Source: Seleniivibrio woodruffii (GTDB taxonomy: Bacteria; Chrysiogenota; Deferribacteres; Deferribacterales; Geovibrionaceae). Taken from it: DNA of 49,397 nucleotides. The translations under genes and the position numbers were made by a program. The stretch is from the NCBI RefSeq assembly GCF_029267515.1, contig NZ_JAJUIS010000011.1, forward strand, positions 1 through 49,397, in the 5' to 3' direction. The first letter of the stretch is position 1. Each line of letters opens with the position of its first letter. Below, piece after piece: positions 1 to 49,397 of this stretch. The notes under the pieces are model-generated. The model had not been told where the DNA came from and searched no databases. It saw nothing but the letters and a program-made list of their open reading frames with translations.

Positions 1-235
1 CCTTAATCCTACAGGCTTTTTGCGCACCATAATCCACCCCGAATTATTGTCGCAAAATTGTCGCAATACTGCTCAAATTAGCCCTAAAAGCCCAATTTTC
101 ATCTGGGAATGCGGGTGTCGCCAGACACCTGCAAACTATTGGTGTTTAGGCGAATTGGCTTGCCCCAGCACGACAAGCATGTAGCGCCTTTGGTTGAAAG
201 TTCTTCGGACGTGGGTTCGATTCCCACCGCCTCCA
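1..235 (+). ncRNA. ssrA: tmRNA (3' portion)
   Basis: The 3' end has the hallmarks of tmRNA: a GACAAGCATGTAG-like segment at about 170-183, a T-arm with stem GTGGG/CCCAC (211-215/223-227) around TTCGATT, and a 3' acceptor strand CGCCTCC (228-234) followed by discriminator A235. CCA is not encoded. A hairpin GGTGTC/GACACC (114-119/124-129) fits one of the late pseudoknots. The complementary 5' acceptor strand and a convincing tag-peptide reading frame ending in Ala-Ala-stop were not found in the window, so the tRNA-like 5' half and tag probably lie just upstream. tmRNA with SmpB rescues stalled ribosomes. The identity of the 3' part is firm; the exact 5' limit is outside the view. Confidence 0.85.
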
Positions 236-243
236 TATAAAAA

Positions 244-270
244 ACGCACCCTTTCGGGTGCATTTTTTAT
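244..270 (+). terminator. Rho-independent terminator of tmRNA
   Basis: Stem GCACCC/GGGTGC (246-251/256-261) with loop TTTC is followed by ATTTTTTAT. It lies nine bases after the tmRNA 3' end. Confidence 0.9.
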
Positions 271-343
271 ATCAATTCTATCAGGTGGGATAGAACGAAA
301 TCACAAATTATTCAGTACCGCGGCTGTTCAGCCGCAGGCATCA

Positions 344-1666
344 TCACTCGTCAATGCCGACTTTGGCAGTTATATCAACAACAGTACCGTCATCGGTATA
401 GCTGTAGACTGCTGCTGTATTCTCATCGCCGGTGGTTATAACGGCAAAGGTGCGCTCTGCTTCATCGTATTCATTGTTTTCGTCTATCCATGTTCCTGAG
501 TTCACATAGCACTTACCGCCTGCGGTATCTCTGTGTGCAGGAACGTGTGTATGCCCGAAAACTACTACGTCAACGTTCTCATCCGGATTTTCAAGATAAT
601 TCGCCTTAGCGCGCGTATAATACGCCTCATAGTTAACGGCACCCGGAACCGCCTCTATGAAATCGATGGGAACTTTTACCTTATTCAAAGTCTGGCGCTG
701 TGCCCATGAACGCTGAATGTGTTTGTACAGAACGGGCGCCGTAATGGTGCCATCGCCCTCCTGTGCCGGGTAGAAGTCCAGATATGTGTAAACATCGTTA
801 AAGCCGTTAATACGCATATCGAATATCTTCTGGTCAAGGCTTTCATAAGGCGTCATCTTTGCGGATACACTGCTGAGTACCCTATAATACAGATAAGCGC
901 CGTACTGATCTGTGTCGGACTGGTCGGGAACCACTGATACTTCGGGAAGATCTTTTGCCACGGTGGGTTTTCCTTCAAGAACCCATGTTGCCGCGTAACG
1001 GGCGTAAAAATATCCCGCAGGCAGGATTGTGTCATCGTTGCCGCAGAGTTCCGCGTTGGTAATGGTATCCGGTGCGGAGAACACATCGTAGCGGTGTCCG
1101 TGCTCAATCACTATCTCGTTTCTGTCGCCTGTATAGTAAGCGCCGAGTCCTCTGACATCCCTTGCCTGAACGAGCTTGGGGATTGCTTTCTGCAGAGTTT
1201 CAGCCTCAAGGGTAAGGTCGTGGTTGCCCGGTACATAGACCAGCTTTATACCGCTGTCTATAACGTTGTTCAACTCTCTGAACACACCCTTATTATTTGC
1301 TATCACATCTTTATAGAACTGAACCTGATCCGTATATGAAGGGTAGTAAACGGGCAGAAACCATTCATCCAGAAAGTCCCCCGCAATCACCAGTTCGCGC
1401 ACGTCCGAAGTGATTTGCAGTCGCTGCAGAAACTTGATAAGATAGGGACGGTTTTCAAAGGTTTCAGTATATCTGTCGTCGATACCGAGGTGGGTATCGC
1501 TTATAACGACGATCTTGTTTCTTGTTTCTCCTGCTTCCCACAAAGGTTCCTCGCCGGAACCGGAATCGAACAGATCGGAAGAGCAACCGGAAGTATTCAT
1601 CGCAACAAAGCACATTCCTGCGCCCGCGCCGAGTGTTTTAATAAAACGTCTTCTGGAAAATTTCAT
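344..1666 (-). CDS. Tat-exported metallophosphoesterase lipoprotein
   Basis: A calcineurin-like phosphoesterase that probably hydrolyses a phosphoester outside the cytoplasm; the substrate is unknown. The start is placed at 1666, where GGAGG lies just upstream, rather than at the longer frame to 1741. The protein then opens with S-R-R-R-F-I-K (twin-arginine signal) and ends its signal with T-S-G-C (Cys28, lipobox). Metal-binding motifs in order are D57-x-H59, G96-D97-x-x-D100, a GNHD motif (V-P-G-N-H-D) and a GHTH motif (F-G-H-T-H-V) near the C-terminus, so the binuclear metal site looks complete. The length of about 440 residues is normal with the extra loops seen here. It is followed by an AgrC/LytTR pair on the same strand, but a 118-bp gap suggests separate transcription. 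Confidence 0.88.
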   Translation of the reverse strand: MKFSRRRFIKTLGAGAGMCFVAMNTSGCSSDLFDSGSGEEPLWEAGETRNKIVVISDTHLGIDDRYTETFENRPYLIKFLQRLQITSDVRELVIAGDFLDEWFLPVYYPSYTDQVQFYKDVIANNKGVFRELNNVIDSGIKLVYVPGNHDLTLEAETLQKAIPKLVQARDVRGLGAYYTGDRNEIVIEHGHRYDVFSAPDTITNAELCGNDDTILPAGYFYARYAATWVLEGKPTVAKDLPEVSVVPDQSDTDQYGAYLYYRVLSSVSAKMTPYESLDQKIFDMRINGFNDVYTYLDFYPAQEGDGTITAPVLYKHIQRSWAQRQTLNKVKVPIDFIEAVPGAVNYEAYYTRAKANYLENPDENVDVVVFGHTHVPAHRDTAGGKCYVNSGTWIDENNEYDEAERTFAVITTGDENTAAVYSYTDDGTVVDITAKVGIDE

Positions 1667-1784
1667 ATAGGACCTCCAAAACCAAGCATTAACATTGGTT
1701 CTGAGAATATCCCGAAAAGAGGAGAAAATGTGCATTTGCACTTAAAAGACCCGTTTTTACACTCAAAAAATCAGTGCGGCTTTT

Positions 1785-3071
1785 TCAGACCAGAAGGCGC
1801 ACACGGAAAACACCGTTTTCTACTTTATACAGCAGTTCCCCGTCGTATTTCTTCGCGAAGGCTATCACGCCCTTGCTGCCGATTCCGTGCCCTTCGCCGC
1901 TGGCGACAGGATGCCCGTTCTCGTCCAGTGCGGTGTCGGCAGGACACGGGTTTTCCATCTCAAGCAGCAGCCGTCCGGCGCTCATACAGGTGAAACGGAT
2001 ATACTGGGGAATATTGTACGGCAGTTTTTCACAGGAATGGATGGCGTTCTCCATCAGGTTTGAAACCACCATGGAAAGCTCAAGAGAATCCACGGTCAGA
2101 CCAGCAGAGATTTCCAGCGTAATTTCAACTCTTATGCCCGCCTGCTCCGCAATTCCTGCATAGTGGCTGACGGCAGCGTTCACAGCGGGGTTCTCGCAAT
2201 ATACCCTGCTGGTTTTCGGCGCAGCCTGATTCTGATTCTGCAAAAGAGCGGATGCCTCTTCCGTCTGCCCCTGTCCCAGAAGTCCCAGAAGCACGTTGTT
2301 GAAATGGCGGCGGTCGTGTGCCGTGCGGATGTTCTGAGCCGACACCTCTTCCATCAGTTTAAGCCTTTCAGACATACCGTCCGCAGCAAGCTGGAGAAAT
2401 TCACGCTCCGCCTGTATGGACTGATTCTCCTCGCGCATTTCATACTGCTTCGTAATCGTTTTTAGCGAGTGTATAATAGTGACGTACACCGATAAACCGA
2501 GGAGGATGAGCAGAAACAACTGAATGTAATTGTTAATAAGCGTTTCTCTGATATCGCCGCCGAAAAAATATCCGATAAAACACGCAAAAAGCAAAACGAT
2601 AGGTAAAATGTAGATGTGCCAGTAATCCAGCACTTTCCGGTAAAGTTCAGAAACCCATTTACGGAACACAAAAATAACAATCGAAAACATCACCAGCCGC
2701 AAAAATGTGTGTCCGTATTTTGGATAAGGCAAAAACCGGCTTAACGTATAGCTCAGGAACACGATTGAGGCGTGCAGATTAAGCATCGTGATATAGCTGA
2801 AACACCACTGCATGATCTTATCGGTGAAAAGAGGCTTCATGACAATCCCGATAACCAGCAGCATCGTGAGATCAACATAAAATACTCCGGTGTAATCCTC
2901 TGAACGGTAAAAGTAATAGTTCATACTGACGTTGCCGATAAGAACAGCAGCCGTTACAATGATATATATAGCTCTGCTCTTATATTTCGGCATAGCCATG
3001 GTGGAAAGCAGTAAAATGAGCATAACATCGGTGACAACCGCCCTCAGCAGATCCGGAAAGTGCTTTATCAT
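1785..3071 (-). CDS. AgrC-type sensor histidine kinase
   Basis: Membrane sensor kinase of 428 residues. The first 200 residues contain about six hydrophobic segments, followed by a short helical region with the phospho-acceptor His in H-D-R-R-H-F-N-N, and a GHKL ATPase with the N-box (S-N-L-M-E-N-A-I-H) and G-box (G-H-G-I-G-S-K-G). This is the SpoOB-type dimerisation/ATPase arrangement of the AgrC/ComD group. Its ATG overlaps the stop of the upstream response regulator (ATGA at 3068-3071), so the two are translationally coupled. In Firmicutes such pairs sense peptides; no AgrB/AgrD-like gene is visible here, so the ligand is unknown. Confidence 0.88.
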   Translation of the reverse strand: MIKHFPDLLRAVVTDVMLILLLSTMAMPKYKSRAIYIIVTAAVLIGNVSMNYYFYRSEDYTGVFYVDLTMLLVIGIVMKPLFTDKIMQWCFSYITMLNLHASIVFLSYTLSRFLPYPKYGHTFLRLVMFSIVIFVFRKWVSELYRKVLDYWHIYILPIVLLFACFIGYFFGGDIRETLINNYIQLFLLILLGLSVYVTIIHSLKTITKQYEMREENQSIQAEREFLQLAADGMSERLKLMEEVSAQNIRTAHDRRHFNNVLLGLLGQGQTEEASALLQNQNQAAPKTSRVYCENPAVNAAVSHYAGIAEQAGIRVEITLEISAGLTVDSLELSMVVSNLMENAIHSCEKLPYNIPQYIRFTCMSAGRLLLEMENPCPADTALDENGHPVASGEGHGIGSKGVIAFAKKYDGELLYKVENGVFRVRLLV

Positions 3072-3805
3072 ACGTTTTTCCCTTTTGCCATAAGGTAATC
3101 CATGTATGTATCCCTCACTGCGGGGTATCGTTTTGCCGCAATGGAGACAAATTTACCTCCGCAAAGTGTGAAGCTGTCCCTGTTGAAACGCTCCACCCTG
3201 CGCATGTTTACTATGAATGAGTTATGACACTGCAAAAAGTGTCTGTTTTGCAGGATAAGTGCGCAGTATTCCGAAAAATTTTCTCTGAAAGTACGGCTGA
3301 GAACCTCTTCGCCGTCTATGAGACTGAATATCACAGAGTGACTGCGGTATTCGCAGCAGGCTATATTAGAAAGTTTGATGACCCGCAGGCTGTCGGCGGT
3401 CTTGACAGAGATAGTCTGTTCATCGGCAATATCCGCTTTGGAAACGGCAAGGGTAAGCGTATCGAAAAGCTGTTGTCTGACTACAGGTTTAATGAGATAG
3501 TTCACCGGATTTGCCGCATAAGCCTGCAACGCGAACTGAGGTTCGGTAGTGGCATATATTATCTGCGCCTCGCGGTCGAGCCGGCGGATATCTTTTCCTA
3601 TTTCCAGACCGCTGACCATCGGCATTACGATGTCCAGAATGTAAAGATGAAAGCTCTCCGCCTCAATTGCCGTCAGCAACTCATCAGGATGTGAAAATCC
3701 AGCCACTTCCGCGTCAATCCCGTTCATAGACAGGTATTGTTCCGTCATACTGACAAGTCCTCGCAAATCGTCCGGCATATCATCGCAGATTGCAATACGA
3801 ATCAT
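3068..3805 (-). CDS. LytTR-family response regulator
   Basis: Response regulator of 245 residues. The receiver domain has acidic pair D8-D9, phospho-acceptor D58 (L-Y-I-L-D-I-V-M-P) and the conserved Lys in Y-L-I-K-P. The C-terminal half (about 139-240) is a LytTR DNA-binding domain, ending with H-N-S-F-I-V-N and a terminal K-R-Y-type segment. An SD-like GGAG precedes the ATG. It is paired with the AgrC-type kinase through a 4-bp overlap. LytTR proteins bind paired direct repeats; the divergent 3806-4026 region is the obvious place to look for targets, including the downstream lipoprotein gene. Confidence 0.9.
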   Translation of the reverse strand: MIRIAICDDMPDDLRGLVSMTEQYLSMNGIDAEVAGFSHPDELLTAIEAESFHLYILDIVMPMVSGLEIGKDIRRLDREAQIIYATTEPQFALQAYAANPVNYLIKPVVRQQLFDTLTLAVSKADIADEQTISVKTADSLRVIKLSNIACCEYRSHSVIFSLIDGEEVLSRTFRENFSEYCALILQNRHFLQCHNSFIVNMRRVERFNRDSFTLCGGKFVSIAAKRYPAVRDTYMDYLMAKGKNV

Positions 3806-3904
3806 CAGCTCACTCCGTCTTTAAAACCTGAATCAAGCTATCGCATTTATAACATTGCAATACATGATTTAGAATAGCAATAATTAAACTCTCTGTCAAA
3901 ATGG

Positions 3905-3922
3905 TTAAGATAATTATCTTAA
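3905..3922. promoter_or_regulatory. 18-bp perfect palindrome, candidate operator
   Basis: TTAAGATAATTATCTTAA is a perfect inverted repeat in the A+T-rich divergent region between the response regulator (-) and the lipoprotein gene (+). It sits about 100 bp upstream of both starts. It has some likeness to GATAAT-type Fur boxes, but the match is too weak to name a regulator. Confidence 0.45.
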
Positions 3923-4026
3923 TTAGTTTAAATCAATAACATTCATTTATAAAAATTCAATATAAACCACACCAAAACTTTAAATCAGTATGCAACTACT
4001 TAATAAGAAAATACGGAGGGTTCAGA

Positions 4027-5841
4027 ATGAAATACTTAATCAGAGTATTGGCAGTGTTATTGATAGCTTCCGGCATAGTAGCATGTGGAAGCGACGGTTC
4101 CGACGGTTTAAACGGAACGGACGGCAGCAACGGAACGGACGGTACAAACGGAACAGATGGCACAAACGGAGCGGGTCAGGTTATCGGTCTGAGCCAGACA
4201 GGGCGCTATTCATCCGGCGTATTTGATGCAAGCGCCGCTGAAATTGTGGCATATGACAAATTGAACAACAGGACATACGTCGTAAATGCAAATTCAGGAC
4301 GCGTGGATGTTCTGAACAGCGCCACTCTTTCGAATGTTACTTTAATCACAAGTATTTCTGTTGCCAACGACTTAGTGACCGCCGGAGCTGCTGCAAGCAC
4401 CTCCGTTGTCGGCGCGGCAAACAGTGTGGCTGTCAACGGAAATATCATGGCTGTGGCTGTGGAAGCCGAACCGAAAACCAACAACGGCTGGGTGATGTTT
4501 TACAACACGGTGAACAATACCCTGCTGAGAGCTGTTCAGGTAGGCGCGCTCCCCGACATGCTCACATTCACACCTGACGGCAGCAAGGTTGTCGTCGCCA
4601 ACGAAGGCGAACCTGACGAGGGGTATGTGAACGATCCCGAAGGCAGCGTCAGCGTGATAAAAGTATCCGATTACAGTGTTATAAACGTCGGCTTTACAGA
4701 CTTTAACACAGGCGGCACGCGCAACTCCGAACTGCCTGTCGATAAAATGGTAATCGACGGTTTCAACGCCACAGTTGCAGAAAGCCTTGAGCCTGAATAC
4801 ATTGCCGTGAGTTCGGACAGTACCAAAGCGTATGTCACTCTTCAGGAAAACAACGCGATAGCGGTGATAAACCTGAGCACCAACACGGTTGACAAAATAT
4901 TCGGTCTCGGATTTAAAGATCACTCAATTCCCGGCAATGAGCTTGATGCCAGCCAGAAGGATGGCGTGAACATTAAGAACTGGCCGGTAATGGGAATTTA
5001 TATGCCTGACACAATAAGCATCTATACTTTTAACGGTAAAACATATCTGGTGACAGCAAACGAAGGGGACTCACGCGCGGACTGGCTTGCGGGCATCACA
5101 GATCAGGCGACGTGTGAAGCGGCTGGATACTTCTTCTCCACAGACGATACAGAATGTATCGATGAGTTTTCTGCAAAAGACTACTATGACAGCGACAACG
5201 TGACCCTTGTCAATGCCGACGGGGATCCGTTTATAACAGATAGCACAGGCACAGCTGTTCACGGCGGCTTCGGCAGCGATAGCGGACTGTATCGCCTGAA
5301 ATTCTCCTACTTCACCACACAAAAGATGAACGGCGGCACAAATTTTGAAAAACTCTATGTATACGGCGGGCGCTCGTTCTCTATCTGGGATGCAGAAACA
5401 GGTATGCTGGTGTACGATTCCGGCAGCGATTTTGAGCGTATTACCGCCAATATTTACGGTGCTGACTTTAACAACGACAACGCCGCAAACGCAGGCGACG
5501 ACCGCAGCGACAACAAAGGACCTGAGCCAGAGGCTCTTGCCATAGGCGTTATAAACGGTCACACCTATGCTTTCATAGGTCTTGAACGCATGGGCGGCAT
5601 CATGGTATATGACGTTTCCAACCCCTATGCTCCCAAATACGTTCAGTATATAAACAACCGCAACGTATCAGTAAACTTCGATGCGAGCAACTTTGAAGAG
5701 GCGGGGGATCTGGGTCCCGAAGGTTTCGCATTCGTTTCAGCGGCAAACAGCGCCACGGGAACTCCCATGCTCATCGTCGGCAACGAGATAAGCGGAACCA
5801 CCACATTTTATTCGATACTCTCAACAGCTCTTTCACAATAA
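4027..5841 (+). CDS. Choice-of-anchor I lipoprotein with collagen-like stalk
   Basis: Lipoprotein of 604 residues with signal M1-A19 and lipid-anchored Cys20 (I-V-A-C-G). It continues straight into ten uninterrupted Gly-X-Y triplets (about G21-G50, X/Y rich in Thr, Asn, Asp, Ser), then a long beta-propeller-like domain. Phrases such as F-D-A-S-A-A-E-I-V-A-Y-D, G-A-A-N-S-V-A-V, L-P-D-M-L-T-F-T-P-D-G and V-A-N-E-G-E-P-D-E-G are characteristic of the choice-of-anchor I family, whose members are found near phosphatases and esterases and often carry other surface anchors. The enzymatic role is not established. The start has GGAGGG eight bases upstream. A strong terminator follows, so the gene is monocistronic. 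Control by the adjacent LytTR system is possible but not shown. Confidence 0.85.
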   Translation: MKYLIRVLAVLLIASGIVACGSDGSDGLNGTDGSNGTDGTNGTDGTNGAGQVIGLSQTGRYSSGVFDASAAEIVAYDKLNNRTYVVNANSGRVDVLNSATLSNVTLITSISVANDLVTAGAAASTSVVGAANSVAVNGNIMAVAVEAEPKTNNGWVMFYNTVNNTLLRAVQVGALPDMLTFTPDGSKVVVANEGEPDEGYVNDPEGSVSVIKVSDYSVINVGFTDFNTGGTRNSELPVDKMVIDGFNATVAESLEPEYIAVSSDSTKAYVTLQENNAIAVINLSTNTVDKIFGLGFKDHSIPGNELDASQKDGVNIKNWPVMGIYMPDTISIYTFNGKTYLVTANEGDSRADWLAGITDQATCEAAGYFFSTDDTECIDEFSAKDYYDSDNVTLVNADGDPFITDSTGTAVHGGFGSDSGLYRLKFSYFTTQKMNGGTNFEKLYVYGGRSFSIWDAETGMLVYDSGSDFERITANIYGADFNNDNAANAGDDRSDNKGPEPEALAIGVINGHTYAFIGLERMGGIMVYDVSNPYAPKYVQYINNRNVSVNFDASNFEEAGDLGPEGFAFVSAANSATGTPMLIVGNEISGTTTFYSILSTALSQ

Positions 5842-5852
5842 ACGTTCATTCC

Positions 5853-5885
5853 GGCAGGGGCTTTCAGCCCCTGCCCCCCTTATAT
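5853..5885 (+). terminator. Rho-independent terminator after the choice-of-anchor I gene
   Basis: Nine-bp stem GGCAGGGGC/GCCCCTGCC (5853-5861/5867-5875) with loop TTTCA, followed by CCCCTTATATTATTTT. Confidence 0.85.
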
Positions 5886-5889
5886 TATT

Positions 5890-6003
5890 TTCCCGTACGG
5901 TAATATAATGCCCTAAATCAACCAAATATCTCATTTTAATTACCTTACGGTAACTATTTATCTTGCATATTCATTTCCATGAGATATAGTTACTGTAAGG
6001 TAA
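5890..6003 (+). promoter_or_regulatory. Three phased hipBA operators
   Basis: Three related 14-mers of the form TTACC-N4-GGTAA occur at 5890-5903 (TTCCC-GTAC-GGTAA), 5940-5953 (TTACC-TTAC-GGTAA, exact) and 5990-6003 (TTACT-GTAA-GGTAA). Their starts are exactly 50 bp apart. The third covers the Shine-Dalgarno region of hipB (TAAGG), so a bound repressor would cover the translation start region. By analogy with E. coli HipB, these are probable autoregulatory sites of the downstream HTH protein. Confidence 0.75.
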
Positions 6004-6008
6004 CCAAT

Positions 6009-6221
6009 ATGATAAAAATTACGGACACAGTACAACTTGGACAACTGATAAAACAAAAACGCAAAGAGCAGGGGCTTAACCAGAAAGATTTTGCCGATGC
6101 CGCAGGGGTCGGCAACAGGATAGTTTCTGAAATTGAGCGGGGCAAAGAGACCGCAGAAATAGGAAAAGTCCTCATTCTTCTGAAATACGCCGGCTTAAAC
6201 GTTTATATCGGTGATGAATAA
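6009..6221 (+). CDS. hipB: HipB-like antitoxin / XRE repressor
   Basis: Small HTH protein of 70 residues. The start at ATG 6009 is preferred over an ATG at 5979, because AAGG precedes it at proper spacing and the third operator would otherwise lie in the coding region. Residues about 10-65 form an XRE/Cro HTH (L-G-Q-L-I-K-Q-K-R-K-E-Q-G-L-N-Q-K-D-F-A, then V-S-E-I-E-R-G-K). It overlaps hipA by one base (TAATG), so the pair is coupled. HipB proteins neutralise HipA and repress their own promoter; the upstream triple operator supports this here. Confidence 0.9.
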   Translation: MIKITDTVQLGQLIKQKRKEQGLNQKDFADAAGVGNRIVSEIERGKETAEIGKVLILLKYAGLNVYIGDE

Positions 6222-7435
6222 TGGAATCGCTTAATGTTTTCATCGAAATAGAAGGCAGATATGTGAAAGCCGGAAATCTTGCCTCCACGGGGCATGAAAT
6301 CATCTTCGAATATGACGATGAGTATTCATTCAAAGGCATTTCTCTGTCCATGCCGTCCGGTAAAAAACTCTATGAATACAGCGAGGCTCACGTTTTTTTT
6401 GAAAACCTGCTCCCCGAAGCCCGTCAAAGGGAGATAATCGCCAGAGCAGGCAGACTGTCCTCCGCAAACGTTTACGGACTTCTGAAAAAATACGGAGGCG
6501 AGTGTGCAGGGGCAATTGTAATCACGGAAGACGATAACCTTTCTGAAATAGGCTCATCTTATGAACAGCTTGATGAAATGGAGTTTGAAGAGCTTGTTGA
6601 AAATCTGTATCATTCGTCCCCGGCAGTCAAACATAAAGGTTACAGGCTGTCACTGGCGGGCGCGCAGGCAAAAACGTCCGTGAAGATGGACGGGAACAGA
6701 GTGTTTCTTCCTCTGGGAACCTCTCCAGGTACCCACATAGTCAAAGCATTTTCGCCGGATTTCGAAGGGCTGCCCGTTAACGAGGCTTTGTGCGCGCAGC
6801 TTGCAAAGGCTTGCGGACTGCCCGTATGCAAAACGGAGGTGCGCAAGATAGGTAAAACGTCCGCACTTTTCATTGAGAGGTATGACCGCTATGAAAATGA
6901 CGACAGGATATTCCGGCTGCATCAGGAAGATTTTTGTCAGGCACTGGGTTATTCATACGCGCTGAAATATGAATCAGAGGGCGGACCGGATTTTGCCCGC
7001 TGTGTTGAACTGGTAACAGCAGTTTCGTCCCGCCCGGCAGAGGATAAGCTGCTGCTAATCAGATGGTTCATTTTCAATTTCCTGACAGGCAACGCAGACG
7101 CACACGCAAAAAATATTTCTCTGATATATCCGCAGGGCATGAACGGAAGGCCGCACCTTGCGCCGTTTTATGATCTTGTCTGCACAGGCATATATGAAAA
7201 CCTGTCAAAGGAACAGGCAATGTCCGTCGGCGGAGAATTCGTTCCTGAAAAGGTCACAAAGGAGCATTGGAGAAAGTTTGCAAAAGATTTAGGCGTTAAC
7301 TTCAGACTGATACAGACAACGTTCAGAGATATAACCGAAAAGACAGACTTTGGCAAAATAGCGGACAGCGACATTAAAAACCGTATCCGGAAGATATATG
7401 ACAGTCGTAAAAAATGGCTTACGACAATTCTTTAA
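6221..7435 (+). CDS. hipA: HipA-like serine/threonine kinase toxin
   Basis: HipA-family kinase of 404 residues. The N-terminal couple_hipA-type domain (1-100) includes F-E-N-L-L-P-E. The HipA_C domain contains S-L-A-G-A-Q-A-K-T (144-152, ATP-binding loop). It also has an autophosphorylation-type loop G-T-S-P-G-T-H (Ser168 candidate), a catalytic motif G-N-A-D-A-H-A-K-N (Asp293, Asn298) and F-Y-D-L-V (Asp318, metal). E. coli HipA phosphorylates glutamyl-tRNA synthetase; other family members hit other targets, so the substrate is open. All key residues are present, so the kinase looks intact. A hairpin follows, separating it from the converging liv operon. Confidence 0.92.
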   Translation: MESLNVFIEIEGRYVKAGNLASTGHEIIFEYDDEYSFKGISLSMPSGKKLYEYSEAHVFFENLLPEARQREIIARAGRLSSANVYGLLKKYGGECAGAIVITEDDNLSEIGSSYEQLDEMEFEELVENLYHSSPAVKHKGYRLSLAGAQAKTSVKMDGNRVFLPLGTSPGTHIVKAFSPDFEGLPVNEALCAQLAKACGLPVCKTEVRKIGKTSALFIERYDRYENDDRIFRLHQEDFCQALGYSYALKYESEGGPDFARCVELVTAVSSRPAEDKLLLIRWFIFNFLTGNADAHAKNISLIYPQGMNGRPHLAPFYDLVCTGIYENLSKEQAMSVGGEFVPEKVTKEHWRKFAKDLGVNFRLIQTTFRDITEKTDFGKIADSDIKNRIRKIYDSRKKWLTTIL

Positions 7436-7443
7436 TAAATAAG

Positions 7444-7469
7444 AGCGGGGGATACGGAAGTCCCCCGCT
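7444..7469. terminator. Hairpin between converging hipA and livF
   Basis: Stem AGCGGGGGA/TCCCCCGCT (7444-7452/7461-7469). There is only a weak T-rich flank on the minus strand side. It probably acts as a bidirectional terminator for hipBA (+) and the first liv operon (-). Confidence 0.7.
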
Positions 7470-7480
7470 ATTCTGAAGCG

Positions 7481-8194
7481 TTACATTCCCAGGTAGGCTT
7501 CTTTTATATGAGGATCTTTCAGAAGATCCTGTGCTGTTCCTTCGATAACTATCTGTCCCTGCTCCATAACATATGCTCTGTCGCTTATGGCAAGAGAGTT
7601 CATAACATCCTGTTCCACAAGGACAATTGTAGTTCCGTATTCCACTGCGATACGCTTCACCGCCGCGAAGATATCTTTTTTAAGCACCGGAGCAAGTCCC
7701 AGCGAAGGTTCGTCGAACATCATCACCTTAGGGCTGGACATTATGCCCCTTCCGATGGCGACCATCTGCTGCTCGCCGCCGGAAAGCGTTCCGGCGAGCT
7801 GTTTTTCGCGTTCTTTCAGTCTTGGAAACAGGTTATGCACATCCTCCAGATTCTTTTTGAAATCCTTCTGTGCGCGCTTGCTGAAAGCTCCCATCTCAAG
7901 GTTCTCGAAAACGGTCATAAGACTGAACAGCCTCCTTCCTTCCGGCACATGGACAAGCCCCTTTCCAACTATCTCGTCGGCGGGAAGTTTTGTAATATCC
8001 TCGCCGTTAAAGGTTATTTTGCCGGACGACGGGCTTATGAGACCGGAAAGCGCTTTGAGCAGGCTGGATTTGCCCGCACCGTTCGCACCGATGATGCTCA
8101 CAACCTCGCCCGCCTCCACACGCATGGAGACGTCGAACAGAACGCCTATCTCACCGTATCCGGCGCAAAGATTTTCAATGGCTATTAGCGACAT
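7481..8194 (-). CDS. livF: Branched-chain-type ABC transporter ATPase LivF
   Basis: ATPase of a Liv/HAAT-family importer. Motifs are Walker A G-A-N-G-A-G-K-S-S, signature L-S-G-G-E-Q-Q-M, and Walker B M-M-F-D-E-P followed by S-L-G-L-A-P, typical of LivF. Two ATGs are six bases apart; the second (8194) is chosen because GGGGG lies six bases before it, while the first abuts that motif. It overlaps livG by about 20 bp. Last gene of an operon with livG, livM, livH and livK and, further upstream, an aminotransferase gene, so the transported solute is probably an amino acid that this locus degrades. Confidence 0.92.
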   Translation of the reverse strand: MSLIAIENLCAGYGEIGVLFDVSMRVEAGEVVSIIGANGAGKSSLLKALSGLISPSSGKITFNGEDITKLPADEIVGKGLVHVPEGRRLFSLMTVFENLEMGAFSKRAQKDFKKNLEDVHNLFPRLKEREKQLAGTLSGGEQQMVAIGRGIMSSPKVMMFDEPSLGLAPVLKKDIFAAVKRIAVEYGTTIVLVEQDVMNSLAISDRAYVMEQGQIVIEGTAQDLLKDPHIKEAYLGM

Positions 8195-8906
8195 ATTCAT
8201 CCCCCAGATAGGCTTTGATAACCTCTTCCTCGGCGACCACCTTATGGGGGTCTCCTTCGGCTATCTTCTTACCGAAATTGATAACGTACACTTTCTCCGA
8301 CAGGTTCATTATCGCCTGCATAATGTGCTCGACGATTACAATTGAGACCCCTACGGAGTTTATCTTGCGGATAACAGGCAGCATCTCCGCCACTTCGGAG
8401 GGACGAAGACCCGCCATAACCTCATCCAGCAGCAGCAGCTTAGGCTCTGTTGCCAGCGCTCTGGCAAGCTCCAGCCTTTTGCGTTCCGGCAGAGTGAGGT
8501 TCTTTGCGGGAACGTCCTTTTTGTCGTAAAGGTCGATGAGTTTAAGAACCTCCATCGCCTTCTCTTCCGCTACGTCCAGTCTGTTGGTCTTTGCGAAAGC
8601 GCCGACGGTTGTGTTATAGAGCACGGTTTTGTTTGCGAAGGGCTTGACCACCTGAAAGGTTCTGGTCACGCCCAGTTTGCATATGTCATAGGGTCTTTTG
8701 CCCGCAATCTCTGTTCCGTTGAATTTTATGCTCCCTTTGGTGGGGACGTGTGAACCGGCTATGCAGCTGAAAAGGGTCGTTTTGCCTGCACCGTTGGGTC
8801 CTATGATGCCGACAATCTGCCCCTCCTGCACTTCCATATCCACATTGTTGACAGCCGTGAGACCGCCGAACTGTTTCGTTACGCCTTTAACTTCCAAAAG
8901 TGCCAT
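8175..8906 (-). CDS. livG: Branched-chain-type ABC transporter ATPase LivG
   Basis: Second ATPase of the importer, 243 residues. Walker A G-P-N-G-A-G-K-T-T and Walker B L-L-L-D-E-V-M-A-G-L are clear. The signature region reads L-T-L-P-E-R-K-R-L-E, the degenerate form common in LivG. The C-terminus E-A-Y-L-G-like sequence (K-A-Y-L-G-D-E) is also typical. Two bases separate it from livM upstream. Confidence 0.92.
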   Translation of the reverse strand: MALLEVKGVTKQFGGLTAVNNVDMEVQEGQIVGIIGPNGAGKTTLFSCIAGSHVPTKGSIKFNGTEIAGKRPYDICKLGVTRTFQVVKPFANKTVLYNTTVGAFAKTNRLDVAEEKAMEVLKLIDLYDKKDVPAKNLTLPERKRLELARALATEPKLLLLDEVMAGLRPSEVAEMLPVIRKINSVGVSIVIVEHIMQAIMNLSEKVYVINFGKKIAEGDPHKVVAEEEVIKAYLGDEYVANSH

Positions 8907-8908
8907 GA

Positions 8909-9922
8909 TTACGCCCTCCTCCTGTTCTCAATGCGGTCGAAAATAGCGGTAAGCCATTTCGACACAGGCTCAACAAGCCCGCGCGGCTGATAGCGCATAA
9001 CGATAATGAGCACCAGACCGAAGATGATGAGGTGCAGACCGGGGAGCGTATCGCCGAGGTATATCCTCGTAAGCTCGCCAACCGGACGCAGAAGGAACGC
9101 GCCGAGAACGGGACCTAAGATTGTGCTTCTGCCGCCGATGAGGGCGATGAAAGCGATTTCATAGGACATATCAAGCCCCATGATGGATTTCGGGTAGAAA
9201 TACAGAACGAGCTGGGCATAGAAAGTGCCGCCCAGAGCTGTGAGAAAGCAGCTTATCGCCATTGCGATGAGCTTATATTTTGAAACCTTGATACCAAGTG
9301 CCTCAGCAGCTTCCGGCTCTTCGCCGCCGGCAGCAAGGTAGTAGCCCACTTTTGAGCGCATCATGAAAAAGGTCAGTATCAGCACCAGTACAAGCATGGT
9401 GAGAATGATGTAGTAATAAGGAACTTTGCTGAGAAACTGAAAATCTTTGAACGAGTTGCCCACAAGACTGATAAGCAGACCTTTGGGACCGCGAACCTCG
9501 AAAGGACCGAGCTTTTCAATGTTCTCCACAAGCACACGAAGACCCTCCGCAAACGCAATGGTTGCAAGTGCAAAATATGCGCCGCGCAGTTTCAGCGTCG
9601 GGATACCTATCAGCAGACCGAACGCAACGGCAACTATGCCGCCCGCAATCATGCCTACCCAGGGGCTTATGTTGTATGTCAGATAAAGGAGTGTTGAAGT
9701 ATAAGCGCCAAGTCCCACAAATGCGGAATGACCCAGCGGAAGAACCCCGGCGAAGCCGCCAACAAAGTTCCATGAAGAGGTCAGATACGCATAGAAGAAT
9801 ATCAGTATGAATATCTGCAGCATAACGGGGCTTTTAATGAACAGAGGCAGCGCATACAGCACAGCCAGCACAAGCCCTGCGAACACTTTGTGAGTTGTAG
9901 GTACGTTGCTTAAAAATTTCAT
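8909..9922 (-). CDS. livM: Branched-chain-type ABC transporter permease LivM
   Basis: Inner-membrane permease of 337 residues with about nine hydrophobic segments and the LivM loop motif A-A-E-A-L-G-I-K-V-S-K-Y-K. Typical phrases are W-N-F-V-G-G-F-A-G-V-L-P-L-G-H-S-A-F and G-G-R-S-T-I-L-G-P-V-L-G-A. A strong SD (AAGGGGG) precedes the ATG. It forms the translocation pore with LivH. Confidence 0.92.
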   Translation of the reverse strand: MKFLSNVPTTHKVFAGLVLAVLYALPLFIKSPVMLQIFILIFFYAYLTSSWNFVGGFAGVLPLGHSAFVGLGAYTSTLLYLTYNISPWVGMIAGGIVAVAFGLLIGIPTLKLRGAYFALATIAFAEGLRVLVENIEKLGPFEVRGPKGLLISLVGNSFKDFQFLSKVPYYYIILTMLVLVLILTFFMMRSKVGYYLAAGGEEPEAAEALGIKVSKYKLIAMAISCFLTALGGTFYAQLVLYFYPKSIMGLDMSYEIAFIALIGGRSTILGPVLGAFLLRPVGELTRIYLGDTLPGLHLIIFGLVLIIVMRYQPRGLVEPVSKWLTAIFDRIENRRRA

Positions 9923-9934
9923 CCGTGCGCCCCC

Positions 9935-10819
9935 TTAATAATCCTGTCTCAAACCGAAGAGACCGGAAGGTTTAACAAACAGAACCACAAGGAAGAACGC
10001 ATATATAAGCATTTCCGTCCATGTCGCCGCCATAAACTGTGCGCCCACCGTCTCTATGATGCCGATGATGATACCGCCCAGTATCGCGCCGGGGATACTC
10101 CCCAGACCGCCGAGAACAACTATCACGAACGCCTTTATATCGAAAGGAACGCCCACCGTGGGGTAAACGTAATAGAACGGGACAAGGACGCACGCAGCAA
10201 CGCCGCAGCAGGCGCAGCCCATGCCGAACACTATGTTGTAGATGCGGCTCTGTTTGATGCCCATAAGGGTTGCCGCCTCCCTGTCCAGACTGGTCGCGCG
10301 GACAGCCTTTCCCATACGCGAATGTTTAAGGAACCAGTAAAGGTATACACCGAGCAGAAAAGTTATCCCCGCTCCTATCAGTTTTGCCACCGGAAAATAC
10401 ATCTCCGCGATATCAATCATCTTTCCTGTTACAGATGTCTGGGCAACACGGAACTCCGCACCGAAGACAAGCAGGGCAAGGTTGTCCAGAACATACCAGA
10501 TACCCGTTGTGACTATGATGACAGTGATAGGCTCTCTGACATGCTTTTCAGCCTCAAAAATAGGTTTAATGACGATCTTCTGCATGTAATAACCGAAGAA
10601 ATAAAGCAGAGGGACAACAACCACAAGCGCCAGATAGGGGTTAAGCCCTGTCAGCGTAATAAACCAGTATGCAGCGAACATCCCCACCATGAGGATTGAG
10701 CCGTGAGCAAAGTTTACCACCTTCATCACCCCGAATATCAGGGTAAGCCCCACCGCAGTGAGTCCGTAAATCGAACCCATGAGTATGCCGTTGATGACGG
10801 ATTCTATATAGCCGATCAT
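9935..10819 (-). CDS. livH: Branched-chain-type ABC transporter permease LivH
   Basis: Permease of 294 residues. Family motifs are G-L-T-A-V-G-L-T-L-I-F-G-V-M-K-V-V-N-F-A-H-G near the N-terminus, R-A-T-S-L-D-R-E-A-A-T-L-M-G-I and G-G-L-G-S-I-P-G-A-I-L-G-G. It pairs with LivM. A GC-rich hairpin in the 68-bp gap after livK probably lowers its expression relative to the binding protein. Confidence 0.92.
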   Translation of the reverse strand: MIGYIESVINGILMGSIYGLTAVGLTLIFGVMKVVNFAHGSILMVGMFAAYWFITLTGLNPYLALVVVVPLLYFFGYYMQKIVIKPIFEAEKHVREPITVIIVTTGIWYVLDNLALLVFGAEFRVAQTSVTGKMIDIAEMYFPVAKLIGAGITFLLGVYLYWFLKHSRMGKAVRATSLDREAATLMGIKQSRIYNIVFGMGCACCGVAACVLVPFYYVYPTVGVPFDIKAFVIVVLGGLGSIPGAILGGIIIGIIETVGAQFMAATWTEMLIYAFFLVVLFVKPSGLFGLRQDY

Positions 10820-10840
10820 AATAATAACTCCCGTAAAAAC

Positions 10841-10873
10841 ACGGGTCAGGGGGTTAAAACTCCCCCAACCCGT
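10841..10873 (-). terminator. Intra-operon hairpin between livK and livH
   Basis: Near-perfect stem: ACGGGT-C-AGGGGG (10841-10853) pairs with TCCCCC-A-ACCCGT (10861-10873), loop about 7 nt, and no T-tract follows. Such structures downstream of binding-protein genes usually stabilise the upstream message or partly attenuate, giving an excess of binding protein over permease. Confidence 0.7.
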
Positions 10874-10887
10874 TCTATGAATGGTTC

Positions 10888-12126
10888 TTATTTATTCGGT
10901 TGGGGGAATACTACTTTGTATCCTGCCCTTCTTACGTTTTTGGGCCATACGGTGATTCTTTCCATCTTGCCGTCTTTGCCGCTTCTAACCTGAACTATAA
11001 CAAGGCTTGCGTTCTTGTTCTGTCCTGTCTGGTCAAACTGGATACAGTTGTATGCCAGAAGACCTGTTTTTCCGCCGCAAAGTTTCGTAGATGCAAGAGC
11101 CTTGCGCAGAGCGTTGGGGTCGGTTGATTTTGCTCTTTCCAGAACATCTTTGACAAGGTACATGGAAGCGTATGCGTCAACAGCTTCACCTGTGAGGTTA
11201 TATCCGTAGAGTTTTTTGAACTTCTCGTTTGTCTCTTTCAGACCGGGTCTGTTGAGGTCTGTCTCCCACTCGACTATGTCGAACAGATATTCAGCACTTT
11301 TACCCACAGCAGCCAGATATGAAGGGTCTGCGTGTCCGCCGCCGGATGTTACGATGGCTTTAACGTTTACCTTGAGGTCTGTCATTGTTTTTGTAAGGAG
11401 AATCGCGTCAGCCGCGTTTGAAGTCATGAAGACAACGTCGGGGTTGGAGCGTTTCAGTTTCAGAACAACTGGTGTAAGGTCGCTTGCTGTGCTGGGATAG
11501 GGTTCGTCAAGAACAACCTGATATCCTGCGGCTTTCGCCAGCCCACGCCATTTTTCAGCGAAACCTGTTCCCCAGTCGCCGTTTTCGTAAACGAAAGCAA
11601 CTTTTTTAATGGGGGTTTTAAATTCTTTCTGCATATCTGAAAGGAAGCGGAACTGGTCGCGTGTCCACCATGAGTCTTTTGCGGCGATACGGAATACGTT
11701 TTTGAAGCCCCTTTCTGTTATGGTGTCACGAACGGAAACCTCAACAACGAAGGGAACGCCGTAGCGCTCTGCAACCTGAGTCGCAGGGTAGGTTACTGAT
11801 GAGTTCCATGCTCCTGTAAGCATGGCTACCTTTTCGGTGCTGATGAAGCGTTCAGTCTCAGTAACGCCTGTTGTGGGGTCGCCTTTGCTGTCGGCAAAGA
11901 GAAGTTTCAGTTTAGCACCGCCGAGTGCCTTGATACCGCCGGCTTTGTTGATCTCGTCAACAGCCATTTCTCTCGCCTGTTTGCCCTGAATACCGACGGA
12001 TGCCGAAGGTCCGGACAGGGGGAGTATGTTACCGATCTTAACCACTTTTTCTGCAGCGTAAGCAGAAAAAGATGCTGTTCCCATTGCCAGTACGATGGCA
12101 GGAACGATGAATTTCTTCAGATTCAT
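10888..12126 (-). CDS. livK: Amino-acid ABC transporter substrate-binding protein (LivK-like)
   Basis: Periplasmic binding protein of 412 residues with a clear Sec signal (M-N-L-K-K-F then a hydrophobic core, cleavage after A-Y-A-A). The mature part begins V-V-K-I-G-N-I-L-P-L-S-G-P-S-A-S-V-G, the classic start of type I leucine/amide-binding proteins. The ligand cannot be read from sequence. Neighbouring GABA-type aminotransferase and aldehyde dehydrogenase genes, and the amino-acid-type sensor of the linked kinase, make an amino acid (possibly omega-amino) likely. The SD is AGGAGGG. No promoter was found in the 127-bp gap, so it is probably read from the aminotransferase promoter. Confidence 0.9.
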   Translation of the reverse strand: MNLKKFIVPAIVLAMGTASFSAYAAEKVVKIGNILPLSGPSASVGIQGKQAREMAVDEINKAGGIKALGGAKLKLLFADSKGDPTTGVTETERFISTEKVAMLTGAWNSSVTYPATQVAERYGVPFVVEVSVRDTITERGFKNVFRIAAKDSWWTRDQFRFLSDMQKEFKTPIKKVAFVYENGDWGTGFAEKWRGLAKAAGYQVVLDEPYPSTASDLTPVVLKLKRSNPDVVFMTSNAADAILLTKTMTDLKVNVKAIVTSGGGHADPSYLAAVGKSAEYLFDIVEWETDLNRPGLKETNEKFKKLYGYNLTGEAVDAYASMYLVKDVLERAKSTDPNALRKALASTKLCGGKTGLLAYNCIQFDQTGQNKNASLVIVQVRSGKDGKMERITVWPKNVRRAGYKVVFPQPNK

Positions 12127-12166
12127 AGTGTACCCTCCTTTTTATTTTCACCGCCATAAAGCGGTA

Positions 12167-12246
12167 ATGAGACTGCTTCGGACTGAAGCCCTCGCAGAGA
12201 CGTTAATTTGCCTTCGCGAGGAGCCGCAGCGACGACACAATCTCAT
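12167..12246. repeat. Dispersed inverted-repeat element, copy 1
   Basis: 80-bp imperfect palindrome beginning ATGAGACTGCTTCGG and ending CGACACAATCTCAT, whose reverse complement restores the opening. It lies between the aminotransferase stop and livK. The same motif recurs at 13855-13931 and 15499-15528. It resembles the widespread GAGATTGCTTCG-type intergenic repeats of anaerobic Gram-negatives. Confidence 0.8.
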
Positions 12247-12253
12247 AAAATTG

Positions 12254-13600
12254 TTACTTACTCAGTACCTTGCGCACTGCTTTTTCGAATATGCTCATAG
12301 CCTGCTCAAACTGTGCGTCGGTCAGCACCACAGGGGGAAGCATACGGATAACGTTGCCGAATATTCCGGCGCCTATAAGCAGAAGCCCCTCTTTCTGGCA
12401 CTCCGCTATTATTGACGTAACACTGTATTTGTCAGGTTCCTTAGTGGTTGTATCTTTGATGAACTCAATGCCTATCATGCTGCCGAGGTTGCGAACGTCG
12501 CCTATCACGGGGAACTCAGCCTGAAGTGCCTTAACGCGCTCCACTATCCTTTCGCCGAGGTCTGCGGATTTGTCGGCGAGTTTTTCATCTTCCATATACT
12601 TGATGGTCGCCAGCGCCGCTTTGCACGCAACGGGGTTGCCGCCGTATGTGCCGCCGATGCGCCCCGCGCCGACGGAATCCATAACGTCTCTGCGTCCCAC
12701 CACTGCCGAAAGGGGCATACCGGATGCGATTGACTTAGCCATGGTGACAAGGTCGGGAGAAACGTCATAATGATCCATAGCGAACATCTTCCCGGTGCGG
12801 CAGAAGCCCGTCTGAACCTCGTCCGCAATAAGCAGGATGCCGTGTTTGTCACATATTTCGCGAAGCCCTTTCATATATTCTTTGGGTGTGACGTTAAATC
12901 CGCCTTCGCCCTGAACGGGTTCGATGATGATTGCAGCGATGTGCGAAGGGTCAACCTCCGCCGCGAAGAACCTTTCGAAGTAGTCAAGGTATGCTTTCAC
13001 CGCATTCTCTTTGCCGACGTGGAGCTGACCTCTGTAGAGGTTGGGGAATGGAACCTTGTAAACTTCCGGCGCATAGGGACCGAAGCCGTGTTTATAGGGT
13101 TTCACCTTGCTGGTGAGAGACATTGTGAGCAGTGTGCGCCCGTGGAAAGCGGACTCGAAACAGATTATGCCCTGTCTGCCTGTGTATGCTCTGGCGATCT
13201 TAACTGCGTTTTCAACGGCTTCCGCGCCGCTGTTAACAAGCATCGCCTTCTTTTCGAATGTTCCGGGGGCAATCTCTGTGAGTTTTTTGGAAAGCTCAAC
13301 GTAGGAATCGTACATGGAGACCATGAAACAGGAGTGGATGAGGTTTTCCGCCTGCTCCCTGACAGCCGCAACAACGGGTTCGGGGCAATGTCCGGCGGTG
13401 GTTACGCCTATTCCGGCATAGAAATCTATATAGCGGTTGCCGTCAATGTCCTCGATAACAGCGCCCTTAGCCTGTTTGATGAAAATCGGTACGGATGCGC
13501 TTATGCCCGCCGCAACGTAAGCCTCTTTCTTGCGGAGCAGTTCTTTCGTTTTTTCGCTTTGCGGTGCAGATATCTGCGCCAGTTCATCGCCTTTCAGCAT
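12254..13600 (-). CDS. gabT: Class III aminotransferase, 4-aminobutyrate type
   Basis: PLP-dependent aminotransferase of 448 residues. It probably transfers the amino group of GABA or another omega-amino acid to 2-oxoglutarate, giving a semialdehyde that the neighbouring dehydrogenase could oxidise. Seen: N-S-G-A-E-A-V-E-N-A-V-K-I-A (123-136, phosphate loop), I-E-P-V-Q-G-E-G-G, A-D-E-V-Q-T-G-F (Asp260) and the Schiff-base lysine in V-T-M-A-K-S-I-A-S-G-M-P (Lys289). The start is the ATG at 13600, preceded by GGAGG; an upstream in-frame TTG overlaps that SD and is rejected. A sigma-54 promoter lies 41 bp upstream. 5-aminovalerate or other omega-transaminase activity is equally possible. Confidence 0.88.
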   Translation of the reverse strand: MLKGDELAQISAPQSEKTKELLRKKEAYVAAGISASVPIFIKQAKGAVIEDIDGNRYIDFYAGIGVTTAGHCPEPVVAAVREQAENLIHSCFMVSMYDSYVELSKKLTEIAPGTFEKKAMLVNSGAEAVENAVKIARAYTGRQGIICFESAFHGRTLLTMSLTSKVKPYKHGFGPYAPEVYKVPFPNLYRGQLHVGKENAVKAYLDYFERFFAAEVDPSHIAAIIIEPVQGEGGFNVTPKEYMKGLREICDKHGILLIADEVQTGFCRTGKMFAMDHYDVSPDLVTMAKSIASGMPLSAVVGRRDVMDSVGAGRIGGTYGGNPVACKAALATIKYMEDEKLADKSADLGERIVERVKALQAEFPVIGDVRNLGSMIGIEFIKDTTTKEPDKYSVTSIIAECQKEGLLLIGAGIFGNVIRMLPPVVLTDAQFEQAMSIFEKAVRKVLSK

Positions 13601-13640
13601 TTTATCCTCCAAAGAGTTGATGTTATTTAAATCGATTAAA

Positions 13641-13655
13641 GCAACGACCGTGCCA
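13641..13655 (-). promoter_or_regulatory. Sigma-54 promoter of the aminotransferase-liv operon
   Basis: On the minus strand TGGCAC-GGTCG-TTGC, a full match to the -24/-12 consensus. Predicted transcription start is near 13629, leaving a leader of about 29 bases before the ATG at 13600. Confidence 0.9.
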
Positions 13656-13705
13656 CAAGATAACCATCTGATAAAAAAGTGCTTTATTCAAATCACCACC
13701 AATAT

Positions 13706-13743
13706 GTCAATTTTTATTGAAGTCCGCGTCAACAATTATTGAC
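13706..13743. promoter_or_regulatory. Paired activator sites GTCAA-N6-TTGAC (aminotransferase)
   Basis: Two 16-mers lie at 13706-13721 (GTCAA-TTTTTA-TTGAA, one mismatch) and 13728-13743 (GTCAA-CAATTA-TTGAC, perfect), 22 bp apart and so on one helix face. The near edge is 51 bp upstream of the -24 element. A weaker third site (ATAAA-N6-TTGAC) lies at 13758-13773. The same palindrome lies at the same distance from the aldehyde dehydrogenase promoter, which points to the adjacent NtrC-type regulator as the binder. Confidence 0.75.
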
Positions 13744-13771
13744 CCGAAGGGAGACGGATAAACGAAAATTG

Positions 13772-13809
13772 ACGTAAAAAAAGCCCCGTTACCAGTCCGA
13801 TAACGGGGC
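13772..13809 (-). terminator. Terminator of the aldehyde dehydrogenase transcript
   Basis: Stem GCCCCGTTA/TAACGGGGC (13783-13791/13801-13809). Read on the minus strand it is followed by a run of T (complement of 13776-13782). It separates the aldehyde dehydrogenase from the aminotransferase operon, in agreement with the latter having its own promoter. Confidence 0.88.
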
Positions 13810-13854
13810 GAAATGCACGGGTTGACTTTCGTGCAGTTAAGTCTGTTTATCCTG

Positions 13855-13931
13855 ATGAGACTGCTTCGCGCCGCTCGCAGAGACTTACTTTTTCAGTCTT
13901 CGCGAGGGTCGTATACCCGAAGCGATCTCAT
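13855..13931. repeat. Dispersed inverted-repeat element, copy 2
   Basis: 77-bp element starting ATGAGACTGCTTCGCG and ending GAAGCGATCTCAT, an imperfect inverted repeat related to copy 1 (12167-12246). It lies directly after the aldehyde dehydrogenase stop. With the terminator, promoter and activator sites it accounts for most of the 338-bp gap 13601-13938; no small gene was seen there. Confidence 0.8.
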
Positions 13932-13938
13932 TCTCTTA

Positions 13939-15363
13939 TCAGTTTCTGTTTATCATCACCATTTTGATGCTTGTCATATCTTCCATGGCGAAACGCACGC
14001 CTTCCCTTCCGAGACCGGAGAGCTTGTTTCCGCCATAGGGCAGGTGGTCAACTCTGAACGTTGCGGTGTCGTTAATCATAACCCCGCCAACCTCAAGGTC
14101 TTCCACAGCCTCCATTATCTTGTTGATATCTCTGGTGTAAACTCCAGCCTGAAGCCCGAAGTCGGAATCGTTCACGCGTTTGATTGCGTCGCTGAAATTG
14201 TCGTATGCAACTATGGACACAACAGGCGCGAAGGTCTCCATACACATAACCTTCATCTCTTCTGTCACGTTTGTGAGCACTGTCGGTTCAAAGATGTTGC
14301 CGTTGACCTTTCCGCCTGCGGCGAGCACAGCTCCCTGCGCAACCGCCTCGTTCACCCATTCCTCGATACGTTTAAGCTCTTTGCCGTCTATCATGGGTCC
14401 AACATCGCAAGCTGTATCCATGGGGTCGCCCACAACAAGCGCCTTCGTTTTCTCAACAAACGCTTTTGAGAACTCTTCTGCAACTTTTCTGTTAACATAT
14501 ATTCTCTGGAGTGAGATGCACACCTGTCCTGAGTTTGAAAACGCGCTGACGACGCATCTTGCGGCGGCTTTTTCTATATCCGCATCTGCTTCTATGAGAG
14601 TTGCGGAGTTGTTACCGAGCTCAAGCGTAACTTTTTTGATACCCGCTTTTTTGATTATCTGGTCGCCTACACCGGGTGAACCTGTGAAGGTAATCTTTTT
14701 GCATTTCGGGCTTGCCACGATGGTATCGCCCACTGTGCCGCCGGAACCTATAACTACGTTAAGCACGCCTGCGGGGAGTCCCGCCTCCTCCATTATCTCA
14801 GCAAGGATGATTGAGGACAAAGGGGTGCTGGACGCTGGTTTCAGGACAACTGTGTTGCCTGTCGCGATCGCAGGTGCGACCTTGTGCGCAACGAGGTTGA
14901 GGGGGAAGTTGAACGGAGTGATTGCTCCGATGACCCCCAGAGGTTCTCTGATGAAGTAGCCCACGCGGTTTTCTCCGAATGCGCTCGCATCCACAGGGAT
15001 GGTCTCGCCGTGAATCCTTTTTGCCTCTTCGGCTGCGAATTTGAATGTTTCCGCACTGCGGTATACTTCGTTCATGGAAAATTTCCACGCTTTTCCAGCT
15101 TCTTTTGATATTATCTCCGCTATCTCCTCTTTTCTTGCGAGGATAAGGTCGGACGTCTTTTCAAGTATCTCCGCTTTTTTATGTGCGGGGCATTTTCTGA
15201 AAGTTTTGAAAGCCTCTTCCGCAATGTCTATGGCTCTCTGAGTCTCCTTTTCGTCCGCCACCGGCACGTCGGCGAAGACTTCGTTGTTATACTTGTTCTT
15301 CACCTCAAGTTTTTTAGCGGAATCGACCCACTCCCCTCCGATCAAAGTCCTGTAATGCTTCAT
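13939..15363 (-). CDS. NAD(P)-dependent aldehyde dehydrogenase (semialdehyde type)
   Basis: Aldehyde dehydrogenase of 474 residues, normal full length. Catalytic residues are present: Asn152 (P-F-N-F-P-L-N), Glu248 (L-E-L-G-N-N) and Cys282 (N-S-G-Q-V-C-I-S). The C-terminal P-Y-G-G-N-K-L-S-G-L-G-R-E-G is typical of the lactaldehyde/succinate-semialdehyde branch. Next to a GABA-type aminotransferase and under an equivalent sigma-54 promoter, it most likely oxidises the semialdehyde formed by transamination. The exact aldehyde and cofactor cannot be read from the sequence. GAGGTG precedes the ATG. It has its own terminator. Confidence 0.88.
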   Translation of the reverse strand: MKHYRTLIGGEWVDSAKKLEVKNKYNNEVFADVPVADEKETQRAIDIAEEAFKTFRKCPAHKKAEILEKTSDLILARKEEIAEIISKEAGKAWKFSMNEVYRSAETFKFAAEEAKRIHGETIPVDASAFGENRVGYFIREPLGVIGAITPFNFPLNLVAHKVAPAIATGNTVVLKPASSTPLSSIILAEIMEEAGLPAGVLNVVIGSGGTVGDTIVASPKCKKITFTGSPGVGDQIIKKAGIKKVTLELGNNSATLIEADADIEKAAARCVVSAFSNSGQVCISLQRIYVNRKVAEEFSKAFVEKTKALVVGDPMDTACDVGPMIDGKELKRIEEWVNEAVAQGAVLAAGGKVNGNIFEPTVLTNVTEEMKVMCMETFAPVVSIVAYDNFSDAIKRVNDSDFGLQAGVYTRDINKIMEAVEDLEVGGVMINDTATFRVDHLPYGGNKLSGLGREGVRFAMEDMTSIKMVMINRN

Positions 15364-15398
15364 CGTTCACCTCATGAAATCTGATGAAAAGTCAGGAC

Positions 15399-15413
15399 GC
15401 AAGAACAGTGCCA
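15399..15413 (-). promoter_or_regulatory. Sigma-54 promoter of the aldehyde dehydrogenase gene
   Basis: Minus strand TGGCAC-TGTTC-TTGC, a perfect -24/-12 match. Predicted start of transcription is near 15387, about 24 bases before the ATG at 15363. Confidence 0.9.
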
Positions 15414-15441
15414 GAAATAATGATGAAAAGGCAGTATCGGC

Positions 15442-15490
15442 GGCAGTTATGGTTGACGCGGGTCAACTTTTATTGACCCTGCAAGTTGAC
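15442..15490. promoter_or_regulatory. Activator sites GTCAA-N6-TTGAC (aldehyde dehydrogenase)
   Basis: A perfect 16-mer GTCAA-CTTTTA-TTGAC lies at 15462-15477, flanked by half sites TTGAC at 15453-15457 and 15486-15490. The perfect site begins 49 bp upstream of the -24 element, matching the 51-bp spacing at the aminotransferase promoter. These are probably upstream activating sequences of the regulator encoded immediately upstream. Confidence 0.75.
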
Positions 15491-15498
15491 AGAACACG

Positions 15499-15528
15499 AT
15501 GAGATTGCTTCGCTCCGCTCGCAAAGAC
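15499..15528. repeat. Dispersed element, half copy 3
   Basis: ATGAGATTGCTTCGCTCCGC and the following CTCGCAAAGAC match one arm of the elements at 12167 and 13855. The second arm is missing. It lies just after the regulator stop codon. Confidence 0.7.
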
Positions 15529-15541
15529 AACGATATACTCT

Positions 15542-16951
15542 CTAGTGTCCGCGTTTCTGGATACGCTTATTCAGCGCCTGTTTTGATATGCCGAGAAGTT
15601 TTGCCGCCTGCGACTGGTTGTTGTTGGCAGATTTCATTGCGGAGGTCACGGCATACTGGGTTATCTCCTCAAGGGTGGGGAAATGCCCGAATATCTGTTC
15701 CAGAGGCTCGCCGGAGAGTATCTGCACCGTCTGCTCGCGGGTCAGCTCGCCCAGCCGCTCGGCAATGAACCTGTCCTCCATGATGTCCGAGGAGCATCTT
15801 GCAACCGCATCATAGATATAGGTTTTAAGCTCCCTAACGTTACCTGGAAAATCATGCGCCGTGAGCATACGCATAGCCTGTACGCTGAAAACAGGGGTAG
15901 GCTTGCACATACCTTTTGCCGCTTCTTCCGCAAGATACTCTGTAAGGAGGGGAATATCCTCTTTCCGCTCGCGCAGGGAGGGCAGTTTTATGAGATGTGT
16001 ACTGAGTCTGTAATATAAGTCCCGGCGGAATGTTCCGCCCGCAACGGTCATGGCGTTCAGGTCTTTGTTTGTGGCAGCGACGATGCGTGCCTGACACTGT
16101 TTCGGCTTGTCGGAACCGAGTGGATAATAAATCCGTTCCTGCATAAGTCTGAGCAGTTTCACCTGTGAGCTTTCGTTCAGGTCGCCTATCTCGTCCAGAA
16201 ATATGGTTCCGCCGGCAGCACGCTCAACAAGCCCCGGACGGGTGCTGTCCGCACCTGTATAGGCGCCCTTATGGTGTCCGAAAAGCGTATCGGAGAAAAG
16301 TGAATCGTCCAGACCGGAAACGTCAACGGCGACAAATTCGCCCTTCAGTCCGCTGCAATCATGAATAGCTTTTGCTATAAGCTCTTTGCCTGCCCCTGTT
16401 TCTCCGAGGACAAGCACGGGCTGCCCGCTTTTTGCAATGGATTCGATATATTGAAATATGCCTGTCATAGTGCTGTTGCATGTGACGATGCTTCTGAAAT
16501 TTTCAGGGTGTTTCAGTCCGGTCTTGGTTCCTATCCGTTTCAGCGAAAGGAGTTCCGAGCGGAGCGAACCGATCTCGCTGGCGTTTCTGAGTGCCGAACC
16601 GAAGGTGCTTACGCTGATGGGCTTCACAAGATAGTCGTGTGCGCCCAGTTTCAGACACTCCACAGCGGTCTCAAGGTCGCTGTTTGCAGTACATATTATC
16701 ACAGGCACCTGAGGCATCTGAGCTTTTATCTCTTTCAGAACCTCTTTGCCGCTCTTTTTCGGCATGTTCAGGTCGAGAAAAACCACAGGGGAATGAAGTT
16801 TTTCAAGTGTATCAAGGACATTTCTGCTGTCGTCAAGGGTGGTGATATCTTTCAGCCCCATGGATTCCAGCAGAAATTTATATGCGGCAAGCTCCTCTTT
16901 TTCGTCGTCTATAATGAGAATTGAGGGATTAAAGCCTGTCAGATCAAACAA
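15542..16951 (-). CDS. NtrC-family sigma-54 response regulator
   Basis: Enhancer-binding protein of 469 residues. The receiver has D15-D16, phospho-acceptor Asp60 and Lys110. The AAA+ domain has Walker A G-E-T-G-A-G-K-E (183-190), the sigma-54 contact loop G-A-Y-T-G-A (229-234) and Walker B I-F-L-D-E. The Fis-type HTH is at the end (S-Q-A-A-K-L-L-G-I-S-K-Q-A-L-N-K-R). The start is TTG, supported by GAGGA six bases upstream inside the end of the kinase gene, one base after its stop. Inferred: it binds the GTCAA-N6-TTGAC sites before the aldehyde dehydrogenase and aminotransferase genes and activates both sigma-54 promoters when phosphorylated by the linked kinase. Confidence 0.92.
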   Translation of the reverse strand: MFDLTGFNPSILIIDDEKEELAAYKFLLESMGLKDITTLDDSRNVLDTLEKLHSPVVFLDLNMPKKSGKEVLKEIKAQMPQVPVIICTANSDLETAVECLKLGAHDYLVKPISVSTFGSALRNASEIGSLRSELLSLKRIGTKTGLKHPENFRSIVTCNSTMTGIFQYIESIAKSGQPVLVLGETGAGKELIAKAIHDCSGLKGEFVAVDVSGLDDSLFSDTLFGHHKGAYTGADSTRPGLVERAAGGTIFLDEIGDLNESSQVKLLRLMQERIYYPLGSDKPKQCQARIVAATNKDLNAMTVAGGTFRRDLYYRLSTHLIKLPSLRERKEDIPLLTEYLAEEAAKGMCKPTPVFSVQAMRMLTAHDFPGNVRELKTYIYDAVARCSSDIMEDRFIAERLGELTREQTVQILSGEPLEQIFGHFPTLEEITQYAVTSAMKSANNNQSQAAKLLGISKQALNKRIQKRGH

Positions 16952-16952
16952 A

Positions 16953-19073
16953 TTATTCCTCTTTGTGCATCTTGGGCAGGGTTATTATGAAAACCGCTCC
17001 GTGTTCATAGTTCTGCGCCGTCAGCGTACCCTGCATCTCGCTTTCAATGATGGTGCGCGACATATAAAGCCCTATACCCGTCCCGGAAGCATACGTTTTT
17101 GTTGAAAAATACGGGTTAAATATCTTTGGCATTATATGCTCCGCTATTTTGCATCCCGTATCCTTTACCTTAATCATAACATTATTGTCGTCATGTTCAA
17201 TCTCTATATGAACGTCCCTCGGTTCGTCCGCGTCACCGTGTTTTTCGGCAATTGCATCCCTTGCGTTTGCCAGCAGGTTCAGAACAACGTGCACGAACTC
17301 GCTGCGGCATCCGTTCACCACCAGAGGGTATTTTTCTCTGGGTTTCAGTATCCGCAGATCGATGTTGCTGTCTTTGTAGTTTGGTGCGATGAGCCTTGCT
17401 GCGCTCTCTATGGCGTCAACAGAATCGAAAGGCTCTTTTGTCTTTGAAGGTTTAAAAAAGTGTCTGAAATCATCTATGGTTTTGGACATGAACTGAATCT
17501 GACTGTCCGCACCGGACACCAGTTTTTCAACAAAATCCTTGTTAACCATATTGTTATAGTACGCCGACTGGATACTCGCCACATAGGTTGAAAGGATGTT
17601 CAGAGGCTGCCGCCACTGGTGGGCAATGGCTCCAACCATCTCGCCCATTGCCGCCATTTTCTGCGCCTGTCTGAGCTGCTGTTCAGCGTTCACGCGTTTT
17701 GATATATCCCTGATGCTTAAAAGAATAAGCTGTTCGTTGTTCAGACGCAGTTTTTTAAGACTCACCTCAGCAGGGAACTCCGTTCCGTCACCGCGGAGGA
17801 AGTTCCAGTTAAAGAACTGCTGTTCACCCTTCTCCGCCTCGGAGATTATCACCAGAGCTTTCTCGTGGCTGCGCACTCCGTCCGGCTGGTGTGCGGGGGA
17901 GAGATCCAGCATATTGTTTCCCAATATTCCGTAGTGACTTAACCCGAATATCTCGTTTGCCTTCTCGTTGCAGTCCACAAATATCATCCCCTTGCAGACC
18001 ATAATGGCGTCGTTCGCAACGTTGAAAAGGGTGTGGTAATGGGTTTCAAGCTCCTTGCGGCGGGTTATGTTCCATTTAAGGTCCTCGTTCATGCCCGTTA
18101 TCTGCACCTGCTGTTTCTGCATAGCGTTGACAAACCTTCGGTTATACAGATAAAGAATGAGCGCGCTGCCGCCTATACCGAGCATGGTTATCACAACCAG
18201 TATCCCCAGAACTTTCAGAACGGACTCGGTTGCAAGCAGCATGGAAGCCCTGCCGGAAAGCTCGTATGCGTTGGCTCTGGTCATGGTTGTGCAGAGGTAC
18301 CAGTCCACGTTTTCTATCTTCTGAAAGGCGAGTATATACTCTTTTCCGTGCTGGGTATATGAGAAGGAACCTGAGTCCCTGTCCTTCATAACGTTGAGGA
18401 TATTTTCAAGACTGGGGTCGGCATCCTGTAATTTTTCGCGCATGAGCAGGTTCTTGTCGGGGTGCATTATGATTGTTCCGCCCTGACTGACAACGAAAGT
18501 GTACCCGCCTTTTGCGGCTCTGGCATTGACAACGTTCTTCATGAGCATGTCGAGGTTCGTGTCGGCGCTGAGAACGCCCTTAACCCTTCTGTCAGAAATT
18601 ATCGGCATGGAAAGGGCTATGACAAGCTGTCTGGTGGTCATGTCCACATAAGGGTATGTGAACCCGACGGAATCCGATGATGCCGCGCGTCTGTACCACG
18701 GACGGATACGCGGGTCGTAGCCATGCGGAGGCACCCATTCCGCGCCGTCTATCATCTGTCCGTCCGCCATCCCGATGTATACGTCGCTGAAATCACCTGC
18801 ATCCATCGCCATACGCAGGATTTTCATAGTCTGTTCCATATTCTTTTCAGGCTCTTTTCCAAGGCTGTTTGCGGCAGACGTAAGTATCTTTATCTGCTGC
18901 TGAACCCAGATACCCGTGGTGTTGGCAGCCTGTGCGGCTATGTTCTGCTGGTGGTTCATGACGGTGCGGTCGATTATCACCCTTGTGCTGTGGTAGGTCA
19001 CACCTATAAGAGTGAGGATGGCTATAAGCGCCAGCGTCATGGTTATCAATGAATTTTTAACTTTGAATGTCAT
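16953..19073 (-). CDS. dCache/PAS sensor histidine kinase, probable amino-acid sensor
   Basis: Membrane kinase of 706 residues from the ATG at 19073. That start is chosen because a perfect sigma-54 promoter at 19115-19129 would give a 5' end near 19103; the open frame to 19202 would begin with TTG without an SD and run through the promoter. Order: transmembrane segment (about 8-28), periplasmic dCache domain, second transmembrane segment (about 290-315), PAS, HisKA (I-A-H-Q-W-R-Q-P-L-N) and ATPase (F-N-P-Y-F-S-T-K, G-T-G-I-G-L-Y). The dCache domain shows Y119-x4-R124-x-W126-Y127-x14-Y142-x-D144-x26-D171. That is the spacing I recall for the amino-acid-binding dCache signature of PctA-like receptors. 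Ligand: an amino acid is inferred. Confidence 0.88.
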   Translation of the reverse strand: MTFKVKNSLITMTLALIAILTLIGVTYHSTRVIIDRTVMNHQQNIAAQAANTTGIWVQQQIKILTSAANSLGKEPEKNMEQTMKILRMAMDAGDFSDVYIGMADGQMIDGAEWVPPHGYDPRIRPWYRRAASSDSVGFTYPYVDMTTRQLVIALSMPIISDRRVKGVLSADTNLDMLMKNVVNARAAKGGYTFVVSQGGTIIMHPDKNLLMREKLQDADPSLENILNVMKDRDSGSFSYTQHGKEYILAFQKIENVDWYLCTTMTRANAYELSGRASMLLATESVLKVLGILVVITMLGIGGSALILYLYNRRFVNAMQKQQVQITGMNEDLKWNITRRKELETHYHTLFNVANDAIMVCKGMIFVDCNEKANEIFGLSHYGILGNNMLDLSPAHQPDGVRSHEKALVIISEAEKGEQQFFNWNFLRGDGTEFPAEVSLKKLRLNNEQLILLSIRDISKRVNAEQQLRQAQKMAAMGEMVGAIAHQWRQPLNILSTYVASIQSAYYNNMVNKDFVEKLVSGADSQIQFMSKTIDDFRHFFKPSKTKEPFDSVDAIESAARLIAPNYKDSNIDLRILKPREKYPLVVNGCRSEFVHVVLNLLANARDAIAEKHGDADEPRDVHIEIEHDDNNVMIKVKDTGCKIAEHIMPKIFNPYFSTKTYASGTGIGLYMSRTIIESEMQGTLTAQNYEHGAVFIITLPKMHKEE

Positions 19074-19114
19074 CTCGGTTCCGTTCGGGTCATATATTTT
19101 ACCGAGATATCTTT

Positions 19115-19129
19115 GCAAGAGACGTGCCA
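19115..19129 (-). promoter_or_regulatory. Sigma-54 promoter of the kinase-regulator operon
   Basis: Minus strand TGGCAC-GTCTC-TTGC, a perfect match. It falls inside the maximal open frame of the kinase and so decides its start at 19073. I found no GTCAA-N6-TTGAC site upstream, so the activator of this promoter is uncertain. Confidence 0.82.
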
Positions 19130-19228
19130 GTTTATTTAACAGAAGAGAACTCCCTTTGGTTTCATCCTCTGTGTTCGTACATACATTTTCGGTTTTCGGC
19201 AAGTTTTTTTATGCAAAGACAAGAGATC

Positions 19229-19265
19229 GCCGCGTCGCTGAGGGGAAGCCTGCGGCTGACGCGGC
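19229..19265. other. Hairpin after emrB
   Basis: GCCGCGTC/GACGCGGC (19229-19236/19258-19265) with partial inner pairing, in the 81-bp stretch between the emrB stop and the kinase region. It may be the terminator of the efflux operon, although no T-tract follows. Its flanks (GAGATCG and CAGTCT) also faintly resemble the dispersed elements at 12167 and 13855. Confidence 0.45.
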
Positions 19266-19283
19266 AGTCTGCTTCATATAATT

Positions 19284-20837
19284 TTAATGTCCGCCCGCGG
19301 AATCCGGTCCCGCCTTGACCTTTTTCGGTCTCGCCAGCCAAACCACGCATATCAGACACAGGATCAGTATTCCCGAAACCTTGAACATCTCCGCGGTGGA
19401 AAACATATATGACTGCCTGTTTATCTCGTTCTCAATCATGGCATAAGCTCCGGCTCCCCTGATATGCACTGCGGAAAGAGCATCCAGAGTGTGCTGCCAT
19501 ACTGGTGAATAGGAGTTTATCTCCTCGGTCAGCCGCGCATGGTGCATGGCAGCCCTGTTCTCCCATATGGTCGTGCCAACGGACGCGCTGAAAGCGCCCA
19601 TCATAATCCGTGCAAAGTTTATAAGCCCCGAAGCCGCGCCAATCCTGTCGTGTGCCAGACCCGCAACAGCCATGGCGTTAAGCGGGGTCATGAATGCCGC
19701 CATACCGATGCCCTGAAACAGGTGGTTGAGAGCTATGGACTTTGCATCAACATCCAGCGAAAACCCGCTGCGCATGAAGAACGCCGCGGAAAAAAAGGTA
19801 AACGCAAAGGTCACGAACAGTCTTGGATCATATTTAGATATGCCTTTCCCCACAAAGGGCGACAGAATAATTGCAAATATACCGAACGCCGCTGTGACAA
19901 GCCCCGCCCAGGTAGCGGTGTAGCCCATATATTTCTGCAGCCACAGAGGCACGAGTACTATGTTCATAAAAAATACGCCGTAGCCAAGACTGAGCGTTAT
20001 GGTACTGACGGTGAAATTCCGTATCCTGAACAGCGAAAGGTCAATTATCGGGTGTTTTTCAGTGAGTTCCCACACGAGAAAATATGCAAAAGCCACCACC
20101 GACACCACAGCAAGAACTATGATGAACGGCGAACCGAACCAGTCCAGCTCCTTTCCCTTGTCCAGCATTATCTGGAAACACCCCACCCACGTTATGAGCA
20201 GCGCCAGCCCTATCTTATCCACAGGCAGTTTCCTTGTGACCGATTCCCTGTCGCCGATGACAATCAGAGAAACGATGAGGGAAACTATACCTATGGGGAT
20301 ATTCACATAGAATATCCATGGCCATGATATGTTGTCCGTAAGCCATCCGCCAAGAATGGGTCCTGCTATGGGCGCAACGGTGACGGTCATCGACCACAGA
20401 GCGATAGCCATTCCCGCTTTCTCTCTGGGGTAGCACTGGAGCAGCAGTGACATTGACAACGGGATAACAGGTCCTGCAACAAACCCCTGCATAATCCTGA
20501 AACCGATGAGCGATTCAATGTTCCATGCCATGCCGCAAAGAAACGAAGACAGGATGAAAAGCGCCACCGACCAGACAAACAGCTTAATCTGTCCGAGCCG
20601 CTGTATCAGCCAGCCTGTCAGCGGAACCGCCACCGCGTTTGCAACGGCGAAAAAAGTTATCACCCACGTACCCTGACTGGTGCTCACACCAAGATCGCCT
20701 GATATGGCTGGGATGGACACGTTGGCAATGGTGGTATCTATAACTATCATAAGCGTCGCCAGCGAAAGCGACACGGTGGCAAAAAACAGTTTCGCCCCCG
20801 TGAGAGGTGCCGGCGGAGCAGGTCTGTTTTCCTGCAT
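19284..20837 (-). CDS. emrB: DHA2 multidrug exporter EmrB
   Basis: MFS permease of 517 residues with about 14 hydrophobic segments. Family motifs are I-D-T-T-I-A-N-V-S-I-P (motif D1), G-W-L-I-Q-R-L-G-Q-I-K-L-F (motif A) and A-P-I-A-G-P-I-L-G-G-W-L (motif C, antiporter). With EmrA and an outer-membrane factor it should form a proton-driven tripartite exporter of hydrophobic compounds. GGAG precedes the ATG; 17 bp separate it from emrA. Confidence 0.92.
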   Translation of the reverse strand: MQENRPAPPAPLTGAKLFFATVSLSLATLMIVIDTTIANVSIPAISGDLGVSTSQGTWVITFFAVANAVAVPLTGWLIQRLGQIKLFVWSVALFILSSFLCGMAWNIESLIGFRIMQGFVAGPVIPLSMSLLLQCYPREKAGMAIALWSMTVTVAPIAGPILGGWLTDNISWPWIFYVNIPIGIVSLIVSLIVIGDRESVTRKLPVDKIGLALLITWVGCFQIMLDKGKELDWFGSPFIIVLAVVSVVAFAYFLVWELTEKHPIIDLSLFRIRNFTVSTITLSLGYGVFFMNIVLVPLWLQKYMGYTATWAGLVTAAFGIFAIILSPFVGKGISKYDPRLFVTFAFTFFSAAFFMRSGFSLDVDAKSIALNHLFQGIGMAAFMTPLNAMAVAGLAHDRIGAASGLINFARIMMGAFSASVGTTIWENRAAMHHARLTEEINSYSPVWQHTLDALSAVHIRGAGAYAMIENEINRQSYMFSTAEMFKVSGILILCLICVVWLARPKKVKAGPDSAGGH

Positions 20838-20854
20838 GAGCTTCTCCTTTTATA

Positions 20855-21994
20855 TCAGCGGTTGCCTGAGATTATTCCGGAAACGAGCGCATCCGCCTCT
20901 TTTTTCCATGTGTCATAAGGTGAGGCGGCGGACACATCCTTAACCGATACGCCGTCCGTAAGCCTTTTGCCGCCGTTATCCCTGACGTTGACCCTCGCCT
21001 CCATGGAAAGCCCTATCTGAAGAGGGTTCGCCTCTATCTCCTTTTTGTCCAGAGCAACACGCACGGCGAGTCTCTGAACCACTTTAATCCAGTTTCCGGT
21101 GGCGTTCTGTGCGGGCAAAAGAGAGAATGCGGAACCTGTGCCGGCGGAAAAACCCTGTATCACTCCGTGGTATTTTATCTTACTGCCCAGAAGGTCGCTG
21201 GAAAGTTCCACTGGCTGCCCTATGCGCATATTTCTGAGCTGGGTTTCCTTAAAATTCGCATCAACCCATATCTGATTGAGAGGAACCAGCGCCATAAGGG
21301 GCGCTCCTGTGTTCACCCACTGCCCTTTCTGTACGCTGCGGCGGGCTATGTATCCGTCCTCCGGTGCGATTATTTCAGTCCTTTTCAGTGCGAGGTAGCT
21401 CTCACGCACCTGCGCGGCAGCCTTTTCAACGTCGGGGTGGCTTTCGGCAACAGTTCTTTCCGTGAGGCTTCTGCTGGTTTTAAGCTGTTCTTTCGCTTCG
21501 TCCAGCGCCTGTTCAGCCAGCCTGACAGCCTCCGCCGCGTGGTCTATCTCCTCCTGCGCTATGGCTCCCGTGCCTTCGAGGGCAGCTCTGCGCGCAAAAT
21601 CGCTTTTTGCCTTCGCCAGAGAGGTTTCACGCTGTCTCACGACGGTTTCCAGTCTGCTGTCGGAGGCGTAAAGGGTCTTAACCTGCCGCACTGTGCGGGC
21701 AAGCTCTGCCTCCGCCTGTTCAAGGGCTGTTTCAGCATCCGATCTGTCCAGCCGCGCAAGAACCGTACCCGCCCTGACAAAATCAGTATCGTTCACCAGA
21801 ACCTCGGTGACAGAACCGGATGTCAGCGGCGTGACCTGTATTATATTTCCCGAAACGTATGCGTTGTCCGTTGTTATATTGTATCTTCCGGCACTGAACC
21901 AGTGAACGGCATAAGCCGCACCCGCCAGAATGAAAATTCCGGTGAGCATCATCATATATTTTACGCGTGAACCGCCCTTCTCTTTATCACTCAT
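20855..21994 (-). CDS. emrA: HlyD-family membrane fusion protein EmrA
   Basis: Periplasmic adaptor of 379 residues: a short cytoplasmic N-terminus, one transmembrane anchor (about 13-32), then a lipoyl half-motif (T-D-N-A-Y-V-S-G-N-I-I-Q-V-T-P), a long coiled-coil (about 85-190) and beta-barrel region (W-V-D-A-N-F-K-E-T-Q-L). These are EmrA hallmarks. It overlaps the outer-membrane factor gene by eight bases. Confidence 0.92.
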   Translation of the reverse strand: MSDKEKGGSRVKYMMMLTGIFILAGAAYAVHWFSAGRYNITTDNAYVSGNIIQVTPLTSGSVTEVLVNDTDFVRAGTVLARLDRSDAETALEQAEAELARTVRQVKTLYASDSRLETVVRQRETSLAKAKSDFARRAALEGTGAIAQEEIDHAAEAVRLAEQALDEAKEQLKTSRSLTERTVAESHPDVEKAAAQVRESYLALKRTEIIAPEDGYIARRSVQKGQWVNTGAPLMALVPLNQIWVDANFKETQLRNMRIGQPVELSSDLLGSKIKYHGVIQGFSAGTGSAFSLLPAQNATGNWIKVVQRLAVRVALDKKEIEANPLQIGLSMEARVNVRDNGGKRLTDGVSVKDVSAASPYDTWKKEADALVSGIISGNR

Positions 21995-23417
21995 GGTCTT
22001 TCTCCCTGCTTTCTTTTATCCCTGTGTCCGTTCCGCCGCCCAGCGCCCTGCTCATGGAAACTGCAAGCTCCGTCTGTCTGGATTCAAGGGCGACAATGGC
22101 AGTTTCCGCGTTCAGTATGCCAAGCTCCGTGTCAAGCACAGGCAGAGCACTGCCAAGCCCGTTTCTGTAGTTCAGCTCAGCCAGTTTTTTAGCGTTGTTC
22201 AGGCTTTCCACCGCCTCTTTTCTGTCATCAAGCTGCTTTCTGTTCTCAACGCCTGAAACGGCTATGTCCGCGACTTCCTGAACAGCGTTCAGTATCAATA
22301 CGTTATATCTCTCAACCGCTTCGTCGTACTCTGCGTTTTTCATGGCGAGGCTGCTTTTCAGCATCCCTCCGTTGAAAATTGGCAGTGTCACAGCAGGACC
22401 CACGCCGAAGACGCCGCTGCCGGATTTCAGCAGGTTGTTAAGTCCTATGGAGCGCAGTCCCGCAAAAGCGTTCAGGTTTACGTTGGGATAGAAATCCGCC
22501 TTAGCCGAGTCGATGCGTTTCTGCATGGACTCTATGCGCCATTTCTGCGCGGCAATATCCGGTCTTCTGCCTATAAGCTCTGCCGGAAGATTCTCAGGCA
22601 GACCAGAGGCATACGAAGTAATTGCCGGACGCTTTATTTCAAGCCCGTGCGCCGCCCCTTTGCCCGTCATGGTGCCTATGGAGATTTTCAGGAGTTTCTG
22701 CTCCTCCTGAAGCTGTTTTATATCCGCTTCCGCCGAGTGCATTGCGCTCTCGGTTCTTTTTATGTTCTCCTGCGAATCAAGCCCCGCGGCATAGCGTTTT
22801 TTCTGCAAATCCAGTATCCTGCCGTATCTGCCGATAATGCCCCGTTTTATGTCCTCAGTTCTGAAAGCGCTGTCCAGCCGGACGTAGTCCAGAACCAGTG
22901 CGGATACCAGCGTCAGTTTCGCCGCCTCTTTCTCTATCTCGGCAACCCTGACACCGCCGAGTGCGGCTTCATATTCCGCTCTGTTCTTTCCCCAGAGGTC
23001 AAAATCGTATGCTGCCGTTACCTGAACACGGTTAACCGTATCTTTTTTGCCGGCAAACTGCGGTGGATAACTCTCGTGCTTGGGGAAACGCTGATAGGTG
23101 CTCGCCGCGTCGGCGTTCACCTGCACTGCATCAGCCGACTGCGCTATTCCGGCCGCCGCCTGCGCCTGACGTATCCTCGACTGCGCTTCATTCAGGGTCG
23201 GGTGCGACGCCAATGCCTCGTCCACAAGACCGTTCAACTGGGCATCGTTCAGTTTCTTCCACCAGTTCTCTTCTACCCAGTCGCCCTTTTCTGCCTGCAC
23301 ACCCAAAGGGGGAATTTTGTTCATTGTCGATTCAGTGTTCAGCCCCCTGTATCCGGTGCAGCCTGTAAAAAGGAGCAGGGAGATCCATAGCACTGATAAA
23401 AACTTAAATTTTTTCAT
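21987..23417 (-). CDS. NodT-type outer-membrane efflux lipoprotein
   Basis: TolC-like outer-membrane factor of 476 residues. The start at 23417 gives M-K-K-F-K-F, a hydrophobic stretch and lipobox L-F-T-G-C; the longer frame to 23516 lacks such features and runs into azoR. The mature protein has two OEP-type repeats, with W-W-K-K-L-N-D-A-Q-L-N-G-L-V near the N-terminus and G-R-R-P-D-I-A-A-Q-K-W-R mid-protein, both typical of the NodT group. It supplies the outer-membrane exit duct for EmrAB and might also serve the RND pump at 31833, which has no such gene beside it. Confidence 0.9.
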   Translation of the reverse strand: MKKFKFLSVLWISLLLFTGCTGYRGLNTESTMNKIPPLGVQAEKGDWVEENWWKKLNDAQLNGLVDEALASHPTLNEAQSRIRQAQAAAGIAQSADAVQVNADAASTYQRFPKHESYPPQFAGKKDTVNRVQVTAAYDFDLWGKNRAEYEAALGGVRVAEIEKEAAKLTLVSALVLDYVRLDSAFRTEDIKRGIIGRYGRILDLQKKRYAAGLDSQENIKRTESAMHSAEADIKQLQEEQKLLKISIGTMTGKGAAHGLEIKRPAITSYASGLPENLPAELIGRRPDIAAQKWRIESMQKRIDSAKADFYPNVNLNAFAGLRSIGLNNLLKSGSGVFGVGPAVTLPIFNGGMLKSSLAMKNAEYDEAVERYNVLILNAVQEVADIAVSGVENRKQLDDRKEAVESLNNAKKLAELNYRNGLGSALPVLDTELGILNAETAIVALESRQTELAVSMSRALGGGTDTGIKESREKDHE

Positions 23418-23427
23418 ATTCACATCC

Positions 23428-24060
23428 CTAAAACACAGCCGCCTCGACCTTTGCACGTTCAAAAGCATGAGCGACAAATTCTTCCGCTCTGTCGGGCAGA
23501 GCGTCCACACCTTCAATGACTATCGATGAAAAGTTATCGACACCCATGAACTTCATAAGCGTTTTCAGATACGGCACTGAAAAATCGAACGGTGTGCCGT
23601 AGTGAAAACCGCCGCTTGAATGGATACTGAGGCATTTTTTACCCTTGCCTACGAGAAGCCCAACAGGTCCCTTCTCGGTATATATAAACGTCTTGCCGAC
23701 GACGCATATCGTATCCAGATACATTTTAAGTTCAGCCGGAAAGCTGAGGTTCCACATGGGCGTCACGAAAACGTATTTGTCCGCCGCCGCGAATTTGTCT
23801 GCGGATGCCCATATCTTTCCGAGTTTTATCTGCTCTGTCTGCGTGAGCGACGCAAACGCCATACCGCCGTGCAGCTTTTCCATACCGGAAAGAACGTCCT
23901 CGTCGAACCGCTGTATATGGTCTCTGTAGGTATCGATGAACTCTATGCGGTCGTCAGGGTTAAACTCCGCATACTTTTTAAGAAATTCGTCCGCAACCGT
24001 CAGGCTTCTGGACTTTTCTTTCGGTTTCAGATTACAGGTGATGAACAGCACTGTCTTCAT
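23428..24060 (-). CDS. azoR: FMN-dependent NADH-azoreductase
   Basis: Flavodoxin-fold oxidoreductase of 210 residues of the AzoR/NQO group, reducing quinones, azo dyes or other electrophiles by two electrons from NAD(P)H. Seen: [18 protein letters not shown] (FMN contact), the K-T-F[11 protein letters not shown] segment and S-S-G-G loop, all AzoR-like. GGAGG precedes the ATG. It is the first gene of an operon with the outer-membrane factor, EmrA and EmrB, behind a sigma-54 promoter. The set looks like reduce-and-export defence against quinone-like or nitro/azo compounds (inference). Confidence 0.88.
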
Positions 24061-24089
24061 TTCCGCCTCCGTTTCATCAGTTGATTAAT

Positions 24090-24104
24090 GCAAACTGTGT
24101 GCCA
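24090..24104 (-). promoter_or_regulatory. Sigma-54 promoter of the azoR-efflux operon
   Basis: Minus strand TGGCAC-ACAGT-TTGC, a perfect -24/-12 match. Predicted start of transcription is near 24078, 18 bases before the azoR ATG. Confidence 0.9.
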
Positions 24105-24156
24105 GAAATATAATCATGTATTATAAGCATCTTTCGCCTTCAAGACTGCACATCGC

Positions 24157-24220
24157 AACGAAATATCGTTATTTAAGTATCTAAATATCGTTACCTGTGT
24201 TAAAATAACGATATATCGTT
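24157..24220. promoter_or_regulatory. Activator sites AACGA-N4-TCGTT
   Basis: Sites: 24157-24170 (AACGA-AATA-TCGTT), 24179-24192 (ATCTA-AATA-TCGTT, degenerate left half) and 24207-24220 (AACGA-TATA-TCGTT, inside an 18-bp perfect palindrome at 24205-24222). The first starts 53 bp upstream of the azoR sigma-54 promoter and the last ends 14 bp before the divergent activator gene. They are probable binding sites of that activator, for activation of azoR and autocontrol. Confidence 0.75.
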
Positions 24221-24234
24221 ATCAGGACAAAGAG

Positions 24235-25755
24235 ATGAACATAGACAGAAACGAATTTTTCAGAGAGGTCACTCTCAGGATATGCGGAAGTCTGGACATT
24301 CAGACCGCAGTGGAAAAAACATACGAATACATAAACCGCGTGTTTAAGGTTGACACAATCTATCTGAACATCCACGACGAAAAGCTGGGGGCGCTGCGCT
24401 TCATTGCCGTTGTGCCGGACGGAGCGGGCGGCAGAACCGTAGGAGGCATAATACCTCTGGACAGAGAACTGTGGGAGATGTCGCAGATGCAGAGGACACC
24501 GCTCATAAACGACATAGACAACCAACACCCTTTCATTCAGAAAATGGCGGAGCGCACGAACGGTCTCGGCACGTCTTCGCTCATTCTTCCCCTGCACATC
24601 GACGGAACAAAGGTGGGAACACTCGTTATCCGTGCTGCAGGAGACAGAATGTATACTCAGGAACATCTCGACCTTATGAGCAGTGTCATCGACCCGTTCA
24701 CCGTCGCACTTTCAAACACCCTCGCCCACACGGATCTGGTGAACCTCAAAGACAGACTTGTGGACGAAAACAGATTTTTGCAGGACGAACTTACGGCAAA
24801 ATATCACGAGGACATAATCGGGTCTAAAAGCGGGCTGAAAAACGTAATGGAGATGGTTTCGCAGGTATCACTGAAAAACAACACGGTACTTCTTCTCGGC
24901 GAAACTGGAGTGGGCAAGGAAATTATTGCAAACGCAATACATTACGGCTCGCCGCGAAAGAACGGTCCGTTCATAAAGGTAAACTGCGGAGCCATACCGG
25001 AATCTCTCATGGACACGGAGCTTTTCGGGCACGAGAAGGGCGCCTTCACGGGGGCTGCATCTCTGAAACGGGGCAGATTTGAGCGGGCGGACGGCGGCAC
25101 AATATTTCTGGACGAGATAGGCGAACTGCCGATGCAGGTACAGGTGCGGCTTCTGCGTATATTACAGAACCGTGAGCTTGAAAGGGTAGGCGGAACAGTG
25201 CCCATTCCACTGAACATCAGAGTCATAGCGGCAACCCACAGAAAGCTGGAGGACATGGTAGCGGACGGCAGTTTCCGCGAGGATCTGTGGTTCAGACTGA
25301 ACGTCTTCCCCATATACATCCCGCCCCTGCGGCAGAGGAAAGAGGACATACCCGCCCTTGCCCGATATTTCATAGAGCAGAAATGCAGGGACATAGGCTT
25401 CCACCAGACTCCGCCTGTTGAGATAGGCGCGCTGGACAGGCTTGTAAACTACTCGTGGCCTGGAAATGTCCGCGAGCTTCAAAATGTAATAGAGCGGGAA
25501 CTCATCCGATATAAAAGCGGGCGGCTGACGTTCGATTCCATCGCGGCGGACAGGCTTGAGGACAAAAAGCTATCGCGTGCACAGCAGCCGGATTTCACAC
25601 CGGAAGAGTTGGACAGCCACATGACTAAATACATTGAGCAGGTACTCAGCCACACCGGAGGAAAGATTAACGGCAGAGGCGGCGCGGCGGAGCTTCTGGG
25701 GCTGAAACCCAGCACACTCAGAAGCAAAATGCTGAAACTAGGCATCAGAAGATAA
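24235..25755 (+). CDS. GAF-domain sigma-54 transcriptional activator
   Basis: Enhancer-binding protein of 506 residues. The N-terminal GAF-like sensory domain spans about 1-165. The AAA+ domain has Walker A G-E-T-G-V-G-K-E (222-229), G-A-F-T-G-A (269-274), Walker B I-F-L-D-E (290-294) and an R-finger region. The C-terminal Fis-type HTH reads G-R-G-G-A-A-E-L-L-G-L-K-P-S-T-L-R-S-K. It has no receiver domain, so control is by a small molecule binding GAF (NorR/FhlA-type layout). Divergent from the azoR operon, whose sigma-54 promoter and palindromes make it the obvious target. The inducer is unknown; electrophiles or quinones are a guess. Confidence 0.92.
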   Translation: MNIDRNEFFREVTLRICGSLDIQTAVEKTYEYINRVFKVDTIYLNIHDEKLGALRFIAVVPDGAGGRTVGGIIPLDRELWEMSQMQRTPLINDIDNQHPFIQKMAERTNGLGTSSLILPLHIDGTKVGTLVIRAAGDRMYTQEHLDLMSSVIDPFTVALSNTLAHTDLVNLKDRLVDENRFLQDELTAKYHEDIIGSKSGLKNVMEMVSQVSLKNNTVLLLGETGVGKEIIANAIHYGSPRKNGPFIKVNCGAIPESLMDTELFGHEKGAFTGAASLKRGRFERADGGTIFLDEIGELPMQVQVRLLRILQNRELERVGGTVPIPLNIRVIAATHRKLEDMVADGSFREDLWFRLNVFPIYIPPLRQRKEDIPALARYFIEQKCRDIGFHQTPPVEIGALDRLVNYSWPGNVRELQNVIERELIRYKSGRLTFDSIAADRLEDKKLSRAQQPDFTPEELDSHMTKYIEQVLSHTGGKINGRGGAAELLGLKPSTLRSKMLKLGIRR

Positions 25756-25764
25756 CGCGACCTG

Positions 25765-27546
25765 TCAGAGCAGAGAATATTCCCACTTTCTGCTGGGTTT
25801 TGCGAAAGAGCGGTTAACATCCCGCGCAACGTATTCAATGCCATAGAACCTGCTGTAGAATTCCTTTGCCTCCGCCTCAATGTCAAAGCTGAAAATTTCC
25901 GGATGCAGAGAGCTTGCTATGTGCATCAGTCCCAGTATCCAGCGGGGGCTGCCGAAATCGAAACAGGGCGCTTTGTGATTGTATATCCTCTTGTTCCTGA
26001 CGGCGTTCACATCCACACCGTGCTTTTCGCAGAGAGAATAAAACTCGTCCGTCTCCGTGTGCATGAAGGAAGAGATAAAGATAACGTCGGGGTTCAACCC
26101 GTTCAGAGTTTCCGCCGTGATTCGCATACCCGGTCTGCCGGAAAAACTCATGGAGTTGTTGACGCTGATACCGCCAGCCATCTCCGCCAGCCAGTTTTCA
26201 AGCCTGCCCGGCTCAAGAGCGAACAGCGGCGAACTCATGACATAATGAACCCGCGGTTTCTCTGTCAGCTTTCCCACGCCCTCACTTATAATATCTATCT
26301 TAGAGCGCATATACTGCGTGAGGTTCCGCGCACCCTCTTCGTGTCCTGTGAGCTTCCCGAAATATTTTATGGTGTCGGCATACTTGTCGAAACTCTGTAT
26401 ATTCCCGTGAAATCTGGGCAGACCACCGTCAACAAGCACGTCCTCCCAGCATTTGATCACTTTTTTTCTGTCGCGGACACCTATGGCGGCGAGGGTGCCT
26501 TCTATTATCTCAAGGGCGCGCGTGAACGGGTATCCGCCTTCGAAGTCGTTCTCGTCAAATGACCTTTTCGCGACAGCGCCTTTCAGTTTCAGCTCATGTC
26601 CGCATTTCGGACAGTTCTTTTCGTCACCATCTATATGCAGCTTTCTAAGTTTCGAACCCATGGGACCGTAGAAATCCCGCTCGAAGATAAGCTCACCGCA
26701 GGCGGGACAAAAGGTGTTTATGCAGTCGGTACCCGGAGAGTTGAACAGATAAACATAGTTGATTATCTTTTTCATCCGTCCGATGAGCTTTTCGGATTCC
26801 GCGATGGCTGGTTCACCCTCTATGTCCGCATCGTCCAGCGGTATGAACCGCATCACCTGAAGGGGGATGTCCTTCGATATGGAGGCAACAGCCTCCGCAA
26901 TCCGCAATGCGGTCTCCTCGTCGCCCTTTTTGTGCATACAGGCGGTTTCCACGTGTACGCCCTTTTCATAAAAAACTTTTATATTGCGCAGAACCGGCAG
27001 GTATGAAGGCGCGCCGCAGCCTTTATAGTCCGCGTCACTAAGCCCCTTTATGCCTATGTTTATGAAGTCAAGATAAGGCGCAAGCTCATTCAGCGAATAT
27101 TCCGTGAAATATCCGTTGGATGAGCATCCGGTTAGCAGCCCGTTCTCCTTCGCCAGCTTTGCCACCTCAAGAAAAGTGTGGAAAGAAGCCAGAGGATCGT
27201 TCATCAAAAAAGCTATTCCCGCACACTCAAGCTCAAACGCCTTGGCAATAATCTGCTGCGGAGTGAGTTTTTTCATGGCGGTGCTGTCGGCATCCATCTC
27301 CTTTGCGCAGACCGTGGCGACACATCCGCCGCAGTCGAAGTTGCACCCGCTGGTGCTTATCTGCAAAAATTTTGCGCCGGGGTAAAAGTTCATAACCGGC
27401 ATAGTCTCCGCAGAGATGGGGCACACCACAAGATAGCTGTGGGGAAAAAGCTCCGTAATCTTCCCGCCATCAACCGTATACCGCCCGCAGGCTCCTTTTG
27501 CGCCATCGTTTATGGCACATCCTATCTCGCATACGTTACACTTCAC
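25765..27546 (-). CDS. Radical SAM protein fused to a partial substrate-binding-protein lobe
   Basis: 593 residues, GTG start, GGGGGAAG upstream, no signal peptide. Order: a four-Cys motif C3-x2-C6-x3-C10-x9-C20 like that of AmmeMemoRadiSam/PflA-type activases; the radical SAM cluster C68-x3-C72-x2-C75; a TIM-barrel region to about 260; a zinc-ribbon-like pair C280-x2-C283 and C312-x2-C315; then residues about 387-572. That last part matches the C-terminal lobe and connecting helix of the class III binding modules encoded at 28733 and 30636 (for example R-V-H-Y-V-M-S, A-G-G-I-S-V-N, N-P-D-V-I-F-I, E-F-Y-S-R-F-Y). Divergent from the importer genes, 124 bp apart. The reaction is unknown; modification or breakdown of the imported metal complex is a guess. 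Confidence 0.85.
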   Translation of the reverse strand: MKCNVCEIGCAINDGAKGACGRYTVDGGKITELFPHSYLVVCPISAETMPVMNFYPGAKFLQISTSGCNFDCGGCVATVCAKEMDADSTAMKKLTPQQIIAKAFELECAGIAFLMNDPLASFHTFLEVAKLAKENGLLTGCSSNGYFTEYSLNELAPYLDFINIGIKGLSDADYKGCGAPSYLPVLRNIKVFYEKGVHVETACMHKKGDEETALRIAEAVASISKDIPLQVMRFIPLDDADIEGEPAIAESEKLIGRMKKIINYVYLFNSPGTDCINTFCPACGELIFERDFYGPMGSKLRKLHIDGDEKNCPKCGHELKLKGAVAKRSFDENDFEGGYPFTRALEIIEGTLAAIGVRDRKKVIKCWEDVLVDGGLPRFHGNIQSFDKYADTIKYFGKLTGHEEGARNLTQYMRSKIDIISEGVGKLTEKPRVHYVMSSPLFALEPGRLENWLAEMAGGISVNNSMSFSGRPGMRITAETLNGLNPDVIFISSFMHTETDEFYSLCEKHGVDVNAVRNKRIYNHKAPCFDFGSPRWILGLMHIASSLHPEIFSFDIEAEAKEFYSRFYGIEYVARDVNRSFAKPSRKWEYSLL

Positions 27547-27610
27547 GGTCTTCCCCCATATATTTATATATTTACAAAACCTCGATTACGTTATATACAA
27601 TTAAGCATAA

Positions 27611-27652
27611 TGACGAAAAAGTCAATATCTATCAATTAATTACGCTTGTAAT
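27611..27652. promoter_or_regulatory. Candidate operators in the divergent radical SAM/permease promoter region
   Basis: Two inverted repeats are TGAC-GAAAAA-GTCA (27611-27624) and ATTAC-GCTT-GTAAT (27639-27652). They lie in the 124-bp gap that must serve both directions. No known metal-regulator box (Fur, NikR, Zur) or cobalamin riboswitch could be recognised; the leader is too short for the latter. Confidence 0.35.
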
Positions 27653-27670
27653 AACGCAAAGAGGCTTAAA

Positions 27671-28729
27671 TTGAAGCTAAAGAGGCTGTTGCGGAAAAAG
27701 GATAATAATAACGCTCTTTCACTGAGGGCGTTATTATTGATCCTTTCGGTTCTCCTTGTTGCGGGTTTGATGCTGTCCATCGTCATAGGGCGCTACGACA
27801 TATCGCTGCACAATCTCCTGGCGACATTCTTTCCGTGGTTCATAAAGGTGAACGGCGGACAGGACGCGGCAATGCTGAATACGGTTGTCTTCAACGTCCG
27901 TCTGCCGAGACTTCTCGCCGCGGTGATAGTGGGCGGCGCACTCTCAATGTCCGGCGCGGCATATCAGGGCATCTTCCGCAACCCAATGGTCTCTCCCGAC
28001 ATACTTGGTGCGGCTGCGGGTGCTGGCTTCGGCGCGGCGGTGGGGATACTTCTTTCGTTCAACTTTTTCTGGATACAGATAATGTCTTTCATTTTCGGGC
28101 TGATTGCCGTGGGCGTGACATATTTCATAAGCCTGCGCTTCGGGCGGAGCAGCAACCCCACACTGGTTCTGGTGCTTACGGGGCTTGTGGTCGGCACGCT
28201 GTTCTCGTCTTTCATATCGCTGGCGAAGTTCGTTGCCGACCCCTACAGCAAACTGCCCGCCATCACCTTCTGGCTGATGGGCGGTCTGTCGTCCGTAACA
28301 CTTGCCGACGTTGGGCTTCTCGTCGTTCCCGTGGTTCTGGCGGGGATACCGCTTCTGATGCTCAGGTGGCGGCTGAATGTGCTCTCTTTCGGCGACGAGG
28401 AGGCGCGGGCAATGGGAATCGATACCAACCGTCTGCGGCTGATAATCATCTTCTGCGCAACGCTCATGACGGCGGCATCCGTCTCCATAAGCGGCATGGT
28501 GGGCTGGGTTGGGCTTGTTATCCCCCATCTGGTGCGGATGATTACGGGACCCGACCATAAGGCTGTACTCCCCGTTTCTGTTTTAGTGGGCGGGCTTTAT
28601 CTGCTCATCGTGGACAACGTGGCGCGAAACACCTTTTCAATGGAAATACCCCTCGGCGTGCTGACATCCATAATCGGCGCGCCGTTCTTCATATACCTCA
28701 TGCTGTACGGAAAAAAGAGCTGGAGCTGA
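27671..28729 (+). CDS. FecCD-family ABC transporter permease
   Basis: Permease of 352 residues for iron-chelate, corrinoid or related metal complexes. About ten hydrophobic segments are present, with family phrases R-L-P-R-L-L-A-A-V-I-V-G-G-A-L-S-M-S-G-A-A-Y-Q, N-P-M-V-S-P-D-I-L-G and G-L-V-I-P-H-L-V-R. The start is TTG, supported by GAGG six bases upstream. A dimer would pair with the ATPase encoded three bases downstream. The substrate cannot be assigned. Confidence 0.92.
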   Translation: MKLKRLLRKKDNNNALSLRALLLILSVLLVAGLMLSIVIGRYDISLHNLLATFFPWFIKVNGGQDAAMLNTVVFNVRLPRLLAAVIVGGALSMSGAAYQGIFRNPMVSPDILGAAAGAGFGAAVGILLSFNFFWIQIMSFIFGLIAVGVTYFISLRFGRSSNPTLVLVLTGLVVGTLFSSFISLAKFVADPYSKLPAITFWLMGGLSSVTLADVGLLVVPVVLAGIPLLMLRWRLNVLSFGDEEARAMGIDTNRLRLIIIFCATLMTAASVSISGMVGWVGLVIPHLVRMITGPDHKAVLPVSVLVGGLYLLIVDNVARNTFSMEIPLGVLTSIIGAPFFIYLMLYGKKSWS

Positions 28730-28732
28730 CGG

Positions 28733-30622
28733 ATGAACGCCATACTTGAAATAGACAGGCTCACCTGCGGATATAAAGCAAAAACCGTTGTGAACGGCAT
28801 CTCCATGAGCGTGAGCCGAGGGGAGATACTCTGTATTCTTGGTCCAAACGGCGTGGGCAAAACCACCTTTTTCAAAGCCATGATGGGCTTCATAAACGTG
28901 CATTCCGGCAAAATACTCCTGAAAGGCAAAGATATACGCCGTTTAAGCTACACAGACATAGCCAGAACCATAGGCTACGTTCCCCAGTACCACACGCCGC
29001 CATTTCCTTTTAAGGTTCTGGACGTAGTGACAATGGGGCGCACCTCCCGCATAGGTACCTTTGCGGTGCCTTCAAAGGCGGATAGGGAGGTCGCGGAGAG
29101 CGCACTTGAGCTTCTTGGTGCACTGCACCTGCGCGACAAGATATACACGGAGATAAGCGGCGGCGAACGCCAGCTTGTGCTCATAGCCCGCGCCATTGCG
29201 CAGGAACCTGAGATGCTGGTTATGGACGAACCCACGTCCAATCTGGATTTCGGCAACCAGATAAAGGTGCTGGACAACATAAACAGGCTTGCCGACAGCG
29301 GACTGGGCATAATCATGACAACCCACTTTCCAAACCACGCGTTCCTTTCCGGCAACAGGGTTGCGCTGATGAAGCATGGGCGCATCATCGACGAGGGCGA
29401 CCCGGACAGTGTGATCACCGAACAGAGCATGAAAAACGTATACGGCATAAACGTAAGGATGATGGATATAGACGGCGGCAGGGTTAAGACCTGCGTGCCG
29501 CTTCTTGAAGACGGAGGGGAGAAGATGAAGAAGAATTTCCCGTTCATGAATATTAAAGACGTTTCAAAACACAGGGACGAACCGCCCGCGCAGATGAAAA
29601 AACCGCAGATGCCCGACACCCGCCTCATAACCGATATGGCGGGCAGAAAGGTGCTCGTCAACTCCGACGTAAGGGGCGTTTTCGGCTATAACCCCATGGT
29701 GACGGCAATCACCTATTGTCTCGCTCCGGAAAAGATATCGGGGCTGTGTATGCCCCCCATGCCGCCGGAGCGGATGATGGCTCAGGAGGACTATCTGTCA
29801 CTGCCTGTGCTCGGCATTATGGGAAAGCTGTTCGGCGGCGGTGTGCACACCTTTAACGCCGAGGCTGTTAAAAAAGCTGCGCCGGACGTGATAATCTCCA
29901 TGTCCCTTTACAAGATAGACGAAACCGAGGTGCAGACAGCGGACAACCTTCAGGCGGAACTTGGCATCCCGGTTCTGATATACGACGGCACTCTGGACAG
30001 AACGGCGGACGTTCTGCGCCGTATCGGTGACCTTTTGGGCGTGAGCGAACGGGCGGAGGAGCTGGCATCATATTTTGAGAAGAAATACGAACGCGTCACA
30101 TCGAAACTGGCAAAAATACCAGTGAAAGACCGCAAACGGGTCTATTACGCACAGTCACCGACGGGACTTCTGACAGAACCGAGAGGCGCGCGCCACGGCG
30201 AGGTCATAGATTTTGCGGGCGGCATAAACGTTGCGGAAGTCTTTGAACAGCGGGGCTGCGGCAAGACAAAGGTCAGCGCGGACGACATTATCCGCTGGGA
30301 TCCCGAAGTCATAATAATAATGTCCGACGAGATGAAATCGCAGGACAGGCTCATAAACCGGATGCCGTCCGACCCCTTCTGGTCTTGCCTGAAAGCTGTG
30401 CGCAAGGGGCACATATACGAACCGCCCGGCGGCATGTACAACTGGTTCGACAGACCGCCGTCGGTGAACAGGCTCATAGGGCTTGTCTGGCTGACTGACA
30501 TACTTTATCCCGACGTTTTCAAATGGGATATGACCGACGAGGTTATGGAGTTTTACAGTCTCTTCTACAGGATGAACATAAACGAAAAACAGGCTGCCGC
30601 AATGCTCGGCACCTCAAAATAG
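28733..30622 (+). CDS. ABC ATPase fused to a class III substrate-binding domain
   Basis: 629 residues, far longer than the usual 255-residue FecE/BtuD ATPase. Residues 1-250 are a normal ATPase: Walker A G-P-N-G-V-G-K-T-T, signature I-S-G-G-E-R-Q, Walker B L-V-M-D-E-P-T-S-N-L-D and an H-loop T-T-H-F. After a polar linker (about 255-293), residues about 294-620 form a complete class III binding-protein domain (T-D-M-A-G-R-K-V; N-W-F-D-R-P-P-S-V-N-R) clearly homologous to the next gene. There is no signal peptide or membrane segment between them, so the domain should stay in the cytoplasm. An in-frame ATG at 29525 (Met265) with GGAGGGGA just upstream could also give the binding domain alone. 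Confidence 0.9.
   Translation: MNAILEIDRLTCGYKAKTVVNGISMSVSRGEILCILGPNGVGKTTFFKAMMGFINVHSGKILLKGKDIRRLSYTDIARTIGYVPQYHTPPFPFKVLDVVTMGRTSRIGTFAVPSKADREVAESALELLGALHLRDKIYTEISGGERQLVLIARAIAQEPEMLVMDEPTSNLDFGNQIKVLDNINRLADSGLGIIMTTHFPNHAFLSGNRVALMKHGRIIDEGDPDSVITEQSMKNVYGINVRMMDIDGGRVKTCVPLLEDGGEKMKKNFPFMNIKDVSKHRDEPPAQMKKPQMPDTRLITDMAGRKVLVNSDVRGVFGYNPMVTAITYCLAPEKISGLCMPPMPPERMMAQEDYLSLPVLGIMGKLFGGGVHTFNAEAVKKAAPDVIISMSLYKIDETEVQTADNLQAELGIPVLIYDGTLDRTADVLRRIGDLLGVSERAEELASYFEKKYERVTSKLAKIPVKDRKRVYYAQSPTGLLTEPRGARHGEVIDFAGGINVAEVFEQRGCGKTKVSADDIIRWDPEVIIIMSDEMKSQDRLINRMPSDPFWSCLKAVRKGHIYEPPGGMYNWFDRPPSVNRLIGLVWLTDILYPDVFKWDMTDEVMEFYSLFYRMNINEKQAAAMLGTSK
29513..29527 (+). promoter_or_regulatory. 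Internal Shine-Dalgarno and in-frame ATG at domain boundary
   Basis: GGAGGGGAGAAG-ATG places a strong SD before Met265 of the ATPase fusion, exactly between ATPase and linker. The product from here would start M-K-K-N-F-P-F-M-N and still lack a hydrophobic signal. It may be a relic of two formerly separate genes or a working internal start. Confidence 0.5.
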
Positions 30623-30635
30623 ACAGGAGGACGCA

Positions 30636-31697
30636 ATGTTAAAAGCGCTCAGACTCACGATTCTGATGATGTTATTCTGCGTGTCCGCTTTCGCGGCGGA
30701 TACCTATAAGTTCACCGATATGGCAGGCAGAACGGTGGACATGCCGAAACAGGTCACAAAAGTTTTCTCGACAAACCCCATCGGCACACTTTATCTCTAC
30801 GCCATAGCACCGGAAAAGATAGCCGGAATAAACTGGCCCATAACCCCCATGGAAAAAAAATACACATCCGAACAATATCAGAAACTGCCCAACCTCGGCG
30901 GCAACTTCGGCGGTAAAAAGATAACCATGAACTATGAGGAGATACTCAAGGTCAAACCCGACTTCATAATCCATATCTCCGACATCAACCCGATGAACAT
31001 CGACACCGCAAACAAACTTCAGGCACAGCTCAATATCCCCGTCATAGTCCTTGACGGCAACATAGTGAAAACCGCGGAAGTTATCTCTGCGATAGGCAGG
31101 GTTTCCGGTTCCGAAAAGAAAGCGAAAGTTCTTGCAGATTATTACAGCAAAACCATGAAAGACGTTAAAGCAGCTCTGGCAAAGGTTCCCGCCGACAAAA
31201 AGGTAACAGTTTACTATGCCGAGGGCGCAAAAGGGCTTGAGACAGACCCCTCCGGCTCAAACCATGCGGAGGTTATAGACATAGCGGGCGGTAAAAACGT
31301 TGCCAGCATTCAGGAGACCCCCGGTTTCGGGCGCACACCCGTCTCCATGGAACAGGTGATGGGCTGGAACTCCGACTTTATCATAGTCTGTTCAGATCAG
31401 GGTTTCTCAACCGACAGATTCTATACGACAATTTTCTCCGACCCGCTCTGGGCAGGGCTTAAAGCAGTCAAAGCGAAAAACGTATACGAAACTCCTTTCG
31501 CACCGTTCAACTGGATGGACAGACCCCCGTCTGTAAACAGGATAATGGGCGTAATATGGATGACAAACCTCCTTTATCCCAGACAATATAAGGTTGATAT
31601 CAAAGCAAAAACCAAAGAGTTTTACAGCCTGTTCTACAACATGAAACTCACAGACGCGCAGGTCAACGAGATACTCGCCACCTCCGTCAGAAAATAA
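30636..31697 (+). CDS. Periplasmic class III substrate-binding protein
   Basis: 353 residues with a clear Sec signal (M-L-K-A-L-R then a hydrophobic core, cleavage near A-F-A-A-D). The mature protein begins Y-K-F-T-D-M-A-G-R-T-V-D-M-P, the usual start of Fe-chelate/corrinoid binding proteins (PF01497 type). It is closely related to the binding domain of the upstream fusion (shared N-W-[M/F]-D-R-P-P-S-V-N-R and E-F-Y-S-L-F-Y near the end). It follows after 13 bp with AGGAGG. This is the exported receptor that delivers substrate to the FecCD permease. Confidence 0.92.
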   Translation: MLKALRLTILMMLFCVSAFAADTYKFTDMAGRTVDMPKQVTKVFSTNPIGTLYLYAIAPEKIAGINWPITPMEKKYTSEQYQKLPNLGGNFGGKKITMNYEEILKVKPDFIIHISDINPMNIDTANKLQAQLNIPVIVLDGNIVKTAEVISAIGRVSGSEKKAKVLADYYSKTMKDVKAALAKVPADKKVTVYYAEGAKGLETDPSGSNHAEVIDIAGGKNVASIQETPGFGRTPVSMEQVMGWNSDFIIVCSDQGFSTDRFYTTIFSDPLWAGLKAVKAKNVYETPFAPFNWMDRPPSVNRIMGVIWMTNLLYPRQYKVDIKAKTKEFYSLFYNMKLTDAQVNEILATSVRK

Positions 31698-31707
31698 TCC
31701 ATTCTGC

Positions 31708-31746
31708 GGGTCGGTTGAGAAGTCCTCTGCCGACCCTGTTTTTTTC
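31708..31746 (+). terminator. Rho-independent terminator of the metal-complex importer operon
   Basis: Stem GGGTCGG/CCGACCC (31708-31714/31730-31736) followed by TGTTTTTTTC. Confidence 0.9.
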
Positions 31747-31832
31747 ATGTAAAATTTTATCAGATTATGAATTTTAATTCACTTCCGCAGTCTTTAATAT
31801 TAAGCTGTTTATTGATTTGACTGAGGGGTGTT

Positions 31833-32942
31833 ATGGAAGTGAATAGCAGAAAAAATTCCGGCTGGAAGAATCCGGCACTTATGAAAAGTTTTATTGCCGC
31901 TGCGGCGGTGGCGGCTGCCTGTGCGGCTTTCTTTTTATCCGGCGGAAAGGGCTTTTCGCAGGGGAAACAGGAAGAGGCGCAGAAACCTAAAGATAAAAAA
32001 TCATACGTTGAGACTGCACCGGTAACCATGCGCAATATATCCGAGGCTATAACATCAGTGGGCACTCTGCTGTCCAACGAATCGGTAATCGTCACCTCCG
32101 AAACGTCAGGGAGAATAACCTCAATAAACTTCTCCGAAGGGCAGGACGTAAAGGCGGGGCAGGTACTTGTACGCATCGACGATTCCACCCTGAAAGCCGA
32201 GCTTGACAGCGCCGTGACCGACCGCGACCTTAACGAGGCGAAATACAGACGGGCGGAAGACCTTGTTGCTTCCGGCGCAGTATCAAAACAGGACAGAGAC
32301 ATTGCATATGCCGACTGGCAGCGCAGTGAAGCCGACGTGAGACACGCAAAGGCGGCACTTGACAAGACCGTCATAAAGGCTCCCTTCTCAGGCACGGTGG
32401 GACTGCGGCAGGTGAGCGCCGGAAACTATATCCAGCCCGGCACCCAGATTGTAAACCTTGAGGACATAGCAACCCTAAAAATACAGTTCAGCATCCCACA
32501 GACAGAGGTCTCACGCATTAAAGCATCCCAGACGTTCACATTCACAACGGACGCATACCCTGACAAAACTTTCACAGGAAAGATATACGCTATCGATCCC
32601 AAAATAGACGAAAAGAGCCGCAGCATGACCGTCCGCGGCATCATAAAAAACACCGACAGAACCCTGCGCCCCGGAATGTTCGCACAGGTGAGCATAGAAA
32701 CGGGGGCAAAACAGAACGCGCTCTTTATCCCCGAATCGGCAGTAATGCAGAACGCGTCTGGCAAGTTCATTTTTCTGTATGACAACGGGACGGCACTGCA
32801 AACCAAGGTCACAACAGGTGCAAGAACCACAGGCTGGGTGGAGGTCACATCCGGCATCAAACCTTCAGACATAATAATAACTAAAGGTCAGGACAGGATA
32901 AGGGACAAAGATACCGTAACCCCCGCAGGCGATAACAAATGA
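31833..32942 (+). CDS. RND efflux membrane fusion protein
   Basis: Periplasmic adaptor of 369 residues with an N-terminal hydrophobic anchor (about 18-37). It has a biotinyl-lipoyl half (G-R-I-T-S-I-N-F-S-E-G-Q-D-V-K-A-G-Q-V-L), a helical hairpin and the second lipoyl half (I-K-A-P-F-S-G-T-V-G-L). The barrel and membrane-proximal domains follow (R-S-M-T-V-R-G; L-R-P-G-M-F-A-Q-V). It overlaps the RND permease by four bases (ATGA). No outer-membrane factor is encoded next to it. Confidence 0.92.
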   Translation: MEVNSRKNSGWKNPALMKSFIAAAAVAAACAAFFLSGGKGFSQGKQEEAQKPKDKKSYVETAPVTMRNISEAITSVGTLLSNESVIVTSETSGRITSINFSEGQDVKAGQVLVRIDDSTLKAELDSAVTDRDLNEAKYRRAEDLVASGAVSKQDRDIAYADWQRSEADVRHAKAALDKTVIKAPFSGTVGLRQVSAGNYIQPGTQIVNLEDIATLKIQFSIPQTEVSRIKASQTFTFTTDAYPDKTFTGKIYAIDPKIDEKSRSMTVRGIIKNTDRTLRPGMFAQVSIETGAKQNALFIPESAVMQNASGKFIFLYDNGTALQTKVTTGARTTGWVEVTSGIKPSDIIITKGQDRIRDKDTVTPAGDNK

Positions 32943-35900
32943 AACTGTCTGAAATAACAATCCGCAAGCCCGTACTCGCAACGGTTTTAAGCCTTATTAT
33001 TCTGCTCATCGGTTTTGTAGCGTACAAAGAACTGACCGTGCGGGAATACCCGAACATAGACGAACCAACCGTCTCCATCCAGACGAAATATACAGGCGCA
33101 AGCCCCGACATCATAGAGAGCAGAGTCACAAAGATAATTGAGGACCGGATATCCGGTATCGACGGCATAAAAAGCATCACCTCCCAGAGCAGGCAGGAAC
33201 AGAGCAACATCACCGTTGTGTTCAACATGAACGTCGACCCCGGTGACGCTGCGGCTGACATCCGCGACAGGGTCGGCAGGGTGCGCGGCTCACTGCCCGA
33301 CGACATAGACGAACCCGTCATTACAAAGGTGGAAGCGGACGCGTCACCAATTATCTTCATGACCGTCACCAGCACGAAACACTCTCCGGCGCAGATATCG
33401 GATTATATCAGCAGGTTCATCCTGAAACGCATTGAGCTTATCGACGGTGTTGCGTCGGCAAACATCTACGGCGAAAGAAGATATGCCATGCGCGTCTGGC
33501 TGGATCCGGACAGAATGGCTGCGGCTGGCGTAACAGTCGCCGACGTTAAAAACGCCGTATCCGCACAGAACCTTGAGGTGCCGGGCGGACGGGTGGAAAG
33601 CAGGTCGAGGGAGTTCTCCGTACTCGCCGAAACAAGCCTTAACAAGCCGGAGGAGTTCGAAAACATCGTAATAGAGGACAGGGACGGATATCTGCTGCGT
33701 ATCAAAGATATAGGACACGTTGAAATGGGCGTTGAAGATTCGCGCTCGTTTTACAGGCTGGACGGGCAGAACGCTATCGGTCTGGGTGTTGTGAAACAGA
33801 GTACGGCAAACCCGCTGAACATCTCCAAAGACCTCAAAGTCGTCGTTGATGATATAAACAAAACTCTGCCCGACGGCATGAAACTGCTCATAACATACGA
33901 TTCGTCGGTGTTCATCGACCACTCCATCGCAAACGTTTACAGCGCAATATCCGAAGCCGTGCTTCTGGTTATAATCATAATATTCCTTTTCCTGCGCAAC
34001 CTGCGCTCAACCATCATACCCCTGGTGACGATACCAGTCTCCCTTGTGGGCGCGTTCGCTATCATGTGGGGGCTTGGGTTCTCCATAAACACACTGACTC
34101 TGCTGGCGTTCGTTCTTGCAGTCGGTCTGGTTGTTGACGATGCCATAGTTGTTCTGGAGAACATACACAGACACATAGAGAACGGCGCAAAGCCTTTCAG
34201 GGCGGCTATCGACGGTATGAAAGAGATATCGCTGCCCATCATTTCAATGACGCTGACCCTTGCCGCGGTGTACGTTCCGGTTGCGTTCACTCAGGGCAGA
34301 ACGGGCAAGCTGTTTACGGAGTTTGCCATAACCCTTGCGGGTGCGGTGATAGTGTCCGGTTTCGTCGCGCTGACACTGACCCCCATGATGTGCTCGAAGA
34401 TGCTGAAAGAGAACCATCACAAAAACCGTCTAAACCGCGCGGCAGACGCGTTTTTCGACCGCATAGACTCAGTTTACGAAGGCGTTCTCCGCCTCTCCAT
34501 AAAATCGTGGCTGCCCGGCATAGCAGTCATGCTGGCGGTATTTTCACTCGGTTTCTACCTGCTGAAATCGCTCCCGTCGGAGCTTGCACCACTTGAAGAC
34601 AGAAGCGTTATCTTCGGCGTATATTCGGGACCAGACGGAGCGACACCGGAATATTCCATGGAATCAGCAAAAAAACTTGAAAAGATATATACCACTATCC
34701 CCGAACGCACCGCTGTGCAGACCCGCGTGGGCACCCCCGTTGTTGCCGACGGCAGAACTGTCATAAGGCTTAAAACATGGGACGAGCGCACCAGAAGCCA
34801 GCAGGAGATAGCGGCGGAGATAGCTCCAAAGATGGCTATGATACCAGACGTGCGGGCGTTTCCCATAAACCCGCCATCTCTGGGACTTTCCGCCACAAAA
34901 CAGCCTGTGCAGTTCGTTATAAAGACAACGGCATCCTACCCTGAACTGAACAAGATCACCGACGAATTCATCCGCGAGGTGAGCCAAAGCCCCATGCTGT
35001 CCTCTGTGCGAAGCGATCTTAAACTGAACACGCCGGAGCTGAAAGTGAGCGTCGCAAGGGACAAAGCGGCGGCTATGGGAATCAGTGTTGAGGACGTTAA
35101 CAGAGCCATCGAAACCATGTTCAGCGGAAGCACCGTGACCCAGTTCAAGCTGGACAGCGAGCAGTACGACGTTATCCTTAAAACCGAGGATTCAAGGCGC
35201 ACCGTGCCGCAGGATCTGGACAGACTATACGTCCGCACGCCCACAGGAGAGATGGTTCCCCTTTCAAACCTCGTCGAGATTAAAGAGGGCATAACCGCAC
35301 AGTCCCTCAACCACTTCGACAGGACACGCGCCGCCATAATCAGCGCCGGACTGAACTCAGGATATTCTCTGGGCGAAGCCCTGAACTATCTCAACAGTAC
35401 AGCGCAGAAGATGCTTCCCGAAAACTATACAATCGACTACGACGGCGAATCCAGAGAGTTCAGGGAATCAAGCGGCGGTCTGGTCTTCACGTTCATACTC
35501 GCCATACTGTTCATATATCTGATGCTCTCCGCACAGTTTGAGAGCTTCATAGACCCGTTCATCATAATGCTCACGGTACCCCTCTCCATGACGGGTGCTC
35601 TGCTGGCGCTGAAACTGACGGGCAACACACTGAACATCTACAGCCAGATAGGGCTTATAACCCTCATAGGGCTGATAACGAAACACGGTATCCTCATAGT
35701 TGAGTTCGCAAACCAGCTGCAGCTTACGGGACTGACAAAAACAGAAGCGGTCATAAAGGCGGCGACACTGCGTCTTCGCCCTATCCTCATGACCACATCC
35801 GCTATGGTTCTGGGTTCAATCCCCCTCGCCTTCGCAACAGGTGCGGGAGCGGAAAGCCGTCACCAGCTCGGCTGGGTTATCGTGGGCGGTCTGCTTCTGG

Positions 35901-35986
35901 GAACGGTTCTGACGCTTATGATAGTTCCTTTGGCATATAAGATACTCGCCACTGTCAAAAGACCGGACGAGGCTGAAAGTATTTAG
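32939..35986 (+). CDS. RND-family efflux permease (AcrB-like)
   Basis: 1015 residues, normal for the HAE1 RND family. Twelve transmembrane segments are interrupted by two large periplasmic loops. The proton-relay pair is present as Asp400-Asp401 (V-V-D-D-A-I-V-V-L-E-N). Other hallmarks are the N-terminal I-R-K-P-V-L-A-T-V and G-A-S-P-D-I-I-E-S-R-V-T-K-I-I-E. It works with the adaptor just upstream as a proton-driven tripartite exporter. The substrate is unknown; multidrug or heavy-compound export is the usual role. Confidence 0.93.
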   Translation: MKLSEITIRKPVLATVLSLIILLIGFVAYKELTVREYPNIDEPTVSIQTKYTGASPDIIESRVTKIIEDRISGIDGIKSITSQSRQEQSNITVVFNMNVDPGDAAADIRDRVGRVRGSLPDDIDEPVITKVEADASPIIFMTVTSTKHSPAQISDYISRFILKRIELIDGVASANIYGERRYAMRVWLDPDRMAAAGVTVADVKNAVSAQNLEVPGGRVESRSREFSVLAETSLNKPEEFENIVIEDRDGYLLRIKDIGHVEMGVEDSRSFYRLDGQNAIGLGVVKQSTANPLNISKDLKVVVDDINKTLPDGMKLLITYDSSVFIDHSIANVYSAISEAVLLVIIIIFLFLRNLRSTIIPLVTIPVSLVGAFAIMWGLGFSINTLTLLAFVLAVGLVVDDAIVVLENIHRHIENGAKPFRAAIDGMKEISLPIISMTLTLAAVYVPVAFTQGRTGKLFTEFAITLAGAVIVSGFVALTLTPMMCSKMLKENHHKNRLNRAADAFFDRIDSVYEGVLRLSIKSWLPGIAVMLAVFSLGFYLLKSLPSELAPLEDRSVIFGVYSGPDGATPEYSMESAKKLEKIYTTIPERTAVQTRVGTPVVADGRTVIRLKTWDERTRSQQEIAAEIAPKMAMIPDVRAFPINPPSLGLSATKQPVQFVIKTTASYPELNKITDEFIREVSQSPMLSSVRSDLKLNTPELKVSVARDKAAAMGISVEDVNRAIETMFSGSTVTQFKLDSEQYDVILKTEDSRRTVPQDLDRLYVRTPTGEMVPLSNLVEIKEGITAQSLNHFDRTRAAIISAGLNSGYSLGEALNYLNSTAQKMLPENYTIDYDGESREFRESSGGLVFTFILAILFIYLMLSAQFESFIDPFIIMLTVPLSMTGALLALKLTGNTLNIYSQIGLITLIGLITKHGILIVEFANQLQLTGLTKTEAVIKAATLRLRPILMTTSAMVLGSIPLAFATGAGAESRHQLGWVIVGGLLLGTVLTLMIVPLAYKILATVKRPDEAESI

Positions 35987-36033
35987 TATTTAAATCATTG
36001 TGATTATCGGCTATAATCTTTCAGGGGAACGAT

Positions 36034-37314
36034 ATGGCACATCACACCGCAAAACACGGCTACAGCAGCCTTGCCGAAAGGCTGAACAGATTTCCGCTGG
36101 GCGCTCCGGCATCGGAAAGCCTTTTTAAGATACTGTCGGTACTCATGACGGAAAAAGAGGCGGCACTCATAGCGCAGCTTCCCATCAAGCCCTTTAAGGC
36201 GGAGGACGCGGCGAAGATATGGAAGGTGAGTGACCTTGAGGCACGCAAACAACTGGATGCGTTCTGCGACAAGGTGCTCCTTCTGGACATAATTGAAAAC
36301 GGTCAGATGACCTACGTTCTGCCGCCCCCAATGGCGGGCTTCTTCGAATTTTCAATGATGCGCACCCGCGGCGACATAAATCAGGAACTCCTTGCACAGT
36401 TATACTACCAGTATATGAACGTTGAGGAGGACTTCATAAAAAACCTCTTCGTCGGCGGTGAAACCCAGCTTGGGCGAACCTTTGTAAACGAGCAGGTGCT
36501 CTCCGAAGACAACAACCTCTACGTTCTGGACTATGAACGCGCAACGGAGGTCATAAAGACCGCAAGCCATATCGGCGTCAGCATGTGCTACTGCCGCCAC
36601 AAGATGCAGCACATGGGCAAAGCCTGCGACGCGCCCATGGATATCTGTATGACGTTCAACACGGTGGGCAGCTCGCTCATCCGCCACGGATACGCACGGC
36701 AGATAGATGTTTCAGAATGCACGGATCTGCTGGCACAGGCATACGAAAACAATCTGGTGCAGTTCGGCGAAAACAGCAAACGGGAAGTCAGCTTCATCTG
36801 CAACTGCTGCGGATGCTGCTGCGAGGCGCTCATAGCCGCCCGCAAATTCGCCATTATGAACCCTGTACACACGTCAAACTTTCTACCTGAAATTGAAGCT
36901 GAGAAATGCACCGGATGCGGCAAATGCGCGGAACTCTGCCCCGTTGAGGCGATGGGGATGGTCTCCGCAAACGATCCGCACAAGCCTAAGAAAAAGCTGG
37001 CAAAACTGAATGAAGACACCTGCCTCGGCTGCGGAGTATGTCTGCGCGGATGCAAGACCGACGCTTTGAAGCTGAAATCCCGTGAAAAACGGGTGATAAC
37101 GCCGGAAACTGGCGTTCATAAGGTTGTTATGATGGCTGTGGAGCGCGGAAAACTACAGGATCTGATATTCGACAACAGGGCGCTTCTGTCCCACAGGGCG
37201 ATGGCTGCCGTCATAGGCGCCATACTGAAACTGCCGCCGGTCAAACGCTATATGGCGAGCGAGCAGGTGAAATCCAGATATCTGCTGAAACTTATAGAGA
37301 AAACAGGACAGTGA
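36034..37314 (+). CDS. Winged-helix/ferredoxin Fe-S protein
   Basis: 426 residues, function not recognised. The N-terminal third (about 30-95) looks like a winged-helix unit. A Cys cluster follows: C185, C187, C198, C205, then C-N-C-C-G-C-C-C at 256-263. Two ferredoxin motifs come next, C-T-G-C-G-K-C-A-E-L-C-P (292-303) and C-L-G-C-G-V-C-L-R-G-C (330-340). The two ferredoxin motifs are ordinary, although the second lacks the final Pro; the 256-263 cluster is unusual. The protein is probably a cytoplasmic electron carrier or redox module. AGGGGAAC precedes the ATG. It converges with the CsgG-like gene across three bases. Confidence 0.8.
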   Translation: MAHHTAKHGYSSLAERLNRFPLGAPASESLFKILSVLMTEKEAALIAQLPIKPFKAEDAAKIWKVSDLEARKQLDAFCDKVLLLDIIENGQMTYVLPPPMAGFFEFSMMRTRGDINQELLAQLYYQYMNVEEDFIKNLFVGGETQLGRTFVNEQVLSEDNNLYVLDYERATEVIKTASHIGVSMCYCRHKMQHMGKACDAPMDICMTFNTVGSSLIRHGYARQIDVSECTDLLAQAYENNLVQFGENSKREVSFICNCCGCCCEALIAARKFAIMNPVHTSNFLPEIEAEKCTGCGKCAELCPVEAMGMVSANDPHKPKKKLAKLNEDTCLGCGVCLRGCKTDALKLKSREKRVITPETGVHKVVMMAVERGKLQDLIFDNRALLSHRAMAAVIGAILKLPPVKRYMASEQVKSRYLLKLIEKTGQ

Positions 37315-37317
37315 CCG

Positions 37318-38574
37318 TCAGCGGAAACTGAGTTCGTCCACCCAGACTTTAGCTTCGGTTATCTCTTTGTTTTTATGTTTCGGGAAGATGAAACCGCTCA
37401 TCTTCACCATGTCCGGCGAAAACTTTTTATCGCCGAAATTCATTTTCGAGTTGGGGTTTATACCCTTGCTCAGTGTAAGTTCGTCCAGATTAAGGGTATA
37501 TTCGCGCCACTCCGTAGTGAGCCAGAACGTACCGGACCATCTGTCAAAATATTCGGAACGACCGTCCTCATCCTCATCATCTACAAAGAAAACACCTGTC
37601 ATAGGTCTGTCCGCCTTTGCCCAGAAGTTCACCTGAGTGAAGCCGGAAAGATCTCTTTTCATCTTGTTAAGAATTACCGAAGTGTCTGTTATGTCGCGGT
37701 CTTTCACCGCCACCATCAGGCTTGAAGATGTTCCTTTTGCTCCTGTGGCAGTGTCAAGAACGGTTCTGCCTGTAAAATTCTGCACGTCGCCCAAAACCCA
37801 GCCCTTTGTTTCCGAAGATTCGAAATCGCCATAGTCAGAGGAGGTTGAGCGAATGTCTCTCGTGTCAGCCACTTTCGAGCAGAGGGTGCTTTCTCTGGCG
37901 ACACCCAGAATTTTTGAGGTTGCCGTATCTATCACTCTTATATCGAAAACACAGTTGAAGCCGGATTTCGTCATATCGCCCGTAAGCATAAGGTCGGCTT
38001 TAAGAAGCTGACCGAGCAGTGATGCCTGCTGCGGGTCTGTGAGACCTTTCAGCTCAAGGGCATGTTCCTGCATTATCGCCGAAAGCTCCCTGCGCTCCAG
38101 CACAGCAAACCTGCCTGAGTTGGTAAGTTTCTCAGAGAACTCGTCAAAAGCCAGCTTACCTGTCATATTCTTCGAGTTGTCCAGAACTTTCAGGTCGGAT
38201 ATTATCAGTGTCTTTCTGGGGATATAAAGTTCCGCCGTGTCTCCGGTTTTAAGCCCTGCGGAGGGCATTATCATCAGTGTATCCCCTCTTTTTTCAGTGA
38301 CAGCAGCGCTTTTACCGTTAACGGTGGTCTTCGTTCCTTCGGTAAGGTATGTAAGGTTCAGGATTTTCGATGTAAGCGAGGCGATGGGGTTGTCTTTACT
38401 CATGTTTTCAGGAAGCGGGTCTGTCCTCAGCAGTGCCGTATCTCCCTCAACCCTTACAACTGACGCTTTCATATAAAGCGAACCCGCCGCGGAAGTCTGT
38501 TTTCCGGCGGACATATCCGCTCCGGCACATCCGAAAATAACTGCGCATACCATAAACAAAGACATTCTTTTCAT
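37318..38574 (-). CDS. CsgG/LpoB-like lipoprotein with carbohydrate-binding-like C-terminus
   Basis: 418 residues; signal with lipobox V-I-F-G-C (Cys16). The middle (about 135-240) has the CsgG/LpoB-type fold pattern: a K-L-A-F-D-E-F-S-E-K-L helix, then R-F-A-V-L-E-R-R-E-L, then L-L-K-A-D-L-M-L-T-G-D. The C-terminal 170 residues resemble a galactose-binding/CBM11-like beta-sandwich (V-N-F-W-A-K-A-D, W-R-E-Y-T-L-N-L-D, V-W-V-D-E-L-S-F at the very end). It is probably an outer-membrane periplasmic lipoprotein in envelope assembly; the exact role is unknown. It is 61 bp downstream of another CsgG-like lipoprotein gene. Confidence 0.75.
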   Translation of the reverse strand: MKRMSLFMVCAVIFGCAGADMSAGKQTSAAGSLYMKASVVRVEGDTALLRTDPLPENMSKDNPIASLTSKILNLTYLTEGTKTTVNGKSAAVTEKRGDTLMIMPSAGLKTGDTAELYIPRKTLIISDLKVLDNSKNMTGKLAFDEFSEKLTNSGRFAVLERRELSAIMQEHALELKGLTDPQQASLLGQLLKADLMLTGDMTKSGFNCVFDIRVIDTATSKILGVARESTLCSKVADTRDIRSTSSDYGDFESSETKGWVLGDVQNFTGRTVLDTATGAKGTSSSLMVAVKDRDITDTSVILNKMKRDLSGFTQVNFWAKADRPMTGVFFVDDEDEDGRSEYFDRWSGTFWLTTEWREYTLNLDELTLSKGINPNSKMNFGDKKFSPDMVKMSGFIFPKHKNKEITEAKVWVDELSFR

Positions 38575-38635
38575 ACCCGCCTCCAGATATTAAATTTTAT
38601 CAGGCGATATTAAAAAAAGAAACGATTTAATCTTA

Positions 38636-39628
38636 TTAAAGCTGTTTTTTCAGCCTATCCGTATCAGCGATGCGCTGTTTCGCCCTCATGATGGCTGCAC
38701 CGATTACCTTATCCGGTTTATCGGTCTGCGCGTCCGCCTTCATATAAAGTTCCAGCGCCTCTTCATATTTTGCTTCGGTTTCCCGGCACAGACCGAGATT
38801 ATACAGAAACGAAGGGGACTGCGGATACTTCGCCGCACCCTCCTGCCACATTGCGCAGGCTCTGTCGAGTCTTTCCGCTTCGGCGAATTTCTGTGCTGAT
38901 TTCAGGAGATCTTTCCCATCGCCGTCCAGCCCGTGTTTATCCGTCAGCAATGTAAGCCTGACGTTTGCTGTATACGGCGCAACCTGAGTGCGGAACTCGC
39001 TCATTGCGGAATCCTCCGCAGATTTCAGGAGGTCGTAATCGGATATAAGCGCAACCCCGCTGTCCCGGCATCTGTCGTCCTCCGCCTCGCCGGTTATCTT
39101 TTCGGAATAGACCACCTGCGCGGTGGAAACGTCAATAAGTTTGGGTATGAATGTGATCGCCGCCTTCTTCTTCGTGCAGACGACGGTGTAGTCATAAAAA
39201 GAGGTGCATTTGCCCTTGCTGTCGCTTCCGGCACATTTCGTGCGCGTTTCGGTATAGTTAGAGCTGCTGACGCTTCTGTCGGCAGTTCCTGTGAATATGC
39301 CCTGAACGCCGATCAGTCTGCCAAGTTTAACGGCTGCGGTTTCGTCGGTTATGCCTGAAACCTGAAGTTTCTGCTCGGAAATCACCCTGTTCAGATTCTG
39401 TCTGTCCGCCACTCTGAAATAGCGAGTTCCGTTCACCTCTGCGGTGACAAGAACTTTTTCTGCGGAAGGGGTCAGTTGTGTTCCGTAGCTGCCGGAAAAG
39501 GGAAGAACCGCGATGTTTCTCAGAGAGGATATACCGTCCGCTTTTGAAGGCATCAGAACGGATGTTGTGACCTTGGGCGCACAGCCCAGAAGAGCCGCAA
39601 AAGCGGCGCAGGCAAGCAGTTTCTTCAT
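38636..39628 (-). CDS. CsgG-like lipoprotein with TPR-like C-terminus
   Basis: 330 residues with lipobox A-L-L-G-C-A (Cys16). Residues about 33-220 show the CsgG-type pattern (R-N-I-A-V-L-P-F-S-G, Y-F-R-V-A-D-R-Q-N-L-N-R-V-I-S-E-Q, G-R-L-I-G-V-Q-G-I-F-T-G). The C-terminal third has TPR-like helices (P-S-F-L-Y-N-L-G-L-C-R-E-T-E-A-K-Y-E-E-A-L-E). An insert contains several Cys (K-C-A-G, K-C-T-S, V-V-C-T, R-C-R). It may form a periplasmic scaffold or pore-like assembly with the neighbouring lipoprotein; this is inference from adjacency. Confidence 0.75.
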   Translation of the reverse strand: MKKLLACAAFAALLGCAPKVTTSVLMPSKADGISSLRNIAVLPFSGSYGTQLTPSAEKVLVTAEVNGTRYFRVADRQNLNRVISEQKLQVSGITDETAAVKLGRLIGVQGIFTGTADRSVSSSNYTETRTKCAGSDSKGKCTSFYDYTVVCTKKKAAITFIPKLIDVSTAQVVYSEKITGEAEDDRCRDSGVALISDYDLLKSAEDSAMSEFRTQVAPYTANVRLTLLTDKHGLDGDGKDLLKSAQKFAEAERLDRACAMWQEGAAKYPQSPSFLYNLGLCRETEAKYEEALELYMKADAQTDKPDKVIGAAIMRAKQRIADTDRLKKQL

Positions 39629-39673
39629 ATATTACAACCTCATAGGTTATAATATAGCATAAAAACAATATTT

Positions 39674-40228
39674 TTAATAGTTATATGGTCCCGACGGATT
39701 CCACTTGTACATATATCCGTCGTCGGGTCGCTCCGTAGTCTCTACCCTGTCGGGAATAAAGATAAAATCGTTTCTCACGCTGACTGAGACAGGCGAACCG
39801 GACATGGTTCTTGACGATTTGTCCGTAAGGTCGGTTTCTCCCTCTTTGTCCCGTCCGACGCGCTTCGCCTTGCCGTATACCTTAACCCAGTCGCCGTTTT
39901 TCGTTCCGGCAGGGAGGTATTTAACAGGTATCCTGAACCCCGCCGCTATTGTGTCCGCCGCACAGCATACCATGGCTACCCGCAGCACACCGAAATATCC
40001 GCTCTTCTCAAGGGCACTGTCCAGATATACCCTGCCTCTGAAAACGTAGCGCATATCGTGCATCGCAGTCATTTTATCATCGTTGAGAACCAGATACAGC
40101 TCGGCTATGTTCAGCTTTACATACTGATCCTCAAATTTCGCCTCCTCCTTTGCCCTGCGGTTATGGAAGATTGAAAATGCCAGAACTATCACCATGATAA
40201 CGGTCAGAACGGATGTAATATATTTCAT
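39674..40228 (-). CDS. YcgQ/TIGR03943-like protein, C-terminal part (separate gene)
   Basis: 184 residues from the ATG at 40228, which has GAGG upstream; the longer frame to 40276 starts inside the preceding gene. An N-terminal transmembrane anchor is followed by an extracytoplasmic domain with V-R-G-R-V-Y-like F-R-G-R-V-Y, the M-V-C-C-A-A-D motif and W-V-K-V-Y-G-K-A, all characteristic of the C-terminal half of TIGR03943/DUF1980 proteins. In Bacillus-type YcgQ both halves are one chain; here the membrane half is the preceding gene. It presumably works with the YcgR-type permease at 40520. Confidence 0.8.
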   Translation of the reverse strand: MKYITSVLTVIMVIVLAFSIFHNRRAKEEAKFEDQYVKLNIAELYLVLNDDKMTAMHDMRYVFRGRVYLDSALEKSGYFGVLRVAMVCCAADTIAAGFRIPVKYLPAGTKNGDWVKVYGKAKRVGRDKEGETDLTDKSSRTMSGSPVSVSVRNDFIFIPDRVETTERPDDGYMYKWNPSGPYNY

Positions 40229-40235
40229 ATCGACC

Positions 40236-40517
40236 TCAGAAGGGTGAAAACAGCATATCGCCCGCGCCAAGTTCACGGGCGGGAACAGCCAGCATCAGGA
40301 TTATAAGAAGCGCTATCACCGCAGTATAAAACGGTTTAGGGTGCTCCGGCGGATAGATCGTGCCGTGTATGCCGTAAACCAGAAGCATCAGCGCGGAGAC
40401 GAACGTCAGCCACATATATTTCGGGTTCATATACAGACTGTATCTGCCGCTCAGCATGAGAAAAAGCAGAAAGCATCCGTAAACCGTCAAAAGTATCCCT
40501 TCAAGTCTTCTGAACAT
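40236..40517 (-). CDS. YcgQ/TIGR03943-like protein, N-terminal membrane part
   Basis: Small membrane protein of 93 residues from the ATG at 40517, with about three hydrophobic segments. It corresponds in order and features to the N-terminal membrane region of YcgQ-type proteins. It ends seven bases before the start of the C-terminal half, which has its own start, SD and membrane anchor, so the split looks stable rather than a recent frameshift. It starts two bases after the permease gene. Confidence 0.7.
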   Translation of the reverse strand: MFRRLEGILLTVYGCFLLFLMLSGRYSLYMNPKYMWLTFVSALMLLVYGIHGTIYPPEHPKPFYTAVIALLIILMLAVPARELGAGDMLFSPF

Positions 40518-40519
40518 CT

Positions 40520-41410
40520 TCACACCCCGAATCCGGCATAATCCAGCAGCAGGCACACGGCATACACCAGAGCCGCCGCTGTCAGCACCATTTTTGTCAT
40601 AGTGCGGTTTGACATCACCGCCCTGTACATAAAGACAAGTTTAAGGTCAAATATAGGTCCGAAGTTCACAAACGCCAGCATCGAGGCGGGAGAAAAACGA
40701 ACGAATGATGAGGCTACGAAAGAATCCGCCTCGGAACAGACGGAGAGCAGAACGGCAAAAACCATCATAACGGCAACGGCAGCAGCGCCGTGCCCCCCGA
40801 TGGAATTTATGACGCTCTCAGGCATCAGAACGTGGAACGCTCCTGCAAAAAAAGCTCCGGTTATAAGATACGCAAGGGTCTGAACGAAATCGTCCTTCGC
40901 ATGGCTGATCACGTTTTTAAAACCTCTGCCGCCATGGCAGCCGCAGGAGCAGCCGTGGGAATGTGTTTCTGTCTTCACCGCATAAAAAGGATCTTTCAGC
41001 CGCGAAAACAGAAATCCAACGGCAAAAGCGGCGAGTATACTTATAAACACACGCATAAGGGTCATCTCCGCGCTGCCTTTGAAACCCGCATAGGTGGCTA
41101 TCATCACCACAGGGTTGATAACGGGCGACGCAATCATATAAGCCGCAGACATTGGCGCGGGAACACCCTTCGCGTTCAACCTGCGGACGATGGGCACTAT
41201 GCCGCACTCGCAGGAAGGTATGAAAAGCGCAAGGAAAATACCGGAGACTATCTGGCGGAAAACGCCGTCCGGCACGGATTTAACGACCGTTTCCTCAGAG
41301 ACGTAGACATGTATCAGTGAGGAGACCAGAGAACCCAGCAGAATAAACGGCAGAGCCTCCATCACTATTGCGGAGGATTTTATGACGAATACCTGTAACA
41401 GATTATACAC
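40520..41410 (-). CDS. YcgR/ArsP-type permease (PF03773-like)
   Basis: Permease of 296 residues with about eight transmembrane segments. Family motifs are I-P-S-C-E-C-G-I-V-P and S-V-C-S-E-A-D-S-F-V-A. A central cytoplasmic loop carries H-S-H-G-C-S-C-G-C-H-G-G, a likely metal-binding insert. The start is GTG, with AAGGG upstream. The operon with the split YcgQ-like genes matches the known COG0701-COG3689 pairing. The substrate is not known; the loop and the double-Cys motif of the partner point to a thiophilic metal or metalloid (inference). Confidence 0.85.
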   Translation of the reverse strand: MYNLLQVFVIKSSAIVMEALPFILLGSLVSSLIHVYVSEETVVKSVPDGVFRQIVSGIFLALFIPSCECGIVPIVRRLNAKGVPAPMSAAYMIASPVINPVVMIATYAGFKGSAEMTLMRVFISILAAFAVGFLFSRLKDPFYAVKTETHSHGCSCGCHGGRGFKNVISHAKDDFVQTLAYLITGAFFAGAFHVLMPESVINSIGGHGAAAVAVMMVFAVLLSVCSEADSFVASSFVRFSPASMLAFVNFGPIFDLKLVFMYRAVMSNRTMTKMVLTAAALVYAVCLLLDYAGFGV

Positions 41411-41477
41411 GGCAAACCCTTTCCAAATAAAATATCAGACAGTCTGCACCCTCACTGTTTCTATGTCAATATAAGGA

Positions 41478-41506
41478 TAAAAAAAAGCGGAGAGTCACCC
41501 CTCCGC
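41478..41506 (-). terminator. Terminator of the aldo/keto reductase gene
   Basis: Stem GCGGAG/CTCCGC (41487-41492/41501-41506). On the minus strand it is followed by a T-run (complement of A at 41479-41486). Confidence 0.85.
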
Positions 41507-41521
41507 CCTGATATGCTGTTT

Positions 41522-42727
41522 CTAAAGTTCCCGTCGGGCGAAGGCGCGCACGCCTGCCACTCTGCCCTGAAAATCGCCCGCCTCCATCACCTTCACAACT
41601 TCGGCAAGCTCGGTAGGAATATCTATACCCTGCGGGCATTTTTCCACACATTCGCCGCACTGCACACACTGGGAAGCAAAGCCTGTGTTCGGATGCTCCG
41701 CAAACGCCTCTCCGGTCTGCACCGCATACCGGAACAGAGCTGCGTTGGGGTCGTTAAATATGAACATATTGTTGTAATGCTCGAAACATACCGGTATCTT
41801 CACACCAACCGGACACGGCAGGCAGTATTCGCAGGCTGTGCAGTTCACCTTTATCAGCTTTTTGAACTCACCTTCAGCCCTATCCATTATCTCAAGCTCT
41901 TTATTCGTCAGTGACAGCGGCTCCGCCTCTGAAGCTATTCTTATATTCTCGTCAATGTGAGCCTCCTCGTTCATGCCGGAGAGTATCACTCCCACCTCAG
42001 GATGGTTCCACACCCAGCGCAGTGCCCATTCAACGGGTGTACGCTTCGTTTCGGCAGTGTCGAACACCGCCTGAACAGCCTCAGGCTGCTGCGCACTTCC
42101 GAGACTTCCGCCTCGCAGAGGCTCCATTATCACTATGCCCATATTTTTTGACGCGGCGTATTTGAGACCCGCAAGCCCCGCCTGAAAATCCCTGTCCAGA
42201 TAGTTGAACTGTATCTGGCAGAAATCGAAATTGTATGAATCAACTATGGGCTTGAACTCGTCCGGCGCACTGTGGAACGAAAAACCCACCCTGCGCACGC
42301 GTCCGTCCGCTTTTATTCTGTCCATGAAATCCGTTATGCCCATCTCCAGCATTTTTTTCCATGTGTCCCAGCCGAGACTGTGCATAAGGTAATAGTCGAT
42401 ATGATCCGTTTCCAGCCTCTCAAGCTGTGTGTTAAGATACTTTTCCATATCATCCGGTGTCTTCACCAGCCAGCAGGGAAGTTTTGTGGCAAGAAAGACC
42501 TTTTCGCGGTATCCGTCTTTCAGCGCCCTGCCGACGAACGGTTCGCTTGCACCGAAGTGATAAGGCCATGCCGTATCCACATAGTTAACGCCTCTGTCTA
42601 TCGCACCGCGAAGCTGCGCCGTTGCGCGCTCTTCGTCTATCTGTCCGTCCTTCATGGGAAGACGCATACACCCGAACCCAAGAATTGAGAGTTCGTCCCC
42701 CGTTTTCGGCATTTTCCTGTAAAGCAT
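41522..42727 (-). CDS. Aldo/keto reductase with C-terminal 4Fe-4S domain
   Basis: 401 residues. The N-terminal 280 residues form the aldo/keto reductase barrel (L-G-F-G-C-M-R-L-P; N-Y-V-D-T-A-W-P-Y with the Asp/Tyr pair; K-L-P-C-W with the active Lys region). The C-terminal part has two ferredoxin-like clusters, C-T-A-C-E-Y-C-L-P-C-P and C-V-Q-C-G-E-C-V-E-K-C-P. Family members reduce carbonyls or act as electron-bifurcating partners; the substrate is unknown. GGAGG precedes the ATG. It is divergent from an AraC regulator, an arrangement like yqhC with yqhD/dkgA in E. coli, which suggests aldehyde-responsive control. Confidence 0.9.
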   Translation of the reverse strand: MLYRKMPKTGDELSILGFGCMRLPMKDGQIDEERATAQLRGAIDRGVNYVDTAWPYHFGASEPFVGRALKDGYREKVFLATKLPCWLVKTPDDMEKYLNTQLERLETDHIDYYLMHSLGWDTWKKMLEMGITDFMDRIKADGRVRRVGFSFHSAPDEFKPIVDSYNFDFCQIQFNYLDRDFQAGLAGLKYAASKNMGIVIMEPLRGGSLGSAQQPEAVQAVFDTAETKRTPVEWALRWVWNHPEVGVILSGMNEEAHIDENIRIASEAEPLSLTNKELEIMDRAEGEFKKLIKVNCTACEYCLPCPVGVKIPVCFEHYNNMFIFNDPNAALFRYAVQTGEAFAEHPNTGFASQCVQCGECVEKCPQGIDIPTELAEVVKVMEAGDFQGRVAGVRAFARREL

Positions 42728-42874
42728 CGCGAAACCTCCGTAATAAAAACTATGCTGTCAGAATATACTTTATAATACCATCGACAATACTCATTCCTGC
42801 CTTTTTCTTGCCTGTTTCTGCAAAAGGCTGGAATATTGCAGAGAATTGAATTATTCATAACAGCGGAGGAGAGA

Positions 42875-43750
42875 ATGCAGAATACTATGACGGAGCTTCT
42901 GAAACAGTTTACGCTGAAACCCGGCGTGACACATTCGCCGCTGCCGGAGGTGCGCTTCATCCGCACTGACCATTCCGTGCGGAAAACGCCCCTTGTCTAT
43001 GAGCCGAACATCTTCATTCTGGCACAGGGGAGCAAACGCGTGTATATGGGCGAGGAAGTTCTCCATTACGACCCGAACCACTACCTTGTGATGTCCGTTC
43101 CGCTGCCTTTGGAATGCGAAACCGACGCATCGCCTGAAAAACCTCTGCTTGGCATATCCATCAAGGTTGACCCTGCGACAGTCGGCGAGCTGCTTCTGGA
43201 CATGGATTCGGAAATAGGCTATCAGCAGAGCTTTGCGGGCGCTTTCTCCGGAGTTCTGACAGGCGAGATGACCGACGCCGCCGTGCGTCTTCTCAGGTGC
43301 ATAGCTTCCGAGAGGGACTGCCGCATCTTAGGTCCGCAGATCGTGCGGGAGATAATCTACCGCATCCTCTGCACAAGTCAGGGCGCGGCACTGCGTGCGC
43401 TCGCCGTGCGCCACAGCAACTTCAGCCAGATTGCAAAGGTTCTGCGCAGGATGCAGACGGAGTTCGACAGCGAGTTCAGTATGGACGTGCTCGCCAGAGA
43501 GGCAAATATGAGCCTTTCCGCGTTCCATCACAATTTTAAGGCGGTAACGTCCACCTCGCCCCTGCAATATCTGAAAAGCATACGGCTGCACAAGGCGCGG
43601 CTGATGATGATTCAGGATGGAATGAACGCCAGCGACGCTTCCGGCAGAGTGGGATATGCCAGCCCGTCACAGTTCAGCAGAGATTTTAAAAAGCTCTTCG
43701 GCAGAACGCCTGCCAGCGAATCGAAAGAGATGAGAACCGGATTAAACTGA
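42875..43750 (+). CDS. AraC-family regulator with AraC_N cupin domain
   Basis: 291 residues from the ATG at 42875, which has GGAGG five bases upstream; the longer frame to 42836 would start with TTG and lacks an SD. The N-terminal domain (F-I-L-A-Q-G-S-K-R-V-Y-M-G; Y-L-V-M-S-V-P-L-P) is of the AraC_N type. The C-terminal double HTH contains M-S-L-S-A-F-H-H-N-F-K-A-V-T and V-G-Y-A-S-P-S-Q-F-S-R-D-F-K-K-L-F-G. It probably regulates the divergent aldo/keto reductase and the MFS gene that follows within eight bases. Confidence 0.9.
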   Translation: MQNTMTELLKQFTLKPGVTHSPLPEVRFIRTDHSVRKTPLVYEPNIFILAQGSKRVYMGEEVLHYDPNHYLVMSVPLPLECETDASPEKPLLGISIKVDPATVGELLLDMDSEIGYQQSFAGAFSGVLTGEMTDAAVRLLRCIASERDCRILGPQIVREIIYRILCTSQGAALRALAVRHSNFSQIAKVLRRMQTEFDSEFSMDVLAREANMSLSAFHHNFKAVTSTSPLQYLKSIRLHKARLMMIQDGMNASDASGRVGYASPSQFSRDFKKLFGRTPASESKEMRTGLN

Positions 43751-43757
43751 TTTATTG

Positions 43758-44954
43758 GTGAAAAAAGTGAAAAAACAGACCTTTTCCGCATCAATCGTGA
43801 TGCTTCTTGCCGCTTCATGCGGTCTTATCGTGGCAAATCTTTACTATGCGCAGCCGCTGGTTGCGCTGATATCAAAAGACCTGAACATGGCTCCAGCCGC
43901 AGCGGGGCTGCTTGTTACAATGTCACAGGCGGGCTACGGGCTTGGGCTTCTGTTCGTCGTTCCCACGGGGGATATGTTCGAGAGCAGAAAACTCATAATA
44001 GCCATAACCTCCCTTGGGATAATCTCCCTTCTGGGCGCGGCCTTCGCACAGAACTCCGCGCAGTTCATCGCCGCATCCCTTCTGATAGGCATAGGCTCGG
44101 TGGCTGTGCAGATAATTATCCCCTATGCCGCGGGAATAGCCCCGCAGGAGATACAGGGACGGGTTGTCGGATATGTCATGAGCGGTCTGCTGCTGGGTGT
44201 TATGCTGGCAAGACCCCTCGCCAGCATCGTTACGGAGCTGACCTCATGGCACTATATTTTCGTGATTTCCGCCGTTATACTGACACTGCTGATGGCGGTG
44301 CTCTATAAGATGATGCCGGAGCGCAAGCCCACAGCTACAATGAGCTATGGGACACTGCTTTCCTCCATGGGCAAAATGTTTCTGACTATGCCTGTCCTGC
44401 GCCGCAGGGCGGTATATCAGGCGGCGCTGTTCAGCGCTTTCAGCCTTTTCTGGACTGTGGTTCCCATGTATTTCATGGGCGACGCATACGGCATGACGCA
44501 GGGGCATATAGCGATATTCGGTCTTGTGGGGGCGGCAGGCGTGATAGCGGCACCCATAGGCGGTCGGATAGCCGACAAAGGCGTTACGAAGTTTAAATCG
44601 GCAATGGCGATACTCACGGCGGCATTCGGGCTGTTTCTGCCGCACCTTGCGGGAGGACGCGGAACGGCGGAAGCGCTTCTGTTGGCGGCGTGTGCTGTTG
44701 TTCTGGATTTCGGCGCTATAGCCAGTCAGGTCATGGGGCAGAGGGTGATATTTTCTCTGGGGGCACAGTACAGAAGCCGCGTTAACGGCGTTTATATGGC
44801 AGCGTTCTTCGCAGGCGGCGCGGCAGGTTCGGCTCTCGGCGGATACGTCTACGCATCATACGGCTTCTATGCCGCCATGTGGACAGGTTTCGCACTGCCG
44901 GTTCTTGCTTTCCTGTATCTGCTGACAGAACCCAAGGGACTGTATAATAAATAA
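43758..44954 (+). CDS. MFS transporter, DHA1 type
   Basis: About 399 residues with twelve hydrophobic segments. Phrases A-N-L-Y-Y-A-Q-P-L-V-A and P-T-G-D-M-F-E-S-R-K-L-I are typical of the DHA1 drug or sugar efflux group. The start is uncertain: TTG 43755 and GTG 43758 adjoin, no SD is visible, and translation may be coupled to the AraC gene. Given its partners, it may export an aldehyde-related or toxic compound. Confidence 0.88.
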   Translation: MKKVKKQTFSASIVMLLAASCGLIVANLYYAQPLVALISKDLNMAPAAAGLLVTMSQAGYGLGLLFVVPTGDMFESRKLIIAITSLGIISLLGAAFAQNSAQFIAASLLIGIGSVAVQIIIPYAAGIAPQEIQGRVVGYVMSGLLLGVMLARPLASIVTELTSWHYIFVISAVILTLLMAVLYKMMPERKPTATMSYGTLLSSMGKMFLTMPVLRRRAVYQAALFSAFSLFWTVVPMYFMGDAYGMTQGHIAIFGLVGAAGVIAAPIGGRIADKGVTKFKSAMAILTAAFGLFLPHLAGGRGTAEALLLAACAVVLDFGAIASQVMGQRVIFSLGAQYRSRVNGVYMAAFFAGGAAGSALGGYVYASYGFYAAMWTGFALPVLAFLYLLTEPKGLYNK

Positions 44955-44977
44955 CAATTGAAAGAATTTGCAGATAA

Positions 44978-45003
44978 AACAGCCCCGCTCCGGCGGGGCT
45001 GTT
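44978..45003. terminator. Hairpin terminator after the MFS gene
   Basis: Perfect 11-bp stem AACAGCCCCGC/GCGGGGCTGTT (44978-44988/44993-45003), loop TCCG. The T-rich tail is weak. Confidence 0.8.
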
Positions 45004-45019
45004 CAGTTATACTATCTTC

Positions 45020-45148
45020 AATTTGGTGGTAAGATACTAGCAGTGCAAGGAAGATTTGCCAAGTGGACTGCGAGCATACAGATTAAGTATGTGAGCAGTT
45101 CCGAGGAAAATCTGACGCCGCAATGCGAAGTATATGACCGCCAATATT
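45020..45148. repeat. Long imperfect inverted repeat (MITE-like or structured RNA element)
   Basis: The left arm from 45020 (AATTTGGTGGTAAGATACT, then GCAGTGCA, then AGATTTGCC) pairs with the right arm to 45148, whose reverse complement reads AATATTGGCGGTCATATACT, GCATTGCG, AGATTTTCC. A central hairpin lies at 45068-45098 (CTGC/GCAG and CATAC/GTATG). No coding potential was seen. The right arm reaches the stop codon of the CBS-ACT gene. The pattern recalls dispersed palindromic intergenic repeats of Deltaproteobacteria-like genomes, from memory only. Confidence 0.75.
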
Positions 45149-45791
45149 ACCCTCTGAAAAGAATTTCTGCGTCAGGATAAGTCTTCATAACTTCCGCGCA
45201 CATTGCCTCGCCGTCACCATTCCCGCGCGACCGTATAACGACCTTTCTCATCCCGTCCGGCGCTATGTGTCCGCTGAGGATACTCTCTATCCCGAAGCCG
45301 TGGGCGCGTACAATGTTCGCCGCCTCTTTTATGCTTCCTGAACGGTCTTCAAGGATAAAGGTTATCCTGTAACCCTTTTTGTTGCCGCCTGTAATGTCTA
45401 TCATCGCTTTAAAGATATCTTTATCGGAGATTATCCCCACAAGCACCCCGTTCTCAACAACAGGCAGACAGCCGATTCCCTTCTCAAGCATCAGCATAGC
45501 CGCCTCTTCGATGGGGAGCTGCGGTGCACATACGATGACCTCATGCTTCAAAACATCGGTTATCTTTGTGTTTTCAAGAAGATAGTTCAGCTCAAAAACG
45601 TCCAGGCTCGTTCCCTTTGACGGTAGATACTCTTTCAGCATCCTGTCGGAAACCAGCCCTGTCACCTTTCCGTGATCCATCACCGGAACGTGTTTTATGT
45701 TCATTGCGCGCATCAGTCTGACAGCCGCAACAACTCCGTCCTTTATATCAACAGTGTGAACCGTATGGGTCATCCAGTCTTTAACGTACAT
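45147..45791 (-). CDS. CBS-pair and ACT-domain protein
   Basis: 214 residues: two CBS motifs (about 1-65 with V-K-D-W-M-T and H-V-P-V-M-D; about 77-130 with G-C-L-P-V-V-E-N-G-V-L-V-G-I-I-S-D-K-D), then an ACT-like domain (about 138-212, F-I-L-E-D-R-S-G-S-I-K-E-A). AcuB-like layout. CBS pairs bind adenine nucleotides and ACT domains bind amino acids. As last gene of the second liv operon, 15 bp after livF, it could couple energy state and amino acid level to transport or metabolism (inference). Confidence 0.88.
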   Translation of the reverse strand: MYVKDWMTHTVHTVDIKDGVVAAVRLMRAMNIKHVPVMDHGKVTGLVSDRMLKEYLPSKGTSLDVFELNYLLENTKITDVLKHEVIVCAPQLPIEEAAMLMLEKGIGCLPVVENGVLVGIISDKDIFKAMIDITGGNKKGYRITFILEDRSGSIKEAANIVRAHGFGIESILSGHIAPDGMRKVVIRSRGNGDGEAMCAEVMKTYPDAEILFRG

Positions 45792-45806
45792 ATTACGCCT
45801 CCGCTT

Positions 45807-46511
<705 letters not shown>

Positions 46512-46512
46512 C

Positions 46513-47226
46513 CTACGCCTCCCCCAGATACGCTTCGATAACCTGCTGGTTGTGCCGTATCTCGTCCGGCGTTCCCTCGGCTATCTTCTGTCCGTATGTC
46601 AGCACCACTATTCTGTCGGATATGGACATGATAACCTTCATATGGTGCTCGATTATCATAACCGTGATGCCGCTCTTTTTTATGTTGCGGATAATCTCTA
46701 TGGACTTATCCAACTCTGCGGGGTTCAGCCCCGCAAAGGACTCGTCCAGCAGCAGAAGTTTTGGTCTGGTGGCAAGCGCGCGCGCTATCTCAAGGCGTTT
46801 GCGTTTGCCCAGCGGCAGCCCTTTTGACAGTGTTTCCCTGTCTTCGTAAAGGTCGGTGAATTTAAGCACCTCAGTTGCTATCTTCTCCGCGTCCGCCTTG
46901 TTCTTTGCCCGCAGGAAAGCAGAAGCCAGAACGTTGTCGAAAACGCTGAGTCTGCGCAGGGGACGCACTATCTGGAAGGTGCGCGCCATGCCCGCCTTGC
47001 ATATCTCATGGGGCTTTCTCCCCGCTATGGATTTGCCGTTCATGATTATATCGCCTTTGGAAGGCTTATAGAATCCGTTGATAACGTTGAACAGAGTGGT
47101 CTTCCCCGCTCCGTTTGGTCCTATTATGCCGAGTATCTCGTTCTCGTTCACGTCGAAACTGACTCCGGAAACGGCAGCCAGTCCGCCGAAGAATTTTGAT
47201 ACGTCCTTAACCTGTAAAAGACTCAT
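46513..47226 (-). CDS. livG: Branched-chain-type ABC transporter ATPase LivG (second set)
   Basis: 237 residues with Walker A G-P-N-G-A-G-K-T-T, a LivG-type degenerate signature (L-P-L-G-K-R-K-R-L-E) and Walker B L-L-L-D-E-S-F-A-G-L. It overlaps livM by four bases (ATGA). Confidence 0.92.
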   Translation of the reverse strand: MSLLQVKDVSKFFGGLAAVSGVSFDVNENEILGIIGPNGAGKTTLFNVINGFYKPSKGDIIMNGKSIAGRKPHEICKAGMARTFQIVRPLRRLSVFDNVLASAFLRAKNKADAEKIATEVLKFTDLYEDRETLSKGLPLGKRKRLEIARALATRPKLLLLDESFAGLNPAELDKSIEIIRNIKKSGITVMIIEHHMKVIMSISDRIVVLTYGQKIAEGTPDEIRHNQQVIEAYLGEA

Positions 47227-48164
47227 GCTCTCACCCTCCCCAGACCAAAGAATCGTTTGATCTTACCGAAATCGCCGACAATGCCGTTGGGCAGGAAGAT
47301 GATTATAAATATCAGCAGCAGACCGAAAATAGCCTGATGGAGCGCGCCGAGACTGCCTATTGAGCGCACCGCCTCCTGAAGCATTACCATGATCACAGCG
47401 CCGACAAACGGTCCCCACTGGGTCGCAACGCCGCCCACCATTACTATCATGATTGTAATAATGGAAACGTCGTGAAGCGCAAACACTATATGCGGGTCGA
47501 TATAGCCCATATAGTTCATATAGAATGCGCCGGCAACGCCGGTTATCATGCCGCTGACCACAAGCGCTATGGTCTTGTAGAGCGTCGTATTTATTCCGAG
47601 TGAATCCGCCGCGTCCTGATCTTCGCGTATCGCCACGAAGAAATAACCCAGCTTCGAGCCGATCAGATATTTCATAAGCAGAAAGGTCGCAACGGCTATC
47701 ACAAGGATTATGTAATAATACGGTTCCTTGCTGACCCAGAGCCTTTTCTGAAGCATGATACCCAGAGTGCCGTTAGTGAGCCATTCCATGTTCTCAGCAC
47801 TTACCCTGAAAACTTCGCCGGATGCCAAGGTTGCCAGTGCGAAGAAAGGACCGCGGAGCCTGAGGACTATCAGACCGATAATGAAGGCAAAGACACCGAC
47901 CACAAGCACGCTGAGAGGCAGCCCCAGCCATGGGGAAGCACCCGCCTTGCTGTAAAGTATTCCGGCAGTGTATGCGCCAATGCCGAAGAACGCCGCATGA
48001 CCGAAAGAAACCTGTCCGCAGTAGCCGGAAAGCAGGTTCCACGACATACCAATAGTCGCCCACATGAGGAGCAGAATGAAAATGTGCATAACGTAGGTGC
48101 TGAAACCCAGAAGGGGAAGCACCAGAAGCACCGCCAGAGTTATGAGTGGATAGAATTTTTTCAT
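47223..48164 (-). CDS. livM: Branched-chain-type ABC transporter permease LivM (second set)
   Basis: 313 residues with multiple transmembrane segments and LivM phrases W-N-L-L-S-G-Y-C-G-Q-V-S-F-G-H-A-A-F and A-A-D-S-L-G-I-N-T. It overlaps livH by four bases, so the genes are tightly coupled. Confidence 0.92.
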   Translation of the reverse strand: MKKFYPLITLAVLLVLPLLGFSTYVMHIFILLLMWATIGMSWNLLSGYCGQVSFGHAAFFGIGAYTAGILYSKAGASPWLGLPLSVLVVGVFAFIIGLIVLRLRGPFFALATLASGEVFRVSAENMEWLTNGTLGIMLQKRLWVSKEPYYYIILVIAVATFLLMKYLIGSKLGYFFVAIREDQDAADSLGINTTLYKTIALVVSGMITGVAGAFYMNYMGYIDPHIVFALHDVSIITIMIVMVGGVATQWGPFVGAVIMVMLQEAVRSIGSLGALHQAIFGLLLIFIIIFLPNGIVGDFGKIKRFFGLGRVRA

Positions 48165-49084
48165 TTTCCAAACCTCCGGCTTTTAAGGAGAGAGGCGATA
48201 CCGCCCGGCAGGAATACAAGCGCAGCTATGAAAATGGCAAATCTGCCCACAGGCGCCCAACCCATACCTATGTAAGTTGAAGTCATGGACTCGAAAACAC
48301 CCAGTATCAGACCGCCGATGATGGCGCCGATGTTTGAGCCGAGACCTCCGAGAATTGTTATAACAAAAGCTATAAGAGTAAACTGACCGCCCAGTGCCGG
48401 ATAGAGATAGTAAAGCGGGATAAACAGACAGCCCGCCGCCGCAACTATGGCGGAACCAAGCCCGAAGCTGAACGCCCGCACCCTGTTAACGTTTATGCCC
48501 ATGAGTATAGCGGCATCACTGTCCTGCGACGTGGCGCGTATCTGCTTGCCGATATCCGTGCGGCTGAGGAAAAACCACAGTGCAAGGGTGATAAGCACCG
48601 AAAACACGAAAGAAACAGCCCAAAGCAGAGATATTGAAAGCTCTATGGGGCTGTTCTGCCAGAAATCCGACAGATACCATGTCACAGAAGCGTAATCAAC
48701 AGGGGTTGACCTGTAGTCGGACTTGAAAAACACCGTGGCAAGGCTCGCCAGAACCATGCCTATGCCCACTGTCAGAATAACCTGATTTTCAGGCAGAATA
48801 GATTCCACCTTTATTACGGGGGTTATCAGATATTTCTGTATCAGCACGCCCAGAATGAACAGCGCAGGTGACGCTATAAACACCGCAACATACGGATCCA
48901 CACCCATAAGGGTGAAAAGCCAGTACGCAATGTACATAGCCACCATCATCAGTTCACCGTGGGCAAGGTTTATTATCTTCATAACGCCCATGATAAGAGT
49001 CATTCCGAGACCTATAAGAGCATATAGTCCGCCAAGGAGAAGCCCCGAAACCAGCGTTTGTAGAAAGACCTCAAGTTGAACCAC
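48161..49084 (-). CDS. livH: Branched-chain-type ABC transporter permease LivH (second set)
   Basis: 307 residues from a GTG at 49084, chosen because AAGGAG lies six bases upstream. The longer frame to 49210 runs into the 139-bp tandem repeat and is not credible as coding. Family phrases are G-L-G-M-T-L-I-M-G-V-M-K-I-I-N-L-A-H-G-E-L and R-A-T-S-Q-D-S-D-A-A-I-L-M-G-I-N. No substrate-binding protein gene is present in this operon within the window; it may lie beyond the repeats. Confidence 0.9.
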   Translation of the reverse strand: MVQLEVFLQTLVSGLLLGGLYALIGLGMTLIMGVMKIINLAHGELMMVAMYIAYWLFTLMGVDPYVAVFIASPALFILGVLIQKYLITPVIKVESILPENQVILTVGIGMVLASLATVFFKSDYRSTPVDYASVTWYLSDFWQNSPIELSISLLWAVSFVFSVLITLALWFFLSRTDIGKQIRATSQDSDAAILMGINVNRVRAFSFGLGSAIVAAAGCLFIPLYYLYPALGGQFTLIAFVITILGGLGSNIGAIIGGLILGVFESMTSTYIGMGWAPVGRFAIFIAALVFLPGGIASLLKSRRFGK

Positions 49085-49100
49085 CAGAAGCTCCTTAATT

Positions 49101-49397
49101 ATATTTTTAAAAAAATGACGTCGTGTCATTTTTTTACTAACGCAAAGCTCAGATAAACTACGCTTTGCTCTCACTACGCATGTTTTCATCCATAAATCGG
49201 CTGAAAACATTCTCCGTGGGACACTTCCTGTGTCCTCGTATATTTTTAAAAAAATGACTTCGTGTCATTTTTTTACTAACGCAAAGCTCAGATAAACTAC
49301 GCTTTGCTCTCACTACGCATGTTTTCATCCATAAATCGGCTGAAAACATTCTCCGTGGGACACTTCCTGTGTCCTCGTATATTTTTAAAAAAATGAC
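49101..49397. repeat. 139-bp tandem repeat with four hairpins per unit
   Basis: Units start at 49101, 49240 and 49379 (cut by the window end), a period of exactly 139 bp. The full copies differ at about one base (49120 G against T). Each unit holds four consecutive stem-loops. In copy 1 they are A7-TGAC/GTCA-T7 (49109-49135), GCAAAGC/GCTTTGC (49142-49168), ATGTTTTCA/TGAAAACAT (49180-49210) and GGACAC/GTGTCC (49219-49235). The first works as a terminator on either strand. A short minus-strand frame with SD GGAG (starting M-F-S-A-D-L-W) recurs in each unit, but 139 is not a multiple of three. The units occupy the whole 313-bp stretch upstream of livH. Confidence 0.9.

Follow-up and report, generated by a model that had tools for sequence, protein, structure and literature searches.

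In methanogens and sulfate reducers, a radical SAM enzyme fused to the C-lobe of a class III substrate-binding protein is an ancient, conserved partner of class III importers. In the 49,397-nucleotide contig of Seleniivibrio woodruffii analyzed here (the window), this fusion is encoded beside an importer whose ATPase carries a complete class III binding domain of its own (Table 1). Both fused domains are under constraint, and ModE-type operators precede radical SAM fusion loci in three phyla. The locus most likely serves molybdenum or tungsten. As an explanation of the whole, we give about an even chance to a ModE-controlled anaerobic importer of a Mo/W complex, with a sensor borne on the ATPase and a separate radical SAM processing enzyme.

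Table 1. Features of the locus, with position in the window, strand and evidence
Feature	Position	Strand	Evidence
Second predicted ModE-type site, one mismatch	24167..24190	.	Before sigma-54 activator and flavodoxin-fold gene; conserved in G001 (L069:15272-15295)
GAF - sigma-54 AAA - Fis-type HTH transcription activator	24235..25755	+	Pfam; adjoins radical SAM gene, same neighbour in G001
Radical SAM + helical segment + class III binding-protein C-lobe, 593 aa	25765..27546	-	Pfam, AlphaFold2, Foldseek, invariant residues
Radical SAM fusion: helical segment and C-lobe	~25768-26565	-	
Radical SAM fusion: radical SAM part	~26566-27546	-	
Predicted ModE-type palindrome CGTTATATACAATTAAGCATAATG, one mismatch	27589..27612	.	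Divergent promoter of radical SAM gene and importer operon; shuffle P 0.0016
FecCD-type permease, 352 aa	27671..28729	+	Pfam FecCD 4.2e-85
ABC ATPase + linker + complete class III binding domain at C-terminus	28733..30622	+	Pfam, AlphaFold2, Foldseek, dN/dS
ATPase fusion: ABC domain	~28733-29503	+	
ATPase fusion: disordered linker	~29507-29611	+	
ATPase fusion: binding domain	~29615-30619	+	
Exported class III substrate-binding protein, 353 aa	30636..31697	+	Pfam, PDB matches, N-terminal hydrophobic segment

Modules of the importer and of the two fusions

The core of the locus is a type II (FecCD/BtuCD-type) importer comprised of an exported binding protein (Peripla_BP_2, 1.8e-23, 83.6 bits against a Pfam cut-off of 27.5; PDB matches 4pag at 2.7e-52 and MolA, 3psa, at 5.4e-13), a FecCD permease (286 bits, above the cut-off of 26.5) and an ATPase (ABC_tran, 2.6e-30, 106 bits) with intact Walker A (GPNGVGKTT), signature (SGGE) and Walker B (MLVMDEP) motifs in its translation. 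The best match of the ATPase by sequence among solved structures is HI1470 (2nq2_C), that is, MolC. Peripla_BP_2 was found at 10 places in the genome, 9 of them above the cut-off, and three of the 10 lie at 25765-31697, namely in the exported protein, at the C-terminus of the ATPase and as the C-lobe of the radical SAM protein; Pfam together with AlphaFold2 and Foldseek thus bore out the three modules reported in the preliminary description. The exported protein and the permease each contain a 19-residue Kyte-Doolittle window above 1.6, and the ATPase and radical SAM fusions contain none. Both fusions indeed lack a signal peptide or membrane segment, which is the basis for predicting that their modules face the cytoplasm.

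Structure prediction recovered a complete domain on the ATPase and a C-lobe without an N-lobe on the radical SAM protein. In the ATPase fusion, residues 367-563 match Peripla_BP_2 (3.1e-20), and the AlphaFold2 model contains the ABC domain, a disordered linker (residues 259-293) and the binding domain, a whole-length match to 4pag, a binding protein of solved structure (Foldseek 2.5e-24, TM 0.89 by target length). This domain is under strong purifying selection by dN/dS analysis (dN 0.15, as in the exported protein) and keeps 71 of the 91 columns that are conserved in exported relatives.

The radical SAM gene starts with GTG. Its product belongs to the Radical SAM superfamily by the Pfam model (1.1e-11, 45.6 bits, above the cut-off of 29.5) and by its CX3CX2C cluster motif (C68, C72, C75), which is invariant among 12 relatives, as are the N-terminal C3, C6, C10 and C20. 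The nearest named family is AmmeMemoRadiSam (TIGR04337), which aligned with residues 1-320 at 116 bits, below the NCBIfam cut-off of 220; the present protein differs in adding the helical segment and the binding-protein C-lobe. A second, shorter radical SAM relative is encoded elsewhere in the same genome. Residues 387-523 cover only positions 93-230 of the Peripla_BP_2 profile and score 22.2 bits, below the Pfam cut-off of 27.5, but the partial lobe is real because it matches 4pag by phmmer (4.4e-11) and Foldseek (7.9e-11) and 4ovk by Foldseek (2.0e-11). In the model, residues 339-424 form helices where the N-lobe would be. Since it lacks an N-lobe and carries its own set of invariant residues, this C-lobe is not a copy of a transport pocket. 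Both fused modules are conserved rather than decayed, but the transport protein's whole-pocket residues are not preserved in the radical SAM lobe; preserved pocket residues had been named earlier as a support for the proposal.

Distribution of the two fusions

Full-length relatives of the radical SAM fusion (42-81% identity) were found in Seleniivibrio, Methanohalophilus, Methanosarcina and Desulfobacteraceae. In the phylum of the methanogens 33 of 295 genomes have one, and in a Desulfobacteraceae phylum 8 of 395. Their usual neighbours are a SAM methyltransferase and the three importer components (exported binding protein, FecCD permease and ATPase). Counted over 49 loci, up to 6 kb from the fusion, the methyltransferase occurs 41 times, the binding protein 36, the permease 35 and the ATPase 34. 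The motifs of the neighbouring methyltransferase are invariant. The window contains no such partner, and the candidates for an orthologue elsewhere in the genome were generic matches, including one with an exact ModE-type box (L205) that is not the orthologue.

The ATPase fusion is present in 2 of 51 Deferribacterota genomes. Long ATPase reading frames of high-GC relatives (L131, L132, L153) were rejected as further fusions, the ATPase lying at the end of a spurious 5' extension. The two fusions are independent, with different histories: of the genera that carry the radical SAM fusion, all save one lack the ATPase fusion, and in the close relative G001 the radical SAM fusion stands in an equivalent neighbourhood without any importer. 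In UBA6799 it does not adjoin an importer. Conserved co-occurrence, proposed earlier as a check, was accordingly found for the radical SAM fusion beside class III importers in three phyla but not for both fusions as one unit. Neither fusion is an isolated accident as the preliminary description had allowed: the radical SAM fusion recurs at full length and undecayed in the genomes counted above, and for the ATPase fusion, despite its narrow distribution, selection on the extra domain speaks against an accident. Our search of open-access papers yielded none that describes this operon, or a role in metal uptake for a fusion of radical SAM and binding-protein modules. The sigma-54 activator next to the radical SAM gene counts here only as its neighbour.

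ModE-type sites and the metal probably served

We searched for the ModE-type pattern CGTTAT-N12-ATAACG, which agrees in its half-sites and its 12-base spacing with the published ModE consensus (PMC2700814). The predicted operator in the divergent promoter has a counterpart at the equivalent place in G001. In UBA6799 an exact version stands ahead of the importer operon, and the radical SAM gene has no box within two mismatches. The genome also encodes ModE, a 242-aa protein in L171 that adjoins modA (PRK10676 5.8e-29; Mop domain 3.2e-12; 94.7-96.5 bits against TIGR00637, narrowly below the cut-off of 98.5). Exact sites in the window's genome number 9, against 0.16 expected, and a reading of the regulon site by site placed some of them immediately upstream of modE-modA (L171) and of a ModA-like/ModB-like operon (L169, L170), and others before an ExbB-ExbD-TonB operon and a lipoprotein/TonB-receptor operon. 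The second site of Table 1 may or may not share a regulon with the operon promoter.

Across 45 radical SAM fusion loci, a leader site with at most one mismatch was found at 15, spread over three phyla (expected 0.03), and spacings of 10, 11, 13 and 14 gave zero leader sites at the same loci; 26 of the 45 have no ModE-type site within two mismatches. In Methanosarcina and a second methanogen, the palindrome precedes modA, modD, fmdE, a VnfG-type nitrogenase and the radical SAM/importer operon, and the control pattern gave 0. Control of modABC and nitrogenases by ModE has been described in Methanosarcinales (PMC9765008). Judging from these predicted operators, the locus is apparently switched by the Mo/W regulator ModE. 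Molybdenum or tungsten is favoured over heme or corrinoids, which were among the ligands suggested earlier for binding assays, because the operators recur in three phyla and also stand before modA, fmdE and alternative nitrogenase genes.

Rfam found no riboswitch at the window's locus. Five weak matches to a Fur-type box in the window were not clearly above chance, and none lies in the operon promoter. A nickel reading taken from larBC-like genes near more distant class III importers (L072, L074) was set aside, as those loci have no radical SAM fusion.

Proposed function and competing explanations

We propose that the exported binding protein and the permease would import a molybdenum or tungsten complex, probably a chelate and not the bare oxyanion, in the manner of MolBC-A or BtuCD importers, and that the ATPase-borne domain, on its flexible cytoplasmic linker, would bind the incoming ligand and most likely slow the pump once the cytoplasm is full, like the unrelated C-terminal domain of ModC. 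The C-lobe of the radical SAM fusion would dock the imported complex in the cytoplasm, where the radical SAM centre may modify or break the chelate to make the metal usable, helped in most relatives by the class I methyltransferase. Binding-protein modules would then have found a second use facing the cytoplasm, one as a candidate sensor of the pump and the other as a candidate docking lobe of the enzyme. We hold the sensor role of the ATPase domain only tentatively, at a little under an even chance, and the same applies to the action of the radical SAM enzyme on the imported complex. For sensing on an importer ATPase, trans-inhibition of ModC is a precedent (PMC4031551), and it would be a simpler reading than the capture and hand-over proposed at first. 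Methanosarcina acetivorans ModBC is likewise a Mo/W importer whose ATPase has a cytoplasmic C-terminal domain, a possible substrate sensor, but this is a small Mop/TOBE-type domain, whereas the present ATPase carries an entire class III binding protein (Peripla_BP_2) instead, attached through a disordered linker. Points against our explanation are the one mismatch in the window's box, the lack of a box at the radical SAM gene of UBA6799 and at 26 of the 45 loci, the missing methyltransferase, the transport-pocket residues not kept in the radical SAM lobe, and the absence of an importer beside the radical SAM fusion in G001 and UBA6799.

The supply of molybdenum and tungsten to strict anaerobes in sulfidic habitats is an open question, because sulfide alters the speciation of both metals, which are needed for methanogenesis, nitrogen fixation and several kinds of anaerobic respiration. 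A ModE-controlled system with a binding-protein lobe on its radical SAM enzyme would offer a testable answer common to archaea and bacteria. That it is a widespread anaerobic route in methanogens, sulfate reducers and Deferribacterota, in which class III import is followed by remodelling or breakage of the chelate by the radical SAM enzyme with its own lobe and the methyltransferase, is a possibility to which we give about one chance in three.

It is unlikely that the radical SAM fusion is instead a metal-cofactor assembly enzyme that builds or loads a Mo/W (or V) cluster or cofactor held by the C-lobe, as in NifB fused to NifN. NifB and PflA are among the Foldseek matches of the radical SAM part, but NifB is a general fold match and no NifB model was matched by sequence. 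One Methanosarcina copy adjoins alternative nitrogenase genes with ModE-type boxes and no transporter; most relatives, however, cluster with importer and methyltransferase genes rather than cofactor genes. SCOP groups the lobes of class III binding proteins with those of nitrogenase NifD/K/E/N in one superfamily, the helical backbone metal receptor, which also fits cofactor assembly. Cytoplasmic binding-protein-like domains are known in molybdenum metabolism, as in MoeA DVU0951 with PF12727 (PMC10102598). NifN-NifB and this MoeA resemble the present fusion in joining metal- or ligand-receptor lobes to cytoplasmic metal-cofactor enzymes, a likeness of architecture alone, as both the enzyme families and the lobes are different.

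Equally unlikely, in our view, is that the importer takes simple oxyanions (molybdate, tungstate or thio forms), both cytoplasmic modules being only sensors or buffers and the radical SAM activity unrelated to the ligand. ModE-type control, the cytoplasmic molybdate-binding regulatory domain of ModC (PMC4031551) and the resemblance to the molybdenum-linked type II importer MolBC-A of Haemophilus influenzae (HI1470-1472) are consistent with this. That resemblance, of the ATPase to MolC (HI1470) and of the binding protein to MolA, is a sequence relation only, and the binding protein is closer to 4pag, its best structural match. To our knowledge, MolBC-A has neither a cytoplasmic binding domain on its ATPase nor a radical SAM partner. 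The invariant radical SAM cysteines and methyltransferase motifs would be superfluous for a pure sensor. TonB receptors or TonB adjoin Desulfobacterota relatives, and exact ModE-type boxes precede the TonB and TonB-receptor operons of the window's genome, which favours a chelate and suggests a large substrate; a chelate is not required, because MolA-type systems transport plain molybdate.

Improbable, finally, is another metal complex (heme, corrinoid, or a nickel or iron chelate), with ModE-type control only coordinating uptake with molybdenum status: generic class III families (BtuF, IsdE, FepB-type) match weakly, and anaerobic heme utilisation loci likewise pair a class III importer with ChuW, a radical SAM enzyme that acts intracellularly on the imported complex, but ChuW is HemN-like, unfused to a binding module and different in regulation and ligand, while the present enzyme is PflA/AmmeMemo-like with no HemN-type match in Pfam or NCBIfam. 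One relative (L133) adjoins a cobalamin riboswitch, which was rejected as a ligand clue as it lies downstream of the radical SAM gene and leads other genes, and no further one was found among the 14 sources scanned; the ModE-type sites in three phyla belong to a regulon shared with modA, fmdE and nitrogenase genes.

Organization of the locus and its binding modules

The three class III binding modules claimed in the preliminary description were confirmed by Pfam, by phmmer searches against solved structures and by two AlphaFold2 models. The domain carried by the ATPase is complete, gives a full-length match to the solved class III binding-protein structure 4pag and is connected to the ATPase through a linker that is disordered and roughly 35 residues long. 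The radical SAM protein has only the C-lobe, with helices in place of the N-lobe. Membrane segments and signal peptides are absent from both fusion proteins and ABC ATPases are cytoplasmic, so both fused modules should face the cytoplasm, as had been proposed. The window is a single contig, and the close relatives of its genome are Seleniivibrio and Deferribacteraceae.

Genes of the locus in window coordinates
Feature	Position	Strand	Remark
GAF/sigma-54 activator	24235-25755	+	
Radical SAM fusion	25765-27546	-	
FecCD permease	27671-28729	+	
ATPase with C-terminal binding domain	28733-30622	+	
Exported binding protein	30636-31697	+	
RND efflux pair	3' of exported binding protein		named by eye

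The end of the contig gave a partial tmRNA match (window 1-238; Rfam RF00023, 47.2 bits, gathering score 47).

Distribution and neighborhoods of the fusions

Of 51 Deferribacterota genomes, 2 carry the ATPase fusion; the mapped ATPases linked to the radical SAM fusion in other phyla all lack it. Despite this narrow distribution it is no accident. Both copies are intact and share 75% identity, the dN of the binding domain is 0.15 (0.18 for the ATPase part and 0.145 for the exported protein; the dN/dS ratios are rough, with dS near saturation) and, of the 91 columns that exported relatives conserve, the domain retains 71, among them the stretch DRPPSxNR, which the exported protein has as well.

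The radical SAM fusion is old and has a history separate from that of the ATPase fusion. In a single scan of public genomes, full-length relatives came from Seleniivibrio, a Deferribacteraceae MAG, Methanohalophilus, Methanosarcina and a Desulfobacteraceae MAG. With profile searches the fusion was detected in 33 of the 295 genomes from the phylum of the methanogens and in 8 of the 395 from that of the Desulfobacteraceae; outside the named records, phyla were assigned from the record titles of relatives. Invariant features are the radical SAM cysteines, a set of N-terminal cysteines and stretches of the C-lobe such as DFGxPRW and NRSF. Of the 91 exported-protein columns the C-lobe retains no more than 27-32, and gaps account for 27 of the 91; it is therefore under constraint but for its own purpose. 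In two genomes, at L161 (G595:C1) and L151 (G469:C57), the radical SAM and C-lobe parts lie in separate frames, which may reflect a split fusion or a sequence error.

Within 6 kb of 49 radical SAM fusion loci (some genomes repeated) we found a class I SAM methyltransferase at 41, an exported class III binding protein at 36, a FecCD permease at 35 and an ATPase at 34; a frequent archaeal order is binding protein, methyltransferase, radical SAM fusion, permease, ATPase. The window contains every member except the methyltransferase, and a search of three Seleniivibrio-type genomes gave no orthologue of it. Linkage of the radical SAM fusion to the importer is not obligatory: the close relative G001 keeps the neighborhood with a HisKA_7TM histidine kinase gene (L077:9872-11521) in the importer's place, and in the relative UBA6799 the two are on different contigs. 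Each component is of a known type; a search of the open-access literature found no description of the combination.

Among single loci, a Desulfobacteraceae MAG (L081:1-9749) has tandem importers. The radical SAM fusion accompanies one of them; the other has a plain 340-aa radical SAM protein and a 393-aa protein outside any known family. A cobalamin riboswitch lies 3' of the fusion in a Desulfobacterota genome (L133:7821-8007) and heads neighboring genes. Genes that look by eye like larC and larB adjoin more distant class III importers (L072:12025-13952, L074:12160-13619), a hint of nickel for these.

ModE-type operators and the imported ligand

The divergent promoter carries CGTTATATACAATTAAGCATAATG at 27589-27612. 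The palindrome CGTTAT-N12-ATAACG matches in half-sites and spacing the published ModE consensus, ATCGCTATATA-N6-TATATAACGAT (PMC2700814). Nine exact sites occur in the window's genome against about 0.16 expected, including sites directly 5' of modE-modA and of a ModA-like/ModB-like operon. A single mismatch is present in the window site (shuffle P 0.0016) and in that at the orthologous position in G001; the UBA6799 importer operon has an exact site. Sites with at most one mismatch occur in the 330-base leaders of 15 of 45 radical SAM fusion loci (0.03 expected), which are related and hence not 15 independent events, and are spread over three phyla; spacings of 10, 11, 13 and 14 gave none in the 45 leaders. 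A longer palindrome, CGTTATGTT-N6-AACATAACG, has 10 and 3 copies in the genomes of two methanogens (reversed control 0), preceding modA, modD-like genes, an fmdE-ferredoxin operon, a VnfG-type nitrogenase and the radical SAM fusion/importer operon. In Methanosarcinales, modABC and nitrogenases are under ModE control (PMC9765008). The ModE of the window's genome scores slightly under the TIGR00637 cut-off and is supported by a Mop domain and the adjoining modA. From these operators we conclude that the system is probably part of molybdenum/tungsten homeostasis.

TonB receptors or TonB genes adjoin several Desulfobacterota relatives, and in locus L204 of the window's genome (G000:C10:143001-162500) exact boxes at 9507-9530 and 15092-15115 head an ExbB-ExbD-TonB operon and an operon of a lipoprotein-like gene and a TonB-dependent receptor. 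TonB-dependent uptake is normally required for complexes that are large or scarce, which makes a Mo/W chelate a likelier ligand than the bare anion. A bare or thio anion is possible, since the best-characterized relatives, MolC and MolA of the Haemophilus influenzae importer MolBC-A, carry molybdate.

Proposed mechanism and further ModE-type sites

As known for their families, the exported protein and permease would bring the complex in. The ATPase-borne domain would most likely bind the ligand at the cytoplasmic face and regulate the pump, given the precedents of ModC, which has a substrate-binding regulatory domain in the same position (PMC4031551), and of MetN, trans-inhibited through its own domain (PMC12357092). 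Capture and hand-over to the radical SAM enzyme, as suggested in the preliminary description, is possible. Most likely the C-lobe of the radical SAM fusion serves as the dock for the imported complex and the enzyme acts on it, assisted by the methyltransferase where present; the reaction itself is hypothetical. One rival explanation is that the fusion serves in cofactor assembly in the manner of NifN-NifB, and another is pure sensing of oxyanions.

A second ModE-type site with one mismatch (window 24167-24190), kept in G001 (L069:15272-15295), separates the sigma-54 activator from a flavodoxin-fold gene, and the activator may respond to Mo status. In Methanosarcina spelaei (L141, G041:C35:25001-43000) a second copy of the radical SAM fusion has nifH, PII-like and VnfG/AnfG-type nitrogenase genes as neighbors; ModE-type boxes lie in between, and no transporter is nearby. 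An exact box at 6597-6620 of L205 in the window's genome (G000:C27:4001-16000) is flanked on one side by a SAM methyltransferase gene and on the other by one that encodes a long protein with a C-terminal NTPase_1/DUF2478 domain; an NTPase_1 gene is likewise near the related class III locus at L151.
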